Assembly (NCBI GenBank): GCA_000827495.1 | Contig: KN817520.1 | Coordinates: 601,700 to 665,699 of the forward strand | Length of the DNA: 64,000 nucleotides | DNA from: Hypholoma sublateritium FD-334 SS-4 | Lineage: Eukaryota; Basidiomycota; Agaricomycetes; Agaricales; Strophariaceae | Direction of reading: 5' to 3' | Shown: positions 1 through 64,000 of the stretch, piece after piece | Layout: each line of letters opens with the position of its first letter | Position numbering within the stretch: the first letter of the stretch is position 1 | Position numbers and translations under genes: made by a program | The notes under the pieces: model-generated | Database searches by the model: none | Told to the model about the DNA's origin: nothing | Seen by the model: only the letters and a program-made list of their open reading frames with translations

Positions 1-398
1 TTTCGCTTTTTCCGCGACAAGGCTCCAGAAACGATGAAGGCTCTCCTTTTTGATGAACTCGTCCAACGTTGAAACGATTTGATTCTTCCGCGCAACCAAA
101 ATTGCAGAACAACTGTGACTGGAAAAACATCGTCACCACGTTTCGGGTGGGATTACACCATCCTTGAACTGCAGAGACCTTCGGAGACCTCATGACTCTA
201 CCCATGTTACAGTGGTTACAAGTGAGTGTGGGCTTGCAGCTTGTCATTGACTTAAGTTGTTGTACTCAGCTCTATTGCTCAATGAAGTCCTGGATGAAGA
301 ACCACAAGAAAACTACATCGTATAGTCCGCTAGAGAATTCGACGGCGAAATAAATAAACAATAAATAACACCAGCGAAAGGCGAATGGTACGCCTGTT
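1..398. other. Left edge, no gene supported
   Basis: This stretch lies downstream of the first minus-strand gene. Only short overlapping open frames with no recognisable composition are present. I see no coding gene, RNA gene or repeat here; part of it is probably 3' UTR of the neighbouring gene. Confidence 0.4.
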
Positions 399-1486
399 CT
401 ACACATAAATATCGTCCGCGTCACCGACAGGCTCCGCTGGGGGAGCAAGTGGCTGGCCATCCTCGACTTCTTCGTCCGTCGACTCAAATTCCTGGTCATG
501 GGCATCCTCGTTCTCCTCGTTTCCTGGGATCTTGAAGATCCCCTGCAACTTGTTATGCCTTGTCCATGCAGTATTTACAAATGCCGCCCAACGCATTCCT
601 TCTTCATCTGGCATGTTGGCCACTCCGTCCCACAAGAACCTGTTGCACTTGTAACGAGCCAAGACAGTTCTCTCGACTGCCTCACGTCGCCAGCCCAGGT
701 GGTCGATGGAGCTAGAGCAAGCCTCCAACAGACCTTGGGTGTGTGCTAGTAGTGCCTTGGCCTCGTCGACTTCGTCTCGCGTCGACGCTTGTTCGTTAAA
801 CAGCGCCGTTAGGTGACGGCGCACGACGCGGACGTCGTGGTCTGTCTGTTTGGGGACAAAGGGATCTTGGTCGTCTACGGGAGGCGGTGTTTCTTGCATA
901 CCACTTGACGACTCGGTATGTGTGCAGTAGCTGCTTTCTCGCGAATCCCTTGCGGGCTTCGGTGTGGTAGCCGGTTTATCCAATTGGGGCGCATCCTCTG
1001 GGTTGCCCGACGTAGGCGAAGATAAAGGCGTTCCCTCGCTTGCTGAATCAGGAGTGCCTTGGGGAGATGGAGAGGTTCTCTCTATGCTGCTGCATAAGCG
1101 CCACCGCCGAAAAGTATAGCTCTAATAAATGAAACTCACTCTCCGCTTCCGCCTTCAGAGCCTTTTCCAAGGCCGCTGCGTTAAACTCTTCTTTGGACTG
1201 TTCTACTCTGACGACGTGGCCATTTTGTTGTTGACTGAGCCGGGTTGAGTGCTCAGAATGTACCGCTGCCACCGATTCATCTTCCGGGATCTTCCTTCCC
1301 AGTAGCTCGCCGACTATGGCTTCAGTCTTTCGGTTCGCCTTGATGCCATGCCGCTGAGGGAAATTTAGGATTTCCACTGTCTAGGTGGAACATTATTATA
1401 CGAACCTTCGCATGCTCTTGAATCTGGGCACGACTCAGGGCTTCGAGATATTCGGCATCGTACACTGTCTTCTCTACTCGTAACAT
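399..1486 (-). CDS. Hypothetical protein with N-terminal SAP-like motif (325 aa)
   Basis: Three exons can be built on the minus strand: 1486-1406, 1353-1140 and 1081-399, with introns of 52 and 58 nt bearing GT..AG ends. They join in frame to 325 residues. Residues about 15-45 read as a helix-turn-helix of the SAP/NuSAP kind: LSRAQIQEHAK runs across the first splice junction into RHGIKANRKTEAIVGELL. The rest is hydrophilic, with an alanine/glutamate-rich helical stretch (about residues 75-100), a Ser/Thr/Pro-rich linker and an acidic C-terminus (EFESTDEEVEDG). The motif suggests DNA or chromatin binding, but that is inference from a weak motif. The family is not recognised. The gene is divergent from the next gene, which carries a similar motif. 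Splice sites were chosen because they restore the motif; alternatives gave stops. Confidence 0.62.
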
Positions 1487-2475
1487 GGTTGGGCTGTTGG
1501 ACAGGCTCGGTGGGGTTGCAGTTAGGAAAAGTGGCTGAGCGCGAAAAGCAAGCTCCTAGATGGCCAACGGAGAAGGTGAAGTTCTTCCAGCAAGTGTCAG
1601 TGGCTCCATTTTATATTGTCTTTAGAAATGTTTAACTCCGCTGGAGGTGGCTCAAGCGCCGCATGGTCACCAGAGCCGCTCAAGTCGTATTGGACGTTTT
1701 GGCCATTGTCTTCCTTCCATATTAGGACTCCGCCGCGACCCCGACCACTGCCTTCATCCGTTCACAGATGGGCGAAAAATTATTGTCATCGAGGCGCGTT
1801 GAGTTTCCTTTGTTTTTTGTTTGTATTGTCAGAGAGGTACTTATCACCGGCAGGCTACGGTGAAATGGTGTGTAATACTAAGCTGAAGCTCAACATTAGT
1901 GCTTCAGACAAGCTTCATATCTCGCTGCGACATACTTACATATGGGGACAAGCGCTATTGAACGTGATATGTGAAAGTTGAAAATTCGGCGCCAATATGG
2001 CCTCGATGCGCCTAAATCGAGCTCAAATGCAACAAATGCTCGTCCTCCTAGGCCCTCCCTTCACAGGGGAGGTGGATGAACTCTGACACTAACGTGGTCT
2101 ATGTCTACGGGTGGGACCATGTAGTTCGAACGCGAAGCAATGGACACAACACGGGAACTTGAAGTGTGCAGGCAATGTCTTATGTGCTTTTCGATCAGTG
2201 GCACAACCTCCATACTACTGACCATCAATTCAGGAATTGCATTGTTTACCCGTGCTGACACAATAGCCTCCTGATATAATTCTCTTCCTTGGTAGAAATG
2301 GTGGCCAGCAGCTGAGTTTCAAGTGCCAATTCTTGTTTAAGGCGCAACCACCGTGGCTTTCCCTCTTCCTCATAAAACACCCCCATCGTTCACTACGTCT
2401 TCCCGCTCCGATTACCACAACCAAGAACCATCTCTACTCTGACATCACTATCCTCCCCTCTTCTTTCCAAACATT
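1487..2475. promoter_or_regulatory. Shared intergenic region between divergent genes
   Basis: About 990 bases separate the start codons of two divergently transcribed genes that both begin with SAP-like motifs. It presumably holds both promoters. No convincing TATA box, repeat or additional gene was seen; short open frames on both strands here lack coding character. Confidence 0.4.
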
Positions 2476-5306
2476 ATGGCTCAAAGAAAGACAAGAGCGA
2501 AAGGGAAGTCACCCCAGGCTGCGGTGCAAGAAACCTACGACGGGCTGAACAAGCTCAAGGTCATAGATCTTCGCAAACAGGCTACGGTATGTGTCCACGA
2601 TTCTTCCTATCTCTCCTCCCTGATCGCCTTTCATTGTGCGCAGGCTGCTGGTATAAAACCTGGCAAATCGACCAAAGCGACGCTTGTGCGCCTCATATGT
2701 GCATCGAGGAATATCCCTCTGCCTGAGTGAGTCGCCTTTTATTTATCTCGTGACCTACAACTTACCTACTGTGGCGCGCAGAGACGAGCAACACGAGTCT
2801 ATCCCCCCTCTGCCTTCTCTGTCGCCTAGCCCAACTATCCTATCCGCTCAGCGAAAGGCTGCCCACAAGGCCAGTGCCACCGCCGCCACCAACGTTCCTG
2901 ATGCTATGCCTTCAGATGGGCCTGCTGGACCGCTTCCAGAATACCGTATGTCACCCTCTCCATCTTTGTCTTCTGGGGTCCGCTACTTACTCTTTCTCGT
3001 AACCCAGCCGCTAATCGGGCCAACCCGCTCGACACTCGGCGCGTTCCGCCAGCACCCCTTGATACAGAAGCTCCTCCAGGCAACTATATGAACCTTCCCC
3101 CACTGGAGAACACCCCGGAGCCGCAAGCCCCACTTCCGGCGGACCGCAGGACCCTCCAGCAGACCGTGGGCATGCTCGCGGCCTTCAAGCGACAGAATGA
3201 TGAACTTGCAGAGCAGGTGCAGAAGCTCAATGAAATGGCTTGTAAAGTCAAAGAAGAGGCCTCAACACTCAGGATGGTGTTACACGTGGAGAAGACCCGT
3301 CGTGAGCGCGCGCAGGTGTATATCCTCAATCACAGGTCCGAGACACCCACACTGTCGCTCGATGATGTTTTCCTTCCCGACCGTGACGTGATGGTTATCC
3401 AAGACGAAGAGACCGGAGAGCTGGTCGAAGAGGTCGATGCCATAGTACAGGACACGCCCCGTTTTGCAATGATTATGGAGGACGAGAAGAACAGGGCTGT
3501 GTTCCAAGACTTGTCAGTCGTGTCCCTATCCCTTCCTTCTTCAGTGCTGACTGTTGCTTTTATAGTTATTCTGCCAACGTACGCAACGGCGACGTTGACG
3601 ACGACGACGACGACGATATGGAAGACGACGAAGGTACTGGAGACAACGATTTGGAAGAATCTTTTGTGGCCGACCTGCTAGACCCCGGCAGTGGAGGAGC
3701 AGAACATCCTATCATGGGCGACAAGGATCGCAATGTTGATGTCGGGTCGGCTACTGCGACAGCAGCAGCAGCGGCACTAAACACCAATCCTCTCGCACAC
3801 CCCCCTCCCCTTCCTGGTAGAGGTCTGAAGAGGACTGCCAGCTTCCGGGAAGACTCCAGCAACGACGATGAAAACCCTTTTAATCCGAAGCGTCCACGTC
3901 TAAATCAACAAGCTCCTCACCCTAGCGATGTCGTGAAGCGTGCTCCTGTTCCCCACCAAACTCCCAAACGTATGAAGAGAGCACCCTCGATGGTCAAGAC
4001 GCGGCCTCCTGCAAAACTTCCCTTACCGAAAGGCACTGCGATGAGCTTCAACATGGTTGATGGGAGGCTGCATCCCAAAAACCGTCCTTCTACTCTTGGA
4101 CTCGCCCCTCCGGGCCCAAAGCCCGAACAGGAAGCCGCACCCGCCGAGGATGCGCCCCCAGCTGAAGCGGCGCCCACTAGCACTCCTTTCAGCGCTCCCA
4201 TGCGGACACTCCGTGGTTTGGTAGGACGTATATATTCCGGTGCAACCCCCTCGAATCCGCCACCCAGTTCGCAGCCCCGGGGCAATGTAATTGGCAACAC
4301 CAATGCTACACGCGCGGCGGTCGCTGCTGCGCGACCCTTACAGCGTCAGGATGCCTTTTACATTTACCGTAGGGGAGACACGACCGTCGAACTGCCTTTG
4401 CGGGCTGAGGACTGTGTGTTCGGCGACGCTGGTGCTCGTTCTACCATGGGCCCCCCGTCAACCTCACAGCGCCAGGGTGCCGTGTTTACCAACGCCGGCG
4501 CTCGTTGCGACACAGACACCTACATGTCTAATTTTCAGAATCTGCACAGTACAGTCGGCGACGCCAGTGCAAGGACGGCCGCCGTCAATGCGCGGCCCCT
4601 GCAGCGGGAAGACAGCGCGGATTCCAACATTAGCGATCGCACCGTAATCGGCACCACTCGAGCTCCCGTTCAGCGAGAGGACAGCGTGGCTAGCAGCAGC
4701 GGTGCTTGGAGCAGCGCGGCTACCACTGGCCGTGGGGCTTCGTCGTCCTTACAGCGCGAGGAAAGCATGGCTAGCAGCAGTGGTTGGAGCACTGCCACGA
4801 CCGCTGGCTATGGGGCATCGGCGACATTGCAGCACTACGCTAGCGTGGCTAGCAGCAGCGGTGCTTGGAGCAATGCCGCTACCACTGCAAGTGGGCATGC
4901 CACCTCGTCGGATTTCCAGCGCCTGGAAAACGTCTATTCGAGCATTGCTGCACGCCGCGATGCCGATATCATTGCCAGTTCGACGTTACGTCAAGACAGT
5001 CCTGCTGCCAGCGACACCAGCACTCGCACTGTGCTCCAAGGCTATGCGCCATCTCTCCCTTCCCCCAGACGTGCAGTGGATGCCCCACGGCCGCTTCTGC
5101 GGCTAGACATCCCTATTCCTGCTCCCCCCACACAAGTCTCCAATGCCAATCATATAGGGCCGGCATGGGCTGTTGGAACCCTAAGTGGTCCGCCTCTTCG
5201 CCGGCATGAGACAGTCGCAGATCGTGCCTTCTTCCACTTAGATAGTGATCTCCCGCAGCCCAGACGGTCTGGTCGCCGGCATGGTGATCCGTTGTACATA
5301 GATTGA
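2476..5306 (+). CDS. Hypothetical SAP-motif and coiled-coil protein (867 aa)
   Basis: Five exons join in frame: 2476-2586, 2644-2726, 2782-2945, 3008-3512 and 3566-5306. The N-terminus is basic, followed by a SAP-like helix pair (KLKVIDLRKQA, then AAGIKPGKSTKATLVRLI). Around residues 155-210 is a heptad-type coiled coil (QQTVGMLAAFKRQNDELAEQ onward). An aspartate run follows at about residues 295-310. A probable nuclear localisation signal (NPFNPKRPRLNQ) lies near residue 385. The C-terminal third is a Ser/Ala/Thr-rich low-complexity region made of degenerate repeats opening with LQRED. The layout suggests a nuclear, possibly chromatin-associated protein, but no family is recognised. The exon junction at 2643/2644 rebuilds the SAP-like motif, which supports the model. 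Confidence 0.7.
4665..4990 (+). repeat. Degenerate tandem repeat inside the coding region, unit about 80 bp
   Basis: Units starting near 4667, 4746, 4825 and 4911 encode variants of LQREDSVASSSGAWS followed by an Ala/Thr/Gly-rich tail. Unit lengths are about 78-84 bases and always multiples of three, so the frame is kept. Looser LQR-x-D repeats extend upstream to about 4340. This looks like in-frame expansion of a disordered segment. Confidence 0.7.
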
Positions 5307-6702
5307 CAATTGGCTGACAATTGCTGAAGTGGCCGTGTCTGAATTCCTTTCTACGTTTTCCTATCAATTTGGTGAATAATGTTCTTACTGATATCCTCTG
5401 CCGTTCTCTCGTGTATAATAATATTGTTTCTGTTCGTCTCTCGCCTTGGTGTATGCAGCACCTTTTTCTTGGTTATTTCATAATGTGGTTCCTTTCGTGC
5501 TACGCTTTTCCATCGACCCGCCTGCAAATCATTGGACTCATAATCTAATTAGCATTGTTCATCGTTTGCTCATTTGTGTGCCTCAACTCGCCCCTTCAAT
5601 TGTGATTTTGCTTGCCAGCTTCTTGGATAATTTACGTGTATATTTTACTATTAGTGAAAATTACATTCAAGATAACCTGTGTACTTATAATAAAGCCGTA
5701 GGGCCGGCTAACGTCGGCATAGCCCGCTACCTTTCCTTATTTCCTCGCTTTTGAGGATTGCTCGAGGAAGATCAACTTATGGTTGCCTGAAGTCAAGACC
5801 ACAATCTGCCCTGTACATATATTATGTGTTTANTTCAATTNTATTTAGCGTACAAAACACCAAATCAAGTACTACTTCCTTTAAGTAAACTGGCGCAGCC
5901 CGGGCGTACGTTAGTACGCCCGGGATGCGCACCGTTTTGGGCCTTGGCGAAGTACCTACATTACAGTAGAAGAAAATAACAATAAGTATGACCAGAATGA
6001 AAATCACACAAAGATTGAGAGGAATAGGCATCAGTGNAATAGAACTTAGAAGATTGCTGCACAGGTCTAGGCTGAATAGCGGCCTATCGGTGCATNTATT
6101 CACTGGCNATCGCATGCTTATTCTAGTTTTTTATTTGGCATNGACCTACCTCATAATTAGTGCTCTACTAAGTAGTTGTCTGCTTCCCTCAGGAAGGATT
6201 TAACTGAATGCCTACACAACACCGGAGGGGCAATGAAAAATCCGATGCGTGACTGCGAGAGAAACACACCATAAAAGGAAGAATTCAAAACGCCCGCCAA
6301 TTTTGAAAAGGGTCCACTCGATAAGACCCACTACCCAAGGTAGCGGGGATAAACTGAATAGTATCACCTGAGGGTATTTCGGATCAGCGATGTAACTGAT
6401 TTTGTTTTTCGGGAATCTCTGAAGCGGTACAAGATGGCTGTATATTGAACAAGCATTGGGCCATCGAAATGCCAACTTGCTCGCCGTCCTAAATAGGGCA
6501 GACAAGTGATGGCGGAGTTAGATTGTGGGCGCTTAAATATTACCTTGCCGACAGGACTACGCTCTTCGCAGCAACTGTACAGAGTCCGCTGCACATTTCT
6601 TCATTCATCTCTCCGACCGCTGCATTGTTGCATATTGGACTGATTGTTTCTGAATCACAAGAAAAGGCAAGCTTGAAATCCAGCTTTCTCGTTGTGAAAT
6701 TC
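5307..6702. other. AT-rich gene-free stretch with repeat-like character
   Basis: About 1.4 kb without a supportable gene. It includes several N positions between 5833 and 6142, and a strong palindrome near 5893-5930. The N cluster is consistent with a collapsed multi-copy repeat or haplotype differences. Open frames are short and broken. The last part, just before 6703, is the 5' flank of the eIF4G-derived gene. Confidence 0.5.
5893..5930. repeat. Long near-perfect hairpin (17-bp arms, 4-nt loop)
   Basis: GCGCAGCCCGGGCGTAC is followed by the loop GTTA and then GTACGCCCGGGATGCGC. The arms pair at 16 of 17 positions. The hairpin is GC-rich inside AT-rich, N-containing sequence. It could be a transposon end or subterminal hairpin; no CTRR terminus was seen within the expected distance, so a Helitron end is not supported. 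Confidence 0.75.
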
Positions 6703-6782
6703 GTATGTATGCAGCCCCGCCGCATCTCATCTGGCCGTTTATTCTGCGATCCATTTTCGACATCTGACTTCTTTCACGCCAG
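6703..6782 (+). other. Probable 5' UTR intron of the eIF4G-derived gene
   Basis: GTATGT at 6703 and CAG ending at 6782 bracket 80 bases directly before the ATG at 6784. The same arrangement (donor context AATTC|GTATGTAT, acceptor one base before the ATG) occurs at 11413-11490 in front of the full eIF4G gene. The shared position shows that the duplication included untranslated sequence. Confidence 0.6.
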
Positions 6783-6783
6783 A

Positions 6784-8506
6784 ATGAGCAAATCTTTAAC
6801 TGTAACTGTGCCAAAGAAGCCGCGTCCAGGAAAGTCAGCGTGGGCAAGGGGCCCCCCGCAGAGAACGACAGCACCATCTCCACGCTCTCAGTCACCGGTG
6901 GCGTCAACACCCATACACCAAACCCATTCCTTCTGTTCCATAGATCCTGTCCAGGATATCCCTATCAAAATTGGCGTTACCTTATCATCCCAGACGGGTC
7001 CTCCTCAAGTGCCTTCCCAGATGCAACCCCAAATGCATCAACACATGCCTATGGCATGGCAAGGTTACTACGTACGTCTGTCTTTATCATGAGGGTCTAT
7101 TTTCATCTCACATATTTAATTACTAGCAATATCCTCCTCCCGATCAGCAACAACATTACATGTATTCTCAATGGTATCCCGCCCCTATGCCTATGCAACC
7201 GCCCCACGGGCAACACCAGCCGCCACCACCCGGCCCACATATGAGTCCACACCCCAATATGCCCATGTCTCCACGAAACCCTCCTTCATCACTTCAAGGC
7301 CCCGGCACGCCTATACTATCGCACGCGCACGCGCTGCCTAACCCCGTCCACGCGCCGCATCCGCCGCCTGCGCTTTCCCACGCGGCCAACTCCATCGGCG
7401 GCNTCACGTCCCCACCGCCCACGCCCNCGNCTGCATCGATACCCCGCCTGAATGCAGGCTCCAATGCCTTCGTCCCACGCCAAAAAGTCACACTGAAGAA
7501 GGAAGATGGGACGGAGGTCAATCTAGACAACATCGCGAAGAGCTCGCCGGTGCCAGCGGCGACGCCGCCGGGGTCCGTGTATAGACAGGGCAGCCCCGGC
7601 ACGCCAAAAAAGCGGTCGAGCGTCCGCATAGAGTTCGTGGATCAGGGCAAAACGCGTCTTGCTCAGGATGAGGCGCGGGAGACGCCGCACACGCCGCCGA
7701 CCGCATCGATACCCCGCCTGAACGCTTACGCAGGCTCCATTACCTTCGCCCCCCGCCCCAAAGTCACGCTGAAGAAGATGGACGGGACGGTGATTAACCT
7801 AGACAACATCGTGAAAAGCCTGAGCTCGCCGGCGACTGTGGCGACGCTACCGGTATCCGTGTATGGACAGGGCAACCAAAGCAAGCCGAACAAGCGCCCT
7901 ACGGGCGTCCGCAAAGAGTCCAAGGACCAGCGTAAAATACGCCTTACCCTTGAGGAGGCACGGCTCCAGCGCGTAAGGTTGGCGCCGTCGGACCAACTGC
8001 GCGCTTCTGACGGCTTGGCGTCGCCGCCGCCCACGCCAACGTCTGGGCTGACGCCGTTCGGTCTGAGCAGACACCCTTATACCACCGTTTCTGCCCCACG
8101 GGACCTACCAGATATGGCGGCCAGCCTACCAGCACCACATTTGGGGTTGCGGGAGGAGGAGGAGCGCCGCGCCCGCGCGGGAGAGGACGGTAGGGACGAC
8201 GACGTCGCTGAGGGCGGTAGTACCAGCACCGCACCGGCAACTGTGCTCACGCCCGCGGCGGGCCTTGCGCCCGGGGTTGAGCTGCCATTTGCATTATCTT
8301 TGGAGGATTTTTGCGTTCGATATGGGGTGGGCACGTGGGACCGGGAGCGGCTTGCGCGACTTGAGTTCCAGCCCGGAGACGAGATTGAGACGCTGCCGGA
8401 GGACGAGTGGAAGGGTGAGGGCTTTACGACCCTTGCGTGGCGGCGCGTTGTCGTGAAGAATAATGCTTTTATTTCTGATTCCCGGAACGGTCTTTGGGGG
8501 TACTAG
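6784..8506 (+). CDS. Chimeric truncated eIF4G paralogue with SAM-like C-terminus (555 aa)
   Basis: Exons 6784-7071 and 7127-8506 join in phase 0 around a 55-nt intron. Residues 1-95 match the N-terminus of the eIF4G at 11492 (SAWARGPPQ, HMPMAWQGYY), but with the region of its first intron and most of its exon 2 removed. The following part matches eIF4G exon 3 (QYPPPDQQQHYMYSQWYPAP, KVTLKKEDGTEVNLDN) up to SVRIE. Then comes a second, diverged copy of the ASIPRLNA..KVTLKK segment. The C-terminal 170 residues are unrelated to eIF4G and end in a compact module (LEDFCVRYGVGTWDRERLARLEF, PGDEIETLPEDEW, FTTLAWRRV) resembling SAM-type helices. The eIF4E-binding motif, MIF4G and MA3 are absent. Three N bases fall inside. 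Intron retention shows DNA-based duplication, not retroposition. Whether it is expressed is unknown; function is not assigned. Confidence 0.65.
7432..7962 (+). repeat. Internal tandem duplication of an eIF4G N-terminal segment
   Basis: Copy A runs from about 7432 to 7677 and copy B from about 7702 to 7962. Both begin with codons for ASIPRLNA and contain VTLKK-x-DGT and LDNI-x-KS. Copy A stays close to the eIF4G parent through its middle. Copy B is more diverged there, but its end (ESKDQRK) matches the parental ESEDQRR better than copy A does. The frame is kept through both. Confidence 0.75.
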
Positions 8507-8791
8507 TTCTTTCCCATGCATATTACATGCAAGTTGATGCTTTTTGGCTTTTTTTGTTTTTCTCTGTTCTCCAACTGAATGATAAATTAGACCTGAACCC
8601 AGTCTACTTTGCTAGTATTTATACCCCTGTAAGTATGTGTGCTCTGCAGTAAGATCTGTGAAACGGAGAAAAGGGAGGAATTGTAATCATCTGCTGTCGA
8701 GACCAAGTCGAGACTAAACATAAATATAAATGCCAGGTGCTTTTTGCGCTCGCAGCGCACCACTTGGCGGCAGGTGAGGAAATCACTTTAT
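8507..8791. other. 3' flank of the chimeric gene, duplicated later
   Basis: T-rich 3' untranslated sequence. Fragments such as CTCCAACTGAAT near 8569 and a GCGC(A)CACCACTTGG stretch near 8755 recur after the related gene ending at 10383. This shows that the 3' flank was copied along with the C-terminal module. Confidence 0.55.
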
Positions 8792-9057
8792 TTATGAGTC
8801 GCCTCGACCATCAACTTGAAGTTCACCAACAATGTTAATGATGGCGGAGTTGAATTCGCCGATGTGAGCGTTTACGGTTTCCTCGACTGCTTCCAAACGC
8901 TTGCTGGCGCGTTCAGCGGATTCGGCCTCTTAGGCTCTGAGCCTCGGCCTGAGCAGCGGATTCTGCCCACAAGTCACCGTCCACCCGGCTCCCTCTTCAA
9001 ACTTGAGCTTGAGCTTGGCTTGAGCTTCTGTCTTTCTGGCGGCTAGTCAGCCTCCGA
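8792..9057 (-). pseudogene. Degenerate Ala/Glu-rich coding fragment
   Basis: On the minus strand one frame reads ARKTEAQAKLKLKFEEG near 9055-9000 and, after an in-frame stop, ESAERASKRLEAVEETV, NAHIGEFNSAIINIVGELQ and a stop at 8792-8794. The composition is typical of a helical protein end, but a stop and frame disruptions interrupt it and no start is visible upstream. I read it as the remnant of a gene C-terminus on the opposite strand between the two SAM-like modules. Family unknown. Confidence 0.35.
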
Positions 9058-9372
9058 ACCCCCTATCTTGCAGTTGCATCACAACAGCGGCTATTCCAAC
9101 CGCAGAATGAAAAAGGATTCGACTGAAAGCACGCGGAAGAGCGAGAGCGAGAGTTGCTCCGTGGAAAGGTCGTTTTGGACAGCGTACCCGCCAGGGTCGT
9201 CGAAAGCGCCGCCTCTTTCGAGGGCGCACTGGGCCTATATGCCATCCGATCGGGCCTCCCGAATAAGCGCCCGTCCGCTACCTCAACTTGACCAGCCTGT
9301 TCGAGTTGTGCGTTTTCTATTTTTCCACTGCGAAAATAGCGACTGAATTGTCCTTTACACGTCTCCCGATAG

Positions 9373-10383
9373 CCCTTGTATCGTTCCGCCACAGGCGCTC
9401 GTGATGGATCGCTGCCCACCCTGCCCACGTCCGACTACAGGCACCCGTATGACATGCTTCTCAATCCACCGCGCGCGACGCCCAGCGCTCCTGCGCAGTC
9501 GGCCCAGGGGCCCGCTTCTGGGCCCTCTTCTGGTGGCCTGGCTTCGCCACCGCCCACGCCGGCGGCTAGGCCGACGCCGTCCAGCCTGAATAGTCACTCT
9601 TCATATGCGGCTGTCTTTAGCCCACTGGGCGCGCCAAATACGACAGCCAGGATTGACCACGTCCTGGACGACGCCGTGGGTCCGGGTGTGGATTGGCGTG
9701 CGCGCGTACCAGCGCCGCATTTGGGGCTGACGAAGGCGCAAAACCGTGCGCGCGCAGGTGCCCTCCGAGCGATGCTCGCTCTGAACCGCGAGGAGGAGGA
9801 GCGGCGCGCGCGCGCGAAGCTGGACGGCAGGGACGACGACGATAGCGCAGAAAGCGGCGGTGATACAGCACCGGCGCCCACGCGTGCTGTACTTGCGGGG
9901 CCGCGCCAACCAAGGCCGCGCCAATCAAGGCCACATTTGCGGTGGTCGATGGCGGAGCAAAATGCTGTGCGTGCAGATGAGTGCAGGTATGAGCTCCCTT
10001 TGCCGAGTCATGGGGAGAAGCTACAACGCGCGGGCGCGGAAGAGAATGGCAGGGATGCCGGTGGCGCAGGAAGCGATACTATCACAGCGCCGACACCTCC
10101 GCCTGCGTCTGCTGTGCCTGCCGCGGCGACGGCGCCAACGGGAGGTCCTATACCCGCGCTCGAGCCGCCAGATGTGCTACTAGAGGAGTTCTGCCGATAC
10201 TACGGGGTGAACGCGACAGACCAGGCGCGGCTCGCCAGGCTTGAGTTCGAACCTGGAGACGAGATCGAGACGCTGCCGGAGGAGGATTGGAAAAATGCGG
10301 GCTTCACGACGCTTGCGTGGCGGCGCATTATTGCGAAGAATAATACGTTCATTTCTGATTCCCGGGACGGACTTTGGGGGTAG
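9373..10383 (+). pseudogene. Partial paralogue carrying the SAM-like C-terminal module
   Basis: An open frame of about 335 codons ends with LLEEFCRYYGVNATDQARLAR, PGDEIETLPEEDW, FTTLAWRRI and SDSRDGLWG, closely matching the end of the gene at 6784-8506. The PAPHLGL and EEEERRARA segments and the GLASPPPTP linker are also shared. The frame opens right after a stop at 9370-9372, and the first ATG in frame is at about 9453. No eIF4G-derived front is present. It is either a 5'-truncated copy or a gene with an undetected upstream exon (a possible acceptor AG sits at 9371-9372). Extra sequence in its middle separates it from the paralogue. Function unknown. Confidence 0.5.
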
Positions 10384-11412
10384 CTTCTGTTGCCTGTGTA
10401 TGTATGTGGTGATTTGTCGCTTTTTTGTTTTACTTTGCTCTCCAACTGAATTAAATATACCCGGCGCTCTTTTTGTACCCACAGCACACCACTTGGTGTG
10501 CTGTGTTATATATCACTTTTTGAGCGGTCTTGAGCCAGTTTAAATGTAATTCTCGACCAGGTTTAAATAACGCAATAGATAAGGACAGCTTCGGACCTAC
10601 CATTTTGAATTATACATTTATTCCTTAGAAGGTGGGTAGGTTGTGCCGTTTTGAAGTAAATACGATAAGAGCTTAACCTTGGAGTGCAAGTGTTGAAGGC
10701 TTCATATTTCGGAGACTGGCATAAATCCTCGACCAGCTTCACGACATGTTTTAGTTCTGCTCAATGACTTGGAGCATTAGCGGGAACTCCGAGTCGGAAT
10801 AGGCGCTAGGCGCTGTTTGGGACTCGTACTCGGGAGAAGGAGAAGCGCCCAGCGGCCCGACTGATGAAACACATGAGCTGGGAATAAAATGTCGCTAGCT
10901 CACTGAGGGGAGGCTTTTTTATCGCACCATGGATACGATAAAAACCCAGGGTTATTACATCCCGAGAACCCAGTTTTTGCTGCTACAAATTTGTCGTGCA
11001 TCAAGACCGTTCTCAACCATCAACAAATAACATTCGAAACTGATAACTGTTGACTGTCGAGGACCCGTAAGAGTGGCTGATCATGCGTGTGGCATGGGCA
11101 ACGGGCAGGGGTCCCGAGGAGTCAGGAGCGGGGCCGTGTTTGGTTACATAATGCGGGGGTTCCCGGGGTCCTTTGTGGGAGTTTTTTTGGTGGACTGCTG
11201 TCGATTGTTGACCTTGTCCACCGTCCTTGCCTACAGGACAGACATCTCCCTGCCGGTTCGCTCTCCACAGCGTCCGCCGCATATTTCTTCATCCCCCCTT
11301 CGACAGCTGCATTCTCGCCTGCTGGCAGGTCATTTTTGACGACCGACCCACACGCGACCTTGTTCATCCTCGAAAACGCACGCACAAAATCCAGCTCTCC
11401 GTTGTAAAATTC
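10384..11412. other. Intergenic region upstream of eIF4G
   Basis: About 1 kb with no supportable gene. Its first 150 bases repeat elements of the 3' flank after 8506. The last 100 bases resemble the sequence before 6703, so the duplicated block around the eIF4G 5' end extends into the promoter or 5' UTR. Open frames on both strands here are short. Confidence 0.45.
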
Positions 11413-11490
11413 GTATGTATCCTGCCTCGCCGCATCTCGCGGGCTGCTATCATCCATCCATCAGCGCCATCTGACCCCTTTTTGCCCCAG
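11413..11490 (+). other. Probable 5' UTR intron of eIF4G
   Basis: GTATGT at 11413 and a pyrimidine-rich tract ending in CCAG at 11490 enclose 78 bases, one base before the ATG at 11492. The equivalent site exists in the duplicated copy (6703-6782). Confidence 0.6.
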
Positions 11491-11491
11491 A

Positions 11492-14400
11492 ATGAGCAAA
11501 TCTTCAACTGCAACTGCACCAAAGAATCCGACTCCGCTTCTAGCAAAGTCAGCTTGGGCAAGGGGCCCCCCGCAGACAGCGACAGCGCCATCTCCACGCT
11601 CTCAGTCACCGGTGCCGTCTACTCCCGTACACCAAACCCATTCTCGCCGTCCCAGCGCTCTTGGCCAGGGTATCCCTATTAAAGATGGTGTCAGCGTCCC
11701 ACGAAATAACATAGGTTCAGTAAAACAAGGTTAGTCATCTGCTGTCATCTCGACTCGTGCGGCGCTAATCCTCTTCGCAGGCTCAGCAGTGACCTTTGGA
11801 TCAATAGATGACGTATCTGCGCCAATATCCTCGTCGCCTGCTGCTGCCCCAGCTCTCAAATCCGAAGGCGTAAAGTCCTTTGGGTCGGTACCTGCTGCAG
11901 CCACGCCTGCCGCCCAAAATGGCCCGACCGGCCATGTCAACGGCAAGGCCTCAATATCGTCGAGGGCTTCCGTCGTCCCTCCCACGGCCTCTTCGTCAGC
12001 ATCGACGACGCCCCCAGTTGGCGCGGCCGCGGTGGCACCGACACCGGCCAAGCCCATAATCGACATTAAAAAGATGTTCCAAATGCCATCATCCGCCCCA
12101 TCGACAAATCACTCCGAGACATCCTCGCCATCCATGCGAAGTTCTGCCCTGCCTCCACAGTCCTCGTCATCACATCCGTCCGCCTCGTCACACCCTCCTG
12201 GCTCCCAATTAGGCGCCCACTCGTATACAACCTTTGTCCCCAGCGGCTCCCGGCCACCTCAAAACAGCGGTCCCAATAACGGACCTCCCCGCTCTCCTCA
12301 ATATTCACGACAAATCCCGAACGGTACTGGGCCGCGGCAAGGCGGGCCAAATGGTGGGCCTGCCGGGCTGCCGAGCCCTCGATTAGGTCCCCACCCTCAC
12401 CCTCCCCAACCGTCTCAGATGGGTCCTCCTCCTCCTCAAATGCCTTCCCAGATGCAACCCCAAATGCATCAACACATGCCCATGGCATGGCAAGGTTACT
12501 ACGTACGTCCGTCTTTACCATGAGGGTCTATTTTCATCTCACATATTTAATTAGCAATATCCTCCTCCCGATCAGCAACAACATTACATGTATTCTCAAT
12601 GGTATCCCGCCCCTATGCCTATGCAACCGCCCCACGGGCAACACCAGCCGCCACCGCCCGGCCCGCACGCGCTGCCTAACCCCGTCCACGCGCCGCATCC
12701 GCCGCCCGCGCTTTCCCACGCGGCCAACTCCATCGGCGGCTTCACGTCCCCACCGCCCACGCCCTCGTCTGCATCGATACCCCGCCTGAATGCAGGCTCC
12801 AATGCCTTCGTCCCACGCCAAAAAGTCACACTGAAGAAGGAAGATGGGACGGAGGTCAATCTAGACAACATCGCGAAGAGCTCGCCGGTGCCAGCGGCGA
12901 CGCCGCCGGGGTCCGTGTATAGACAGGGCAGCCCCGGCACGCCGAACAAGCGGTCGAGCGTCCGCATAGAGTCCGAGGACCAGCGAAGAAAGCGTCTCGC
13001 TGAGGAGGAGGCAGTGGTGAAGGAGCAGCTGCGCGTTAAGGCGGCTGCCGATGAGAAGATCCGCAAGGAGAAGGAGGAGGCTGAGCGGAAAATCAAGGAG
13101 GCTGAGGAGAAGAAACGCGCGGAGGAGGAGGCTGAGAAGGAGCATATACGCAAGGAGGAGGAGGCGAAAGCCGAAGCTGAGCGTGCTAAGCTCGAGGCAG
13201 AGCGTCTGCGTAAGGAGTCGGAGGAGCTGGCTGCGCAGAAGGCCCGCGAGGAGGAGGAGCGTAAGGTCAGGGAGGCTGAGGAACTTAAGGCCAAGCTCGC
13301 GGCTGAGGAGAAGGCCAAGAAGGAGGAAGAAGCACGTCTGGAGAAGGAGCGTATCGAGAAGGAGAAGGTGGCCGAGCAGGAACGCATCGCCCAAGAAGCC
13401 GAGGCTGAGCGGCTCCGTCTTGAGCAGGAAGATGCTGCGAAGAAGGCTGTTGCAGTCGTTCCTGAATCACCTGAGTCGTCCAAGGAGGTTTCTGAGGATG
13501 GCGAGGTCGAGGAGGGCCAAGTTGTCGAGGTACCTGTGCCCACGGAAGAATCTAGGGAGAAACTCAAGGACAGCCTCCGTATCAATACAGTTACTTCACC
13601 TGTCGCCGACAGGAAGCAACGCCCTGGTCCTCTCGATCTTACTGGCGCGAAAATTGTCTCTGTCACCGGTACCCCTATTCCTGGTCCTCTTGCCACCGCT
13701 CGCATCATCGCTGATATCAGCAGCGTTCAGTACCCCGAGGGTGTTAGCAGCCCACGGCCTGAGCTCAATGAGAACGCGAAGGAGGGTAAATTCAGGTAAG
13801 CTCTATCTTTATAAATTATGCGCGAGTCTTATACTTATGCATGCTTCAAGATATGACCGAGAATTCCTGCTTCAATTCATGTCCATTTGCAAGGAGAAGC
13901 CTGCTATGCTTCCTCCCCTTGATGCGATTGGTCTCGAGCCCACTGACCAGCAACACCACATGAGCCGTGGCGGGTCTGGTGGCCCCGGCCGCAAGGGCCC
14001 AGGTGGACCTCCATCGCGACAAAGCTCCATCGGTCTCGGCTTCTCGCCCAACACATTCGGCGGCAAGGGCGGCCCCAACCCCTTTGGCGGCATGGGCAAC
14101 TTTGGCACCAACCCCGGCGCCAGCAAACTTAGCAGCGAGGACCGCTTCGCGGCTTCGGCCACGCGCGCGGCATCTGTCAGCGGCGCTCCGGGCATGCAAT
14201 ACACGACGCGCCCGACGGCGATGACACGCACTGCAAGCCAGGGCGGGCCTGGCGGCGCGCCTCTGCGCGACCGCACCCGCAGTAAGCGCGGCGAGAAGCG
14301 CGACGACAACAAGAAGGCTCCCGGCGGTGGCCAGCACCAGGGCGGGTACAACAGCTACCAACAGCAACAGCAACAGCAGATGATGATGAGCATGGAGCCT

Positions 14401-16397
14401 GTCGAGCCGCTGCAGGCGACGGCGAACCGCTGGGACCGCAAGGCGATCGTCGTCGACGCGGACTCTCCCGAGATGGTGGATCGCAAGGTCAAGGGTCTGC
14501 TCAACAAGCTGACGATGGAGAAGTTCGACTCGATCTCGGACCAGATTATCACATGGGCGAACAAGAGCGAGAAGGAGAAAGACGGGCGCACGCTTATCCA
14601 GGTCATCCGGCTCGTGTTCGAGAAGGCGACGGACGAGGCGACGTGGTCCGAGATGTACGCGCGCCTGTGCCGCAAGATGATGGAACAGATAAGCCCGAAG
14701 GTGCAGGACGACGGGATCAAGAACAACGAGGGCAAGCCCATCGCGGGGGGCCAGCTGTTCCGCAAGTACCTGCTCAATCGCTGCCAGGAGGACTTCGAGC
14801 GCGGGTGGGTCGCGAAGGAGACGACGGCCGCTGCCGCCGCCGCCAAGGCGACCGACGACGAGGCGGTGAAGGCGGCGAACGACAAGACGAAGGAGACTGG
14901 CAAGGAGGAGGAGGCCGTGCTCTATTCGGAGGAGTACTACGCCGCACAGAAGGCGAAGCGCCAAGGTCTCGGTCTGATCAAGTTCATCGGCGAGTTGTTC
15001 AAGCTGCAGATGCTGACGGAGCGCATCATGCACGAGTGTGTGAAGAAACTGCTCGGCAACGTCGACAACCCCGAGGAGGAGGAGATCGAGTCGCTCTGCA
15101 AGCTGCTCACGACCGTCGGTGGTATCCTAGACACGCCCAAGGCGCGCGCCCATCTTGATGTGTATTTCTCGCGCATGAAGGAGCTCACGAAGAGCCCGAA
15201 TGTCAATTCGCGAATGCAGTATATGCTCATTGTGGGTGTCTTTTACGTGCGTGATAAAGTATCAGACGCTGAGTTTGTTTTTCAGGATTTGGTTGAGTTA
15301 CGTGACCGCAAGTGGATTGCCCGTCAGAACGTCGCCGCTCCGCAGACGATTGCTCAAATCCACGAGAATGTAAGCTGCCTTGTCTGCTATATCGCCGTGA
15401 ACTATATACTGATTAATTGTAAATGCAGGCTGCGAAGGAGAAGGCCGCCGCTGAGAAGGAGTCGTATCAACGGCAGATGAGCATGTCTCGTGGTGGATCA
15501 AGGCGTGGTGGAGACCGCAATGATTACCCACAAGTCGGTCCTGACGGATGGGCTGTCGCTGGTGGCAGCTCTGGTCCTCCTCGGCCACCTCCCAAGGCTG
15601 GAGATCTGTCAAATTTTGGCAAGATCAGCAAGAGTGGGACGCCGATGAACTTCGGGCCAAGCAGTGTATTTGCCGGCAAGAAGGGNGCAGACCCGTCGAA
15701 ACGCGAGTCCATCTCTCGCACTAGCTCCTCGTCGAATATGTTCTCGATGCTTAGCAGCCAGGCTCCTGAGGCTGCGGATGCTCCTAAAGGTAAGGATTAN
15801 ATATATTCCAGATTTGGTGATTCGTGTGCTAACGATGTTCGTCTTTTNCTAGCAGCTGAGCCCGCACGTAGACGTCTTGTTCTCCAGCCCCGTTCCAAGC
15901 CTGTGGAATCGNAGACTGCAGATGGCGAGTCACCTGCCCCTGGGTCGGACGCTGGCGGCTCGGAGGAAGAGACGACACCCGAGGTGGAGTCGATGACCGA
16001 GGCAGCCGCCTCCAAGAAGATCGCCGAAGACACCAAGGAGTTCTTCGGTGTCCGGAACCTGGAAGAAGCGGAAGTNTACTTCAGCACTCTGCCNGNNCAA
16101 TTCCACCACAAGCTCGTCGACAGCCTNNTCTCGAAGGCGGTAGAGTCGAAGGAAGCCGANGCCCAGCTTGTTTCNGACTTCTTNGCGCGCTCGACTTCGC
16201 AGTGCTCNNCNGCGGCATTCGAGGAAGGGTTNTTGCCCATTGCGGAAGCCATCGACGATATCGCCATTGATGCACCCAAGGCCGTCCAACTGTTCGCCCT
16301 CATGGTGAAGGGTGCCAAGCTGGACGAGGGGCGGAGATCGACTATCGCGGCTAAGTCATCGGAGAACAGCCACACGCTTCTTGCTCTGTTACAATAG
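11492..16397 (+). CDS. Eukaryotic translation initiation factor 4G
   Basis: Scaffold subunit of the cap-binding complex eIF4F, which joins eIF4E, eIF4A and poly(A)-binding protein in the cytoplasm. Seven exons join in frame: 11492-11729, 11781-12502, 12555-13795, 13851-15231, 15286-15369, 15429-15789 and 15853-16397, giving about 1523 residues. A Pro/Ser/Gln-rich N-terminus is followed by a long Lys/Glu coiled-coil-like stretch (13000-13450). The canonical eIF4E-binding motif YDREFLL (Y-x4-L-hydrophobic) stands at about residue 734, at the start of exon 4. A MIF4G domain covers about 945-1215 (LLNKLTMEKFDSISDQII, LCRKMMEQI). An MA3-type domain is at the C-terminus (about 1391-1523). The intron at 15232-15285 is 54 nt and keeps the frame if retained, but splicing restores the usual RMQYML-DLVELRDRKW. 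Many N bases fall in exons 6-7. Long antisense frames here are composition shadows. Confidence 0.95.
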
Positions 16398-16800
16398 TCC
16401 AGATTCTACCTAATCTCCTTTTAGTCGCTCGTTTTCCTTCTGCATCCTACCATCGACTGCATCTACCTTATTGTCGTTCTGCGTTTACTCATACTATTCC
16501 CTGCCTGTCCTTCTTTCACATTGGTCTCGCATTTGTCTCTTTTTCGTCGTTGCATCTGTTCCGTTACTCTACTTATATCTGCGATTGTTTAGGACTTGCT
16601 CGTCGTGTTCTGGGCATGTACTAGTACATACATAGGGTTCCCCAGCACAGCACATTTTCCTCTGATTGAATTCAGATGGATCAATCTGTTCCGCTACTGG
16701 GTGTAATGGCCTGTGACATGAATGACTTAGAATAGCCAGAGATTTTAGGCCCGAGTGATGAGTTGAGGTCAGTTTGGCTGCTGGGTGCCTAGGCTGTCTG
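16398..16800. other. eIF4G 3' flank and upstream region of TRK
   Basis: T/C-rich sequence after the eIF4G stop, probably 3' UTR, then non-coding sequence up to a TATA-like element. No gene seen. Confidence 0.45.
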
Positions 16801-16808
16801 TATATAAG
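16801..16808 (+). promoter_or_regulatory. TATA-like box of the TRK gene
   Basis: TATATAAG lies 324 bases before the start codon at 17125. This is a plausible core promoter if the 5' leader is about 300 bases, possibly itself interrupted by an intron. Confidence 0.4.
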
Positions 16809-17124
16809 TAGGGGGATCGCGTGGGTGGAGCGAAAGGTGAAAACTTATTTCTGTTCATCCACAAATTCTTTGCAGCCCAATTGCAACCTCCCGACCGCCT
16901 CTTCACGCGCACGTCTAGCCGAACGCCAAGAATTCATTAATTTGTCTTACCCGACAAGTTTAATTTCACCTCCGTTCAATATACCCGTGATCATCGATCA
17001 GCGTTCAACCCGACCCCTTGCACAAACCCTCCAGTGATAAGTCTCAGCCAAAGATTACCCACACGGGGATTCTCCTCGCTTCCTGACCGCTTGAGGTCCA
17101 AGACCAGAAAGCTGCCGACGTGGC

Positions 17125-20100
17125 ATGAATTCAGTATTTACGCCTCCAGATAGCAACAAACCGAAACGTACGCGTTGGGAAAAAGTCACCAGCAAACTTA
17201 ACTTTTACCGCACCCACCTCCTATTCTTGTGAGCATTGGCGAATATCCCGCACCCACTTTGGCCTCTGGTAGATTGCGCTGATTGACTCTGCCGACAGCA
17301 CCTTTACACCGCTGATTGTGTCCGGTATCTTCTATGCGAGCAATGGCAAGAACAGAGTGTCGTACACCGACTCGCTCTTCAACTGCGTCAGCGCAATGAC
17401 CGTCTGCGGGCTGACGACGATCAACTTGAGTGGGATAACTCCGTTCCAGCAAGCGCTGCTGTTCATCCTGATGTGCTTGGGGAATCCGGTGAGTCGCCTC
17501 CAGCCTGGAGACAGGTCTTTCAGATCGACTCATTGCGGCCCCTTCTTTCAAGGTCCTCATCTCGTGGGTTATTGTGTACATACGCCGGTACGACGTCATG
17601 TTTGTCGCCTCTCGCGTAGCGGGGTCTCACGGCCAATTTTAGCCGCTTCTTCGCGCAGAAGTTCGAGGATATCCTCAAATCGTCGCTTGAGAAGAGAGTG
17701 GGCAAGGACGTGGAGCAGGCCGTCGAGCAGCGCAAGCCGTGGCCGCGGCGGTTCCTGGCGTTCATCTCCGGGGGCGGGTTGAAGATTGTCCCCGACCCAA
17801 GTGCGCCGCGCAAAGGGCAGGCGAACTCAGGGGGCGTGCTGCCCAGGCTGAGACCCGACATGATTCGGCGCATGGACGACGCGCCCAAGCTCGTCAACCC
17901 GAGCGGCTGGGTTAGCGAAGGACGTACGCCGGTGGCCAGGAAACTGTCGATTAGCTTGCGTCCGATCTCGCGGCCAGCACCGACTCATATGGGGGTCCAC
18001 GATGACGCCAACGGAAGCAGTAGCTCGAACCCTCCGCGATTTCTTGCGCAAGAAAGCGACTCGCCAAAGAACACAGATACGAGGTGTGCCGTTATTTTTG
18101 ACTTTTTCTTGGAATATGTGCTCATCTTCTTGGAGAAAAAATCGCAGGCGTTTGTCTGACCCAGGTGTTCATTCCAGGCCTGTATCGCCTGTGTCATCGC
18201 CTCGTATGTTTAACTGCTGCGATTTGACAGGTGCGACGCTGATATTCTATTAGCTCCAATGCAGCGCTTCGGAACTATTGCGGACACCAAACCTAATGTT
18301 CATCAGGAGAACTTTCAGAAGCAGTTCCCGCGCACCCAAACTGTGGAATTTGCCCCAGATCCCACCATCAGGCGCAGGGAGAGATTCAACGCAGAACCAA
18401 TCCCTGAAGGCAGATACGACCGTAACAGGAGATTTTCTGAATATTCTACATTCCATCACGGCACCATTCCGCTAGATACATGTAAGTTGACAACTGCACG
18501 TACCGTTGGGCTATCTCAAGCATTTTGCCCAGATCGAGGTCGCCCTCTATCCTCAGCCCCGTCTGTGCCATTATCCATTCGCACGGAGCACACGCACCAC
18601 ACGCATCTCTCCGCCCATCCTGTCGATGCTATGACGCGTAACTTCGGCGGGTTTCCGTCGCCATTTTCTATCGCCAAGTCCGTAATTGGACGCCTTTTCC
18701 CTGGTGTTCGACGCCAATTGACCCGGGCTGTCACCATTCCGGCAACTGTATCGCTGACACCTGGCCGCGAGGGGCTAGAGCCGGGCAAGAAATATGCGCC
18801 TTACATCTCCTTCGATGCGGTCGTTGGGCGGAATTCTAAATTTCACCTCCTGACGCAAGATCAATTAGAGGAAATTGGCGGTGTAGAGTACCGAGCTCTC
18901 AATGCACTATTGTGGATCGTCGCTTTGGTATGAGTATGACATAATTCCGCATTTGAACGTGTCTCGCTAATGAGAACCTATGCAGTATCATATTGGCATT
19001 CAACTTGTCGCATTCATCATCATTGCACCGTATATTTCGACAAGCAGATGGGCGCCGGCCTTCTCCCAGACAATACGCCCCCTCAATACTGTCTGGTTTG
19101 TGGAGCTCGACATATACGCCCTGACAAAACGTTGACAAGAATTCTGAATGCACCAGGTTCTCCGCATTTCAAGTTATTTCAGCGTACACCAACTCGGGAA
19201 TGTCCCTGGTGGACGAATCAATGATCCCATTCCAGAAAGCTTATCTTATGATTATAATCTTGGTGGTGCTCATTTTGGCCGGCAACACTTCCTTCGTAAG
19301 TTCTCTAGCATATAACGGATAAGAGTTGCTGTTGAAATGTTTTTCGCCATCAGCCTATATTGTATGTATCATGTCTTGCATTCTGTTGGTTCAAACTCTG
19401 ATATTCTCATTTTTTACAGCCTTCGATTTATGATGTGAGCACGTTCATCCCATGACATACACTATACCAATATTGACTTAACACTATTAGCTGGGTCATC
19501 AGTAAAATGGTTAGAGAAAAATCAAGACTGCACGAAACCTTACATTTCCTTCTCGATCACCCTCGTAGATGCTTTATATACCTTTTCCCTGCGCATCAGA
19601 CTTGGTTCCTTCTTTGCGTAGTTCTCTCCCTCACGTACGTGGCCTTCTCAAAATTGTTAGATCCAGCATGTGACATACTACAGCTTCATCGATTGGTTTT
19701 TCTTCATGGTACTAGACCTCAACACTCCTGCAATCGAACAGATCCCTGTCGGGGTTCGACTCTTAGATGGCTTGCTACAAGGGATTGCAGTCCGCGCGGC
19801 TGGATTCGGCATTGTTACACTCTCCGCGCTCGCCCCTGCTGTGCAAGTTCTTTATGTCGTCATGATGTATATCAGTGTTTGTAAGTGGCGAGAGGCTATC
19901 CTGCAGCGAACATATGCTCACAATGAATATAGATCCGATAGCGATGAGGTTGGTTGTCGCGTATATTTTGCATGGCGGCGTATTTGACCGTGTTTTTCAG
20001 TGTCCGTTCGACAAATGTCTACGAGGAACAATCGCTCGGTGTATTTGACCCCCAAGAACACGATGATGATGACGCCGAGTCTAATGTTTCTGATCCTCAG

Positions 20101-20922
20101 CGCACCACCACGTGGAGTCGATACCTTAGCATGCATGCGCGCCAGCAGCTTGCTTTCGGTAAGCCTCCTACGTTGCGTAATATGCAATGTCTCAAACCTT
20201 GATAGATATGTGGTGGTTGGCGCTATCTCTGTTTATAATATGTATCATAGAGGTATGTTATACATACCCTCGCGTGGCCCCATGGCCATCCTATTCTCAC
20301 TCAAAAGCTGACATCTTTTGCAAGAAAAACAACCTGGAAAATCCTGAATTCTACGGTTGGTTTAATATTTTCCGCATTTGTGAGTATACGTCTTTTACCT
20401 GGTCTTGTCCCAAGTTGACATCAGTCTAGTGTTTGAATTGGTGTCCGCGTATGGTACCGTTGGCCTAAGTCTAGGCATCCCTGACGTAAGTAAAACCTTG
20501 TTTATACGCCCTCGTATATTTACCCGTCCTCTCATTTCCAGCAAAATTATTCATTTGTCGGAGCAATGCACCCCTTGTCAAAACTCGTCGTCTGCGTTGT
20601 CATGCTTCGAGGACGCCATCGTGGTCTACCTGTCGCCATCGACAGAGCCATTATGCTTCCACACGAGTTTAAAAAGGATGGCGAGTTCGACGGTGATGGC
20701 AACAATGGAGATACTGACTCCACTTACGGCGATTCTCCCGACAATCGTCGACCATTCGTCCATTCTGAAACGATGAATAGTCGCAATACGTCAGGCATAC
20801 GCCGACGGGAAAATGGGAAATCTATAAGAATGTCCGCTCTCACCCCAGTCTACGATACGCAGGGCGAGGAATATAGAACGCACTACGCTAGTGACTTTTC
20901 GAAAGGCGACCCCGACCCATAA
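17125..20922 (+). CDS. TRK-family potassium transporter
   Basis: High-affinity K+ uptake protein of the plasma membrane (TrkH/TRK superfamily, four membrane-pore-membrane repeats). Nineteen exons join in frame to 924 residues, a usual length for the family. The start MNSVFTPPDSNK is followed by FYRTHLLFFTFTPLI (first membrane helix). The four pore loops are visible: MTVCGLTT (about residue 70), SAYTNSGMSL, VRAAGFGIV and AYGTVGLSLG. A long hydrophilic loop between the first and second repeats carries basic and Ser-rich segments (17643-18800). Recognisable family stretches include GVEYRALNALLW and SVRSTNVYEE. Exons at 19354-19361, 19420-19434 and 19933-19948 are only 8, 15 and 16 nt. The intron at 18482-18532 is a multiple of three and stop-free if retained. 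Same strand as eIF4G, about 730 bases downstream. Confidence 0.92.
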
Positions 20923-21882
20923 CATTTGCTCTGAGCCGACATCACGCGGCATACGAGGTTTACGGTCTTCTTTCCTTCGAGCATTTTATGTTATATATCA
21001 TAAAATCGAACAATTAGATGAATTTTATGTACACTATCCCTCACTATAAACCACGATTGATATTAGACTGGGCATGCATGTCTTTACCCTTTTTTCAGTA
21101 GTACATAGAAAGTAATATATACAGGCGCATAGATCGGTAATACTCGTCATGCAGCCACGAGGTCTGAGGGAACTTCGCTATGTACTTATTTATTTAATTT
21201 GTTTGAACACAGTGAATGCCATCAATTTGGCAGTCTTGCCGCCGGTCCCGAGTTTCCGCCAGTGTGACTTTCCTTTCACCATCATTGCTCCGAGCGAACT
21301 ACTCCCCGGAAATAGATTCTCCTCTGGAATTCCTCGTGTATCTCGCACCGCTGCAGCGTTCCTCAACAACGTTGCTGCACTCCGAGGCACCGCCGTAGAT
21401 TCTTCGGGTTTCAGACCCGGAATTCTTGACAGCTTCGCCTGAAATGTGTTATGCAAAACACACGCAGCTGATAGTAGCTCTCCTTATCTAGATATCTCCC
21501 TGCTTCTCCCTGCGACAACGCAATGAGAAAGGTGCATCTAATCATTCGGAGTCATGCGTCAACCATGAGGCTGCACCATTCCGTGGACCCGCGATCAAGC
21601 TGCTCACATACGGAATGGTACAAAACAGTAGGGCTTAGGAAGTGCTGCCCGTAATACCATTGAATCTCTCAGTCTGTCACGGTCCACAAACAATCCCTCA
21701 ACGCTATTGTCTTTGAAGCACTCGGAGACCTAACTCACCTACCCTCGCCATCTGTCTTTCAGAAGCTCACAATGCCCTACGCCACTCATGAAACACATTA
21801 CATCGGGTCCAATGTCAGTGTACAATAACAAGAGCATATATGCTGATCCTTATCCGCGATCTTCTAGCACTACTCTGTCGAC
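20923..21882. other. Intergenic region with one uncertain small ORF
   Basis: About 960 bases between TRK and the next gene. An open frame at 21149-21442 (97 codons) starts with a hydrophobic stretch that could be a signal peptide (LRYVLIYLICLNTVNA), but nothing downstream supports it as a gene and no family is recognised. The remainder has no structure I can name. Confidence 0.3.
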
Positions 21883-22601
21883 ATGGAACTTTGTGACCTA
21901 CTGCAAACGATGAAGTTGGATTCACAGTATGATTTCAGAGTGAGTCTCCAGTACACTGCGTCGATTTTGTTTTTGAAAGACTTACCCTCAAATTTTGGAG
22001 AAAGAAACCTACAGAGGACGTCATCCACATAGATCCATCTTCTCAAAGCATTACCCCACCTCTAAGTCTTCAAGACGATCTCATGCGCGACGCAGCGAAT
22101 TACCACGTAAGCCCTTTGTCAATAATGTCGGCTTTTGCGGTTCTGATGTTGATTACGCCTGTTGCTTTATAGTCGGACGCAATGTTGGAAAATGTAACCT
22201 CCCAACCAAGTATAGAATCGCCAAAATCAACTGCCACCTCGACGTCAGAAGAAATGTTGTACGGCTGCGCCTATCTGCAGGCCATCCAGGAGCAACTGCG
22301 CGAACAGGGCTATCCCACCACAGGCGGGGAATATCTCGACACCATCTTCACGCACCGCGAGATCCTCTTCTCATATCCCGCCAGGCACGTGCAATGCGCA
22401 CGAGCGCTTAGCGATCTGGCGTATACTATGGAGAAGCGAGCGTGGAGGGCAGATCGGGAGGCCGACATGGAGGCGGTTGCTGCATTCCGCCATGAAGCAT
22501 GGGTCATTGCTTCGCAGCTGTGAGTTCTATATCCTCTTTCACGCCTTGTGAGATGGTTATTCAACGGCACTTCATTGCGTAGAGCACCGCAAGCATCCTG
22601 A
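21883..22601 (+). CDS. Hypothetical protein, about 175 aa
   Basis: Exons 21883-21939, 22005-22106 and 22173-22519 join in frame. A consensus donor (GTGAGT at 22520) and an acceptor at 22582 add a short last exon ending at 22601. If that intron is retained the frame stops at 22523. The conserved-looking part is helical and charged: EEMLYGCAYLQAIQEQLREQ, TGGEYLDTIFTHREILF and ARALSDLAYTMEKRAW. No membrane segment, signal peptide or catalytic motif is seen. An upstream exon cannot be excluded. Function unknown. Confidence 0.5.
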
Positions 22602-23307
22602 GCTTGGTCCTGTTAACGCAAGACCTTCATGGAGTGGTCACATTATGCGGACCATGCTGACCTTCCAAATGGTGGTCGTGCTCTTTTCCCTTGTTGTTCT
22701 AGTCTTTCTCCATGTTATAAGCAGGGTTGAATGCATTTAATTGCTGACCTTTGTTAAGATACCACGCCACTTGAAGACGCGGAACAAAGTGACATCACCT
22801 ATACTTATTCCGGCTTGTATGGTATGTATGCAGCGGAGGCGCTGTGAATCAAACATCTCTTCGGCGCTAAACCGGTGACTTTACGATCTACGAAGCTTCA
22901 GGAAAGACTTCATCCAAGATAATGAACCTGTATTCTTAGAACGAAAGGAATTCAAGAAATGAAAATCTGATGAAAGCATGCCACCTTGACAATGACTCGA
23001 TAAGGCCGACATGGTGCATTCACGGTTTCAATATATGTGGGTTCCATGCGAACGGTTTTTCACACTTCGCCGGGACATGGTGACAATCGCAGCGTGAAAA
23101 CGGCGTGTTTTGTTATCGTTCCCGCACTAGCTTCCTGAAATGATGTCATGCCCGCATCATCCGCTCATCCGCCGCACATCAGAGTCGCCAGTTTGCATTA
23201 CGTCCAAGCAGCCTTCGTTCAACCTTCTGTGCCTACAAAAAAATAAGATGGGTCTCTTCTTCCTTTCCTCTTGACCACCACATCCTCTATCCCATCCAGC
23301 CAACGAA
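22602..23307. other. Intergenic region upstream of the cupredoxin
   Basis: About 700 bases with no supportable open frame. It presumably contains the cupredoxin promoter; a pyrimidine-rich leader (CTTCTTCCTTTCCTC) precedes the ATG. Nothing else seen. Confidence 0.4.
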
Positions 23308-24114
23308 ATGTTATTGACTACCGTCGCCGTGCGTATCTTTCATTGCTACCAGTGCTATACTTTTTGGACTGACGCTCCTCTAAAATGTTATGATTAGTTC
23401 GCCGCGCTCGTCACCTCTGTATATGCGAAGACGGTCGTCGTTACTGTGGGCGACAGCACCACTGGAAACCCAATGGATACTTTCCAACCTGCGAACGTCA
23501 CGGCCAACCAAGGGGATGTCGTTTTATTCAATTGTGAGCCGGCATCGTCCCCATCTCTCTGTCTATAAGTTGACAAGTTGTCCCGATCCAGTCACAGAGG
23601 GAAACCACACTGCTACCCAGTCCACATTTTCTTCTCCTTGCATCCCAGCGCACATAACGAACCAGACCATCAACGGGTTCGACTCTGGCTTCCGCGACAC
23701 GGACAACGGCACAGCCATTACCACCCTCACATTCACGGTCACTGATCCCAACACGACTGTCTGGTTCTACGACGCCAACACATGCTCGCAGGGAGGCGTG
23801 GGCGGAATTAATATCAACGAATCCTCGACAGAGACTCTGGATGGTTTCCAGGCAAGATTCCATTCCATTTCATTTCGGAAGCTCTCCGCTGATGCACGCT
23901 GTTTCTTTTCGTTCAGCGTAACGCCATACGGCTGAATGGGACTAATACGACGGGTTCCTCCACGAGTGGGTCTACCAGCTCCCCAACCGCCACTTCTACT
24001 TCCCCAGCGGCGACTGGTACGAATTCTGCGGCCTCCGCGGCGAACCGTGCTGTCGTCAACGGCTTAGTTGCCGCTGGGCCAGCTCTGCTAGCTCTCGTGG
24101 CTTTATCGCTCTGA
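23308..24114 (+). CDS. Secreted GPI-anchored cupredoxin-like protein (204 aa)
   Basis: Extracellular blue-copper-like protein of the fungal serine-rich family. Exons 23308-23328, 23398-23533, 23592-23851 and 23917-24114 join in frame. The N-terminus is a signal peptide (MLLTTVAFAALVTSVYA). A single cupredoxin domain follows (TVVVTVGDSTTGNPMDTFQP, NVTANQGDVVLF, GNHTATQSTFSSPC, TVWFYDANTCSQGGVGGI). The tail is Ser/Thr-rich and ends in a hydrophobic segment (VAAGPALLALVALSL) typical of a GPI-anchor signal. His and Cys in GNHTATQSTFSSPC and the later Cys are candidate copper or disulfide positions, but the ligand set is not certain. The third intron (23852-23916) has a GC donor (CAG|GCAAG). A role in the cell wall or extracellular space is inferred from the targeting signals only. 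Confidence 0.88.
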
Positions 24115-25227
24115 GTCCATACCGGATTGAAATATCAATGACTCTTCAATATATATTCCACCCTTTCCAACGACGGAATGCGACGAACTGCCTGAACTAA
24201 TGCCAACCTCGCGTGGTTCTACGTTTCCTATAAGTTTTGCACCAGTGGGCGCCTATCCTCGTGTTCCTCTTGATACCCTTTTTTTACGACATTCTTATTT
24301 ACCCCCGTTTTCACACTATATCCAATTAGCTTATTTCTGTCCTGGTTCTGTGTCACGTATTTTTTGCCGTTTGCACTAGCCATTTATCAGACCGCTTAGG
24401 GTTCGAGCCACGGTCGTCTTTGAACAACAAATCTTGCACAATTCACGCGCCATCTTCCAGTATATATCTTGTACTCCCTTCTCATGCTATAAAGTGGCTA
24501 AGACTGCTGCAATGAAAAATCAGAAAATGAGCCTGAGGTCGAGAGGCACGGAAAGAATAGGAAGTCGAATCAATCAGCCAAAAATTTGATAGCAGTCAAT
24601 TATGGCGACTAATATGGGTGGAGATAAGAAGAAGAGTCCAGCTGTATTTCCCGAGGGAAGCCTTCAGTTTTGAGTGGCCTTCGAGTTTCAAATCAAAGGA
24701 AGGCGGATAATGCAAATGGCGGACCGCTCTTGCCAATTGTTTCCTTGGCCAACCCAAGGTCAACCTTCAACCAAATCTTTGCCCAACCTTTGCCACGTTG
24801 TTGACACGCATCAATCGTCTTTCTCTCCGCACCAAGTCCAACAGTGGCAAGCAACCCCTGAGTCGCTTCGGTATTGTACGGAGACATACAAGCTATAATG
24901 ACAGTTCGTTGGGAAAATGCTTCCTCTGTCATACTCACCACTGGTCCTTGACTGGTACTCTCCGCATTTTCACGCTAAGCATATAAGTTATTGACGCATC
25001 GCGGCCTACCATGTCAAGCTCTAAGCCTCAAGGCTAGAGTTCGCTTCCTCTGCCAGTAGGCACTACGTCCAATCAAGCGGCTGCTCTGCAATGCCCCATT
25101 CACCGAACCAAGAGCAAGATCGAACAAAGCGACATCTTTTATAGCAAAGGCCATCGACTGGTGGAATCTAACCTGGATCTGGAAGCAGGTGGACATGCGG
25201 TAATGCCACCACCATTGTCTATGGTTG
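24115..25227. other. Intergenic region
   Basis: About 1.1 kb between the cupredoxin and the kinase. Only short open frames without coding character. No repeat or RNA gene recognised. Confidence 0.4.
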
Positions 25228-25234
25228 TATAAAA
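25228..25234 (+). promoter_or_regulatory. TATA box of the FunK1 kinase gene
   Basis: TATAAAA lies 79 bases before the ATG at 25307, a normal core-promoter position for a fungal gene. Confidence 0.55.
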
Positions 25235-25306
25235 GCCTGTCGCGTCTTTGCTGCTGGTTTACCCACTCCACGTCTAGTTTCAGCTACTATTTTGACCATC
25301 AAATCT

Positions 25307-27843
25307 ATGTCTCAATCCGCCTCGTCCTCGCAGACTAATTCACTGTCTAGCGATGAGTCCGGGGAGAGTGAGCCGGTCGCAGCGGATTATCGGTACGTTT
25401 CCTGTTCTTCGTTGACTGTTTTATCTACTGAGGATGGCGTACCACAGTACCAAGGAAATCCTGAGTAAAATCAAAAGCGTCCTTGAAAACTCATTTCAAT
25501 GTGATTTCGATGATTTGCTACGTCATTTCATGTCTATGTGCTTGAATGGAAAGGACGGGAAGAAATTTGAAGAACGACAAACAATCATCGAGCGAATCCA
25601 GGATAAGTATAATTCAGAATATACCGACAATGATACACAGCAATCGGCCAGCAATACACAAGACAATTTCACTATTTCCCTTGATAAAGAAAGTGAATTG
25701 ATCGCATATAGAGACGAATTCCTAGATGGCATCTTTCAACGGTGTCTGCAGATGGTTTTGGTGATCGCAAACGATTCAACGGTCAAAACATCACTCGAAA
25801 ATTTGTATGTTTTTATCAAAAATCGCCCTATTATATCTCTAATATGATCTCATAGTTCGATGTCACGAAGTCATCCAACGCCGGAAGGTCATAAGACATA
25901 CGCAGCGCTCTGCAACTATGTCCTTGACTTGCTGAAAGATTTAAAAGGGCTTCCTCTTTGCAAGGCGGCCGGACTTGATCTTCGTGTTAGTTGCGCAAAT
26001 CCCTATAAGCATCACGGCGAAGCTTTGGAGTTTGTTCGCACCTCAAGACATGCGGCTGTCAGCGTCCGAAGTTCGTCTACAGACACATCCACTAATGCTT
26101 CATTCGGAGAAGCGCCGGAGACTGGTTTCTTGTGGTCACAGATGCTTTCCTGCGACAAAGTAATATCGTTCAAGCCACATATCAGCGCAGAAGCCGCGAC
26201 TGTCCTTCAGCCTGGTGCCAGATTCGGAGTCAAGCGTAAGGTGGTAACTCTCTATGATCAATACGGCTATGGTGCCACCGAGCCACTATACGAACATCCG
26301 GTTGCTTCATCGTCCACTTACCCTAGGGCGAAGCGTGTTCATTCCAACTCGGACGATGATCCACCGTCGAACAAGAGGCCTCGCCAGAATTCCGCCTCAA
26401 AAGACTACATATTACCGGTGCCTTTCGTGCAACAAGCTATTCCCATAGTAAAGGACGAAGCACCGCAAGTTCACCCCCTCGATAAAGCAGAAGTGCACTC
26501 GGTTGCATACGCCATGGAAATGTTGTCGTATGGTGTGGGCGTTAGTCATGTTATTAATACGGTCATCGCCGGTGCGCTGTGTCTTCACTCTTAAAACCTG
26601 CATGGTACTGACTGTAAACATAGATGAGTATTTGTGGATCTGGTATCACGACCGTCAAGGGATCATCCGGTCCAATGGCATTAGTGTCGTCGCAGATTTT
26701 CCACGCTTTCTTGTTTTGTTACTCTTTTTTCAACGCTTCACACCCCAAGATTGGGGTATCGTCCCATGCCTGAATGGAGAGACACTCGTTCGCCATGGGC
26801 TGGGAGGGGAGCATGTTCCTCGTCGTACAGAAAGCACACATGCACCATCTCTGGCCAGTAAGTCGATCAAGCTTGAGCTCGAGGGCGACCATTTCTTCCA
26901 TACCCAGCGCGAGGACTTGGAGCAACCACTACAAAGTCCGATAGTTATTCACGCGGACAAATATCTGTCGAGAAAGCCGCATGGAATAGTGGGCTCGGCG
27001 ACGTCTGTCTTCGAGGCAGATTGCGGAGGAATTAAACTCGCATGTAAAATATACAACCCAGAAGCCGAGCGTCGACACGAAGGACTTACATCTAGGCTTG
27101 TGCGGGCCATCGCGGCCTACAAAAACCCCGCTATGCTGGATTACCTTCCGGAACTTTACTTTGCTGGAGACTTCCGACGATGCTCAACGATGCGGGTAAG
27201 GAGTATGGTCAAGATCGGCGTGAGATATTGTCGCGCCCTCCGAATTATCGTCCTCCCCAAGCTCCATGCAGTAACTTCACTGGATGGGAATTCGTTTGTC
27301 GATGCCTGGCTTGATGTAGTCACATGTGAGTCTGTCAAACACTTTCAAATCCAGCCCTTGGAAGTAATAATCAATATAGGTCATGCCTTTCTCTGGAAGC
27401 ACGGTGTTGAACACGGCGATCCGAGTCTATCGAACGTGATGTATCATCCGATCCGGCAGTGTGGTGTCTTAATGGACTTTGATCTAGCAGCCATCCAGTG
27501 GCTACCTCTGGTCCCTGGTACTGATAAGACGGGTACTATCCCTTACATGGCTCTCAATCTCTTATGCCAAGAGTACTGGAATGGCGGGGTCATGCGTTAT
27601 TACCATCACGAGCTTGAGGCTTTCATCTGGATTTTGGTTTTCGTGTTCTTCTGCTTCAAGGACTACAAACTGGACACCGAGAACATATTCAACAGACAAT
27701 TCAACACCTCTGATTATAATGCTTGTAGGCATTACAAGACGGTGTTCCTCACGACTGGCTTACCCACGGCTGATACTTGGGTCCAGGACGACTTCACTGA
27801 CTACAAGGGCCTGCTAAAGGAGTTACTGTATGCGACCCTGTAA
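25307..27843 (+). CDS. FunK1-type fungal protein kinase (779 aa)
   Basis: Member of the fungal-type protein kinase family (FunK1), a lineage-expanded group in Agaricomycetes with unknown substrates. Exons 25307-25392, 25433-25804, 25856-26571, 26624-27325 and 27380-27843 join in frame. The first intron is only 40 nt. The N-terminal half (residues about 30-400) is the family's accessory region and contains a basic cluster (SNKRPRQNS). The kinase core includes FEADCGGIKLACKIY (candidate lysine in the ATP site), RIIVLPKLHAV (hinge region), the catalytic loop HGVEHGDPSLSN and the metal-binding DFDLA in place of DFG. GTIPYMALNLL matches the family's activation-segment end. HGD in place of HRD is normal for FunK1. 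All key residues seem present, so it may be active. A frame-open but odd segment at 27180-27240 may hide an annotation error. Confidence 0.88.
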
Positions 27844-28852
27844 CCGGCCATTTTCAATTAAAAATGCAATTGCAAGTTGGATTTCCAAGATATATCATTT
27901 TTCTTTTCTGAAATAGCTAAGCATATATCTGAACATGATATATTCCAACATTCNTGGCTCATGGGCAACTATAGCTCTCGTCACGAATTTTTTCGTTGGG
28001 TGACCCAAAATAGTGGGTTCACACGGAAGCCGGCCACACTTCAAATCGTTGTACGTCATTTGATCGAGATTACATAACAGGCTTATTTGATCTAATCAAT
28101 CCTCGCTCTCAACGTACTTGCCTCCTTTAAACTGCTATAGCTCAACAACCAATGTGTTTTTGTTAACAGAAATTTGGGTGATGTAAGACAATAGGTTTTA
28201 AAGTATATAACTGNAATTTTTTGTAATAATTTCTCTCTCAATCATGGTCTGTTGCTTTGCCTTGGAGAACCATCTATATATGCCAACTGGACAATGATCT
28301 GCGAGTGACAAACTAAATAAAATAGCCAAAATTTGGTAGACCTCAAATATATGTGTAATTACATATGAAATATTATAAAATAACTACTTTTTCTTCACAG
28401 ATTATCTGAATGTCCTTCAATATCTGTCTACATTTATGCCATGTAACTATGTGGGCGGCAAGGGACTGCAAGTTTGGGGCTTTATTGCAATTTATTCTTG
28501 AGAGGTGTCAGCCTTGTACCACCCATATTTTATANCTCATATGTCACTTCAATACCTCCAGGTGTTTGCACAGGTGCAAAGAATGTGGACATGCAAAGAC
28601 GAGGGCAACATGTGAGGTGAACGCGAGAATTGCTTAGCAAATCACGCCAATTCCGGAATTATGCCGACTGTTGGCACATTTCACAAGCACCACATTATTT
28701 TCTTCNCCCAAAAAAATTCCACTGCATAGAAGATATATAGCTTAAATAAATATAACAATTTTTTTGAGAGGAATTGCCGTAGGTGCTGTACAATTGCCTG
28801 TTGGCCGGTTTCCGGGGGGTGGCCGGCTTCAGGGTCGGCAACAGTATGTCTT
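27844..28852. other. AT-rich repeat-like region with N positions
   Basis: About 1 kb with four isolated N positions (27952, 28214, 28535, 28706) and no sustained open frame. The scattered ambiguities and AT richness resemble the stretch at 5.8-6.2 kb and suggest a repeated sequence. No terminal repeats were identified. Confidence 0.4.
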
Positions 28853-29137
28853 GTGATCCAGTCTAGTACGCGACCCCGGACTGGGACTGTATGGGAGCCT
28901 GGCCCAATGCATTCAAGCTCAAACAATAGAAGGCCTGCCACTTTGATATTGCGTCCAATAGGCCATGTCAAAGTTTCTACAGATATGTGGGATGCTTTTA
29001 TTTCTGTCCTGGATGAAGTTCATCTCGAGTCCGCTCTAATCAAAACCAACAAACCGGATTTTGGCCACAAAGACGATAAGACGCTTTTCGACGAAATGAA
29101 GACCCTTTATTACGACTTGTTGAAACGTACAGGCTGA
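28853..29137 (+). pseudogene. Orphan open frame, possible gene remnant
   Basis: An open frame of 94 codons whose second half reads like a true protein end (DMWDAFISVLDEVHLESALI, PDFGHKDDKTLFDEMKTLYY, LLKRTG, stop). The first half is low-quality. It may be the last exon of a decayed gene. I cannot assign a family. It lies between the kinase and a membrane-protein gene on the same strand. Confidence 0.3.
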
Positions 29138-29964
29138 GACTCAGCACATAGTATTTATCGAGGCCAGAGATATATAGACCCGTCTCCATCGCTACTTACT
29201 TTACTTTCGATTCTTTGACAAAAATTATACGTACAACCAAAAACTCTAAGTATGAGCTACTTCGGGCAAGATGATTTTACGAGGTTTCTCAATCTGCATT
29301 TCCGTCGCGAACGTCCGACGCTAGTGAGCTACATCAGGAGTTGAGTTGACCATACGAACGCCGTACATACATGGGCGGCTTACTACTTAATTCAAATGTA
29401 ACAATTGTCCCAAGTCCTGACAGTCCTAGACCCAAAATCGTAGGATTCTAAATATAGATTTGACCCTTCTAGGCCATGGCCACTTCAGCTCTTCAGAGCC
29501 ACTGGAAGTTGACTGGAAGGGCCAAATTTATCCCACATTCATGCATAGCGTTTTCCACGCTACTTGGACTGGTCAATTACTTACCTCAACGAGACGGCTG
29601 TCTTTGGCTACCTGTACTTTGGGCGGCGCGTCGAACACCTCGAATGGCTCTAGCAGCACACCGCCCATTGGAAGGGTCGCCAGCATTCCTGATCATCTTT
29701 CCCACATCTGAGTCGAACTTGGATACGCCGCTCGGCGCTAACCCGCCGTGCGCCACGGAAGACTTGATACAACTCTTGGCAAGCGGAGCGGTAGCAGGGA
29801 ACAGCCTTCTTCAATAGGTCCATTCCAGCGCCACTCCGAGTCTGTTCTTTACTACTTATGCAACTATCCTTGGGTCTTCTTGGAACTATCACCACCTCCG
29901 GCATCCTCAGGTCTTGAAGGCAAGTTAAACAAGGAGCGAGGCAAAAGTAAATTTCAGGTCAATC
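29138..29964. other. Intergenic region before the membrane-protein gene
   Basis: Two overlapping open frames (29476-29817, 29748-30026) are present but neither joins convincingly to the downstream exons. A possible 5' UTR acceptor (TTTCAG) sits just before the chosen ATG at 29965. Upstream exons cannot be excluded. Confidence 0.35.
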
Positions 29965-31210
29965 ATGAAGATGCTTCACCGCAAAATGATGTTTCCGGCG
30001 CCGCTGCGCACGTATCCTGGTTGTAAGCTCAATACCCCACATTCCTGAATGTTTGCACACTCACATATATTGTGTACGACTGCAGACACTCCGGACCACG
30101 TCACTGAGCCTACCGGTAGCCCAAAATCGTCATACTCGAATGAAAATGAGAAATCTCCGCCACCAGCGCCGGACAGACAAAGTACGCCGGGTGTTCGCTT
30201 TTACCGCCGCGCACACCTCTGATGGGAATTCACAGTGACGCAGCAGGACCAGGATGAGCAGGACAACCAGAAACGACGCGAAGCTTTGCGCGACCTCGTG
30301 GAATCGTGGATGGAAAGGCTGCAGTTAATCAGCGTTATTGTGAGTTTGAACGAACCCGGTATACCCGCCACCCAGCCACGGCTAATGTACTCTACCTCCG
30401 TGAAGACAACGTTCTTCGCATCGACAGAAGCTGGTCTGTTGTCTCTGACCGCTCCTAAGGATGGAGTACCCAGCCGCGTAATCTCACAAATTGCTAGTGT
30501 TGGTATTATAGGCGCATTGGTCGTCCATGCAAGCGCCGGTATGTCTCCTTTTGCGAACGTCTCTTTCTTTCTTGGCATGACAGTCTCTGACATTGCTTGC
30601 AACAGCGATCATTTCCTTTCTTGCCGCATTCTTTCTTATTCGGTACAAACTGAAGGTAGCGAGCAGCGAGGAGCGCGAAGCCGAGAAACAGCGGCAGATC
30701 GACAACGACCGCGCGAAAGCCAAAGTTATGGTGGAGTCGCCGACTGACATCAACGCTCACCATAACCATGCCAGCAGAGACCAGGAAAAAGGCGTGAATC
30801 CAGCATATCCTACACGGCGGCAGCATACCTCACGCTCGGCTGGCCCCATACTGGAGCATGACACAGACCCTGTTCCCGGTGCAGTCAGGGTCCCGACGGG
30901 ATCTACTGGCGCGCGCCGGATGGTCTGGTCCTCCAACCCTCACATAATACAGGTTGGGCCCTTCCGGAACCATCCGCCCACGCACCTGCTGCATCGCTGT
31001 CATACGCTCTGTGTGATCCTCACCACGACCGGCTTTGTGATGGCGCTAATGGGAATCCTGTGTTACGCATGGGACAAGCTGCCTCACAGCGTCAGCATCT
31101 CTGCGACCGTCTGTATGGGGATGTGTGTGCTCTCCGGGATATTTGTCATCGTTAAACCATACCCCCCGGAGGGTACAAGCTCACAGATATATGTTTTGGA
31201 TGAGTTATGA
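29965..31210 (+). CDS. Hypothetical multi-pass membrane protein (331 aa)
   Basis: Exons 29965-30022, 30086-30181, 30236-30339, 30406-30538 and 30606-31210 join in frame. After a Ser/Pro-rich N-terminus come LRDLVESWMERLQLISVI and TTFFASTEAGLLSL, then a hydrophobic helix pair (SQIASVGIIGALVVHASAA, IISFLAAFFLIRY). A charged region of about 110 residues follows (EEREAEKQRQIDNDRAKAK onward). Two C-terminal membrane helices end the protein (CVILTTTGFVMALMGILCYA and SATVCMGMCVLSGIFVIV). The type is common among uncharacterised basidiomycete membrane proteins; no function is inferred. The intron at 30340-30405 (66 nt) is a multiple of three and could be retained. The start is the least certain part. 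Confidence 0.6.
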
Positions 31211-31473
31211 AAGGACAGTTACCAGTTTGTTTTCCGTGCTTTGTGTGGCTCTATTCACAGGATATCATACCCTCTTATTTTTGCGCGGCACAAAGTACTG
31301 ATTTATCGTAATGTATGTACTATGGAATGAACGTTACGAGTCTAAGATACAAATCGACATAGTGTGCCAGTGGATACTTGGCAAAAAATAAATTTGTAAT
31401 TTGCCTTCATATAAACGAATGTTGATTGCGATTGCAACGGATAGTTGTGACGGTATAGAGAGTTGCGGGAAGA

Positions 31474-32856
31474 CTATGTTGGAACGAAATCGAAAGAGCC
31501 GACGGCCGTCGACGAACGCCATATTTGTCCGAACGGAGGTAAACTAAGACCAAGAAGGCGAGTGTGGAATGATATATCTTCATGGAAAAGGTCGTGATAG
31601 CGATAATTATTCGCCGCGTGGGATGACTTAAGATGGTGTGCAAATTCTGGGTAAAGGTTTTTTCCGTGCGGTGCGGGCGCGTGCCAGTATCTGATGACCG
31701 TGACGAGCAAGATGCTAGCAAAAATTGCCAGCAAACGCAACCCAATAAGTATTACAGATCCAAGGTTGGCCCAGCGTTGTTTTGGCGATTTGAGTTCACG
31801 AGTTGAATTTACAAGGGGTTGTAGCTTCTCAGTGAGATTTGCGACAAATTTTCGGCGAGTATCTGTGTTCCAGCCGCGTATGGCTACCAGCATGTGTCCA
31901 AACGCGACGATAGGAATTTTGGATTCTTGCAGTAAAACTTGGCTGCCCTCCTCCGCCTTCATCGCCTCTAAAAGAAGGTAGTGACAACGGTTGGAATCTC
32001 TTATGTTGGAGAGTCCGCGCAAGAAGGAAGTGTTGGCGATGGGAACACCTCGGATATGTACACGTTCTGCGAGAAAAGCGGGAGTCCAGGTATCCAGATC
32101 ACGTTGTTCGACAAAACATATGCCCTCCAAAGATATAGACGTCAAGGAGCTCCAAGATTGTTCGAGCAAGAGGCGTAGCTCTGTATATACCCCCACAAGA
32201 TACAATTTCTGGGGTTCGTCCGATATCCATTCAAATTTCCTTGGGTTGAATTGTGAGAGAAAGCGAAGCCAAGAGCAGTCTGAAGCAGTTCGCATAGCTC
32301 TGCACATAGTGTCCTCGGAAAGGAGAGCACGCATAGTCGCACCCGCGTCGATTGGGACTCCCAGAGTAAACCGAAATCGTACAGCATCCAGATTTGGCAG
32401 GGCCAGTGGTATATCATAGTGAATTCCGACAAGCTGGTGGTCCTGTTTGAAAAAGCCTAGTTCGAAGCAGTGTACAAATTTCCCCAGGCGTTCGAGATAC
32501 AGAGGGCTCAGAGGGGCAGAGGTTAGGCGCAAAAGATCATCGGGAGTCTTCACGGAGATCGTGTGGAGAACAACCTCCAATGCAACAGTAGAAAGTCGCT
32601 TGTTCACCAGTCGAATGTCCCCCTGGCGATGCGTCTCTGAGCAGTGAAACTGCAATATCCTCTTGAGAACTCTGTCGGGAATGTCCATTATGGAAAGCCG
32701 ATCCTTTCGTGGTCCAGAAGTCTGACCCGGGAGAGTATTAGAGCTGTATATCTCAGATAAGTAGTCCCGGAACGATTTAAAGAACGGCGATATCTCACCC
32801 TGTAATCGCTGCACTGCCTGCCTCATACGAGTCGGGGCTCGATTGGGGCTCCGCAT
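31474..32856 (-). CDS. F-box-like protein with C-terminal membrane segment (460 aa)
   Basis: A single uninterrupted open frame, notable among intron-rich neighbours. Around residues 55-105 is an F-box-like segment (LSIMDIPDRVLKRILQF, DIRLVNKRLSTVALEVVLH), which in known proteins binds Skp1 in SCF ubiquitin ligases. The middle is leucine-rich without clear repeats, in keeping with many basidiomycete F-box proteins. Near the C-terminus is a hydrophobic segment (LGSVILIGLRLLAIFASILL) that could be a membrane anchor, followed by about 70 residues. A second ATG ten codons in (MRQAVQRLQ) is an alternative start. The gene is divergent from TIM22. Substrate unknown. Confidence 0.65.
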   Translation of the reverse strand: MRSPNRAPTRMRQAVQRLQGEISPFFKSFRDYLSEIYSSNTLPGQTSGPRKDRLSIMDIPDRVLKRILQFHCSETHRQGDIRLVNKRLSTVALEVVLHTISVKTPDDLLRLTSAPLSPLYLERLGKFVHCFELGFFKQDHQLVGIHYDIPLALPNLDAVRFRFTLGVPIDAGATMRALLSEDTMCRAMRTASDCSWLRFLSQFNPRKFEWISDEPQKLYLVGVYTELRLLLEQSWSSLTSISLEGICFVEQRDLDTWTPAFLAERVHIRGVPIANTSFLRGLSNIRDSNRCHYLLLEAMKAEEGSQVLLQESKIPIVAFGHMLVAIRGWNTDTRRKFVANLTEKLQPLVNSTRELKSPKQRWANLGSVILIGLRLLAIFASILLVTVIRYWHAPAPHGKNLYPEFAHHLKSSHAANNYRYHDLFHEDISFHTRLLGLSLPPFGQIWRSSTAVGSFDFVPT

Positions 32857-33166
32857 AATACGCCTTCATTGTGATAGAACTGGCATCGCGAGCGAGAATT
32901 TCGGCCAGAAGCATGAATCGGATGGCGCAAGGTGTCGCAAAGGAGGAGAATGAGAGATAGTAAAGGTACTTACGTTTAAGTCGAATGAAGAGACAAGGTG
33001 TCACGACGCAGAAGGAAACGCGTGTGCCTAACGAGGCCAAATAAGCCTCCGGCTCGTGAGCAAAAATTTCGGCAACTTTAGATTACGGCGCCTGCACTCG
33101 ACGCACCCGACGTTCCGCTCCTACCCTGCTCGCTGGCAGCTCTGACGACACCGGGTGACGCAGACG
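32857..33166. promoter_or_regulatory. Divergent promoter region, F-box-like gene and TIM22
   Basis: About 310 bases separate the two start codons. It must contain both promoters. No TATA box is evident. A minus-strand open frame here has no coding support. Confidence 0.4.
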
Positions 33167-33916
33167 ATGAATGTCAACCCTAGCACGAATGGCCTGCCAT
33201 GCCGGGTGCCTATCTGGGCCGCACATAAGGAACCCCTGCCTGCTGGTTTGACCGAGGAAGACAGGCCGTATTATGAGCAAGGCAAACGATGGGAGGGATA
33301 CATGTCGTCTGCAATGGAGTCATGTCCAGTCAAAACTGTTCTTGCGGGAGGCGCTGGTGAGTCGCAGGCTATCCGACTCAATGTCCATACGTGTTAACCT
33401 CAAAACCTGTCCACCAGGTTTTGGCATCGGCGCGTTCTTTTCGCTAATGTCCGCTTCATTTGCGTACGAGGACCCCTACCTACGTGCGCAGACGCAGACA
33501 GGAATGAACACCACCCAAAAAGCCTCGCAAATTTTCAAAGAAATGGGCAAGGGCATGTGGACAAGTGGAAAGTCATTTGGCAAAATCGGCGCGCTCTTCG
33601 CTGGCGTAGAATGCGTGATTGAATCTGTATGTATCGCGTTCTAAGTTTGGCTGTTCCCTTACATATTATCCACCACAGTACCGCGCCAAGAACGACATTT
33701 ACAACTCTGTATCAGCGGGCTTCGTGTCTGGTGGTATCCTTGCACGAAATTCGGGTCCCAAAGCTGTAGTGGGTGGTGGGCTGGCATTCGCGGCCTTTTC
33801 GGCTGCCATTGACATGCTGTTCCTACGACGAGAGACGCCCGAGTACGCCTTCCTTTTCTTGCGCTTATATTCAGGCTTATTGATATTTGTGTATTTCATT
33901 TCACAGAGAGGATTAA
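33167..33916 (+). CDS. TIM22: Mitochondrial import inner membrane translocase subunit TIM22
   Basis: Channel subunit of the carrier translocase, which inserts metabolite carriers and other multi-spanning proteins into the inner mitochondrial membrane. Exons 33167-33356, 33418-33626, 33679-33842 and 33907-33916 join to 190 residues, the usual length. Family features are [16 protein letters not shown] (glycine-rich first helix), [25 protein letters not shown] and the C-terminal [10 protein letters not shown]. The two cysteines in MESCPVK and VECVIES correspond to the conserved disulfide pair of the family. The last exon has only ten bases, giving EED and the stop. Without that splice the frame would read on into a hydrophobic tail not seen in the family, so I prefer the spliced end. 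Confidence 0.94.
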
Positions 33917-34699
33917 TTTCCTAATCATATCCCTTTAGATTTAATTTATCCGCATGCTACCCATTTACTGCACTGTATCTCTATAATCGGAATCATATCC
34001 CCCCTGCACCACGACCGCACACACCACTCACTTAATAGGATGCAACCCGCACCAATTTGGAAAATCCGACCCGTATTTCCGCACGACCAATACAGCGTGT
34101 GATAAGGCTGGTGTAGCGAAACGACTCGGGGTTTCCTCCGCTGTCAATCTCTCTGTTACTGTACACGACACGGGATGGTATCAAGAACTTGCAAATTGCC
34201 GCGGAACTTGGGCGACGTCTATTCACTTTACGACGTCACTACGAAGTGTGAATTTATGTGGCCCATGGAAATACTTCGACGCTTATTTGGGCTAAATATC
34301 TTGCAAGGTCCGGAAAACTCGTGTATATCTACTGTATTCTAGGCTGCCGCTCTCCGCCCAAATACACAGGCACTTCTCAGCGCCAGGCAGCGTAAATCAA
34401 ATCACAAGCGCTCCGTCTCAATCACAATTGTAATCTATAACGCATCGTGTCCCTTTTGCTTGACCAACCGCGTCACACGCCCTCGTGGCCATTGACTATG
34501 AAATGCTGTATGTCAATCGCAATAATTAAGATCCGCTGGCGGAAGTGGTCCTTGACTCGGGAGTTGACTCGGGAACTAGGGTCTACGATACGACAACATG
34601 TACATAGGTCGCTACGGAGTAATGAACGCATGTCTGCAGTGTGTTTGGAGGAGCGTAGTAGCGAAATCTTGGTCGTGAAACTCGTGAAGGTGAAGGAGT
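33917..34699. other. Intergenic region between convergent genes
   Basis: About 780 bases between TIM22 and the minus-strand channel gene. Short open frames only; nothing recognisable. It presumably contains both 3' UTRs. Confidence 0.45.
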
Positions 34700-37600
34700 T
34701 TAATGAAGAGGCGTATTAGATTCCTGGCGAAGTGATTTGTGTCGGCTGGGAGTCTCCGGAGACATCCGTAGCATTGGCCGTTCGTTGACTGCCAGTGGGG
34801 CATGCCGAGTAGCACTCGCAGTAGACGCCGTCGAAATGAATTGGCCACGAGATACTTGTTCCCGCGACGTGCTGGAATAACCATTATAGCCATCATTTCG
34901 GGAACCATGCTGCGCGGACTGGTGACTTCGGCTTGGTCGTGTGACCCGCTCTGGTGGACTTGTTGGTTGCCTGCTGCCCCCAGAAAGGCTGTTAAAGTCA
35001 CGACTGCGCTTGGCCGTGCGATTCGACGTTCCCGAGTCAGGCAGAGGAGCTGGGGACGACAGGGAACGCGTTCGATCGTGCAGCGCGTCAGAACCTCTCG
35101 GAGCAGTTTTAGCAACTTCAGATGCAGATGGAATGTCAGGAAGACGGCGTTCATTTCCGAGTTCCCAGCGGATTGTGCGCCCCTTTCGAGGCATTTGAGG
35201 GCCAACCCTGTGTGGATGGACACCTGATGATGTCTCGTTCACCGAGTCAAGATCGCAGGTGACTTCTCGATCGTGTTTGTACAGTGTTGCATCATATTCT
35301 AGTTCATTCTAAGGAGTAATTCGACGTCAAACGAGGGACCTTGACGCGTTGGGTCAAAAAAACGCACTTCGTTTACAGGAGTAATTTGGACACCATCTAG
35401 CATTGCAACATCGCTGATACCAGACATCGTCTTCTCGGAGATGCCACGAGGTAAGTTGTGGCTAAATTTCCGGAGGTAGATACCCTGCAAGCGCGACAAA
35501 TTTTCAGAGTGAACCATGGGAGAGTTCACTCTCGCGTGCAGTGCAGGGTTTTCATATCGTTGTCTGAGCTTGATATCGACGCCTTCAGAGTGGGCTACGC
35601 TGCGAGAGAGTTCTTCGATATGATGCGGCCTGTAGTAGTTGAAATCATTTGCGAAATGCTTGCCGAGGTAATGTTTGAATGCGGCCGTGAATAAGATTGG
35701 TGGAATACTTGCAAAAAATTTCAAGGACTTGAATTGAGCCTGAAGACCAATTGCTACAGGTAAATATAAGTGGATCAGAAGGCGATTTCATGAATAACAC
35801 CTGAAACGCACTGATGACCATGACAACTTGCATGAATATACCGCTGAACAGAAGCCGATTGATCACTACATTCCATGCACACTGAAAATACTCGTCTGTC
35901 AACGATGCGATCGATGCTCCCTGGAAGGAACTCGACATACCCCTCCAGTTTCCACTCGCGTTATATATTTGAACATAATTTGATATTTATAAATCCACGA
36001 GCAAAGCCAAAAATGAATAGCAGCCGCCAAAGAGACCAGAGGAGCCACAGGAGCAAATAGAATCCCTATCAGACCCATGAACAACTAAGAACGAGTCAAC
36101 TTGAGTCTGACCAGCATCCAAATGAAGAATGATAATCGACGTACTAAATTGGAGCTGGTAATCATCAGCGCTTAACGCGAAATACGAATATAAAGGACTC
36201 ACTAATGAATGTCATAGCTGAATACAGGAGGTTTACTATGCTCGCGAATTTCCCGGGGCGTACGTCGACCAGAACTAATATGATAAACGTGTTATTTAAT
36301 TAGACAAATAGATCACGACTGAATGATTCTGCATACCGTGTTCGACATCTCGTATAGATAAGATCGAAAAGTTGGGCCAGGTCCCAGATAATCAGGAAGC
36401 CGCTTAAGCTGTTATAGGAATGTGGCAGTGTCGAGTCCGATGAGCAAAACCAACGGTTTAAGTTCCTCGATTCGACTCACGCAAACCACTTCAACCAGAA
36501 AGAGGATTGATCAACGTACGTGCGCACTAGTCTTACTGGAAGTCCTAGGGTCTGGTGTTGGATCGTGCATGAAGGGGTAGAAGCCGACTAACTGTCAAGA
36601 TTGGCAAGAACGAGTTTTAGACTCGATCCTTCATTCTGAATAGCAATGATAATTTCCAACGCGGAATCTATCGATTGCAATTTGTAAATTAGTAATACTG
36701 GGCCGAAGATAAAACTGTACTTGCTGAAGACGACCCCAATCACGGTGAAGAATACCAATTGACTGATGACGAGAAATCCGAAGTAGCGGGCTATGACAAT
36801 GCGATCTAAGCGTGTATGCGTGCTTGCGCCCATATATCTTGATAGCCAGCGCATAAGAACTGGTACGAAGGAGCCAAAAATTCCTGCGACGGCCGGAGGG
36901 AGAAGGCCGGATACCAATGTGAATGTTATAGGCGAGCGTTTAAGCCATGTTTGTAGAAACGGAATATAGCCAGATGCTGCTATCTAATTTTCAAGCGTCA
37001 ATTGCTATGACTGAACTGTATGTTCGAGGCACTTACAGAATCAAGGTTTGCCAGGGACGCTATTGGAAAGAGAGGAATTAAACTAAGAAAACAAAATAGA
37101 TACAAGAGGAGGAAGCCAGTTATGGCTCTGAATCTTCGTTCTCCTTTCGATAAACCCATATTTTTCCAGACCTATCTTGAAAGATTAACCAATGCGGCAG
37201 AACAGGTAAGTTTAAACGGCAAAGGTCTACCTACAATATCGGTGGGATTCGGTGCAAGTTGGAAAGTTAGTCCCTTAGGATGCAGTCCCTTTAACTCACG
37301 AGCTGTACCATGTGCGAGGGGGATAGATGCAATGGTTGCAAATCCATAATTTTCTGGGACTTGTAATTCAATTTGCGCTCGATACTGTTGCACGCTTGCT
37401 TCTGTACGCTTCAACTGTTCACTAATCGATATGAAGTCAATACGAAAGGAAACGCAGGGTAGCATAGAAAACATACGTGTAGTATTGGTATGCATCCTGC
37501 CGCCTTCCACCCATCCCACAGCATCCGCCGACAGTAATGAATGATCTTTCATTTTGGTGAGTTTCATCTTGTATGCTTTGGAGGACTTCTTCGAACTCTT

Positions 37601-38497
37601 CGACGAGTTTGTTATGATCTTCGATGAGCTCGGGAAGCTTTCCGACGTCTTTGCCTATATAAACAGATGTTACCAGGTGTGGTAAATTCATGGCCTTGAA
37701 GATGCCATAGAGACCTGCTGTAGATTGACGCCGTGTTGGAACATCGGTGATATATAGAGTACGGGCATAAAATGACTGTTGATATTCAGACGACCTGAAC
37801 CATTCTGCCCTGAGAGTCTGCATTGTGCGCCAGTGGTGAAAAACCAGACCGATGAGGGCCAATGTAATGAAGTAGACGACGACTATATGCGCATAAAGTC
37901 GGGGGCCTTGAACATACTGGATTGTCATCGCGGTGAGAATATTGTAACCCGTTGGTTTCAATGAGAGGGTATACGTAAGATCTAAGGGGATGAGCGTTGC
38001 GCATGAACAGACGGTTGTCAGTGTGAGAAGCCATTTCATGAGGCGCATAAATCGTAAAAAGGTCACAGCGTCTAGCCCGGCTTGGTCGTTTAGCATGTCT
38101 TCATTGACGCGCAGCAGCGGGGTTATCCAACCACAGCAGGAGTCTGATATATGAGGAGGATGTTTGTCGTTTGCATGATATTTGATCTTGGGTTCATATA
38201 CAGCCTTTTGAGAAGGTAAATTGGTCTTCAAGAATCAAGAGGCGAACGAAATATATTATCACACCTGGTTGTTTGGTCGTAATATATTGAACGTGATAAG
38301 CGTCAAAAGCTGCCAGGCGATGGTTGACAAAGTCAGTTTGTACCAGTGATAGCTGCGGGAACTTGGCGGGAACTCACCGATAACACTGTCATAACAAGAA
38401 ACTGAATCCCGACTGCTCTCGGTTCCACGCTCTGAGTTGAGTTCAGGAGGGCTTGAATTCCATTCGCGTCGATCCTCTTCGTTAAACGTTCATCCAT
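34700..38497 (-). CDS. CSC1/OSCA-like (DUF221) osmosensitive channel family protein
   Basis: Predicted calcium-permeable, mechanically or osmotically gated channel of the CSC1/OSCA/TMEM63 family, in the plasma or an endomembrane. The start is MDERLTKRIDANGIQALL, followed by a first membrane helix split by an intron (IQFLVMTVLS, LLTLITFNILRP). Then come the family N-terminal cytosolic part (GLDAVTFLRFMRLMKWLL, YARTLYITDVP) and the RNA-recognition-like insert (SVYIGKDVGKLPELIEDHNK). The conserved core appears as SRLDRIVIARYFGF-type sequence (TRLDRIVIARYFGFLVISQL) at 36700-36810 and RLLFSGIFMQVVMVISAFQ at 35800-35870. The C-terminal 200 residues are a polar Ser/Arg-rich tail (35308-34700). Ten or more exons; the region 35900-37200 is heavily split and I did not fix every junction. 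Last intron taken as 35309-35367. Confidence 0.85.
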
Positions 38498-39141
38498 AGT
38501 AGTCGTTAAGGTGGCGTTCGTGATGCTAAGCAGGCGTGCTCAATACGCATTACTGAAGTGGTGGAATAGGAGAAGCAGAAAAAGCAACAGGCAACTACAT
38601 AGCACTGTGCCCCCAATCCGGTCAATTCACAGAAGTGCCATGACCTTGACACGGTTGTTTTGGTCGAGATGCCGCCCAAGCCCCGAAATAGTGTCCCGGT
38701 GATTCCAGTGAGGAAATAATTAGGCCGTGAATTAAGTAATAGACATGAATTCAGCATTCGAGTTGAAAGCATAATTCAAAGGACATGGTTAACCGTGTTG
38801 TAACAATGTTGCAACGTCCACGACCGTCCGTCGTGGTCGTGCCGTCGCCGTGAGCCGGCGTGGTCCAGTCGCTGGAGAGCGGAAAGGGAAGGGAAGGGTA
38901 CTAAGTAGTAGCTCGGTCCGGTTATGACACGACGTCGCCTGACGCGTGATGAGCCACACGTGAGACAATACGGCCTGGTCTTCCCCCCTTGCCACTTCCA
39001 AAGTAATTCAAAACCTCATGTCGCACGCGTTCCAGGATACACAATCCAACTAAACATAGGTGAAAAACGATATCTTCGCACCGATTATCTCGCCTATTGC
39101 GTCCATAGTCTCACCTTAGGCAACCTCAAGGAAGCCACACC
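38498..39141. promoter_or_regulatory. Divergent promoter region, channel gene and large acidic protein
   Basis: About 640 bases between two divergent start codons. Contains GC-rich sequence near 38815-38880. No gene supported, no clear TATA box. Confidence 0.4.
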
Positions 39142-42100
39142 ATGTCTACGCCATTCCACTTCACACCTCGCGCCCCCGCAGCACCGCACCCAACCCCTGA
39201 TTCTGCCTCGGGGTACTCTCTTCTGAACCCCAGAGCGCTGAGGCCCCCAATTCATAATCCTTACGATAAATTTACACAACCAGAATTTGACGCGTGGATT
39301 GGTGGCATCACTGGCGCGCTTCGAAGCGCCCTTGGTCAGGACGATGAAATGCCTTTTCTGCCCACTCAAAATGGCGGTACCACTAGACAAGTTATAAATG
39401 AACGTTCTCGTTATACCTCGATAGGGGACGACGAGAGCGCAGATGATCTCGTTAATGACTCCTTTGCTGAAGTCAAGGCGCGCCGCGCCATAGGGAAGGG
39501 GAAGGCACGCGATCCTCGAGAAGGCCCAGGGCTGCGAAAAGAACATAGCATCCAGCCGATTGAAGTTGTCTCCTCTGACGAAGAGGAAGAAGAAGAGGTG
39601 GAATTGTCCATCGCACCGTTTAACGATGAAGAGAGCGAGGTGGAAGAAGAAGAGGACGATGAGAACGAAGAAGAGTCGGTGACCGAGGAATACGCCTGGG
39701 AAATGGGTCAGAGTTCTTCTCAGTATATTCCCCCGCTTGAAAAGAAGAAGACCGTTCAGGTTCAGCATGAACAGTTGCACGAGGTCGACGAAGTGGATTA
39801 TGAAGAGTATGGAGATGAGGAATACGAGGAGGAAGAAGAAGGCAGCGATCAACTTCGTGAATCCATTACACAGGTCATTGAAGTGCTTTCGGACGATGAG
39901 GAGGCCGTACAATTGAAGCCTTTAGAACCTCAAGGTATGGGATTATCATACGAAGATGATGGGGGGCACGAGGAGGGACAGGAAGAAGAAGATCAAGAAG
40001 AACAAGAAGACCAGGAAGAATACGATGAATATTCTGAAGAAGAACAGGACGGAGAAATCATGGTCCCTCCAGCATCCCAGTACTATAAGTCGATTTCTGT
40101 GATAAGTTATCCCCAAGATGAACATGCTGCAGACGAGGAAGAGCACGACGAAATCGACGATGAAATTCAAGAAATTCAACCAACATGTACGTACGATACA
40201 TACGTGTGTCTATCATTATATTGCTCACTTTTTGTTAGCCTCACATGGTCAGTTAGCTCAATTGTCGGACGAAAGCGGTAACCATAACGGAATACCAGAT
40301 CATTGGCGAGACCCTCAGACGTATGTTGAAGACTTCTACGCCAGAGACGACGTTCGACCATCCGGTGACATACGGGATGCCAGCCGTCTTGCTACCGAAG
40401 ATATCATTGACTTTGAGGACGGCGACAATGACCACATCGAAGAAATTGATAACGAAATTCAGCCTCTATCCCAGGATACATGTAAATATTCCTATTACAT
40501 GATCCTTATCTTCTATTTGTTTAATTCGCACTGTAGCGTTTCCTGCCGGACTCGCCGTATCTTCGCCAAAATTACAGGAGCACATCGAAATTCCAGATCG
40601 TTGGTCGGGCCCTAATAAATATGCGCAGGATTACTACTCGGGTGGACAAATTGTATTACCGTCAGATGGAAGAGCTGATCCAAGTCATCTTGGCCCTGGA
40701 GATAGCGAATATTCTATTCTTGACGCAGAGGAGGAAGAGTTGGCGGAAGAAATCGAAGACGAGATCCAGCCACTTGAAGCAGATACTTGTACGTTGATTT
40801 TTTGTCAGCCTTAACTTCTCTCAACTCTTCCACGCAGCTTTCCCGCCTCAGGAACCAATGGATGAAGATCTACCTGTCATTGTGGATCCATGGCTAGGAG
40901 CGCACACGTATGCCCAAGACTTTTACTACGATGGCGACATCCGGACTCTGCCCGGTGGACGGATAGATCCATTCTTCCTTCATGGGACAGCTGACTTGGA
41001 CGATGGTATCGATTCTTTCCTCACTCCGGGTGCGCTTAGCCCAAATCCAAGTGACGAGCGGACATCCATCGGTGACGACGAAGGTAACGGCATTGAAGGC
41101 CCGCCTGAGCACTATGTTGCAGTCCCTTCGAAGCGCGGCCAACCCATGCCTTCCAATGCAGAATTCATCAGTGTAGATGACTCGGATGACGACCTGGTGC
41201 AAGCGGCGAAAACTTCTGAAGCTCTGCCCCATTTTGACGACACAATTTACCACTCGATCTATAATTTCGACGAAAAGGAGGGCACCTCTGGTACGGTACG
41301 AGGAGACGAGGTAGTCGATGAGGAGGGTCAAGAGAACCCTCCACCGGCTACTGGAGCAGGCACTCATGTCAGCATACGTAGCACTTCATTCGAGGAGGCT
41401 TTTGATAGGCCTATGGCAAGCATCAATATGGATTTAATTGACAATGTGGACGAGGGGGCTCTCATCAATCGGCATGGTAAGGTCCAGTTATCTATCTTTT
41501 TGGGATATACTAAAATGTATTGCCAGTTGATGTATCGGATGGAGGTGACAACGAACAAATTCAAATCAGCGATACCTCTACACCAGTTCCTATAAACATT
41601 CACCACGGTTCTCCAGAAGTCGTTCGGCCTGCGGAAGTAGGGATAGACAGTTCGCCAGAGATTGTCGCTCAAAACAGGGAACAAGAAGGCGCATCTCTAC
41701 TGGAGGATATTTCGACCAAGACGCTTCAGGCGGACAACATCGCATCCTACAATGGGAGAGATACACTTGTCAATTTAGCTGAAGGCTTTTTGCCTTCCGG
41801 AGAACCAGCCACAACGGTTGACGAGGCAGTTGTCGATGTGACATTGACGGAACAACGAACGGAACATCTAACGGTCGACGATGCTAAAAGCCATAAACAT
41901 GAGCTGGAAACGGCGAATCCACCTGTCGCTGGTAGGTTATCTCCTTTTTTGTTGTAGACCCTGATAAATATTTCCTCGTCAATTCCAGAAGTTGTGGGAG
42001 AATTGGATATAGGCGGTGAAAGGGGTGTGACTATTGACAATGTGGTCAGCATCACGGAAGGAAGCTTGACGTCAACTCCCGCTACCAGACAGGTAGGAGA

Positions 42101-45100
42101 TATACACGGCATTGTCGTCCAGCCCGAGGAAAATGCCGGAGATGCCGTCAATCGCCTTCACCAATTACCCCCGCCGTCGGACAAGGCGCACTCTCAACCG
42201 GAAGGACAAGAAGAGATATCTTCTCCCAAGACAATCTACCAGGTTGAATACGAGGAAGTGCTGGATGAAGATATCCCTCTCAACGCACAGGCCTCATCCA
42301 TAAGTCCTGGACATGGCGATGCAGAGCCCATTATCCAGTATTCGGTAATCGAGGCATCAAAGGAAGTTTTTGTGGATGTAACGGCCCATGAAGAGTCAGA
42401 TTTGCAAGACATTGAAGTCATTTCAGTTGCCAGCGCATTTCGTGCAGGGGATAATGTGGAATGCGGAGAAGGTGTATACAGCGTCGAGGTAGTGGCCCCT
42501 GATGAGCGCTTGAGTGAGGTCAGTCTTCATATCAAACAAGTTCGACCACGTTACTGAAATATATTATATTATAAGCCGTATGAACGTGCGATGAGTCTTA
42601 GCGTCGTTAGTGTTGGGCCTGAGGGAGATGGAGTAACTCCATCCGTCGAACACGACCCATCCCCGTCTATGCCCCAGCGCATACCTCCGCCAGGCATCCC
42701 TTGTCGTTCGACACTCGATCAGCATGAAGAAGAGCCAACGAATATAGGTGTTTTCCAACAGGAACTTTCCGTAACTCCAGATTCTTTCTTGATGAAGGAT
42801 GGCACGGATGAAGGCACCAGCGATGCAAGACCTACCCCTTTAGACGCGGCTCTGGATACTGATACCGCTGCAACCGGTGTCTTTCCTGAAGCAACCCGTC
42901 CACAGTCACTTATAATGCCCTCGACTCAGATTGGTGACTTGTTCTCTTCGCATGTTGATGCTGATACTTCGTCCGCAATTTTGTCTAAAAAGAACGACGA
43001 CGACGCAATTGTTGGCTCTAATCCACCAGAAGTGGAAACCATCTGTCCAACTTCGAGAGCGTTACCCGAAGCACTGGTTACTGGCACCTCTAATGACGAT
43101 GATTTTGAAGCGAGTTTTGGGCAACAGCATACCGATCTACGCCATACGAAGGATGACCTCGCAATTGTCGCAGAAGACCTTCACAAAGTTGAATCATGCA
43201 TTCAGGCCCCCGATGTGCCGGCCGCACATCTTGCACAGGAAAGCACGCTTACTGTGGAGGAGCATGGAGTCACTGCTGTAACCTTACCATTCCCGGAAGA
43301 GCCGGAATCACCTACTGACAAGCACGTCAACGTCGAAGACAGATATCGCCAAGTCGCGGTCTCTGCCCCAGCATCAAATATACTCAGTCACCTTCCGACA
43401 GCTCCGACATTTATAAACGATGCGTATCCATACAATCTTTCTGCGCCGAATATATTATCCCGATTGTTTGGGATACCTAAGAGATACGGACTTCAACAAG
43501 GGAACTCTCCCGGCTCACCACACTCTCCGCTGCGAACACATCCTTCTGTAGCATCCAGCTCTGCACTGCAAGCACACACTCCAACCGTGTCCACCTCTGC
43601 CCTGCAGGCACAACCCTCATCCACTCCCACACCCACTCCTACACTTCAAGCGTATTTCCAATCCCCGTCTCATGCTCCGCAAACACAGCCTTCGATTGCA
43701 CCGATTGTGACGCCGCAAACACAACGGATAGGTGCGAAAGACAGAGATGACAATTCCGCGGAGACAACAAGCGTCGTTGGTGATTGGGATGAGCTCGACG
43801 AATTCCAATACCCTCCTGAGCAGAGTATCTTCGCAGAATTCAAAAATGACATGCCAGCTCTTCCTATCTCCCAACCTCCGAAAGCAGAGGATGAAATATC
43901 AGCAGTTGAGGTCAATACGGCGATAACAAACCCGCCAATAAATCAGACTTCAGCCAGTGACAATGAAACCCCCAATATTCTAGCTGCTGCAGGTCTGACA
44001 ATTGTGTAAGACTTTTCTTCCATCAAATTCCCATAAAGATATCAACTGATAAATAATACAGGGACAATCCTGTTCCAGCATCAATTTCGTCGGGCTTGAA
44101 AAATACTGTTGATGACGCCGCTCTTCATATACCTAGAAAGGCGGATGAGAGCCACGAGTCCAAAGTGGAGATGGGTCCCAATAAAACCGCAGGATCGTCC
44201 AAGAAATCTGCGAAACGCAAGCGCGAAACGTCTCCCGGACCCCACATAGGTATCAAACCGGCAGCTGGTCAGAAGAACAAAGGCCGACGGTCCTCCAAGG
44301 CTGACCGTAAAGGAAAAGCGCAGGAGGTAGTAGCTGAGGTCCCTGAGCCAACAAGTGAAGGTACTATTCACGTTCGACCCCGACCCAAGGACTCGCCGAC
44401 TCAATCATCTGCGATAGAAACCTCCGGGAAACCCGCCGATGTATTTAGCGCCCTTCCCACTTACAGGATACTACAAACTGCATCTAGGGCCTCATCTTCT
44501 GCCTCTGATCCAAGCGACAAGCCCGCTGGTGTTCTACAGTCTCCTACCACAAATAAGCCAAACAAACATCCATTTCAACCGCCGCCGCTTACTTCCTTGT
44601 TCCATGCTCATGGTAGGGGCCGAAAACAGCAATCGATGTCTAATATCCCTCCGAAGTTGGCGAAGCAGATCCAGGCTCAAAAAGTCCCGTCAGTTTATGC
44701 TTCCACACCTTCCAAAAAATCTGAGCTTTCGACATCAGCAACATTACCTGCTCCTGCCCAGCCTCCAGCCCTGTTTCAAATTGCCAGCGAAATCTCTCCT
44801 CTTGTCATACCTGCACCTGAAGTTCAGCCAATCGCCTCAGCATCTTCCGTGGCCCCCTCAGAGACCTCCCCTACCGTGGTGTCACATTTTGCGTCTTCGC
44901 CTGCTCCTGTCACTCCAGTGGTTACTTCTCCGACTGCTTTTACCCAATTATCTATTCCTACCCCTGTAGTTTCTGCTGCCCCCACGCCGCCGCTTGTGCA
45001 GACAACGGCTGTTTCCCGGACTTCTCCGACCGTGCATACCCCTTCCCATCATTCGAAACCAGCTCGGACTGCATCTATGACTAGTTCCCCTGTCACTCGC

Positions 45101-45934
45101 TCGCATTGTCGTTACCATCGCATTAGTTTGCCCAAAGAAGAGAACGGCCCTCGCATATGGTTCCTCGTTCCTGGCTGCTCGCTCAACGATAAGGAGTTGA
45201 TAGACGAAGAAGAAATTGTAGACCATGGGGATGCAACTGTGGAGGACAGTCATAGGATGATCAAGGATATCGAATCCTTGAATTTTCACCCTGACCTGAT
45301 CGGCATATTGAGGCAGCTTGTCGGCCTTGATATCCTTCGTGAGCAGGAAGTGTTCTACCTACCTCAACCTGGCGAGGAAGTTCCCCGCAGAAATTCGCTC
45401 AAAAAGTCGACGTCAGAGAAAACCGCAATGGTTAGAGTCACAGCGGACTCGTCGAGCTATGCAGGCTCCCCTGAATATTCAGGTGGCTATCCAGGCTCTC
45501 CCGGGTCATTCAGAGCGGTCACATCTGTTACAGGCTCGAGGTCGCCATCTATCAGTGGCCTGCGGTCGTTCCTCGATTCCGAGAAAGGTTCAAGCTTTGC
45601 TCCATCGGATACGGAACATAGTGGCGACGAAGAACCTGATACCAAGCGCTCGCGGCCCTCCCCCCCTGAGGAAACCAAAGTAATGGGTCCCCCACCTTCC
45701 GTTCAGTCTAAAGGGAAAGAAAAGGCCAAGAGGAGCCGCAAAGCAAAGCCTAAAGCCGACGGAGAATCGAAGGAGGCCCGGAAACCGCGTAAGTCGACAT
45801 CGAAACGAGGTGTTAAAAGGTCTCGAACGAGCGAAATCTACAACGCTACTGAAGAGGGTGAACCTAGTTCAAAGAAACTAAAGGCACATGCCACAGAGCC
45901 CGGTCCGTCACCAGAGAAGCCTACCCCGTCATAA
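39142..45934 (+). CDS. Large acidic protein with exon-encoded repeats (2138 aa)
   Basis: Eight exons join in frame: 39142-40186, 40239-40481, 40537-40788, 40838-41476, 41527-41931, 41989-42518, 42576-44005 and 44062-45934. The N-terminus is Pro-rich (FTPRAPAAPHPTP), followed by long Glu/Asp tracts (39580-40080). Exons 2-4 each encode one copy of a motif like IPDHWRDPQTYVEDFY, and exons 1-3 each end in EIQP-x-DT-like residues. The middle is disordered and acidic. The C-terminal part has basic NLS-like clusters (KKSAKRKRET, KAKRSRKAK), Pro/Ser/Thr-rich sequence and one folded-looking block (YHRISLPKEENGPRIWFLVP, GCSLNDKELIDEEEI, LIGILRQLVGLDIL, EVFYLPQPGEE). The C-terminal block seems the conserved part. 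Probably nuclear and largely disordered; I do not recognise a named family. Confidence 0.72.
40239..41020 (+). repeat. Three exon-encoded repeats within the acidic protein
   Basis: Related segments are IPDHWRDPQTYVEDFY..RPSGDIRDASRL (exon 2), IPDRWSGPNKYAQDYY..LPSDGRADPSHL (exon 3) and IVDPWLGAHTYAQDFY..LPGGRIDPFFL (exon 4). Exons 2 and 3 are both bounded by phase-1 introns (lengths 243 and 252, multiples of three), so copies can be added without breaking the frame. Confidence 0.8.
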
Positions 45935-46211
45935 TCTCCACCCATATGTATAATACTCGTATATAATCCTACAGAATTTGAGTGTCTTTTTTGGAAGGCT
46001 TTAAGAGCAATTTTGGTAGTGTATGCCTATAGGGTGAAACGACATGTAATTTGTGTGTAATACCAGTACTAGAGGAATTGCCGCCAGTGGCGGCATAAAC
46101 CTTGCTTAATGATCACAGAGGAGTGGAAAGTGAGATTTCTTAAAGGCGAAACCTCGGGGAAAAGCTAGGCACGAATTATGAACCCGCAACAAACCTTGTC
46201 AAGCAAGGCAA

Positions 46212-48051
46212 TCAGTTCCCAGCAGCGCGTTTCTTTTTTGGCCGATCTTCCCCGTCATCATCGTCACTTTGCTGAGTTCGCTTGCTTTTGACTGCGGCAG
46301 GCTTAGCCTTCTCGGGGACATCGTCTTCCTCGCTGCCGAAAGGATCATCTACTTTCTTCTTGAGTTTTGGTTTTAACTTAAGTTTCTTAGCTTCGATATC
46401 TAGTTTAGTAACCACTTCTGGCTGCTCCTTCGTTTTCATGGATCTGTCACTGTCACTGCCAAATGGATCTGCAGGCCCTTTCTTCTTGAGCGTTGGCTTT
46501 TCGGATTTTGTGCCAGTAACAGCCGTTTGGGGTTCAGCATTGGTTACGGGGGCTTCTTCAGTCGACGGCGCATTAGATTTGCGTGTTGCTAATTCCGAAA
46601 AATACGAGTCCTTCAAGTCCTATCAGAAAAACTTGTTAGTTGATTTGCAATTCCACTTTGTGTAGACTCCCGACCTTGGCCTCTTGCTCTGATAACACAG
46701 CGTTATTTTTCCAGATCTACAAACAACGCTTCAATTATGAAAACTAAGTATTCCACTGTAAATATAAACGGACCGTTGAAGGAATGCCGCTTGGATGTTT
46801 ACTGTCAATCCCTGCAAGCCAGCGTCAGAATGTGGCCAAGAAGTAAATAAACGGGTTATATTTACCGATGGTGGTGTACAAATCTGCTTTAACGCCACTA
46901 AGAGTCGCGCCATGTTTACCGAGGAGAACCTTCATAACCTACCAGAAGAGCGTTAAGCATATATCTGCGGACGACGAGAGAAAAAAATTGAGTACCTGAG
47001 TGACTGCTGGCTTGTCATATACGTCAGGGAGGTACACGCAAATAATGTGCTGGCCTCTGGAATTTTCGTCACTGGAAGATGTTGATACCTTGGCTAAGAA
47101 GGCCGAGGTTGAGTGCAGAGGTCCCGACACAAGTGAAGCTACAAGATATTTGTGAGTTGGTAAAACCTGGATCTTGGTAAATCCAACTCACTTGCAATGG
47201 TCGACCAGATCATGTCGACCTTATCCGCAGGCGCAAATATAAGCCTATGCACAAGTCAACCAGGCTCTCCCTCGGATATGTAACATACCATTTCCCGCAG
47301 ACGTATCCATGTTTAGTGGCAATTTTCTTCAGTTGTTCCGTTGCTTCTGCTTGTACCTAATGCCACATCGCCGTTGTCACTCGCGCACGTATTCTACGAG
47401 TTGAAGTAAAAGACCTACCTGTTCCCGTACTTCTTTCTTGCTCTTTGCCCCTGTTTTCTTACTTGAACGAACTGGTATCGAATCATCGTTCTGAAAAGAT
47501 TTACGTTAGCTCCGGAACAAGCAACATGTACATGCGAGTACCTTAATGTTTTCAACTTTTTCGGTGACTTCCTTTACTGCAGATCACAACATGAGCGGTG
47601 CATTTTGCATGAGTTTGCACACATACATAGCTTCGCAGCCTCTTCTTTGGCTTTGTCTTCGGCGCCGGCGATCTTCTGTTCGGAAGCGGAGCCTTGCACC
47701 CAAATCCACTTGATAAGTGACAACGGTGCCATCAGCTATTTGCTTGGCACTTCAGTAATTGACCTCTTACAGGTTTTGATCCATCATTCTGGACCATCGA
47801 TGGCTTAAACTGCAGTGATTGGACAAATAATCAGCTCTCAACGGTGAAGCTACGAACTTCGGTGGTCCAGCTGACTCCAACCACTGGTAGCAGCGACCAC
47901 GCAGTGACAAGAGCGAGCTGCGGCACAAGAAGTTGAGTTGGGCCAAAGTTGAGCATACCTTTGTCAAAAAGTCTTTGAGAGAAATATCAGATCTAGTGGT
48001 CCACGCATACTTGTACGAAGCAGGCAGTTTATCGTCGTTCTGCACCGACAT
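46212..48051 (-). CDS. DUF1917 (UPF0696/BLES03-like) domain protein
   Basis: About twelve short exons on the minus strand. The start MSVQNDDKLPASYKYAW is at 48051. Recognisable domain parts in order are WIWVQGSASE, a Lys-rich linker, HGYVCGKW joined to LIFAPADKVDMIWSTIA, GQHIICVYLPDVYDKPAVTQ, VMKVLLGKHGATLSGVKADL, YTTIGIDSKHPSGIPST and IWKNNAVLSEQEAKDLKDSYF. These match the UPF0696 layout (KWLIF.P, HVICVY, PDLYT). From memory, human BLES03 has a fold resembling eIF4E, but the function is unknown. The C-terminus (46600-46212) is an added charged tail with two KKK..DPFGS repeats and a likely nuclear signal (RPKKKRAAGN). The second exon (taken near 47855-47815) and the long first intron are uncertain. 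Confidence 0.8.
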
Positions 48052-48171
48052 TTCGTGAAACTATCTCGTGGCTGTCACTGGCTGTCAGAGAGACGCGAAT
48101 TCGCTAATTGACTACGTGTTATTTTGACTTGTTGACGTGATCACGAAATCAATTCACACGCCACTATTAGA

Positions 48172-48918
48172 GCTTCAAGCAAGGGGGTCCCGGGATCTGA
48201 ATTTCGTACCAAGGGTTGGTCGGTCGGTCCGGGATTTGGGCCGCTAAATATTTTTTGGACTTGTCCTTTTTTTGCACGGAAATGTACTTAGAATGACCGT
48301 AGAGTACTCAAAATGTGTCTACAATGCATATTTGAACCATATTTATGGTATTTAGGCAAGAATGCAGGATTAGATAAGATTAGATAGTCATGTGAGCTTG
48401 CAAATCTGCACTTGTCTTGGCACTATTGCCTTGGCCTTGCGCACTTGGAGGAATATATGCCTCGATTAAGCGAAAGATAATACAGATCAATGGTTTGAAT
48501 GATTGCAAGTGTGGACAACCGTCAAACCCAGACGGAGGCCCCAATGTCGTGCAATGTAGGTGCGATGGGTGTGAAACTTGTGTGAAACTCAATGGGTATT
48601 TCAATGCTATCAACTTATGTGCTACATTATGGCTAAATTATTCTACAGTGTCATTTAGCATGCACCGGTCTCTCATTTTTTACCAAGAATTGGGTGTGTA
48701 GAGTGTGTAAGGCATCAGGAGGAAGAAAAGGTGGAAAGGCAGGCCGTAAATAATTTAATCAGCCACAAATAGGATAGCTTCTTCCTGATTTAGATGCGAT
48801 CACATCACGTGCAGCTTACAAATGCTTACGTTGGCCGGTCGGTTCGTCAAATCCCTGCTTAAATAATTATTTGACCCTTGGTAATTTTTTATAACCCCGG
48901 GACCCCCTTGGCTTCAAG
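48172..48918. mobile_element. Non-autonomous DNA transposon (hAT-like MITE), 731 bp
   Basis: The element spans 48180-48910. Its ends are inverted copies starting CAAGGGGGTCCCGGG (15 bp identical), with further similarity inside (ACCAAGGGT, GGGATTTG). It is flanked on both sides by the 8-bp direct repeat GCTTCAAG (48172-48179 and 48911-48918), the target-site duplication. An 8-bp duplication and ends starting CA-x-GGG fit hAT-type elements; KDZ-type transposons of Agaricomycetes also make 8-bp duplications. Inside is AT-rich sequence with one 94-codon frame (48417-48701) that has no transposase features, so the element depends on a transposase elsewhere. The perfect flanks indicate recent insertion. 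Confidence 0.9.
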
Positions 48919-50410
48919 TTCAAGTTTTCCTCCAGGACCTTGCCAGGACCTCCACCCCTTGTGAATATAAGTAGTGTACTTCATCTCTCAGTGCACTCGG
49001 ACCTCTTAGGTCCCATCTTGGCCTTATATATATCAGTGATCACGCGTTATATCACAGAAATAAGATCTGATTTGAGATAGGAACGCAGTCAATTAATTCA
49101 TATTGAATTCATATCTTGAATGGTTTGCTGTGCGCAATCGTCGAGAAAAATCCCTACCTGAATAGCTATGACATCAGATCCTAGTTGAAAAAAACGAGCA
49201 TAGAAATGTAGATTAATTAAATCTTGTTGATGATCAGTCGTCGCGTCATTTTTCATCGTTGTTGAGTGAAGGCATCGGAGAGAACAAAATAGAAACAGGT
49301 GCGTGCCCACATCCGGGAAAAACGCAGCTGCGGAAGATTCATGTCAATTAGGTGGCCCCCCTACGTAGGTGCACACCTTTGCTGCCACATGTATATCGTA
49401 CTGCATTACAAACTGAGCAAGGGGATACAAAGAGGCGGCCGTTTACGTCGAAAGATCAGCCCATAGCTTGAAGGTATCAACCCGAGATGGAATGATGAGA
49501 GTAGCCAAGAATCAAGTCTAGCCAAAATATCAGAAATCAGAATGCCAACAGTTTCCAGTCCAGTCGACGCAAAGTTGCAAATCTGCGTTTTGCGAGCGCC
49601 CATCTCTCGGTAAGATAAGGATTCGAGTCATATCGAGTCACCACGTCGTCGCTGGTGCCAAAATTCCCATATAGGTATTAGATGACCGAGATGGGCATAG
49701 CGCCATGTGCTCGCGGGATATTTTGGCGCCCAGAACGTCATAGAGCTGTCTGCGTCGTGGCGCAGCGGGACCGGGGATATAAACACAGCCTTGCGGTCAA
49801 TATGTTGGTACAGCATAGTGGAATAGATATGATATCTTTGTCAACCCGTGCCGATATCGCAGGAATCCTGGGTTTCGCTTTGATGCAGAGTTGAAATAGA
49901 AATGTTGACAGCAGGCATCAACTTCGAAGACACGCGCAGGTTATAGGCGGCTATGCGCCTTCAAGTTTGAGTTCATGAATTGGATTATCAATCCATGATA
50001 AGTAGTTTGTATCTGTGATGAACAAGAAGATGAATAATTCGACACTTGACACGCCGGGTGAAGGAAAGCTTGGGAGCCTCCTTCGCTGTCTCCCAATTCC
50101 ATCCTTCAGAATGCCGTGCATGGGAGACAAACGAAGCTGAGCCAGCGAATTGCGTGTTTCACCCTTCTAGGAGGATCACACATACCTTAATTAACTCGCC
50201 CCTTGCACCCGTCACTGGCACTGACATCTTATATTGACAGGTCACCAAACCTAGCATGCAACAATGAATAGCTATTGTGATACTGCGTGAAAAAATTAGA
50301 ACTACCGTGAGAGTCAATGACATTGTATCAGCCAAGAACGAAAAACTGTACTCACTTATACTACAAATACAACAGCCAAAAGTACGTGATTCAGCGACGC
50401 AGCGCCTTCC
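48919..50410. other. Gene-poor region
   Basis: About 1.5 kb with no supportable gene. Open frames are short and scattered. One imperfect hairpin is noted at 50081-50136. The rest shows nothing I can name; part of it is 3' flank of FCF1. Confidence 0.45.
50081..50136. repeat. Imperfect hairpin
   Basis: CTTCGCTGTCTCCCA pairs with TGGGAGACAAACGAAG around a loop of about 25 nt, with two unpaired positions in the stem. GGGTGAA on the left and TTCACCC on the right extend the symmetry outwards. It could be a small palindromic repeat; no function inferred. Confidence 0.45.
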
Positions 50411-51299
50411 TCAACTAGGCGCACCCTGGTCAGGGAGGCGCTCGATGGCGTAACGCCTTTTGACAATATACATCAACGGAACACCAGGCACCTGGCGGAT
50501 ACGACGCCTCAGCTCTCTATCGCAAGTCGCTACGATGAAGCATTTGTGTGCCGTGATGCGCTGCACTAGGCAATCATCGGCGTACGTTCCAGTATGCGAG
50601 CAGCGTAGGCGTTCGAACCTCGGATCCCGCGCGACACTAGTGGGAGGTGGAAGAAGGTTCATCAGGCTCTGTTTTTAAACGGGTGGTCCTCAAAGGCCAC
50701 CAATCATGCGACGATTAGCTTACCGAAGTGCGACGCGATACCGGTGGCCTAATTTTTCCAATTCTGCCATCACACAGTCCGTCACACAAGGAATACCTGA
50801 GAAGTAGTGGTCAATGCGGCGATCAGAGCAAATGAAGTTAGTGCCTACACTTGGCGTATAGGCAGTCCATCATCCCGCTGACCAACTCCAACTTATTTTG
50901 AAGACTGAAGTTGATGAAATTGGTATCAATAAGCACGCGGTATGGCGGAACAAGAGCCGTGTTGTGGGCAAGGAACAGCGAAGAAGCGACTTGGGGGCTG
51001 TATGCGAGGATTAGTGGCTTCATTGTGAATAGAAACAGTCCCAAACGTACACTCTGCGAACGGCCTTAGCTTTCTCCTCCTCCTCCTTCTTTTTCTGCTT
51101 CAATTGGTTCTCTTTTCTGCAGAATGACAGCATTCAGCACTGAAAGAGACGATGTTTCCGCAGAACTCATACAATCTGATGTCATTTGGATTGAGCATCC
51201 GCTTAACAGTAGCAAACTTTCTCGTCTTCTTTGCTTTAGCCTATAGTACATTTGTTAGCTCCAATGGTGACGAAACTCGAAAAAAACAAGGTGGACCAT
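50411..51299 (-). CDS. FCF1: rRNA-processing endonuclease FCF1 (UTP24)
   Basis: PIN-domain protein of the small-subunit processome, which cleaves pre-rRNA at early sites in the nucleolus. The family start is present: [20 protein letters not shown] followed after an intron by [15 protein letters not shown]. The PIN domain follows in several exons: [54 protein letters not shown], then [39 protein letters not shown] and [15 protein letters not shown]. The acidic active-site residues (D in LIDTN, D/E in [10 protein letters not shown] in YADDC and ATCDRE) are all present. It ends in [14 protein letters not shown]. The first exon appears to be only the ATG (51297-51299), with a 56-nt intron before codon 2; this junction is the weak point. 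Confidence 0.92.
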
Positions 51300-52990
51300 T
51301 TCGAGAGGGAATTGGTCAAGATAGCAGGAAGAGGGCTGCAAAATTAGCACCGCCACACTGCAATGTACGGTTAAAGCTGACATAATTACCGTACGCTCAG
51401 GATCTAATCTAACTTGTAATGACTTGCCACACTTACCGTAGGCCCTCCTTTACTTAATGGGCTCTCCACAGATGTTTTGAAATTTTTGGGGGCTGTGAGC
51501 GCAATAACCAACTTATATCTTGTCACCCCCGCTTGGCATGGACGGACTAGTACTTAAGGCCAAGTTCAAGCCAAACTAGTGAGTGATAATCGATAACCAC
51601 AAACTTGGATTGATTGAGTATTGATCAGAAAAACTCGGAGTACTAGTCCAGTAGTGTACAGTTTATTGTCTTTTATTGAGATATAATCAACCTCGGAGTC
51701 TTGGAGGCTCTGATTTAGAGTAGACAACAGTAATGTGCACCTTCAGAATTAGCAGTAAGTATATGATCTTGTTCGGCCTTTACGGGAAGATCAAAGCATG
51801 TGGTCGATGTCAAAGCCCAAGGGCAAGGGTGATCATTACTCGGAGAACAGGACCTGGATTGGCATCTCTCGGATTCTGGCGACGCGGCTCGATGTCAGTA
51901 AAACCTCCATGCTGTGTGGAAATTCAAGCACCACGAGGCGAGATGAAGTAATTATAACTCGAGCCGTTACTTAGCGCGAGACGTCCATAGGTAGCGCGAG
52001 TGGTCGTCGGACGAGTTGTGAGCCGACCTCTTCCCACCTTCATAAGCTCCTCAGCCCGCAGCGGTCGGAGTGAAGGTGATATAGTGCACATCCCTCGGTC
52101 CTGTGTCGACGATTGACTTTAAGATTAACAATACATATGGGTAACGTTTGCGTCAATTAGGTGCAAGGTAATTCGATTCACCTCAGTTGAGCCTCGCCTA
52201 TTGTGCGGTCAATGGCAGTGAAGTCAGGAAAAATCACAAGCAGGACAGTGCTGCGTTTGGGCTACAGCAAGCAGGCGTCAATGAAGCTACCCGCGACCGC
52301 GGCGACGGTAAGCATCACTGAGCCACTCCAATTGTGATCCAACAGACGGGTGCCGTAGATTCCAAAAATATAATCGTCTTGTTGAAACATCGGTCATTAA
52401 TCATTTGCCACCTTCGGAGCGCTCGATACTGCTTACAGCAAAAATTTGAAGTCAGTGCAGTACTCCATGGTGAAACGATACTATTATAATCACCATTCAA
52501 TAAACAGGGCAACTAAAGTTTTGGATGGTCCGGGAGTCGAATGATTTGCGCTTCCCCATTGAACCCGGGAGTTCCAGTGTTCCACCGCAGAGAGCGGGGC
52601 TGTGCCACGCCTTGGACGTCGTGAGTATTCCCTTACGTGGGGAAGGGTCCGATAGTACCTGCTGGACCCACCAGTGTATCCCTTGAGACACACTGATTAA
52701 CTGCAACGACGTCCGTCAATCTGCACCTATCTGCACCGCCTGCTTGCCGCCTGCGGTCGCACATCCTGAGTCCTGAGAACGGGTATCGACGGTATACCCA
52801 CCAGCCAAGCAGAGTAAGCTTTTGTTGATCTTCCTTTGAAATATCTTGCCACTCAGACGAGAAAATAACTCAGATTTGGAACGAGAAAGGAAGGGTTGGA
52901 AAGAAGATGAATCCCAGTGATGGGATTCCGGGATTTTGATGCGTCAATCTTAGATCGGGCAAGCAGTGCCATCCGAATTGGGATGTCCAA
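51300..52990. other. Gene-free region between FCF1 and PAL
   Basis: About 1.7 kb containing only short open frames on both strands. A tRNA-like stretch near 52520-52600 was examined and rejected. No transposon ends recognised. The right end is the PAL promoter. Confidence 0.45.
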
Positions 52991-52993
52991 CGG

Positions 52994-53025
52994 TAGATGT
53001 CATCCATGTTTGTGGATGACATCTA
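52994..53025. promoter_or_regulatory. Perfect 13-bp palindrome in the PAL promoter
   Basis: TAGATGTCATCCA and its exact inverse TGGATGACATCTA are separated by the six bases TGTTTG. The dyad ends 132 bases before the PAL start codon and just upstream of a TATA-like stretch. Symmetric sites of this kind often bind dimeric regulators; TGACATC resembles a bZIP half-site. No regulator is identified. Confidence 0.6.
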
Positions 53026-53035
53026 TCGACTTTCG

Positions 53036-53043
53036 TATATATA
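53036..53043 (+). promoter_or_regulatory. TATA-like box of PAL
   Basis: A TATATATA-type stretch lies about 115 bases before the ATG at 53158 and just downstream of the perfect palindrome, a sensible core-promoter position. Confidence 0.5.
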
Positions 53044-53157
53044 TCCTTGAACTGTGGCCACTATGTCCCACCAATTCATTCTCATACAGGAGCTGCCTTC
53101 CTTCCCTGTGTCTAATCCTCGTATTATATCTTCCTTCTATTCAGTCTCTTCACCGAT

Positions 53158-55779
53158 ATGACCTTCATCTCTGGCGAAATCAAGTACCCCCGCAGGTCCT
53201 CATCGGCATCCACAAAGCCAGACGAGCCTATCTCTCCCGTTCGGACTGTACCAGCCCGTACCTTTTCAAGATTGCTAGCCCGCAAGCCACATTCGACCGC
53301 CCTCGTCGAGGAATTCATTAATTCGTTCAAGGAGCTGGAAAGCTACAAGTGAGTACCTCGTGATCAAGCTGTCATATACATATCCTGATGAACAATAGAA
53401 ATGGAAAACCCGTCCTGGTAGATGGCCAGACCCTTTCCATCGCAGCTGTTACAGCCGCTTCGAGATATGGCGCCGCTGTCGTCCTCGACGAGTCCCCAGC
53501 GCTCAAGGCTAAACTCGCTAAGAGCCGCCAAGCCGTTGCCGACAAGGTCGACGCGGGCCTGAGCGTGTATGGCGTGTCAACAGGGTTCGGAGGAAGTGCA
53601 GACACCCGCACAGACCAGCCCCTCATACTAGGCCACGCACTCCTCCAACATCAGCAAAGTGGTGTACTTCCATCGTCGACGAAGCCTCTAGAGGTTCTTC
53701 CCCTTCAGGACCCTCTAGCCACAACAAGCATGCCAGAGGCATGGGTCCGAGGCGCCATCCTTATCCGTATGAACTCTCTGATCAGAGGCCACTCGGGTGT
53801 CCGCTACGAGCTCATCGAAAAGATGAACGAGCTACTCCAAGCTAACATTACGCCTCTTGTTCCCCTACGCGGAACTATCTCTGCATCAGGCGGTATGTGT
53901 TACGCAGCTCCATTATTTTCTATACCTAACTTTAATTTACAGATCTTTCTCCTCTCTCTTACATCGCCGGCACTCTCATCGGCAACCCATCCATTAGGGT
54001 ATTTGATGGCGCCGCGGCATTTGGTGGCCGCGAGATCGTCTCCTCCGTCAAGGCTCTCGAGGCACATGGCATCGCGCCGATTCCTCTTGTATCCAAGGAG
54101 CATCTGGGAATTCTCAATGGCACTGCGTTCTCGGCATCCCTTGCCTCGCTTGCCTTAAACGAAGCTGTTCACCTGACGCTGCTGTCTCAAGTCCTTACTG
54201 CCATGGGTACTGAAGCGCTTGCTGGGACCCGCGCGTCATTCGACCCCTTTATTCACAGTGTTGCACGCCCTCACCCCGGTCAAGTCCGTGAACGTTTCGT
54301 CCTCCACCTTGAGACGCAGACTGCTGATACTTTTCTTAGATCGAAACGGCTAAGAATATCTTCACTTTATTGGAAGGCAGCACCTTCGCCCAAGTGCATG
54401 ACAAAGAGGTCACAATCAAGGAGGATGAAGGCACTCTTCGTCAAGACCGATACCCACTGCGCACTGCGCCGCAGTTCATTGGTCCTCAGGTCGAAGATCT
54501 TATTCACTCGCTTAAAACGATTACTATCGAATGTAATTCAAGTAAGCCGGAAGTCGTTGATACCGTCGATCAATTGCTTACCTCATCACAGCTACGGACA
54601 ACCCCCTTGTCGATGGAGAAACCGGCCGTGTTCACAACGGTGGCAATTTTCAAGCTATGGCTGTCACCAATACCATGGAAAAGACGCGCCTCAGCCTTCA
54701 CCATCTTGGAAAGATCATTTTCGCACAGTGTGCCGAACTCATCGATCCCTCCATGAACCGTGGCCTGCCGCCTTCACTCGCTGCCACTGACCCATCGCTC
54801 AACTATCATGCCAAAGGCATTGATATCGCATCTGCCGCGTACGTGGCTGAGCTTGGATACCTCGCCAACCCAGTTTCGACGCACATTCAATCCGCTGAGA
54901 TGCACAATCAGGCCGTAAAGTAAGTCCAAGTCAACTTGGATTGTGCAGGAACTTTCACTGACAAATCTATTAATAGCTCGCTCGCTCTGATCTCTGCTCG
55001 CGCGACGGTCAACTCTCTAGAGGTGCTCTCCACCTTGATGTCATCGTACCTGTATGCCATCTGTCAAGGTAAGTTTCAATCATCATAGATGGAATCTCGA
55101 AATGATGATTACCGTTACCACAGCTCTGGACCTGCGGGCGCTGCAATTCGAGTTCCACGCCAGTCTTACGAAGATTGTTGTTGAGGAGTTCACGACGGCT
55201 TTCGGCTCTGTTTTGACGGACGACGCCACCAAATCTATCATTCCCAGTGTCGCCCGTGCGTTGCATGAGACATTTGATAAGACCAGCACCATGGACGCAC
55301 GCGAGCGCATGCAGAAGGTCGCGGCATCAAGCACCATCCCCCTTCTCGATTTCTTCACTGGTCCATCATTCACCGAGCCATCTTTGGTCGGCACCGCCCT
55401 CACCTCAATTCCAGAATTCCGCACACGCGTCGCAGAGAGGCTGTACACACTGCTTGACAACCTGCGGCGCGAGTTCCTGTCGGGCGTGCGTGGGCCGGCG
55501 CCTGCAAGCGCCTACCTGAACAAGACGCGCCCTGTGTACGAGTTCGTGCGGTTGACCCTGGGTATCCGGATGCACGGATCGGAGAACTACCACCGCTTCG
55601 AGAACGGTGTCGGTGTAGAGGACCAGACCGTCGGACAAAATGTGTCGCTCATTCACGAGGTGCGTCCTCCCTTTTTCCCCCGCATTGTCAATGCGGCTAC
55701 TTATTCGACACCACTCTCACAGGCTATTCGCGATGGAAAGCTGCAAGCAGTCGTCGTTGACTTGTTCTCGACACTATAG
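53158..55779 (+). CDS. Phenylalanine ammonia-lyase
   Basis: Converts L-phenylalanine (often also tyrosine in fungi) to cinnamate (coumarate) and ammonia in the cytosol, using the MIO electrophile formed from an Ala-Ser-Gly triad. Eight exons join in frame: 53158-53348, 53399-53892, 53943-54283, 54340-54541, 54592-54919, 54977-55068, 55124-55659 and 55723-55779, total 746 residues. The inner-loop tyrosine lies in [16 protein letters not shown]. The MIO triad is in [19 protein letters not shown], interrupted by the second intron. Further active-site blocks are [24 protein letters not shown] sequence ([17 protein letters not shown]) and [10 protein letters not shown]. Length and order match fungal PAL. 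The promoter has a TATA box and a perfect palindrome. PAL and TAL cannot be separated from sequence alone. Confidence 0.95.
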
Positions 55780-56253
55780 ATTGGGCAATTCTTTCGTGTT
55801 ATATTTATTATTCCCCCATCATATACATGTCAAGTCTCCGTATTCATACCATCCGATTGTTACCACTATTTTATAATACTTATATACACCTGGAATAATT
55901 TCAAATCGCGTGTTATGTCATATTTTTTACTCGGTCAAGTAGCGTGAGTAGATGGTAGCGAGTCTACTTTTAGTGGGGCCTCAAGCTTCAAGCTCAAAGC
56001 TCGGCACAAACGGCCGGGACTACTAGGCTCGCCGACAGTACTTCGTTACTGAGTCCAGGCTCAGTCATTCGAGCTTTGAACTTGAAGATAAGATAGCATG
56101 TACATATCAGCCTCGCGTAGTTGGGCGATTGGGAATACGAGCCCCTCATAAGTAGCCGGGAGCCCATGCGCTCATCGATGGTAGTACCCAATCGCCGCCT
56201 TGTTCAAATCTAAATCGTGCTCAAAATTTTTACTTCTTCCCAACTTCTTCCCT
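55780..56253. other. Intergenic region between PAL and the flavin oxidase
   Basis: About 470 bases: AT-rich PAL 3' flank, then the upstream region of the oxidase. A GCTTCAAGCTCAAAGCTC stretch near 55984 is locally repetitive. No gene seen. Confidence 0.4.
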
Positions 56254-57939
56254 ATGATCCCTCCGACAAAGGATGAGAGTATTCTCATCATTGGGGCTGG
56301 GTGTTTTGGGGTTTCCACTGCTTATCATCTTCTGCGAAGAGGGTACACGGGCGTCACTGTTATCGATCGGGCAGCCTCTGTACCAGCTCCCGACGCTGCA
56401 AGCAACGACATAAACCGCAGTAAGTATCGTAAATAGCCTCTTGTTTCAAGAAAGCTCTTTTCCGGTGTCGTAAATATTAATCTAGGATGGGGCCGCGCGA
56501 TGTGTCACAGTCGTGAGGACCTCGTACGCAGATAAATTTTACAGCGAACTTGCACGCGCAGCTATTGCATCATGGAAGGATGAGAAATGGGGTGACACAT
56601 ATCACGAGTATGTCGCAAGATCCGAGGCATCCTCACATCCTCTATTTTCTTTTTTGTTGTTGACAAAGAATCCCAATCTAAAGATCCGGGGTGTTGGTAC
56701 TCGGCGCGTCCGCCGCGGGGGGAGCGTCATCATATGCGGACGAAGCGTATGAGAATGACCGCGCTCTGGGGGCCTCTGTCCAGGAGTTCGCGGATGGCGC
56801 CGCGCTGCGCGCCGCGTTCCCCGCGCAGGTGCACACCGCTCAATTTGAAGAGTGTGCTGGCTACCTGAACCGCGACGGCGGGTGGGCGAACGCCGGCCAG
56901 GGCCTCGCGTTGCTGATCGACGAAGTGCAGACGCTCGGAGGCACGATCATCCCTGGGAAGAACGTTAGCAAGATCATTCGAGCGCCTGCGAGTGGGCGGT
57001 CCATCGGCGTTCAATGCGACGACGGCACGGTGTTCAACGCTTCGCTTATCGTGCTTGCGACTGGTTCTTGGACCCCATACGCCTTTCGCGAACAACTGGA
57101 TTTGGGGCGTATGTGTCTCGCCACCGGGTAAGTGCCTCCAGTGCAGCGTAAAAGGCCCGGATTGACCGGAAAAAATAGCCAGTGCATTGCAACAATCCAG
57201 CTCTCTGCAGAAGAAGGCGACATTTATAGGGCGTGCCCGGTCGTCCTAGACTTTAAATCGGGGTTCTATGTCTTTCCTGTGTGTGTTTTTCTCGAGCAGC
57301 ATGCGGAGGTAGTGCTCTGACGCCGGCCACTTAGCCTAATAAAGATAACATTCTGAAATTGGCCATCCACGCCGCGGGATATACATACTTTGGCGAAGGC
57401 AATTCGACAATTTCCACTCCACGCACGATCACCACAGACCCCAGCCGCGGATTACACATTCCAAAGGCGGCTCTGCAGGAACTCCGCGCAAATTTAAAGA
57501 ATGTGTATCCGGATCTTGCTGAAAAGACCTTTCTCGGAACGAGATTATGTTGGTGAGAACCTCTTCAATTGGTTTAGATTCATTCGAATCTCAAGTTTTC
57601 CAAGGTACAACGACTCCCCCGATAGTGATTGGGTCATCAGCCGCTATCCGAAGGATGATTCGCTGATTTTGGCAACTGCTGGGAGCGGGCATGCGTACAA
57701 AGTACACTGAGAATTTTGCTCCATCATTTCTGGCGCTGAAATTTGTTTAGTTCCTTCCAGTGATTGGGGGTTTGATCGCTGACCTTGTGGAAGATAAACT
57801 CAGTGCTCAATTGACCGCGAAGTTTTCAATTGAACGCAAGATAACCCAAGTGGACACCTCACGTTCCGGTGAGGTACAAGCGCTCGACTTGACTGAATTG
57901 AATACTCCCGAGGATTTGCAATTCCGGCCCATCTCATAA
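56254..57939 (+). CDS. FAD-dependent oxidase, fructosyl amino acid oxidase/sarcosine oxidase family
   Basis: Flavoenzyme of the DAO superfamily that oxidises secondary amines; amadoriases of this group release glucosone and H2O2 from fructosyl amino acids. Exons 56254-56419, 56511-56607, 56684-57127, 57179-57278, 57335-57552, 57605-57701 and 57751-57939 join to 436 residues, the family length. The Rossmann motif ILIIGAGCFGVSTAYHLLRRG is at residues 9-30. ASNDINR joins IVRTSYADKFYSELA across the first intron, as in the family. ECAGYLNRDGGWANAGQGL, IVLATGSWTPY and DNILKLAIHAAGY follow. The cysteine in GTRLCWYNDSPDSDWVI is the expected covalent flavin attachment site. AGSGHAYKFLPVIGGLIADL closes the FAD site. 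No peroxisomal SKL-type C-terminus. Substrate (fructosyl amino acid, sarcosine, pipecolate) cannot be fixed; the pattern is closest to amadoriases. Confidence 0.87.
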
Positions 57940-58193
57940 GATGCCCATCGAAGACCGGGCCGTCAAAGGAGTGAATATTGAATCAAGTACATACTGGCTT
58001 GCGGCGGGCAATGATTCTAGGATGCATCCTTTCAAGCAGCGAGTTCGAGATGAAAGTGATACTCTATATTCCTGCTACAATAAAAATATACATTGGTTTG
58101 ATAACCTTTTGGTCAGATCCGAATTAAGATGTCAGTGTCAGATCATGGTCTCTGCGACCTCGTTTCCAGGATAGTTGATAATTGACTTTTCGC

Positions 58194-61100
58194 CTATGCT
58201 CGGTACCCAACGAATTCTCGCCACGAGCGAACTTCCGAGGGGATATGGCCCTCAGTGTAGCCACGGAGGCCACCCTGCGGAATCTTCTTTGCCAAACTCT
58301 CGACAAACAGTTGGGCGGTGCGAGCATTGTTCAACAAAGGCAACCCGAAGTCAACAGCGTTCCTATGAAATTGACGTTATTTTTGATGTTGTGCATGGAG
58401 ATAAACACAGCACAAAACTTACCTGCGAGCGACATAGTCTTCGTCGACGAAATCCACACCGCGAGACTTCGCTAAGTTGACGACGCATTGAATCTCGTAA
58501 TCATCGAAGACCTCGCGCAACTTGCGCTTATCAGTCTTGGGGAACATGATACGCTTCGCGGTGACGTAGGGAATGTCGTTCAAAAACTCCTCGACGAGAG
58601 GGGATGAACAATAGAGCTTGAAGCCGAGTTCAATTAGCTGCTTGGCGATGGAGGTCATCTCAGGCTTCGAGATATCACCGCCAATCAGAACACCGGAACC
58701 TGCTCGGGGCACCTTGAATCCGGTCGTGCTAAGGAGGGACGCCCAGTATGCTTCGTGAATATCTTTTCCGAAACTCGCAACCTCGCCGGTGCTGGCCATC
58801 TCTAAATATATTCACCAGTATTGAGCTAATAAAAGAACATGAAAGTCAACAACTCACCAACACCAAGGAAAGGATCAGCACCAGCTAGACGCGTCCATGA
58901 GAATTGGGCAACCTTGACGGAAGTGTAATCCCGAGGCTCCTGCATGATGTCGACGGGCGCGGGAACCTCATGGTTCACGATCGCAGCAGTGGCGGTGTTG
59001 ATGAAATTATGCCCCAAGACCTTCGACACAAATGGGAACGAACGAGAAGCCCGGAGATTGCACTCGATAACCTTGAGTGTGGATTCTTCGCCAGGGTTAG
59101 CAGGGAGTTGCCGGATAACTTGCATGTTGAACGGGCCAGAAATTTCGAAGGCCGCGGCCACCTTTTCAGCGATGGTCTTGAGGCGAACCATATCCCCTTC
59201 AGAAACGGTGTATGGCGGCAGGACCAGAGTAGCATCACCCGAATGCACACCAGCATTCTCAACGTGCTCAGATACAGCATGAACGATGAGCTTGCCCTGA
59301 TGACCGACGGCGTCAATGTCTATTTCCTGGGCTCCATCGATAAATTTGGTGATAACAACCGGGTGTAACGGTGAAACATCCGCGGCTGCAGATAGGTTAT
59401 ACTCCAGGTCTGGTTCTTCGTAGACAACATTCATAGCGGCACCCGAAAGGACATACGAAGGGCGAATAAGGACAGGGTACCTATAATTATGAAAGTAAGG
59501 CCCTTGAATATAAAATGGGAAGGATAATACTGACCCAACTTTGTTAGCGAAGGCTTTAGCAGCCTCAAGCGAAGTGGCCTCTGTCCACTCTGGTTGATCA
59601 ACACCAATCTTGTCGAGGACTGAAGAGAATTTGTGACGGTCCTCGGCAGTGTCAATCTGTTGTGGATCGGTACCCAAAACCTTGACATCGTTGTTCTTGA
59701 GGCGGAGAGCAATGTTCTGAGGCAATTGTCCTGAATAGATACGTCAAAAGATATTCCTGAATGACAAGGAAGCGAGACACACCCCCAACGCTGACGATGA
59801 CACCTTGAGAGTGCTCCAATTCGTAGATATCCATAACCCGCTCGAAGCTGAGTTCTTCGAAGTAGAGCCTATCAGCCTCGTCGAAGTCGGTGGAGACGGT
59901 TTCCGGGTTGTAGTTGATCATGATGGTCCTCTTGCCCATGTCGCGGAGCTTGCGGGCGCAGGTGACCGCACACCAATCGAACTCGACACTACTTCCAATG
60001 CGGTAGACACCGCTTCCAAGGACCATGGTTCCATGTTCATCGAACTTGACATCATGCTCAGATGCATTGTAGGTGGTATAAAGGTAGTTAGTGTGGGCAG
60101 GGTATTCAGCGGCGAGAGTATCGATACGCTTGACGAAAGGAGTGATTCCAAGTGATTTGCGGTGGGCACGGACAACGTCCTCAGTGGCATTAACAACGTC
60201 GGCGATTTGAGTATCAGCGAAGCCCATACGCTTGGCGCGAGTCATGAGCTCAAGGTCAACCTTTGCGATGGAACCAGCAGCGACAAGAGCATGACGAGTC
60301 TGGATAATATTGTCGATCTTGTACAAGTACCACTATAAGCAGAAAAGCCAGTAAGAGTTAAGTAACAGTAGAGCCATAAAATTAGCATACCTTATCAATC
60401 TTGGTCAAATCGTGAACCTGGTCAACGGTGTAGTTCTTCTTGTACATCGCATAGGCAATGGCGAACAACCTCATATCCGTGGGGTGACTGAGCGCATAGT
60501 CCAGGTCGGCGGGCTCCATGACGACCTCGAAGCCCTTCCAGCGAGGATCGACTTGGCGGATGGCCTTTTGTAGACTTTCCTCAAATGTGCGTCCGATGGC
60601 CATGACCTCACCGACAGATTTCATAGAAGAGCCAACTTTCCTATCCACTTGAGACGAGAATTTGGCAAGATCCCATTTGGGGATCTTTGTCACGATATAG
60701 TCGAGCGAAGGTTCAAAGCAGGCGGTCGTGGTCTTTGTCACAGCATTGGGGAGCTCGGGAAGAGTGTAACCAAGAGCAATTTTGGCAGCGGTGTAGGCTA
60801 ATGGATATCCAGTGGCCTTCGAAGCGAGGGCGCTAAACAAACAATTGAGCATGTGATATTATTAACGGGAGCTAGAAATACCAACCTTGAACGACTCAAC
60901 CTATAACGGGCAAAGTTGGCTAGCTGAGTAAAATTAGGTTCAGGATGAATTTTATCACGTACCGAGCATTGACTTCAATGACACAGTATTCGCGAGATGT
61001 TGGGTTCAGTGCGTACTGGATGTTACATTCGCCCACAACGCCCAAATGCCGGATAGTCTTCAGTGCAGCACTTCGCAGCATATGATACTCGTCGTCGGGC

Positions 61101-62185
61101 AGTGTCTGGGATGGCGCAACGACGATAGAATCACCAGTGTGTGTACCAAGGGGGTCGAAGTTCTCCATGTTGCAGCAAATAATGGTGTTCTAAAGTATAT
61201 CTCATGTCAATGGCGAATTTTGCGTGTCAATGTGGGGACTTACATCCGCGGCATCACGAACGACTTCGTATTCCAATTCCTTCCAGCCCTTCATGCTACG
61301 CTCAATCAAAACCTGTGGACTCAGGCTCAGACTTTTCGCAGATAAGTCACGAAGTTCGTCAGGGTTGTTAGCAAAGCCGGATCCAAGTCCACCAAGAGTG
61401 AAAGCCGATCGCAAAATGACAGGGTATCCGATAACTGCAGCAGCTTCCAGAGCAGCGTTCACGGTAGATACGGCAGTCGACTCGGCAGCGGGGATATCGA
61501 TTTCTGTGTATCTCATTAGATATGTTTTAGTTGCTCGGTCTAAGGACTCACCCTTGAGTGCCTTTACGAATAGTTCACGATCCTCAGAAATTTCCAGAGT
61601 CCTGATTGGCGTTCCCAGAACCTTTACACCCAGGCGTTCAAGAACACCCATTTTGTCCAGTTCAATTCCGACGTTGAGAGCACTTTGACCACCGAATGTA
61701 AGGAGAATGCCATCGGGGCGCTCCTTTTCCAAAACGTATGCAACATAATCAGCGGTGATGGGAAGGAAGTAGACCTCCGAAGCAAGCTGATGCGACGTTT
61801 GCCATGTTGCAATATTGNNATTAATGAGGATANCCTCGACGCCTTCTTCGCTTAGGGCTTTGAGCGCCTGCGAACCAGAATAATCGAATTCGCCAGCTTG
61901 GCCGATGCTCAAGCCGCCGCTTCCGACGACGACAACACGTTTAACGTCCGGACGCGGAATTTTTGGGAGGACCTTGGCGGAAATGCGCCTGGCAATATCG
62001 GATGGGGAGTTGAGGACATGTTCTCCGTCCTTGGGCGCGTATGAACCGACTGCAGGTGCGGCAACGGCGCGTAAGGGCATGGTTTGCTTGAGGGCGAAGG
62101 CAGCGGCTCGAGTGGCGTGAAATAGACGACTGCCTGGTCGAAGGAGACCCCCGGCCCCTAAGGACTGGAGTCGAAGCAGGCCCAT
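58194..62185 (-). CDS. Carbamoyl-phosphate synthase large chain, mitochondrial (arginine-specific)
   Basis: Makes carbamoyl phosphate from glutamine-derived ammonia, bicarbonate and two ATP for arginine synthesis, with a separate small glutaminase subunit. The start [13 protein letters not shown] opens a basic, Ser/Arg/Ala-rich leader ([19 protein letters not shown]) typical of a mitochondrial presequence; a longer start at 62245 is possible. Two homologous ATP-grasp halves follow: [33 protein letters not shown] and [14 protein letters not shown] in the first; [25 protein letters not shown]-type sequence and [15 protein letters not shown] in the second. The C-terminal regulatory domain ([18 protein letters not shown]) ends with [20 protein letters not shown]. 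Eight or more introns. A stand-alone large chain with a presequence fits the arginine enzyme, since the fungal pyrimidine enzyme is fused to aspartate transcarbamylase. Three N bases occur near 61818-61833. Confidence 0.93.
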
Positions 62186-62245
62186 AGCTGAGAACGATGT
62201 GGACAAGAGGAACGGTGCGCTGCACGCCCAAAACTTTTTTTCCAC

Positions 62246-64000
62246 TAAATCCTAACCCCAATCAGGTTCTTAATTGACTTTCTGACTCCATAGAGCACGT
62301 GCTTGATCAAGGGCACGTCGGATTCATCGGACATAATCGCCCCTTTCCTTCAGCGTCAACCTTCTCCTTCCGAGTCCTTATCACCTCACATTGACTTCGA
62401 ATGCTTCTAAATGAACCTATTCAGGTCAACACCCTGACCGTAGGATCATGGGAATGAGCAAAGACCACAACACTAACAGTCACGCGAGCAAGTACGCCAT
62501 TCCCACTGGACTGCGTACGTGCAATAAAAACGTCTTATTCGCCCACTGCGCCGTCATTTGATCATTCAGAACCTCACTTCTAAGTCTCTTGGCCGCAGTA
62601 ACACTCAAAATTTTACGCACATATAAGATGTCGATGTCTGATAGGGAGACAGTCTTGCCTGTTTTCAAGCAAAGTTAACGATATCACTGCTACTGCTGAA
62701 ATACATGCATGGCCTGCTGCTCACCGTACAACATTTTTGGGACAAACGAGTCTCTTTGCACGCCTCGCGAACGCTGGTATTCGAGCTATATCGAAAGAGC
62801 CATTTTCTGGGTAAATGGTCACCTCTCGGGAACAACTTTTATTTTATTTCACGGTTTTTTGTGTGCTTAGACTCTTTCCAAGGGCTTGTGCCCAGAGGTT
62901 TATCTCTCTTCAGCTCCCACGATCGAGTGTGATGTCGCGATTTATCCAGTTCGCTTAGCGTTGTATATATGCGCCCCAAATCAACCTTTTCATCGCGTTC
63001 TTCCACCACATTTGTCCTCCATAATCGTAATTGGTGCCTTTCCGTGCTTGTCATCGAATGCTACCGACAAAACTCGGGCTGGGCCACGACGCTCTAGGCT
63101 CCATGGCGTTGTGGTTATTGATCCAGTCGCTGCACTGCAAAAAGGGCCGTAGCTGCCTCCCTTGATCAACAAAGTTCCAAAGTTAAACTACTACTTCCAA
63201 TGTATCCATCATTCAGTTCTCGATCATGCTTCCCCTACCAGCCGATACTACTGCTTATCCTTGTCTGAAGCTTTTTCTCTCGTGCACTTTCGGCCACCGG
63301 TGCGCGGTGTACATCTTAACCGGACAGCCCTCATCACAATTTATCAATCGCTTTCACGACATGCGGTTGCCCTTGACTTGCGTCACGAGTAACAACATCA
63401 ATATCACTGCGGAGGCGGTACCAACAGCTCTACTTCTTCACCGCGAACGAATTCACAGTACTAGTGCAAAATACACGTTATCTGTACCGATCAGCGGACG
63501 TCCTGCAGGCTGTGTCTTGCTCCCATGACCCAGTGCGCCATATCTCGCCGGGAATTCCCTGGTATCGGACCCTAACGCGGATTCAGGTCCAGGGAGAAAT
63601 CACAATTACCCGTGGAACTACCGATATTGAAAACTTTTGCCTGGCCTCTAATCCACCATGAAGACCGCCAGACACACGCCTCGGAGAAGATGGACATCCT
63701 TTAATGTTCGTGTGGGACTCTACTTCGAGGCATTCGTCGCAGATTTATCACAATTAGCGCCGATCCCTTGGGCCAACGTGCGCAAATACTCTCGACTCTT
63801 TGTGGAGTGACGAGGCTGGTGACCGTATCGGTTTTCATGGCCACCACAGTCCGTTATACTTGCCTTTTGCGGTCTTCAGGTTAGCGGTAGCCTCCATTGG
63901 CATGTGCGCAAAAGCTCCTTAGAGCTCCATTATTGTCAAATTTTCTTGGTCCTACGGAATTGAACTGGATGAACACTGCTTCTAGGAGAGCCATGCGCTG
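62246..64000. other. Right edge, no gene supported
   Basis: About 1.75 kb upstream of the CPS gene. It contains the CPS promoter and several short open frames on both strands (for example around 63226-63661), none with a recognisable family, start context or consistent splice pattern. A gene running off the right edge cannot be excluded. Confidence 0.4.

What the first reader, a model, noticed from the sequence alone, without database searches (positions are those of the whole stretch)
6640..8506. Truncated eIF4G copy turned into a chimeric gene with a new C-terminus
Seen: the N-terminal exon, 5' UTR intron and exon-3 start of eIF4G are duplicated, the first intron and most of exon 2 are deleted, and the open frame continues into a SAM-like module unrelated to eIF4G. 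The frame stays open for 555 codons despite divergence, which argues for selection or youth. Known: eIF4G recruits eIF4E, eIF4A and PABP through separate parts. Inference: a product with only the N-terminal part could titrate N-terminal partners of eIF4G, acting as a translation modulator, or be a young gene without function.
Basis: partly seen in the sequence, partly recalled or inferred. Interest (0 to 1): 0.8.

Follow-up and report, generated by a model that had tools for sequence, protein, structure and literature searches.

The report
eIF4G fragment fused to transposon domain
Next to its essential translation-factor gene eIF4G, this mushroom carries what looks like a real fusion gene: the start of an eIF4G copy joined in frame to a small domain that mobile DNA elements also carry, and it is this borrowed end, not the eIF4G part, that looks preserved by selection.

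Summary
Window 6784-7071 + 7127-8506 encodes a 555-aa frame: its head is a partial copy of the eIF4G gene 4.7 kb downstream, its tail is foreign. Four things change the reading. (1) The head is a mosaic: old sequence (151 differences in 703 columns) interrupted by a young tract (8 in 519), so recent gene conversion from the parent, or assembler mixing. (2) The tail is a ~72-aa domain that elsewhere in this genome lies beside Tc1/mariner-type transposases (L012, L013, broken L036); it also ends the neighbouring ORF 9454-10383. (3) Three proteins from unnamed relatives are further eIF4G-tail fusions, two joined in exon 3, one in exon 5. (4) Another eIF4G-derived chimera, with the 3' half, lies about 39 kb upstream. 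Selection is uneven: rough copy-branch omega is 1.0-1.4 in the old head and 0.35 in the tail domain, while 4 of 4 counted coding indels keep frame. The chimera lacks the eIF4E site, MIF4G and MA3. I favour capture of eIF4G's 5' end by a domesticated transposon domain over an eIF4G decoy. Expression is untested.

The parts
6579..6783 (+). duplicated 5' flank and 5' UTR of eIF4G, including a putative 5'UTR intron (about 6703-6782)
   Evidence: homology to 11267-11491, 72% identity over 203 columns, six indels of which one is a multiple of 3; the intron is read from GT...AG in both copies, not tested
6784..7071 (+). chimera coding exon A: old copy of parent exon 1 (6784-6977, 84%), short diverged exon-2 remnant, then the start of the young tract
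7014..7624 (+). young tract, 98-99% identical to parent 12445-12962 including intron 2 (apart from the 90-nt segment); probable gene conversion from the parent
   Evidence: 8/519 differences against 151/703 in the old parts, Fisher p 9e-30 with boundaries chosen after inspection
7072..7126 (+). intron, parent intron 2 counterpart, GT-AG kept
7127..8506 (+). chimera coding exon B with stop at 8504-8506
7236..7325 (+). 90-nt in-frame segment (30 aa, ...MPMSPRNPPSSLQGPGTP...) kept in the copy and in related eIF4Gs, missing from the parent in this assembly
7625..7963 (+). old tail of eIF4G unit A (7625-7678, 76%) and old second unit B (7685-7963, about 80%), an internal tandem duplication
7964..8287 (+). 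linker shared with the tails of P0004 and P0006 and, more weakly, with ORF 9454-10383
8288..8503 (+). 72-aa tail domain, also found in the second ORF of Tc1/mariner-type elements
9454..10383 (+). neighbouring ORF (P0003) ending in the same domain, no convincing eIF4G sequence upstream; ortholog P0002 elsewhere
11492..16397 (+). parental full-length eIF4G gene (eIF_4G1 and MIF4G found; MA3 by homology with orthologs); splice model approximate in exons 4-5

Best explanation
It is a genuine, fairly old fusion gene. Recombination next to eIF4G joined the 5' end of an eIF4G copy (flank, 5'UTR intron, start codon and N-terminal codons) in frame to a small domain that also occurs in the second gene of a Tc1/mariner-type transposon family. 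Sequence shows: the fusion, its open frame, the intron, the transposon relatives and similar fusions in relatives. Inferred: the product works through its tail domain, which keeps its sequence, while the eIF4G head mainly supplies promoter, start and a tolerated, frame-keeping leader. The parent has since overwritten part of the head by gene conversion. The tail's molecular job is not shown; by analogy with transposon accessory proteins I expect nucleic-acid or protein binding.
For: Open spliced frame. Indels: 4 of 4 counted in old coding parts are multiples of 3 against 1 of 10 in the flanking noncoding parts, p 0.005; with the intron-2 and alternative 5' gaps added to the noncoding side, p 0.011-0.019. 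Tail domain against its paralog: pN/pS 0.38 (bootstrap 0.22-0.64), no internal indels. Polarised changes: head 40 copy-side to 2 parent-side (9 ambiguous), tail 9 to 5 (8 ambiguous), Fisher p 0.008; rough copy-branch omega 1.38 and 0.99 in the head, 0.35 in the tail. The domain lies beside the transposase in L012, L013 and L036, the 3 closest of 11 transposase matches; L012 and L013 were found through the domain, L036 independently through its transposase. L012 has 61-nt TIRs (90%) with TA ends. Fusions in relatives: P0004 and P0005 (exon 3), P0006 (exon 5).
Against: No transcript or protein data. The omega values rest on 65-88 codons, one paralog pair each, protein outgroups only and an assumption of equal synonymous change on both branches. 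The indel test has 14 events, leaves out the linker (aligned only as protein) and relies on alignment within repeats. The tail's constraint could partly reflect the paralog. The converted stretches carry too few changes to judge (pN/pS 0.17-0.19, wide intervals). The duplicated upstream stretch is short (about 205 nt before ATG). P0004 lies on a 1,507-base contig whose eIF4G part is nearly identical to another contig (P0007), so it could itself be an assembly chimera. The observed order (fusion, tail-only ORF, eIF4G) is not what a single tandem duplication would leave, so the route is unresolved.
Confidence: 0.5

Rival explanations
1. A transient by-product: duplication and gene conversion beside eIF4G throw off chimeric open frames that are not used and decay; this one has not yet decayed.
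For: Head omega near 1 on the copy branch; random change leaves no stop in 20-38% of simulations; other truncated eIF4G pieces exist, including P0026, which I read as frameshifted; a second chimera about 39 kb upstream.
Against: Indel phase (4 of 4 against 1 of 10, p 0.005; 0.011-0.019 on wider counts) and tail constraint (pN/pS 0.38); tail linker conserved to P0004/P0006 in relatives.
Confidence: 0.28
2. A translation modulator: the head binds eIF4G's N-terminal partners (RNA, perhaps PABP) and titrates them, now with two copies of the conserved KVTLKKEDGTEVNLDN unit.
For: The conserved unit is doubled and one copy has been refreshed by the parent. N-terminal eIF4G fragments can repress in mammals (PMC13081929, abstract).
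Against: No eIF4E site, MIF4G or MA3 in the chimera; old head unconstrained, with the outgroup-conserved motif RRPS(A/T)LGQ lost; the repressor in that paper needs eIF4E and PABP together; no hit of the unit to solved PABP-peptide structures, so PABP binding is only a recalled resemblance.
Confidence: 0.1
3. Assembly artefact: the assembler mixed reads of near-identical paralogs, producing the young tract and the parent's missing 90 nt.
For: N's at 7403, 7427, 7430 in the tract; 16 of the 17 N's in parent exon 5 recur at matching positions in the upstream 3' copy; the missing 90 nt is conserved in the seven best-scoring full-length eIF4Gs.
Against: Old head, unit B and tail are diverged and cannot come from read mixing; comparable fusions exist in other assemblies. 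It could explain the tract, not the fusion.
Confidence: 0.07

Closest known systems
Chimeric genes formed by tandem duplication and exon shuffling (for example Drosophila yakuba, PMC5460883, abstract seen)
   Same: 5' end of one gene, with introns and flank, joined to the 3' part of another nearby
   Different: here the 3' part has transposon relatives, several related fusions exist in relatives, and the head was later overwritten by its parent; the exact recombination route is unresolved
Host-transposon fusion genes (a Tc1/mariner transposase HTH captured by F-box genes, PMC12062965, start of abstract seen in the listing)
   Same: a host part joined to a domain found in a Tc1/mariner-type element
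   Different: the captured part is not the transposase but a domain of the element's second ORF
eIF4G paralogs and fragments (e.g. the viral 2A N-terminal product, PMC13081929, abstract seen)
   Same: N-terminal eIF4G sequence
   Different: lacks the eIF4E-binding, MIF4G and MA3 parts; old head evolves without visible amino-acid constraint
Multi-ORF Tc1/mariner elements (ciliate Tec and TBE, PMC7325037, two passages seen)
   Same: a Tc1/mariner-type element with more than one ORF
   Different: in Tec the second ORF is a site-specific recombinase by that paper; here it ends in a 72-aa domain without a known family
The Tc1/mariner-type element L012:2260-5930 of this genome
   Same: carries the same domain (49% identical over the domain)
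   Different: the element has a transposase and TIRs; neither was found around the window fusion

Membership tests
eIF4G | MIF4G domain | tested here: not met
   no Pfam family in the chimera's exon B at E<=1 (exon A not scanned); the genome-wide PF02854 search lists 8 places, none in the chimera
eIF4G | eIF4E-binding region (eIF_4G1, YxxxxLphi) | tested here: not met
   found in the parent at the exon 3/4 border; chimera homology ends at parent 13013, before it
eIF4G | N-terminal region homologous to eIF4G | tested here: met
Chimeric gene by partial duplication | parent intron and flank retained (DNA-level copy, not retrocopy) | tested here: met
   intron 2 and the 5' flank with its putative intron kept
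Chimeric gene by partial duplication | single open spliced frame across both parts | tested here: met
   three N's inside
Chimeric gene by partial duplication | fusion transcript | not testable with these tools
   no RNA data held
SAM domain | match to a SAM family profile | tested here: not met
   0 Pfam families at E<=10 for four family members
SAM domain | five-helix SAM fold | tested here: inconclusive
   AlphaFold2 mean pLDDT 58.2, pTM 0.36
Tc1/mariner element (genome relatives of the tail) | DDE transposase beside the domain | tested here: met
   L012, L013, L036; Pfam DDE_3 scanned in two: over the curated cut-off in L013 (31.6 against 28.6), just under it in L012 (25.8)
Tc1/mariner element (genome relatives of the tail) | TIRs with TA target | tested here: met
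   L012 and L036; none found in L013
Tc1/mariner element (window copy) | transposase or TIRs around the window fusion | tested here: not met
   with the L012 element as query, only the tail domain matches in the window, apart from two chance-level TIR hits elsewhere on the joined stretch, E about 0.8
Gene conversion | sharp identity change at homologous boundaries, including intron | tested here: met
   1.5% against 21% divergence, boundaries set after inspection; intron 96%; assembler mixing not excluded

The most novel reading that the evidence does not exclude
eIF4G is a recurrent donor in these agarics: its 5' end is repeatedly joined to a domesticated mariner accessory domain (fusion points in exon 3 and exon 5 in relatives), and the parent keeps refreshing the copies by gene conversion, yielding a new, selected class of eIF4G-promoted accessory-domain proteins, perhaps controlling the very elements the domain came from.
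Probability: 0.2. Interest if true: 0.75.

Novelty: new variant of a known kind. Interest (0 to 1): 0.5.

Why it matters
Capture of a transposon's accessory domain, rather than its transposase, by the 5' end of an essential housekeeping gene would widen what is known of transposon domestication. The locus also gives a case where head and tail of a fusion gene seem to feel different selection, and where a parent gene overwrites its own chimeric offspring. If the fusions in relatives arose separately, eIF4G would be a natural test bed for how fusion genes are born.

Tried and rejected
Considered and set aside: the 555-codon frame as proof of selection (weak); retrocopy (introns are kept); a transposon insertion still recognisable at the site; an eIF4G remnant upstream of ORF 9454-10383 (no convincing match); a SAM label from Pfam, PDB sequence or AlphaFold2; PABP-motif membership of the duplicated unit through PDB sequence search (one unrelated hit). 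A single tandem duplication as the full route: it predicts the order tail gene, fusion, eIF4G; observed is fusion, tail-only ORF, eIF4G. Fold search was not run because the model was poor. Paper searches: eIF4G with duplication in Agaricomycetes (1 of 1 listed), eIF4G gene conversion in fungi (1 of 1), eIF4G fragments or paralogs (12 of 39), mariner with second ORF or SAM domain (8 of 8), mariner accessory proteins (10 of 24); the listed titles and abstract starts describe no such fusion. The library lacks most subscription papers.

Full report
What is there. The window lies in a 46.1-Mb assembly (281 contigs) as C3:601700-665699. Its eIF4G scores best against Pholiota conissans, Flammula alnicola, Galerina, Gymnopilus and Psilocybe among the 120 listed of 302 hits, so the organism is an agaric near Strophariaceae/Hymenogastraceae (inference). 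The fusion gene reads 6784-7071 + 7127-8506, 555 aa, with a GT-AG intron matching parent intron 2. The parent eIF4G follows at 11492-16397.

Mosaic head. Against the parent, the old parts (5' flank, exon 1, end of unit A, unit B) differ at 151 of 703 columns; 7014-7239 plus 7326-7624 differ at 8 of 519, intron included (Fisher p 9e-30, boundaries set after inspection). This fits gene conversion from the parent with homologous boundaries. The copy also holds 90 nt (30 aa) absent from the parent; the seven best-scoring full-length eIF4Gs (P0034-P0040) have that motif, and 90 of 114 listed eIF4Gs of at least 1300 aa match a loose pattern for it. So the parent lost it after conversion, or the assembly swapped it. 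Read mixing is a live worry: 16 of 17 N's in parent exon 5 recur at matching positions in a second copy upstream.

Tail. The last 72 codons match ORF 9454-10383 (69-70% aa) and two further places in the genome (counts there are lower bounds). Each of those two, L012 and L013, lies beside a transposase ORF in convergent orientation. A search with the L012 transposase gave 11 matches in 10 loci. The three closest (L012 itself, L013, L036) carry the domain at the same place; L036, found by its transposase alone, is the independent case, and its domain is broken into two frames. Of the other seven loci, L047 has a weak match (E 0.06) and six have none at E 3. L012 is a 3.67-kb element with TA-flanked TIRs; L036 also has TIRs; none was found in L013. 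Chance adjacency, from 11 matches and an assumed 3-kb window, is about 7e-4 per locus. No Pfam name, solved relative or confident fold was obtained.

Relatives. Of 5 hits for the tail among 75 candidates (one, P0003, is the window's own ORF), P0004 and P0005 join eIF4G exon-3 sequence to the tail, P0006 joins eIF4G exon-5 sequence to it, and P0002 is an ortholog of the tail-only ORF. P0005 and P0006 are on contigs of the same length (209,851 bases), so probably one genome. In P0004 the eIF4G unit is 99% identical to P0007, an eIF4G exon-3 protein from another contig: a recent copy, a conversion, or a misassembly of a short contig. Truncated eIF4G pieces without the tail also occur, in Laccaria (P0012, P0016) and others.

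A second chimera. At C3:566.6-569.8k, about 39 kb upstream of the fusion, a diverged MIF4G domain runs in frame into a copy of eIF4G that matches window 13933 to the stop at 16397 (100-column windows mostly 86-100% identical; pN/pS 0.22 over 409 codons; introns inferred). Neither chimera contains the eIF4E site at 13852.

Selection. pN/pS with bootstrap range: exon 1 0.76 (0.38-1.67), unit B 0.58 (0.37-0.92), unit A tail 0.68 (0.22-3.30), tail linker 0.60 (0.46-0.80), tail domain 0.38 (0.22-0.64); the converted stretches 0.19 and 0.17 with too few changes to judge. With protein outgroups, changes fall 18:1 and 22:1 on the copy side in exon 1 and unit B (1 and 8 ambiguous), 5:0 in unit A (4 ambiguous), and 9:5 in the tail domain (8 ambiguous; P0002 left out of the outgroups as the ortholog of the paralog). 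Assuming equal synonymous change on both branches, copy-branch omega is about 1.38, 0.99 and 0.35 for exon 1, unit B and tail domain. Coding indels: 4 of 4 in phase, noncoding 1 of 10, p 0.005; adding the intron-2 gap and a further 5' gap seen in the longer alignment, p is 0.011-0.019. Absence of stops alone is not telling: simulated survival 20-38%.

How it most likely works. Shown: a frame-keeping fusion whose old eIF4G head has lost amino-acid constraint and whose tail domain keeps it. Inferred: the eIF4G part supplies a start and flank; the transposon-related tail does the work. The decoy idea is weakened by the missing eIF4E site and the unconstrained head. In mammals the repressive N-terminal fragment needs both eIF4E and PABP (PMC13081929, abstract).

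Limits. No expression data, one strain, short alignments, relatives known as predicted proteins only, species of relatives unnamed.

Noticed in passing
G000:C3:566564-569770 (L015, L032), upstream of the window: Second eIF4G-derived chimera: diverged MIF4G domain fused in frame to a near-identical copy of eIF4G exons 4-5.
   Followed up: partly
L012:2260-5930; L013; L036: Tc1/mariner-type elements with a convergent second ORF ending in the same 72-aa domain; TIRs found in L012 and L036.
   Followed up: partly
window 15800-16232 and C3:569173-569605: 16 N's at matching positions in parent eIF4G exon 5 and its upstream copy, suggesting collapsed paralogous reads.
   Followed up: partly
window 12663-12664: Parent eIF4G lacks a 30-aa stretch that is present in the seven best-scoring full-length eIF4Gs and kept in the fusion gene.
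   Followed up: partly
proteins P0012, P0013, P0016, P0026: Other truncated or rearranged eIF4G N-terminal pieces, two annotated in Laccaria; P0013 and P0016 with repeated units, P0026 apparently frameshifted.
   Followed up: no
window 4671-4895: Short tandem-like repeats (76-89% identical) inside a long open frame (3387-5306).
   Followed up: no
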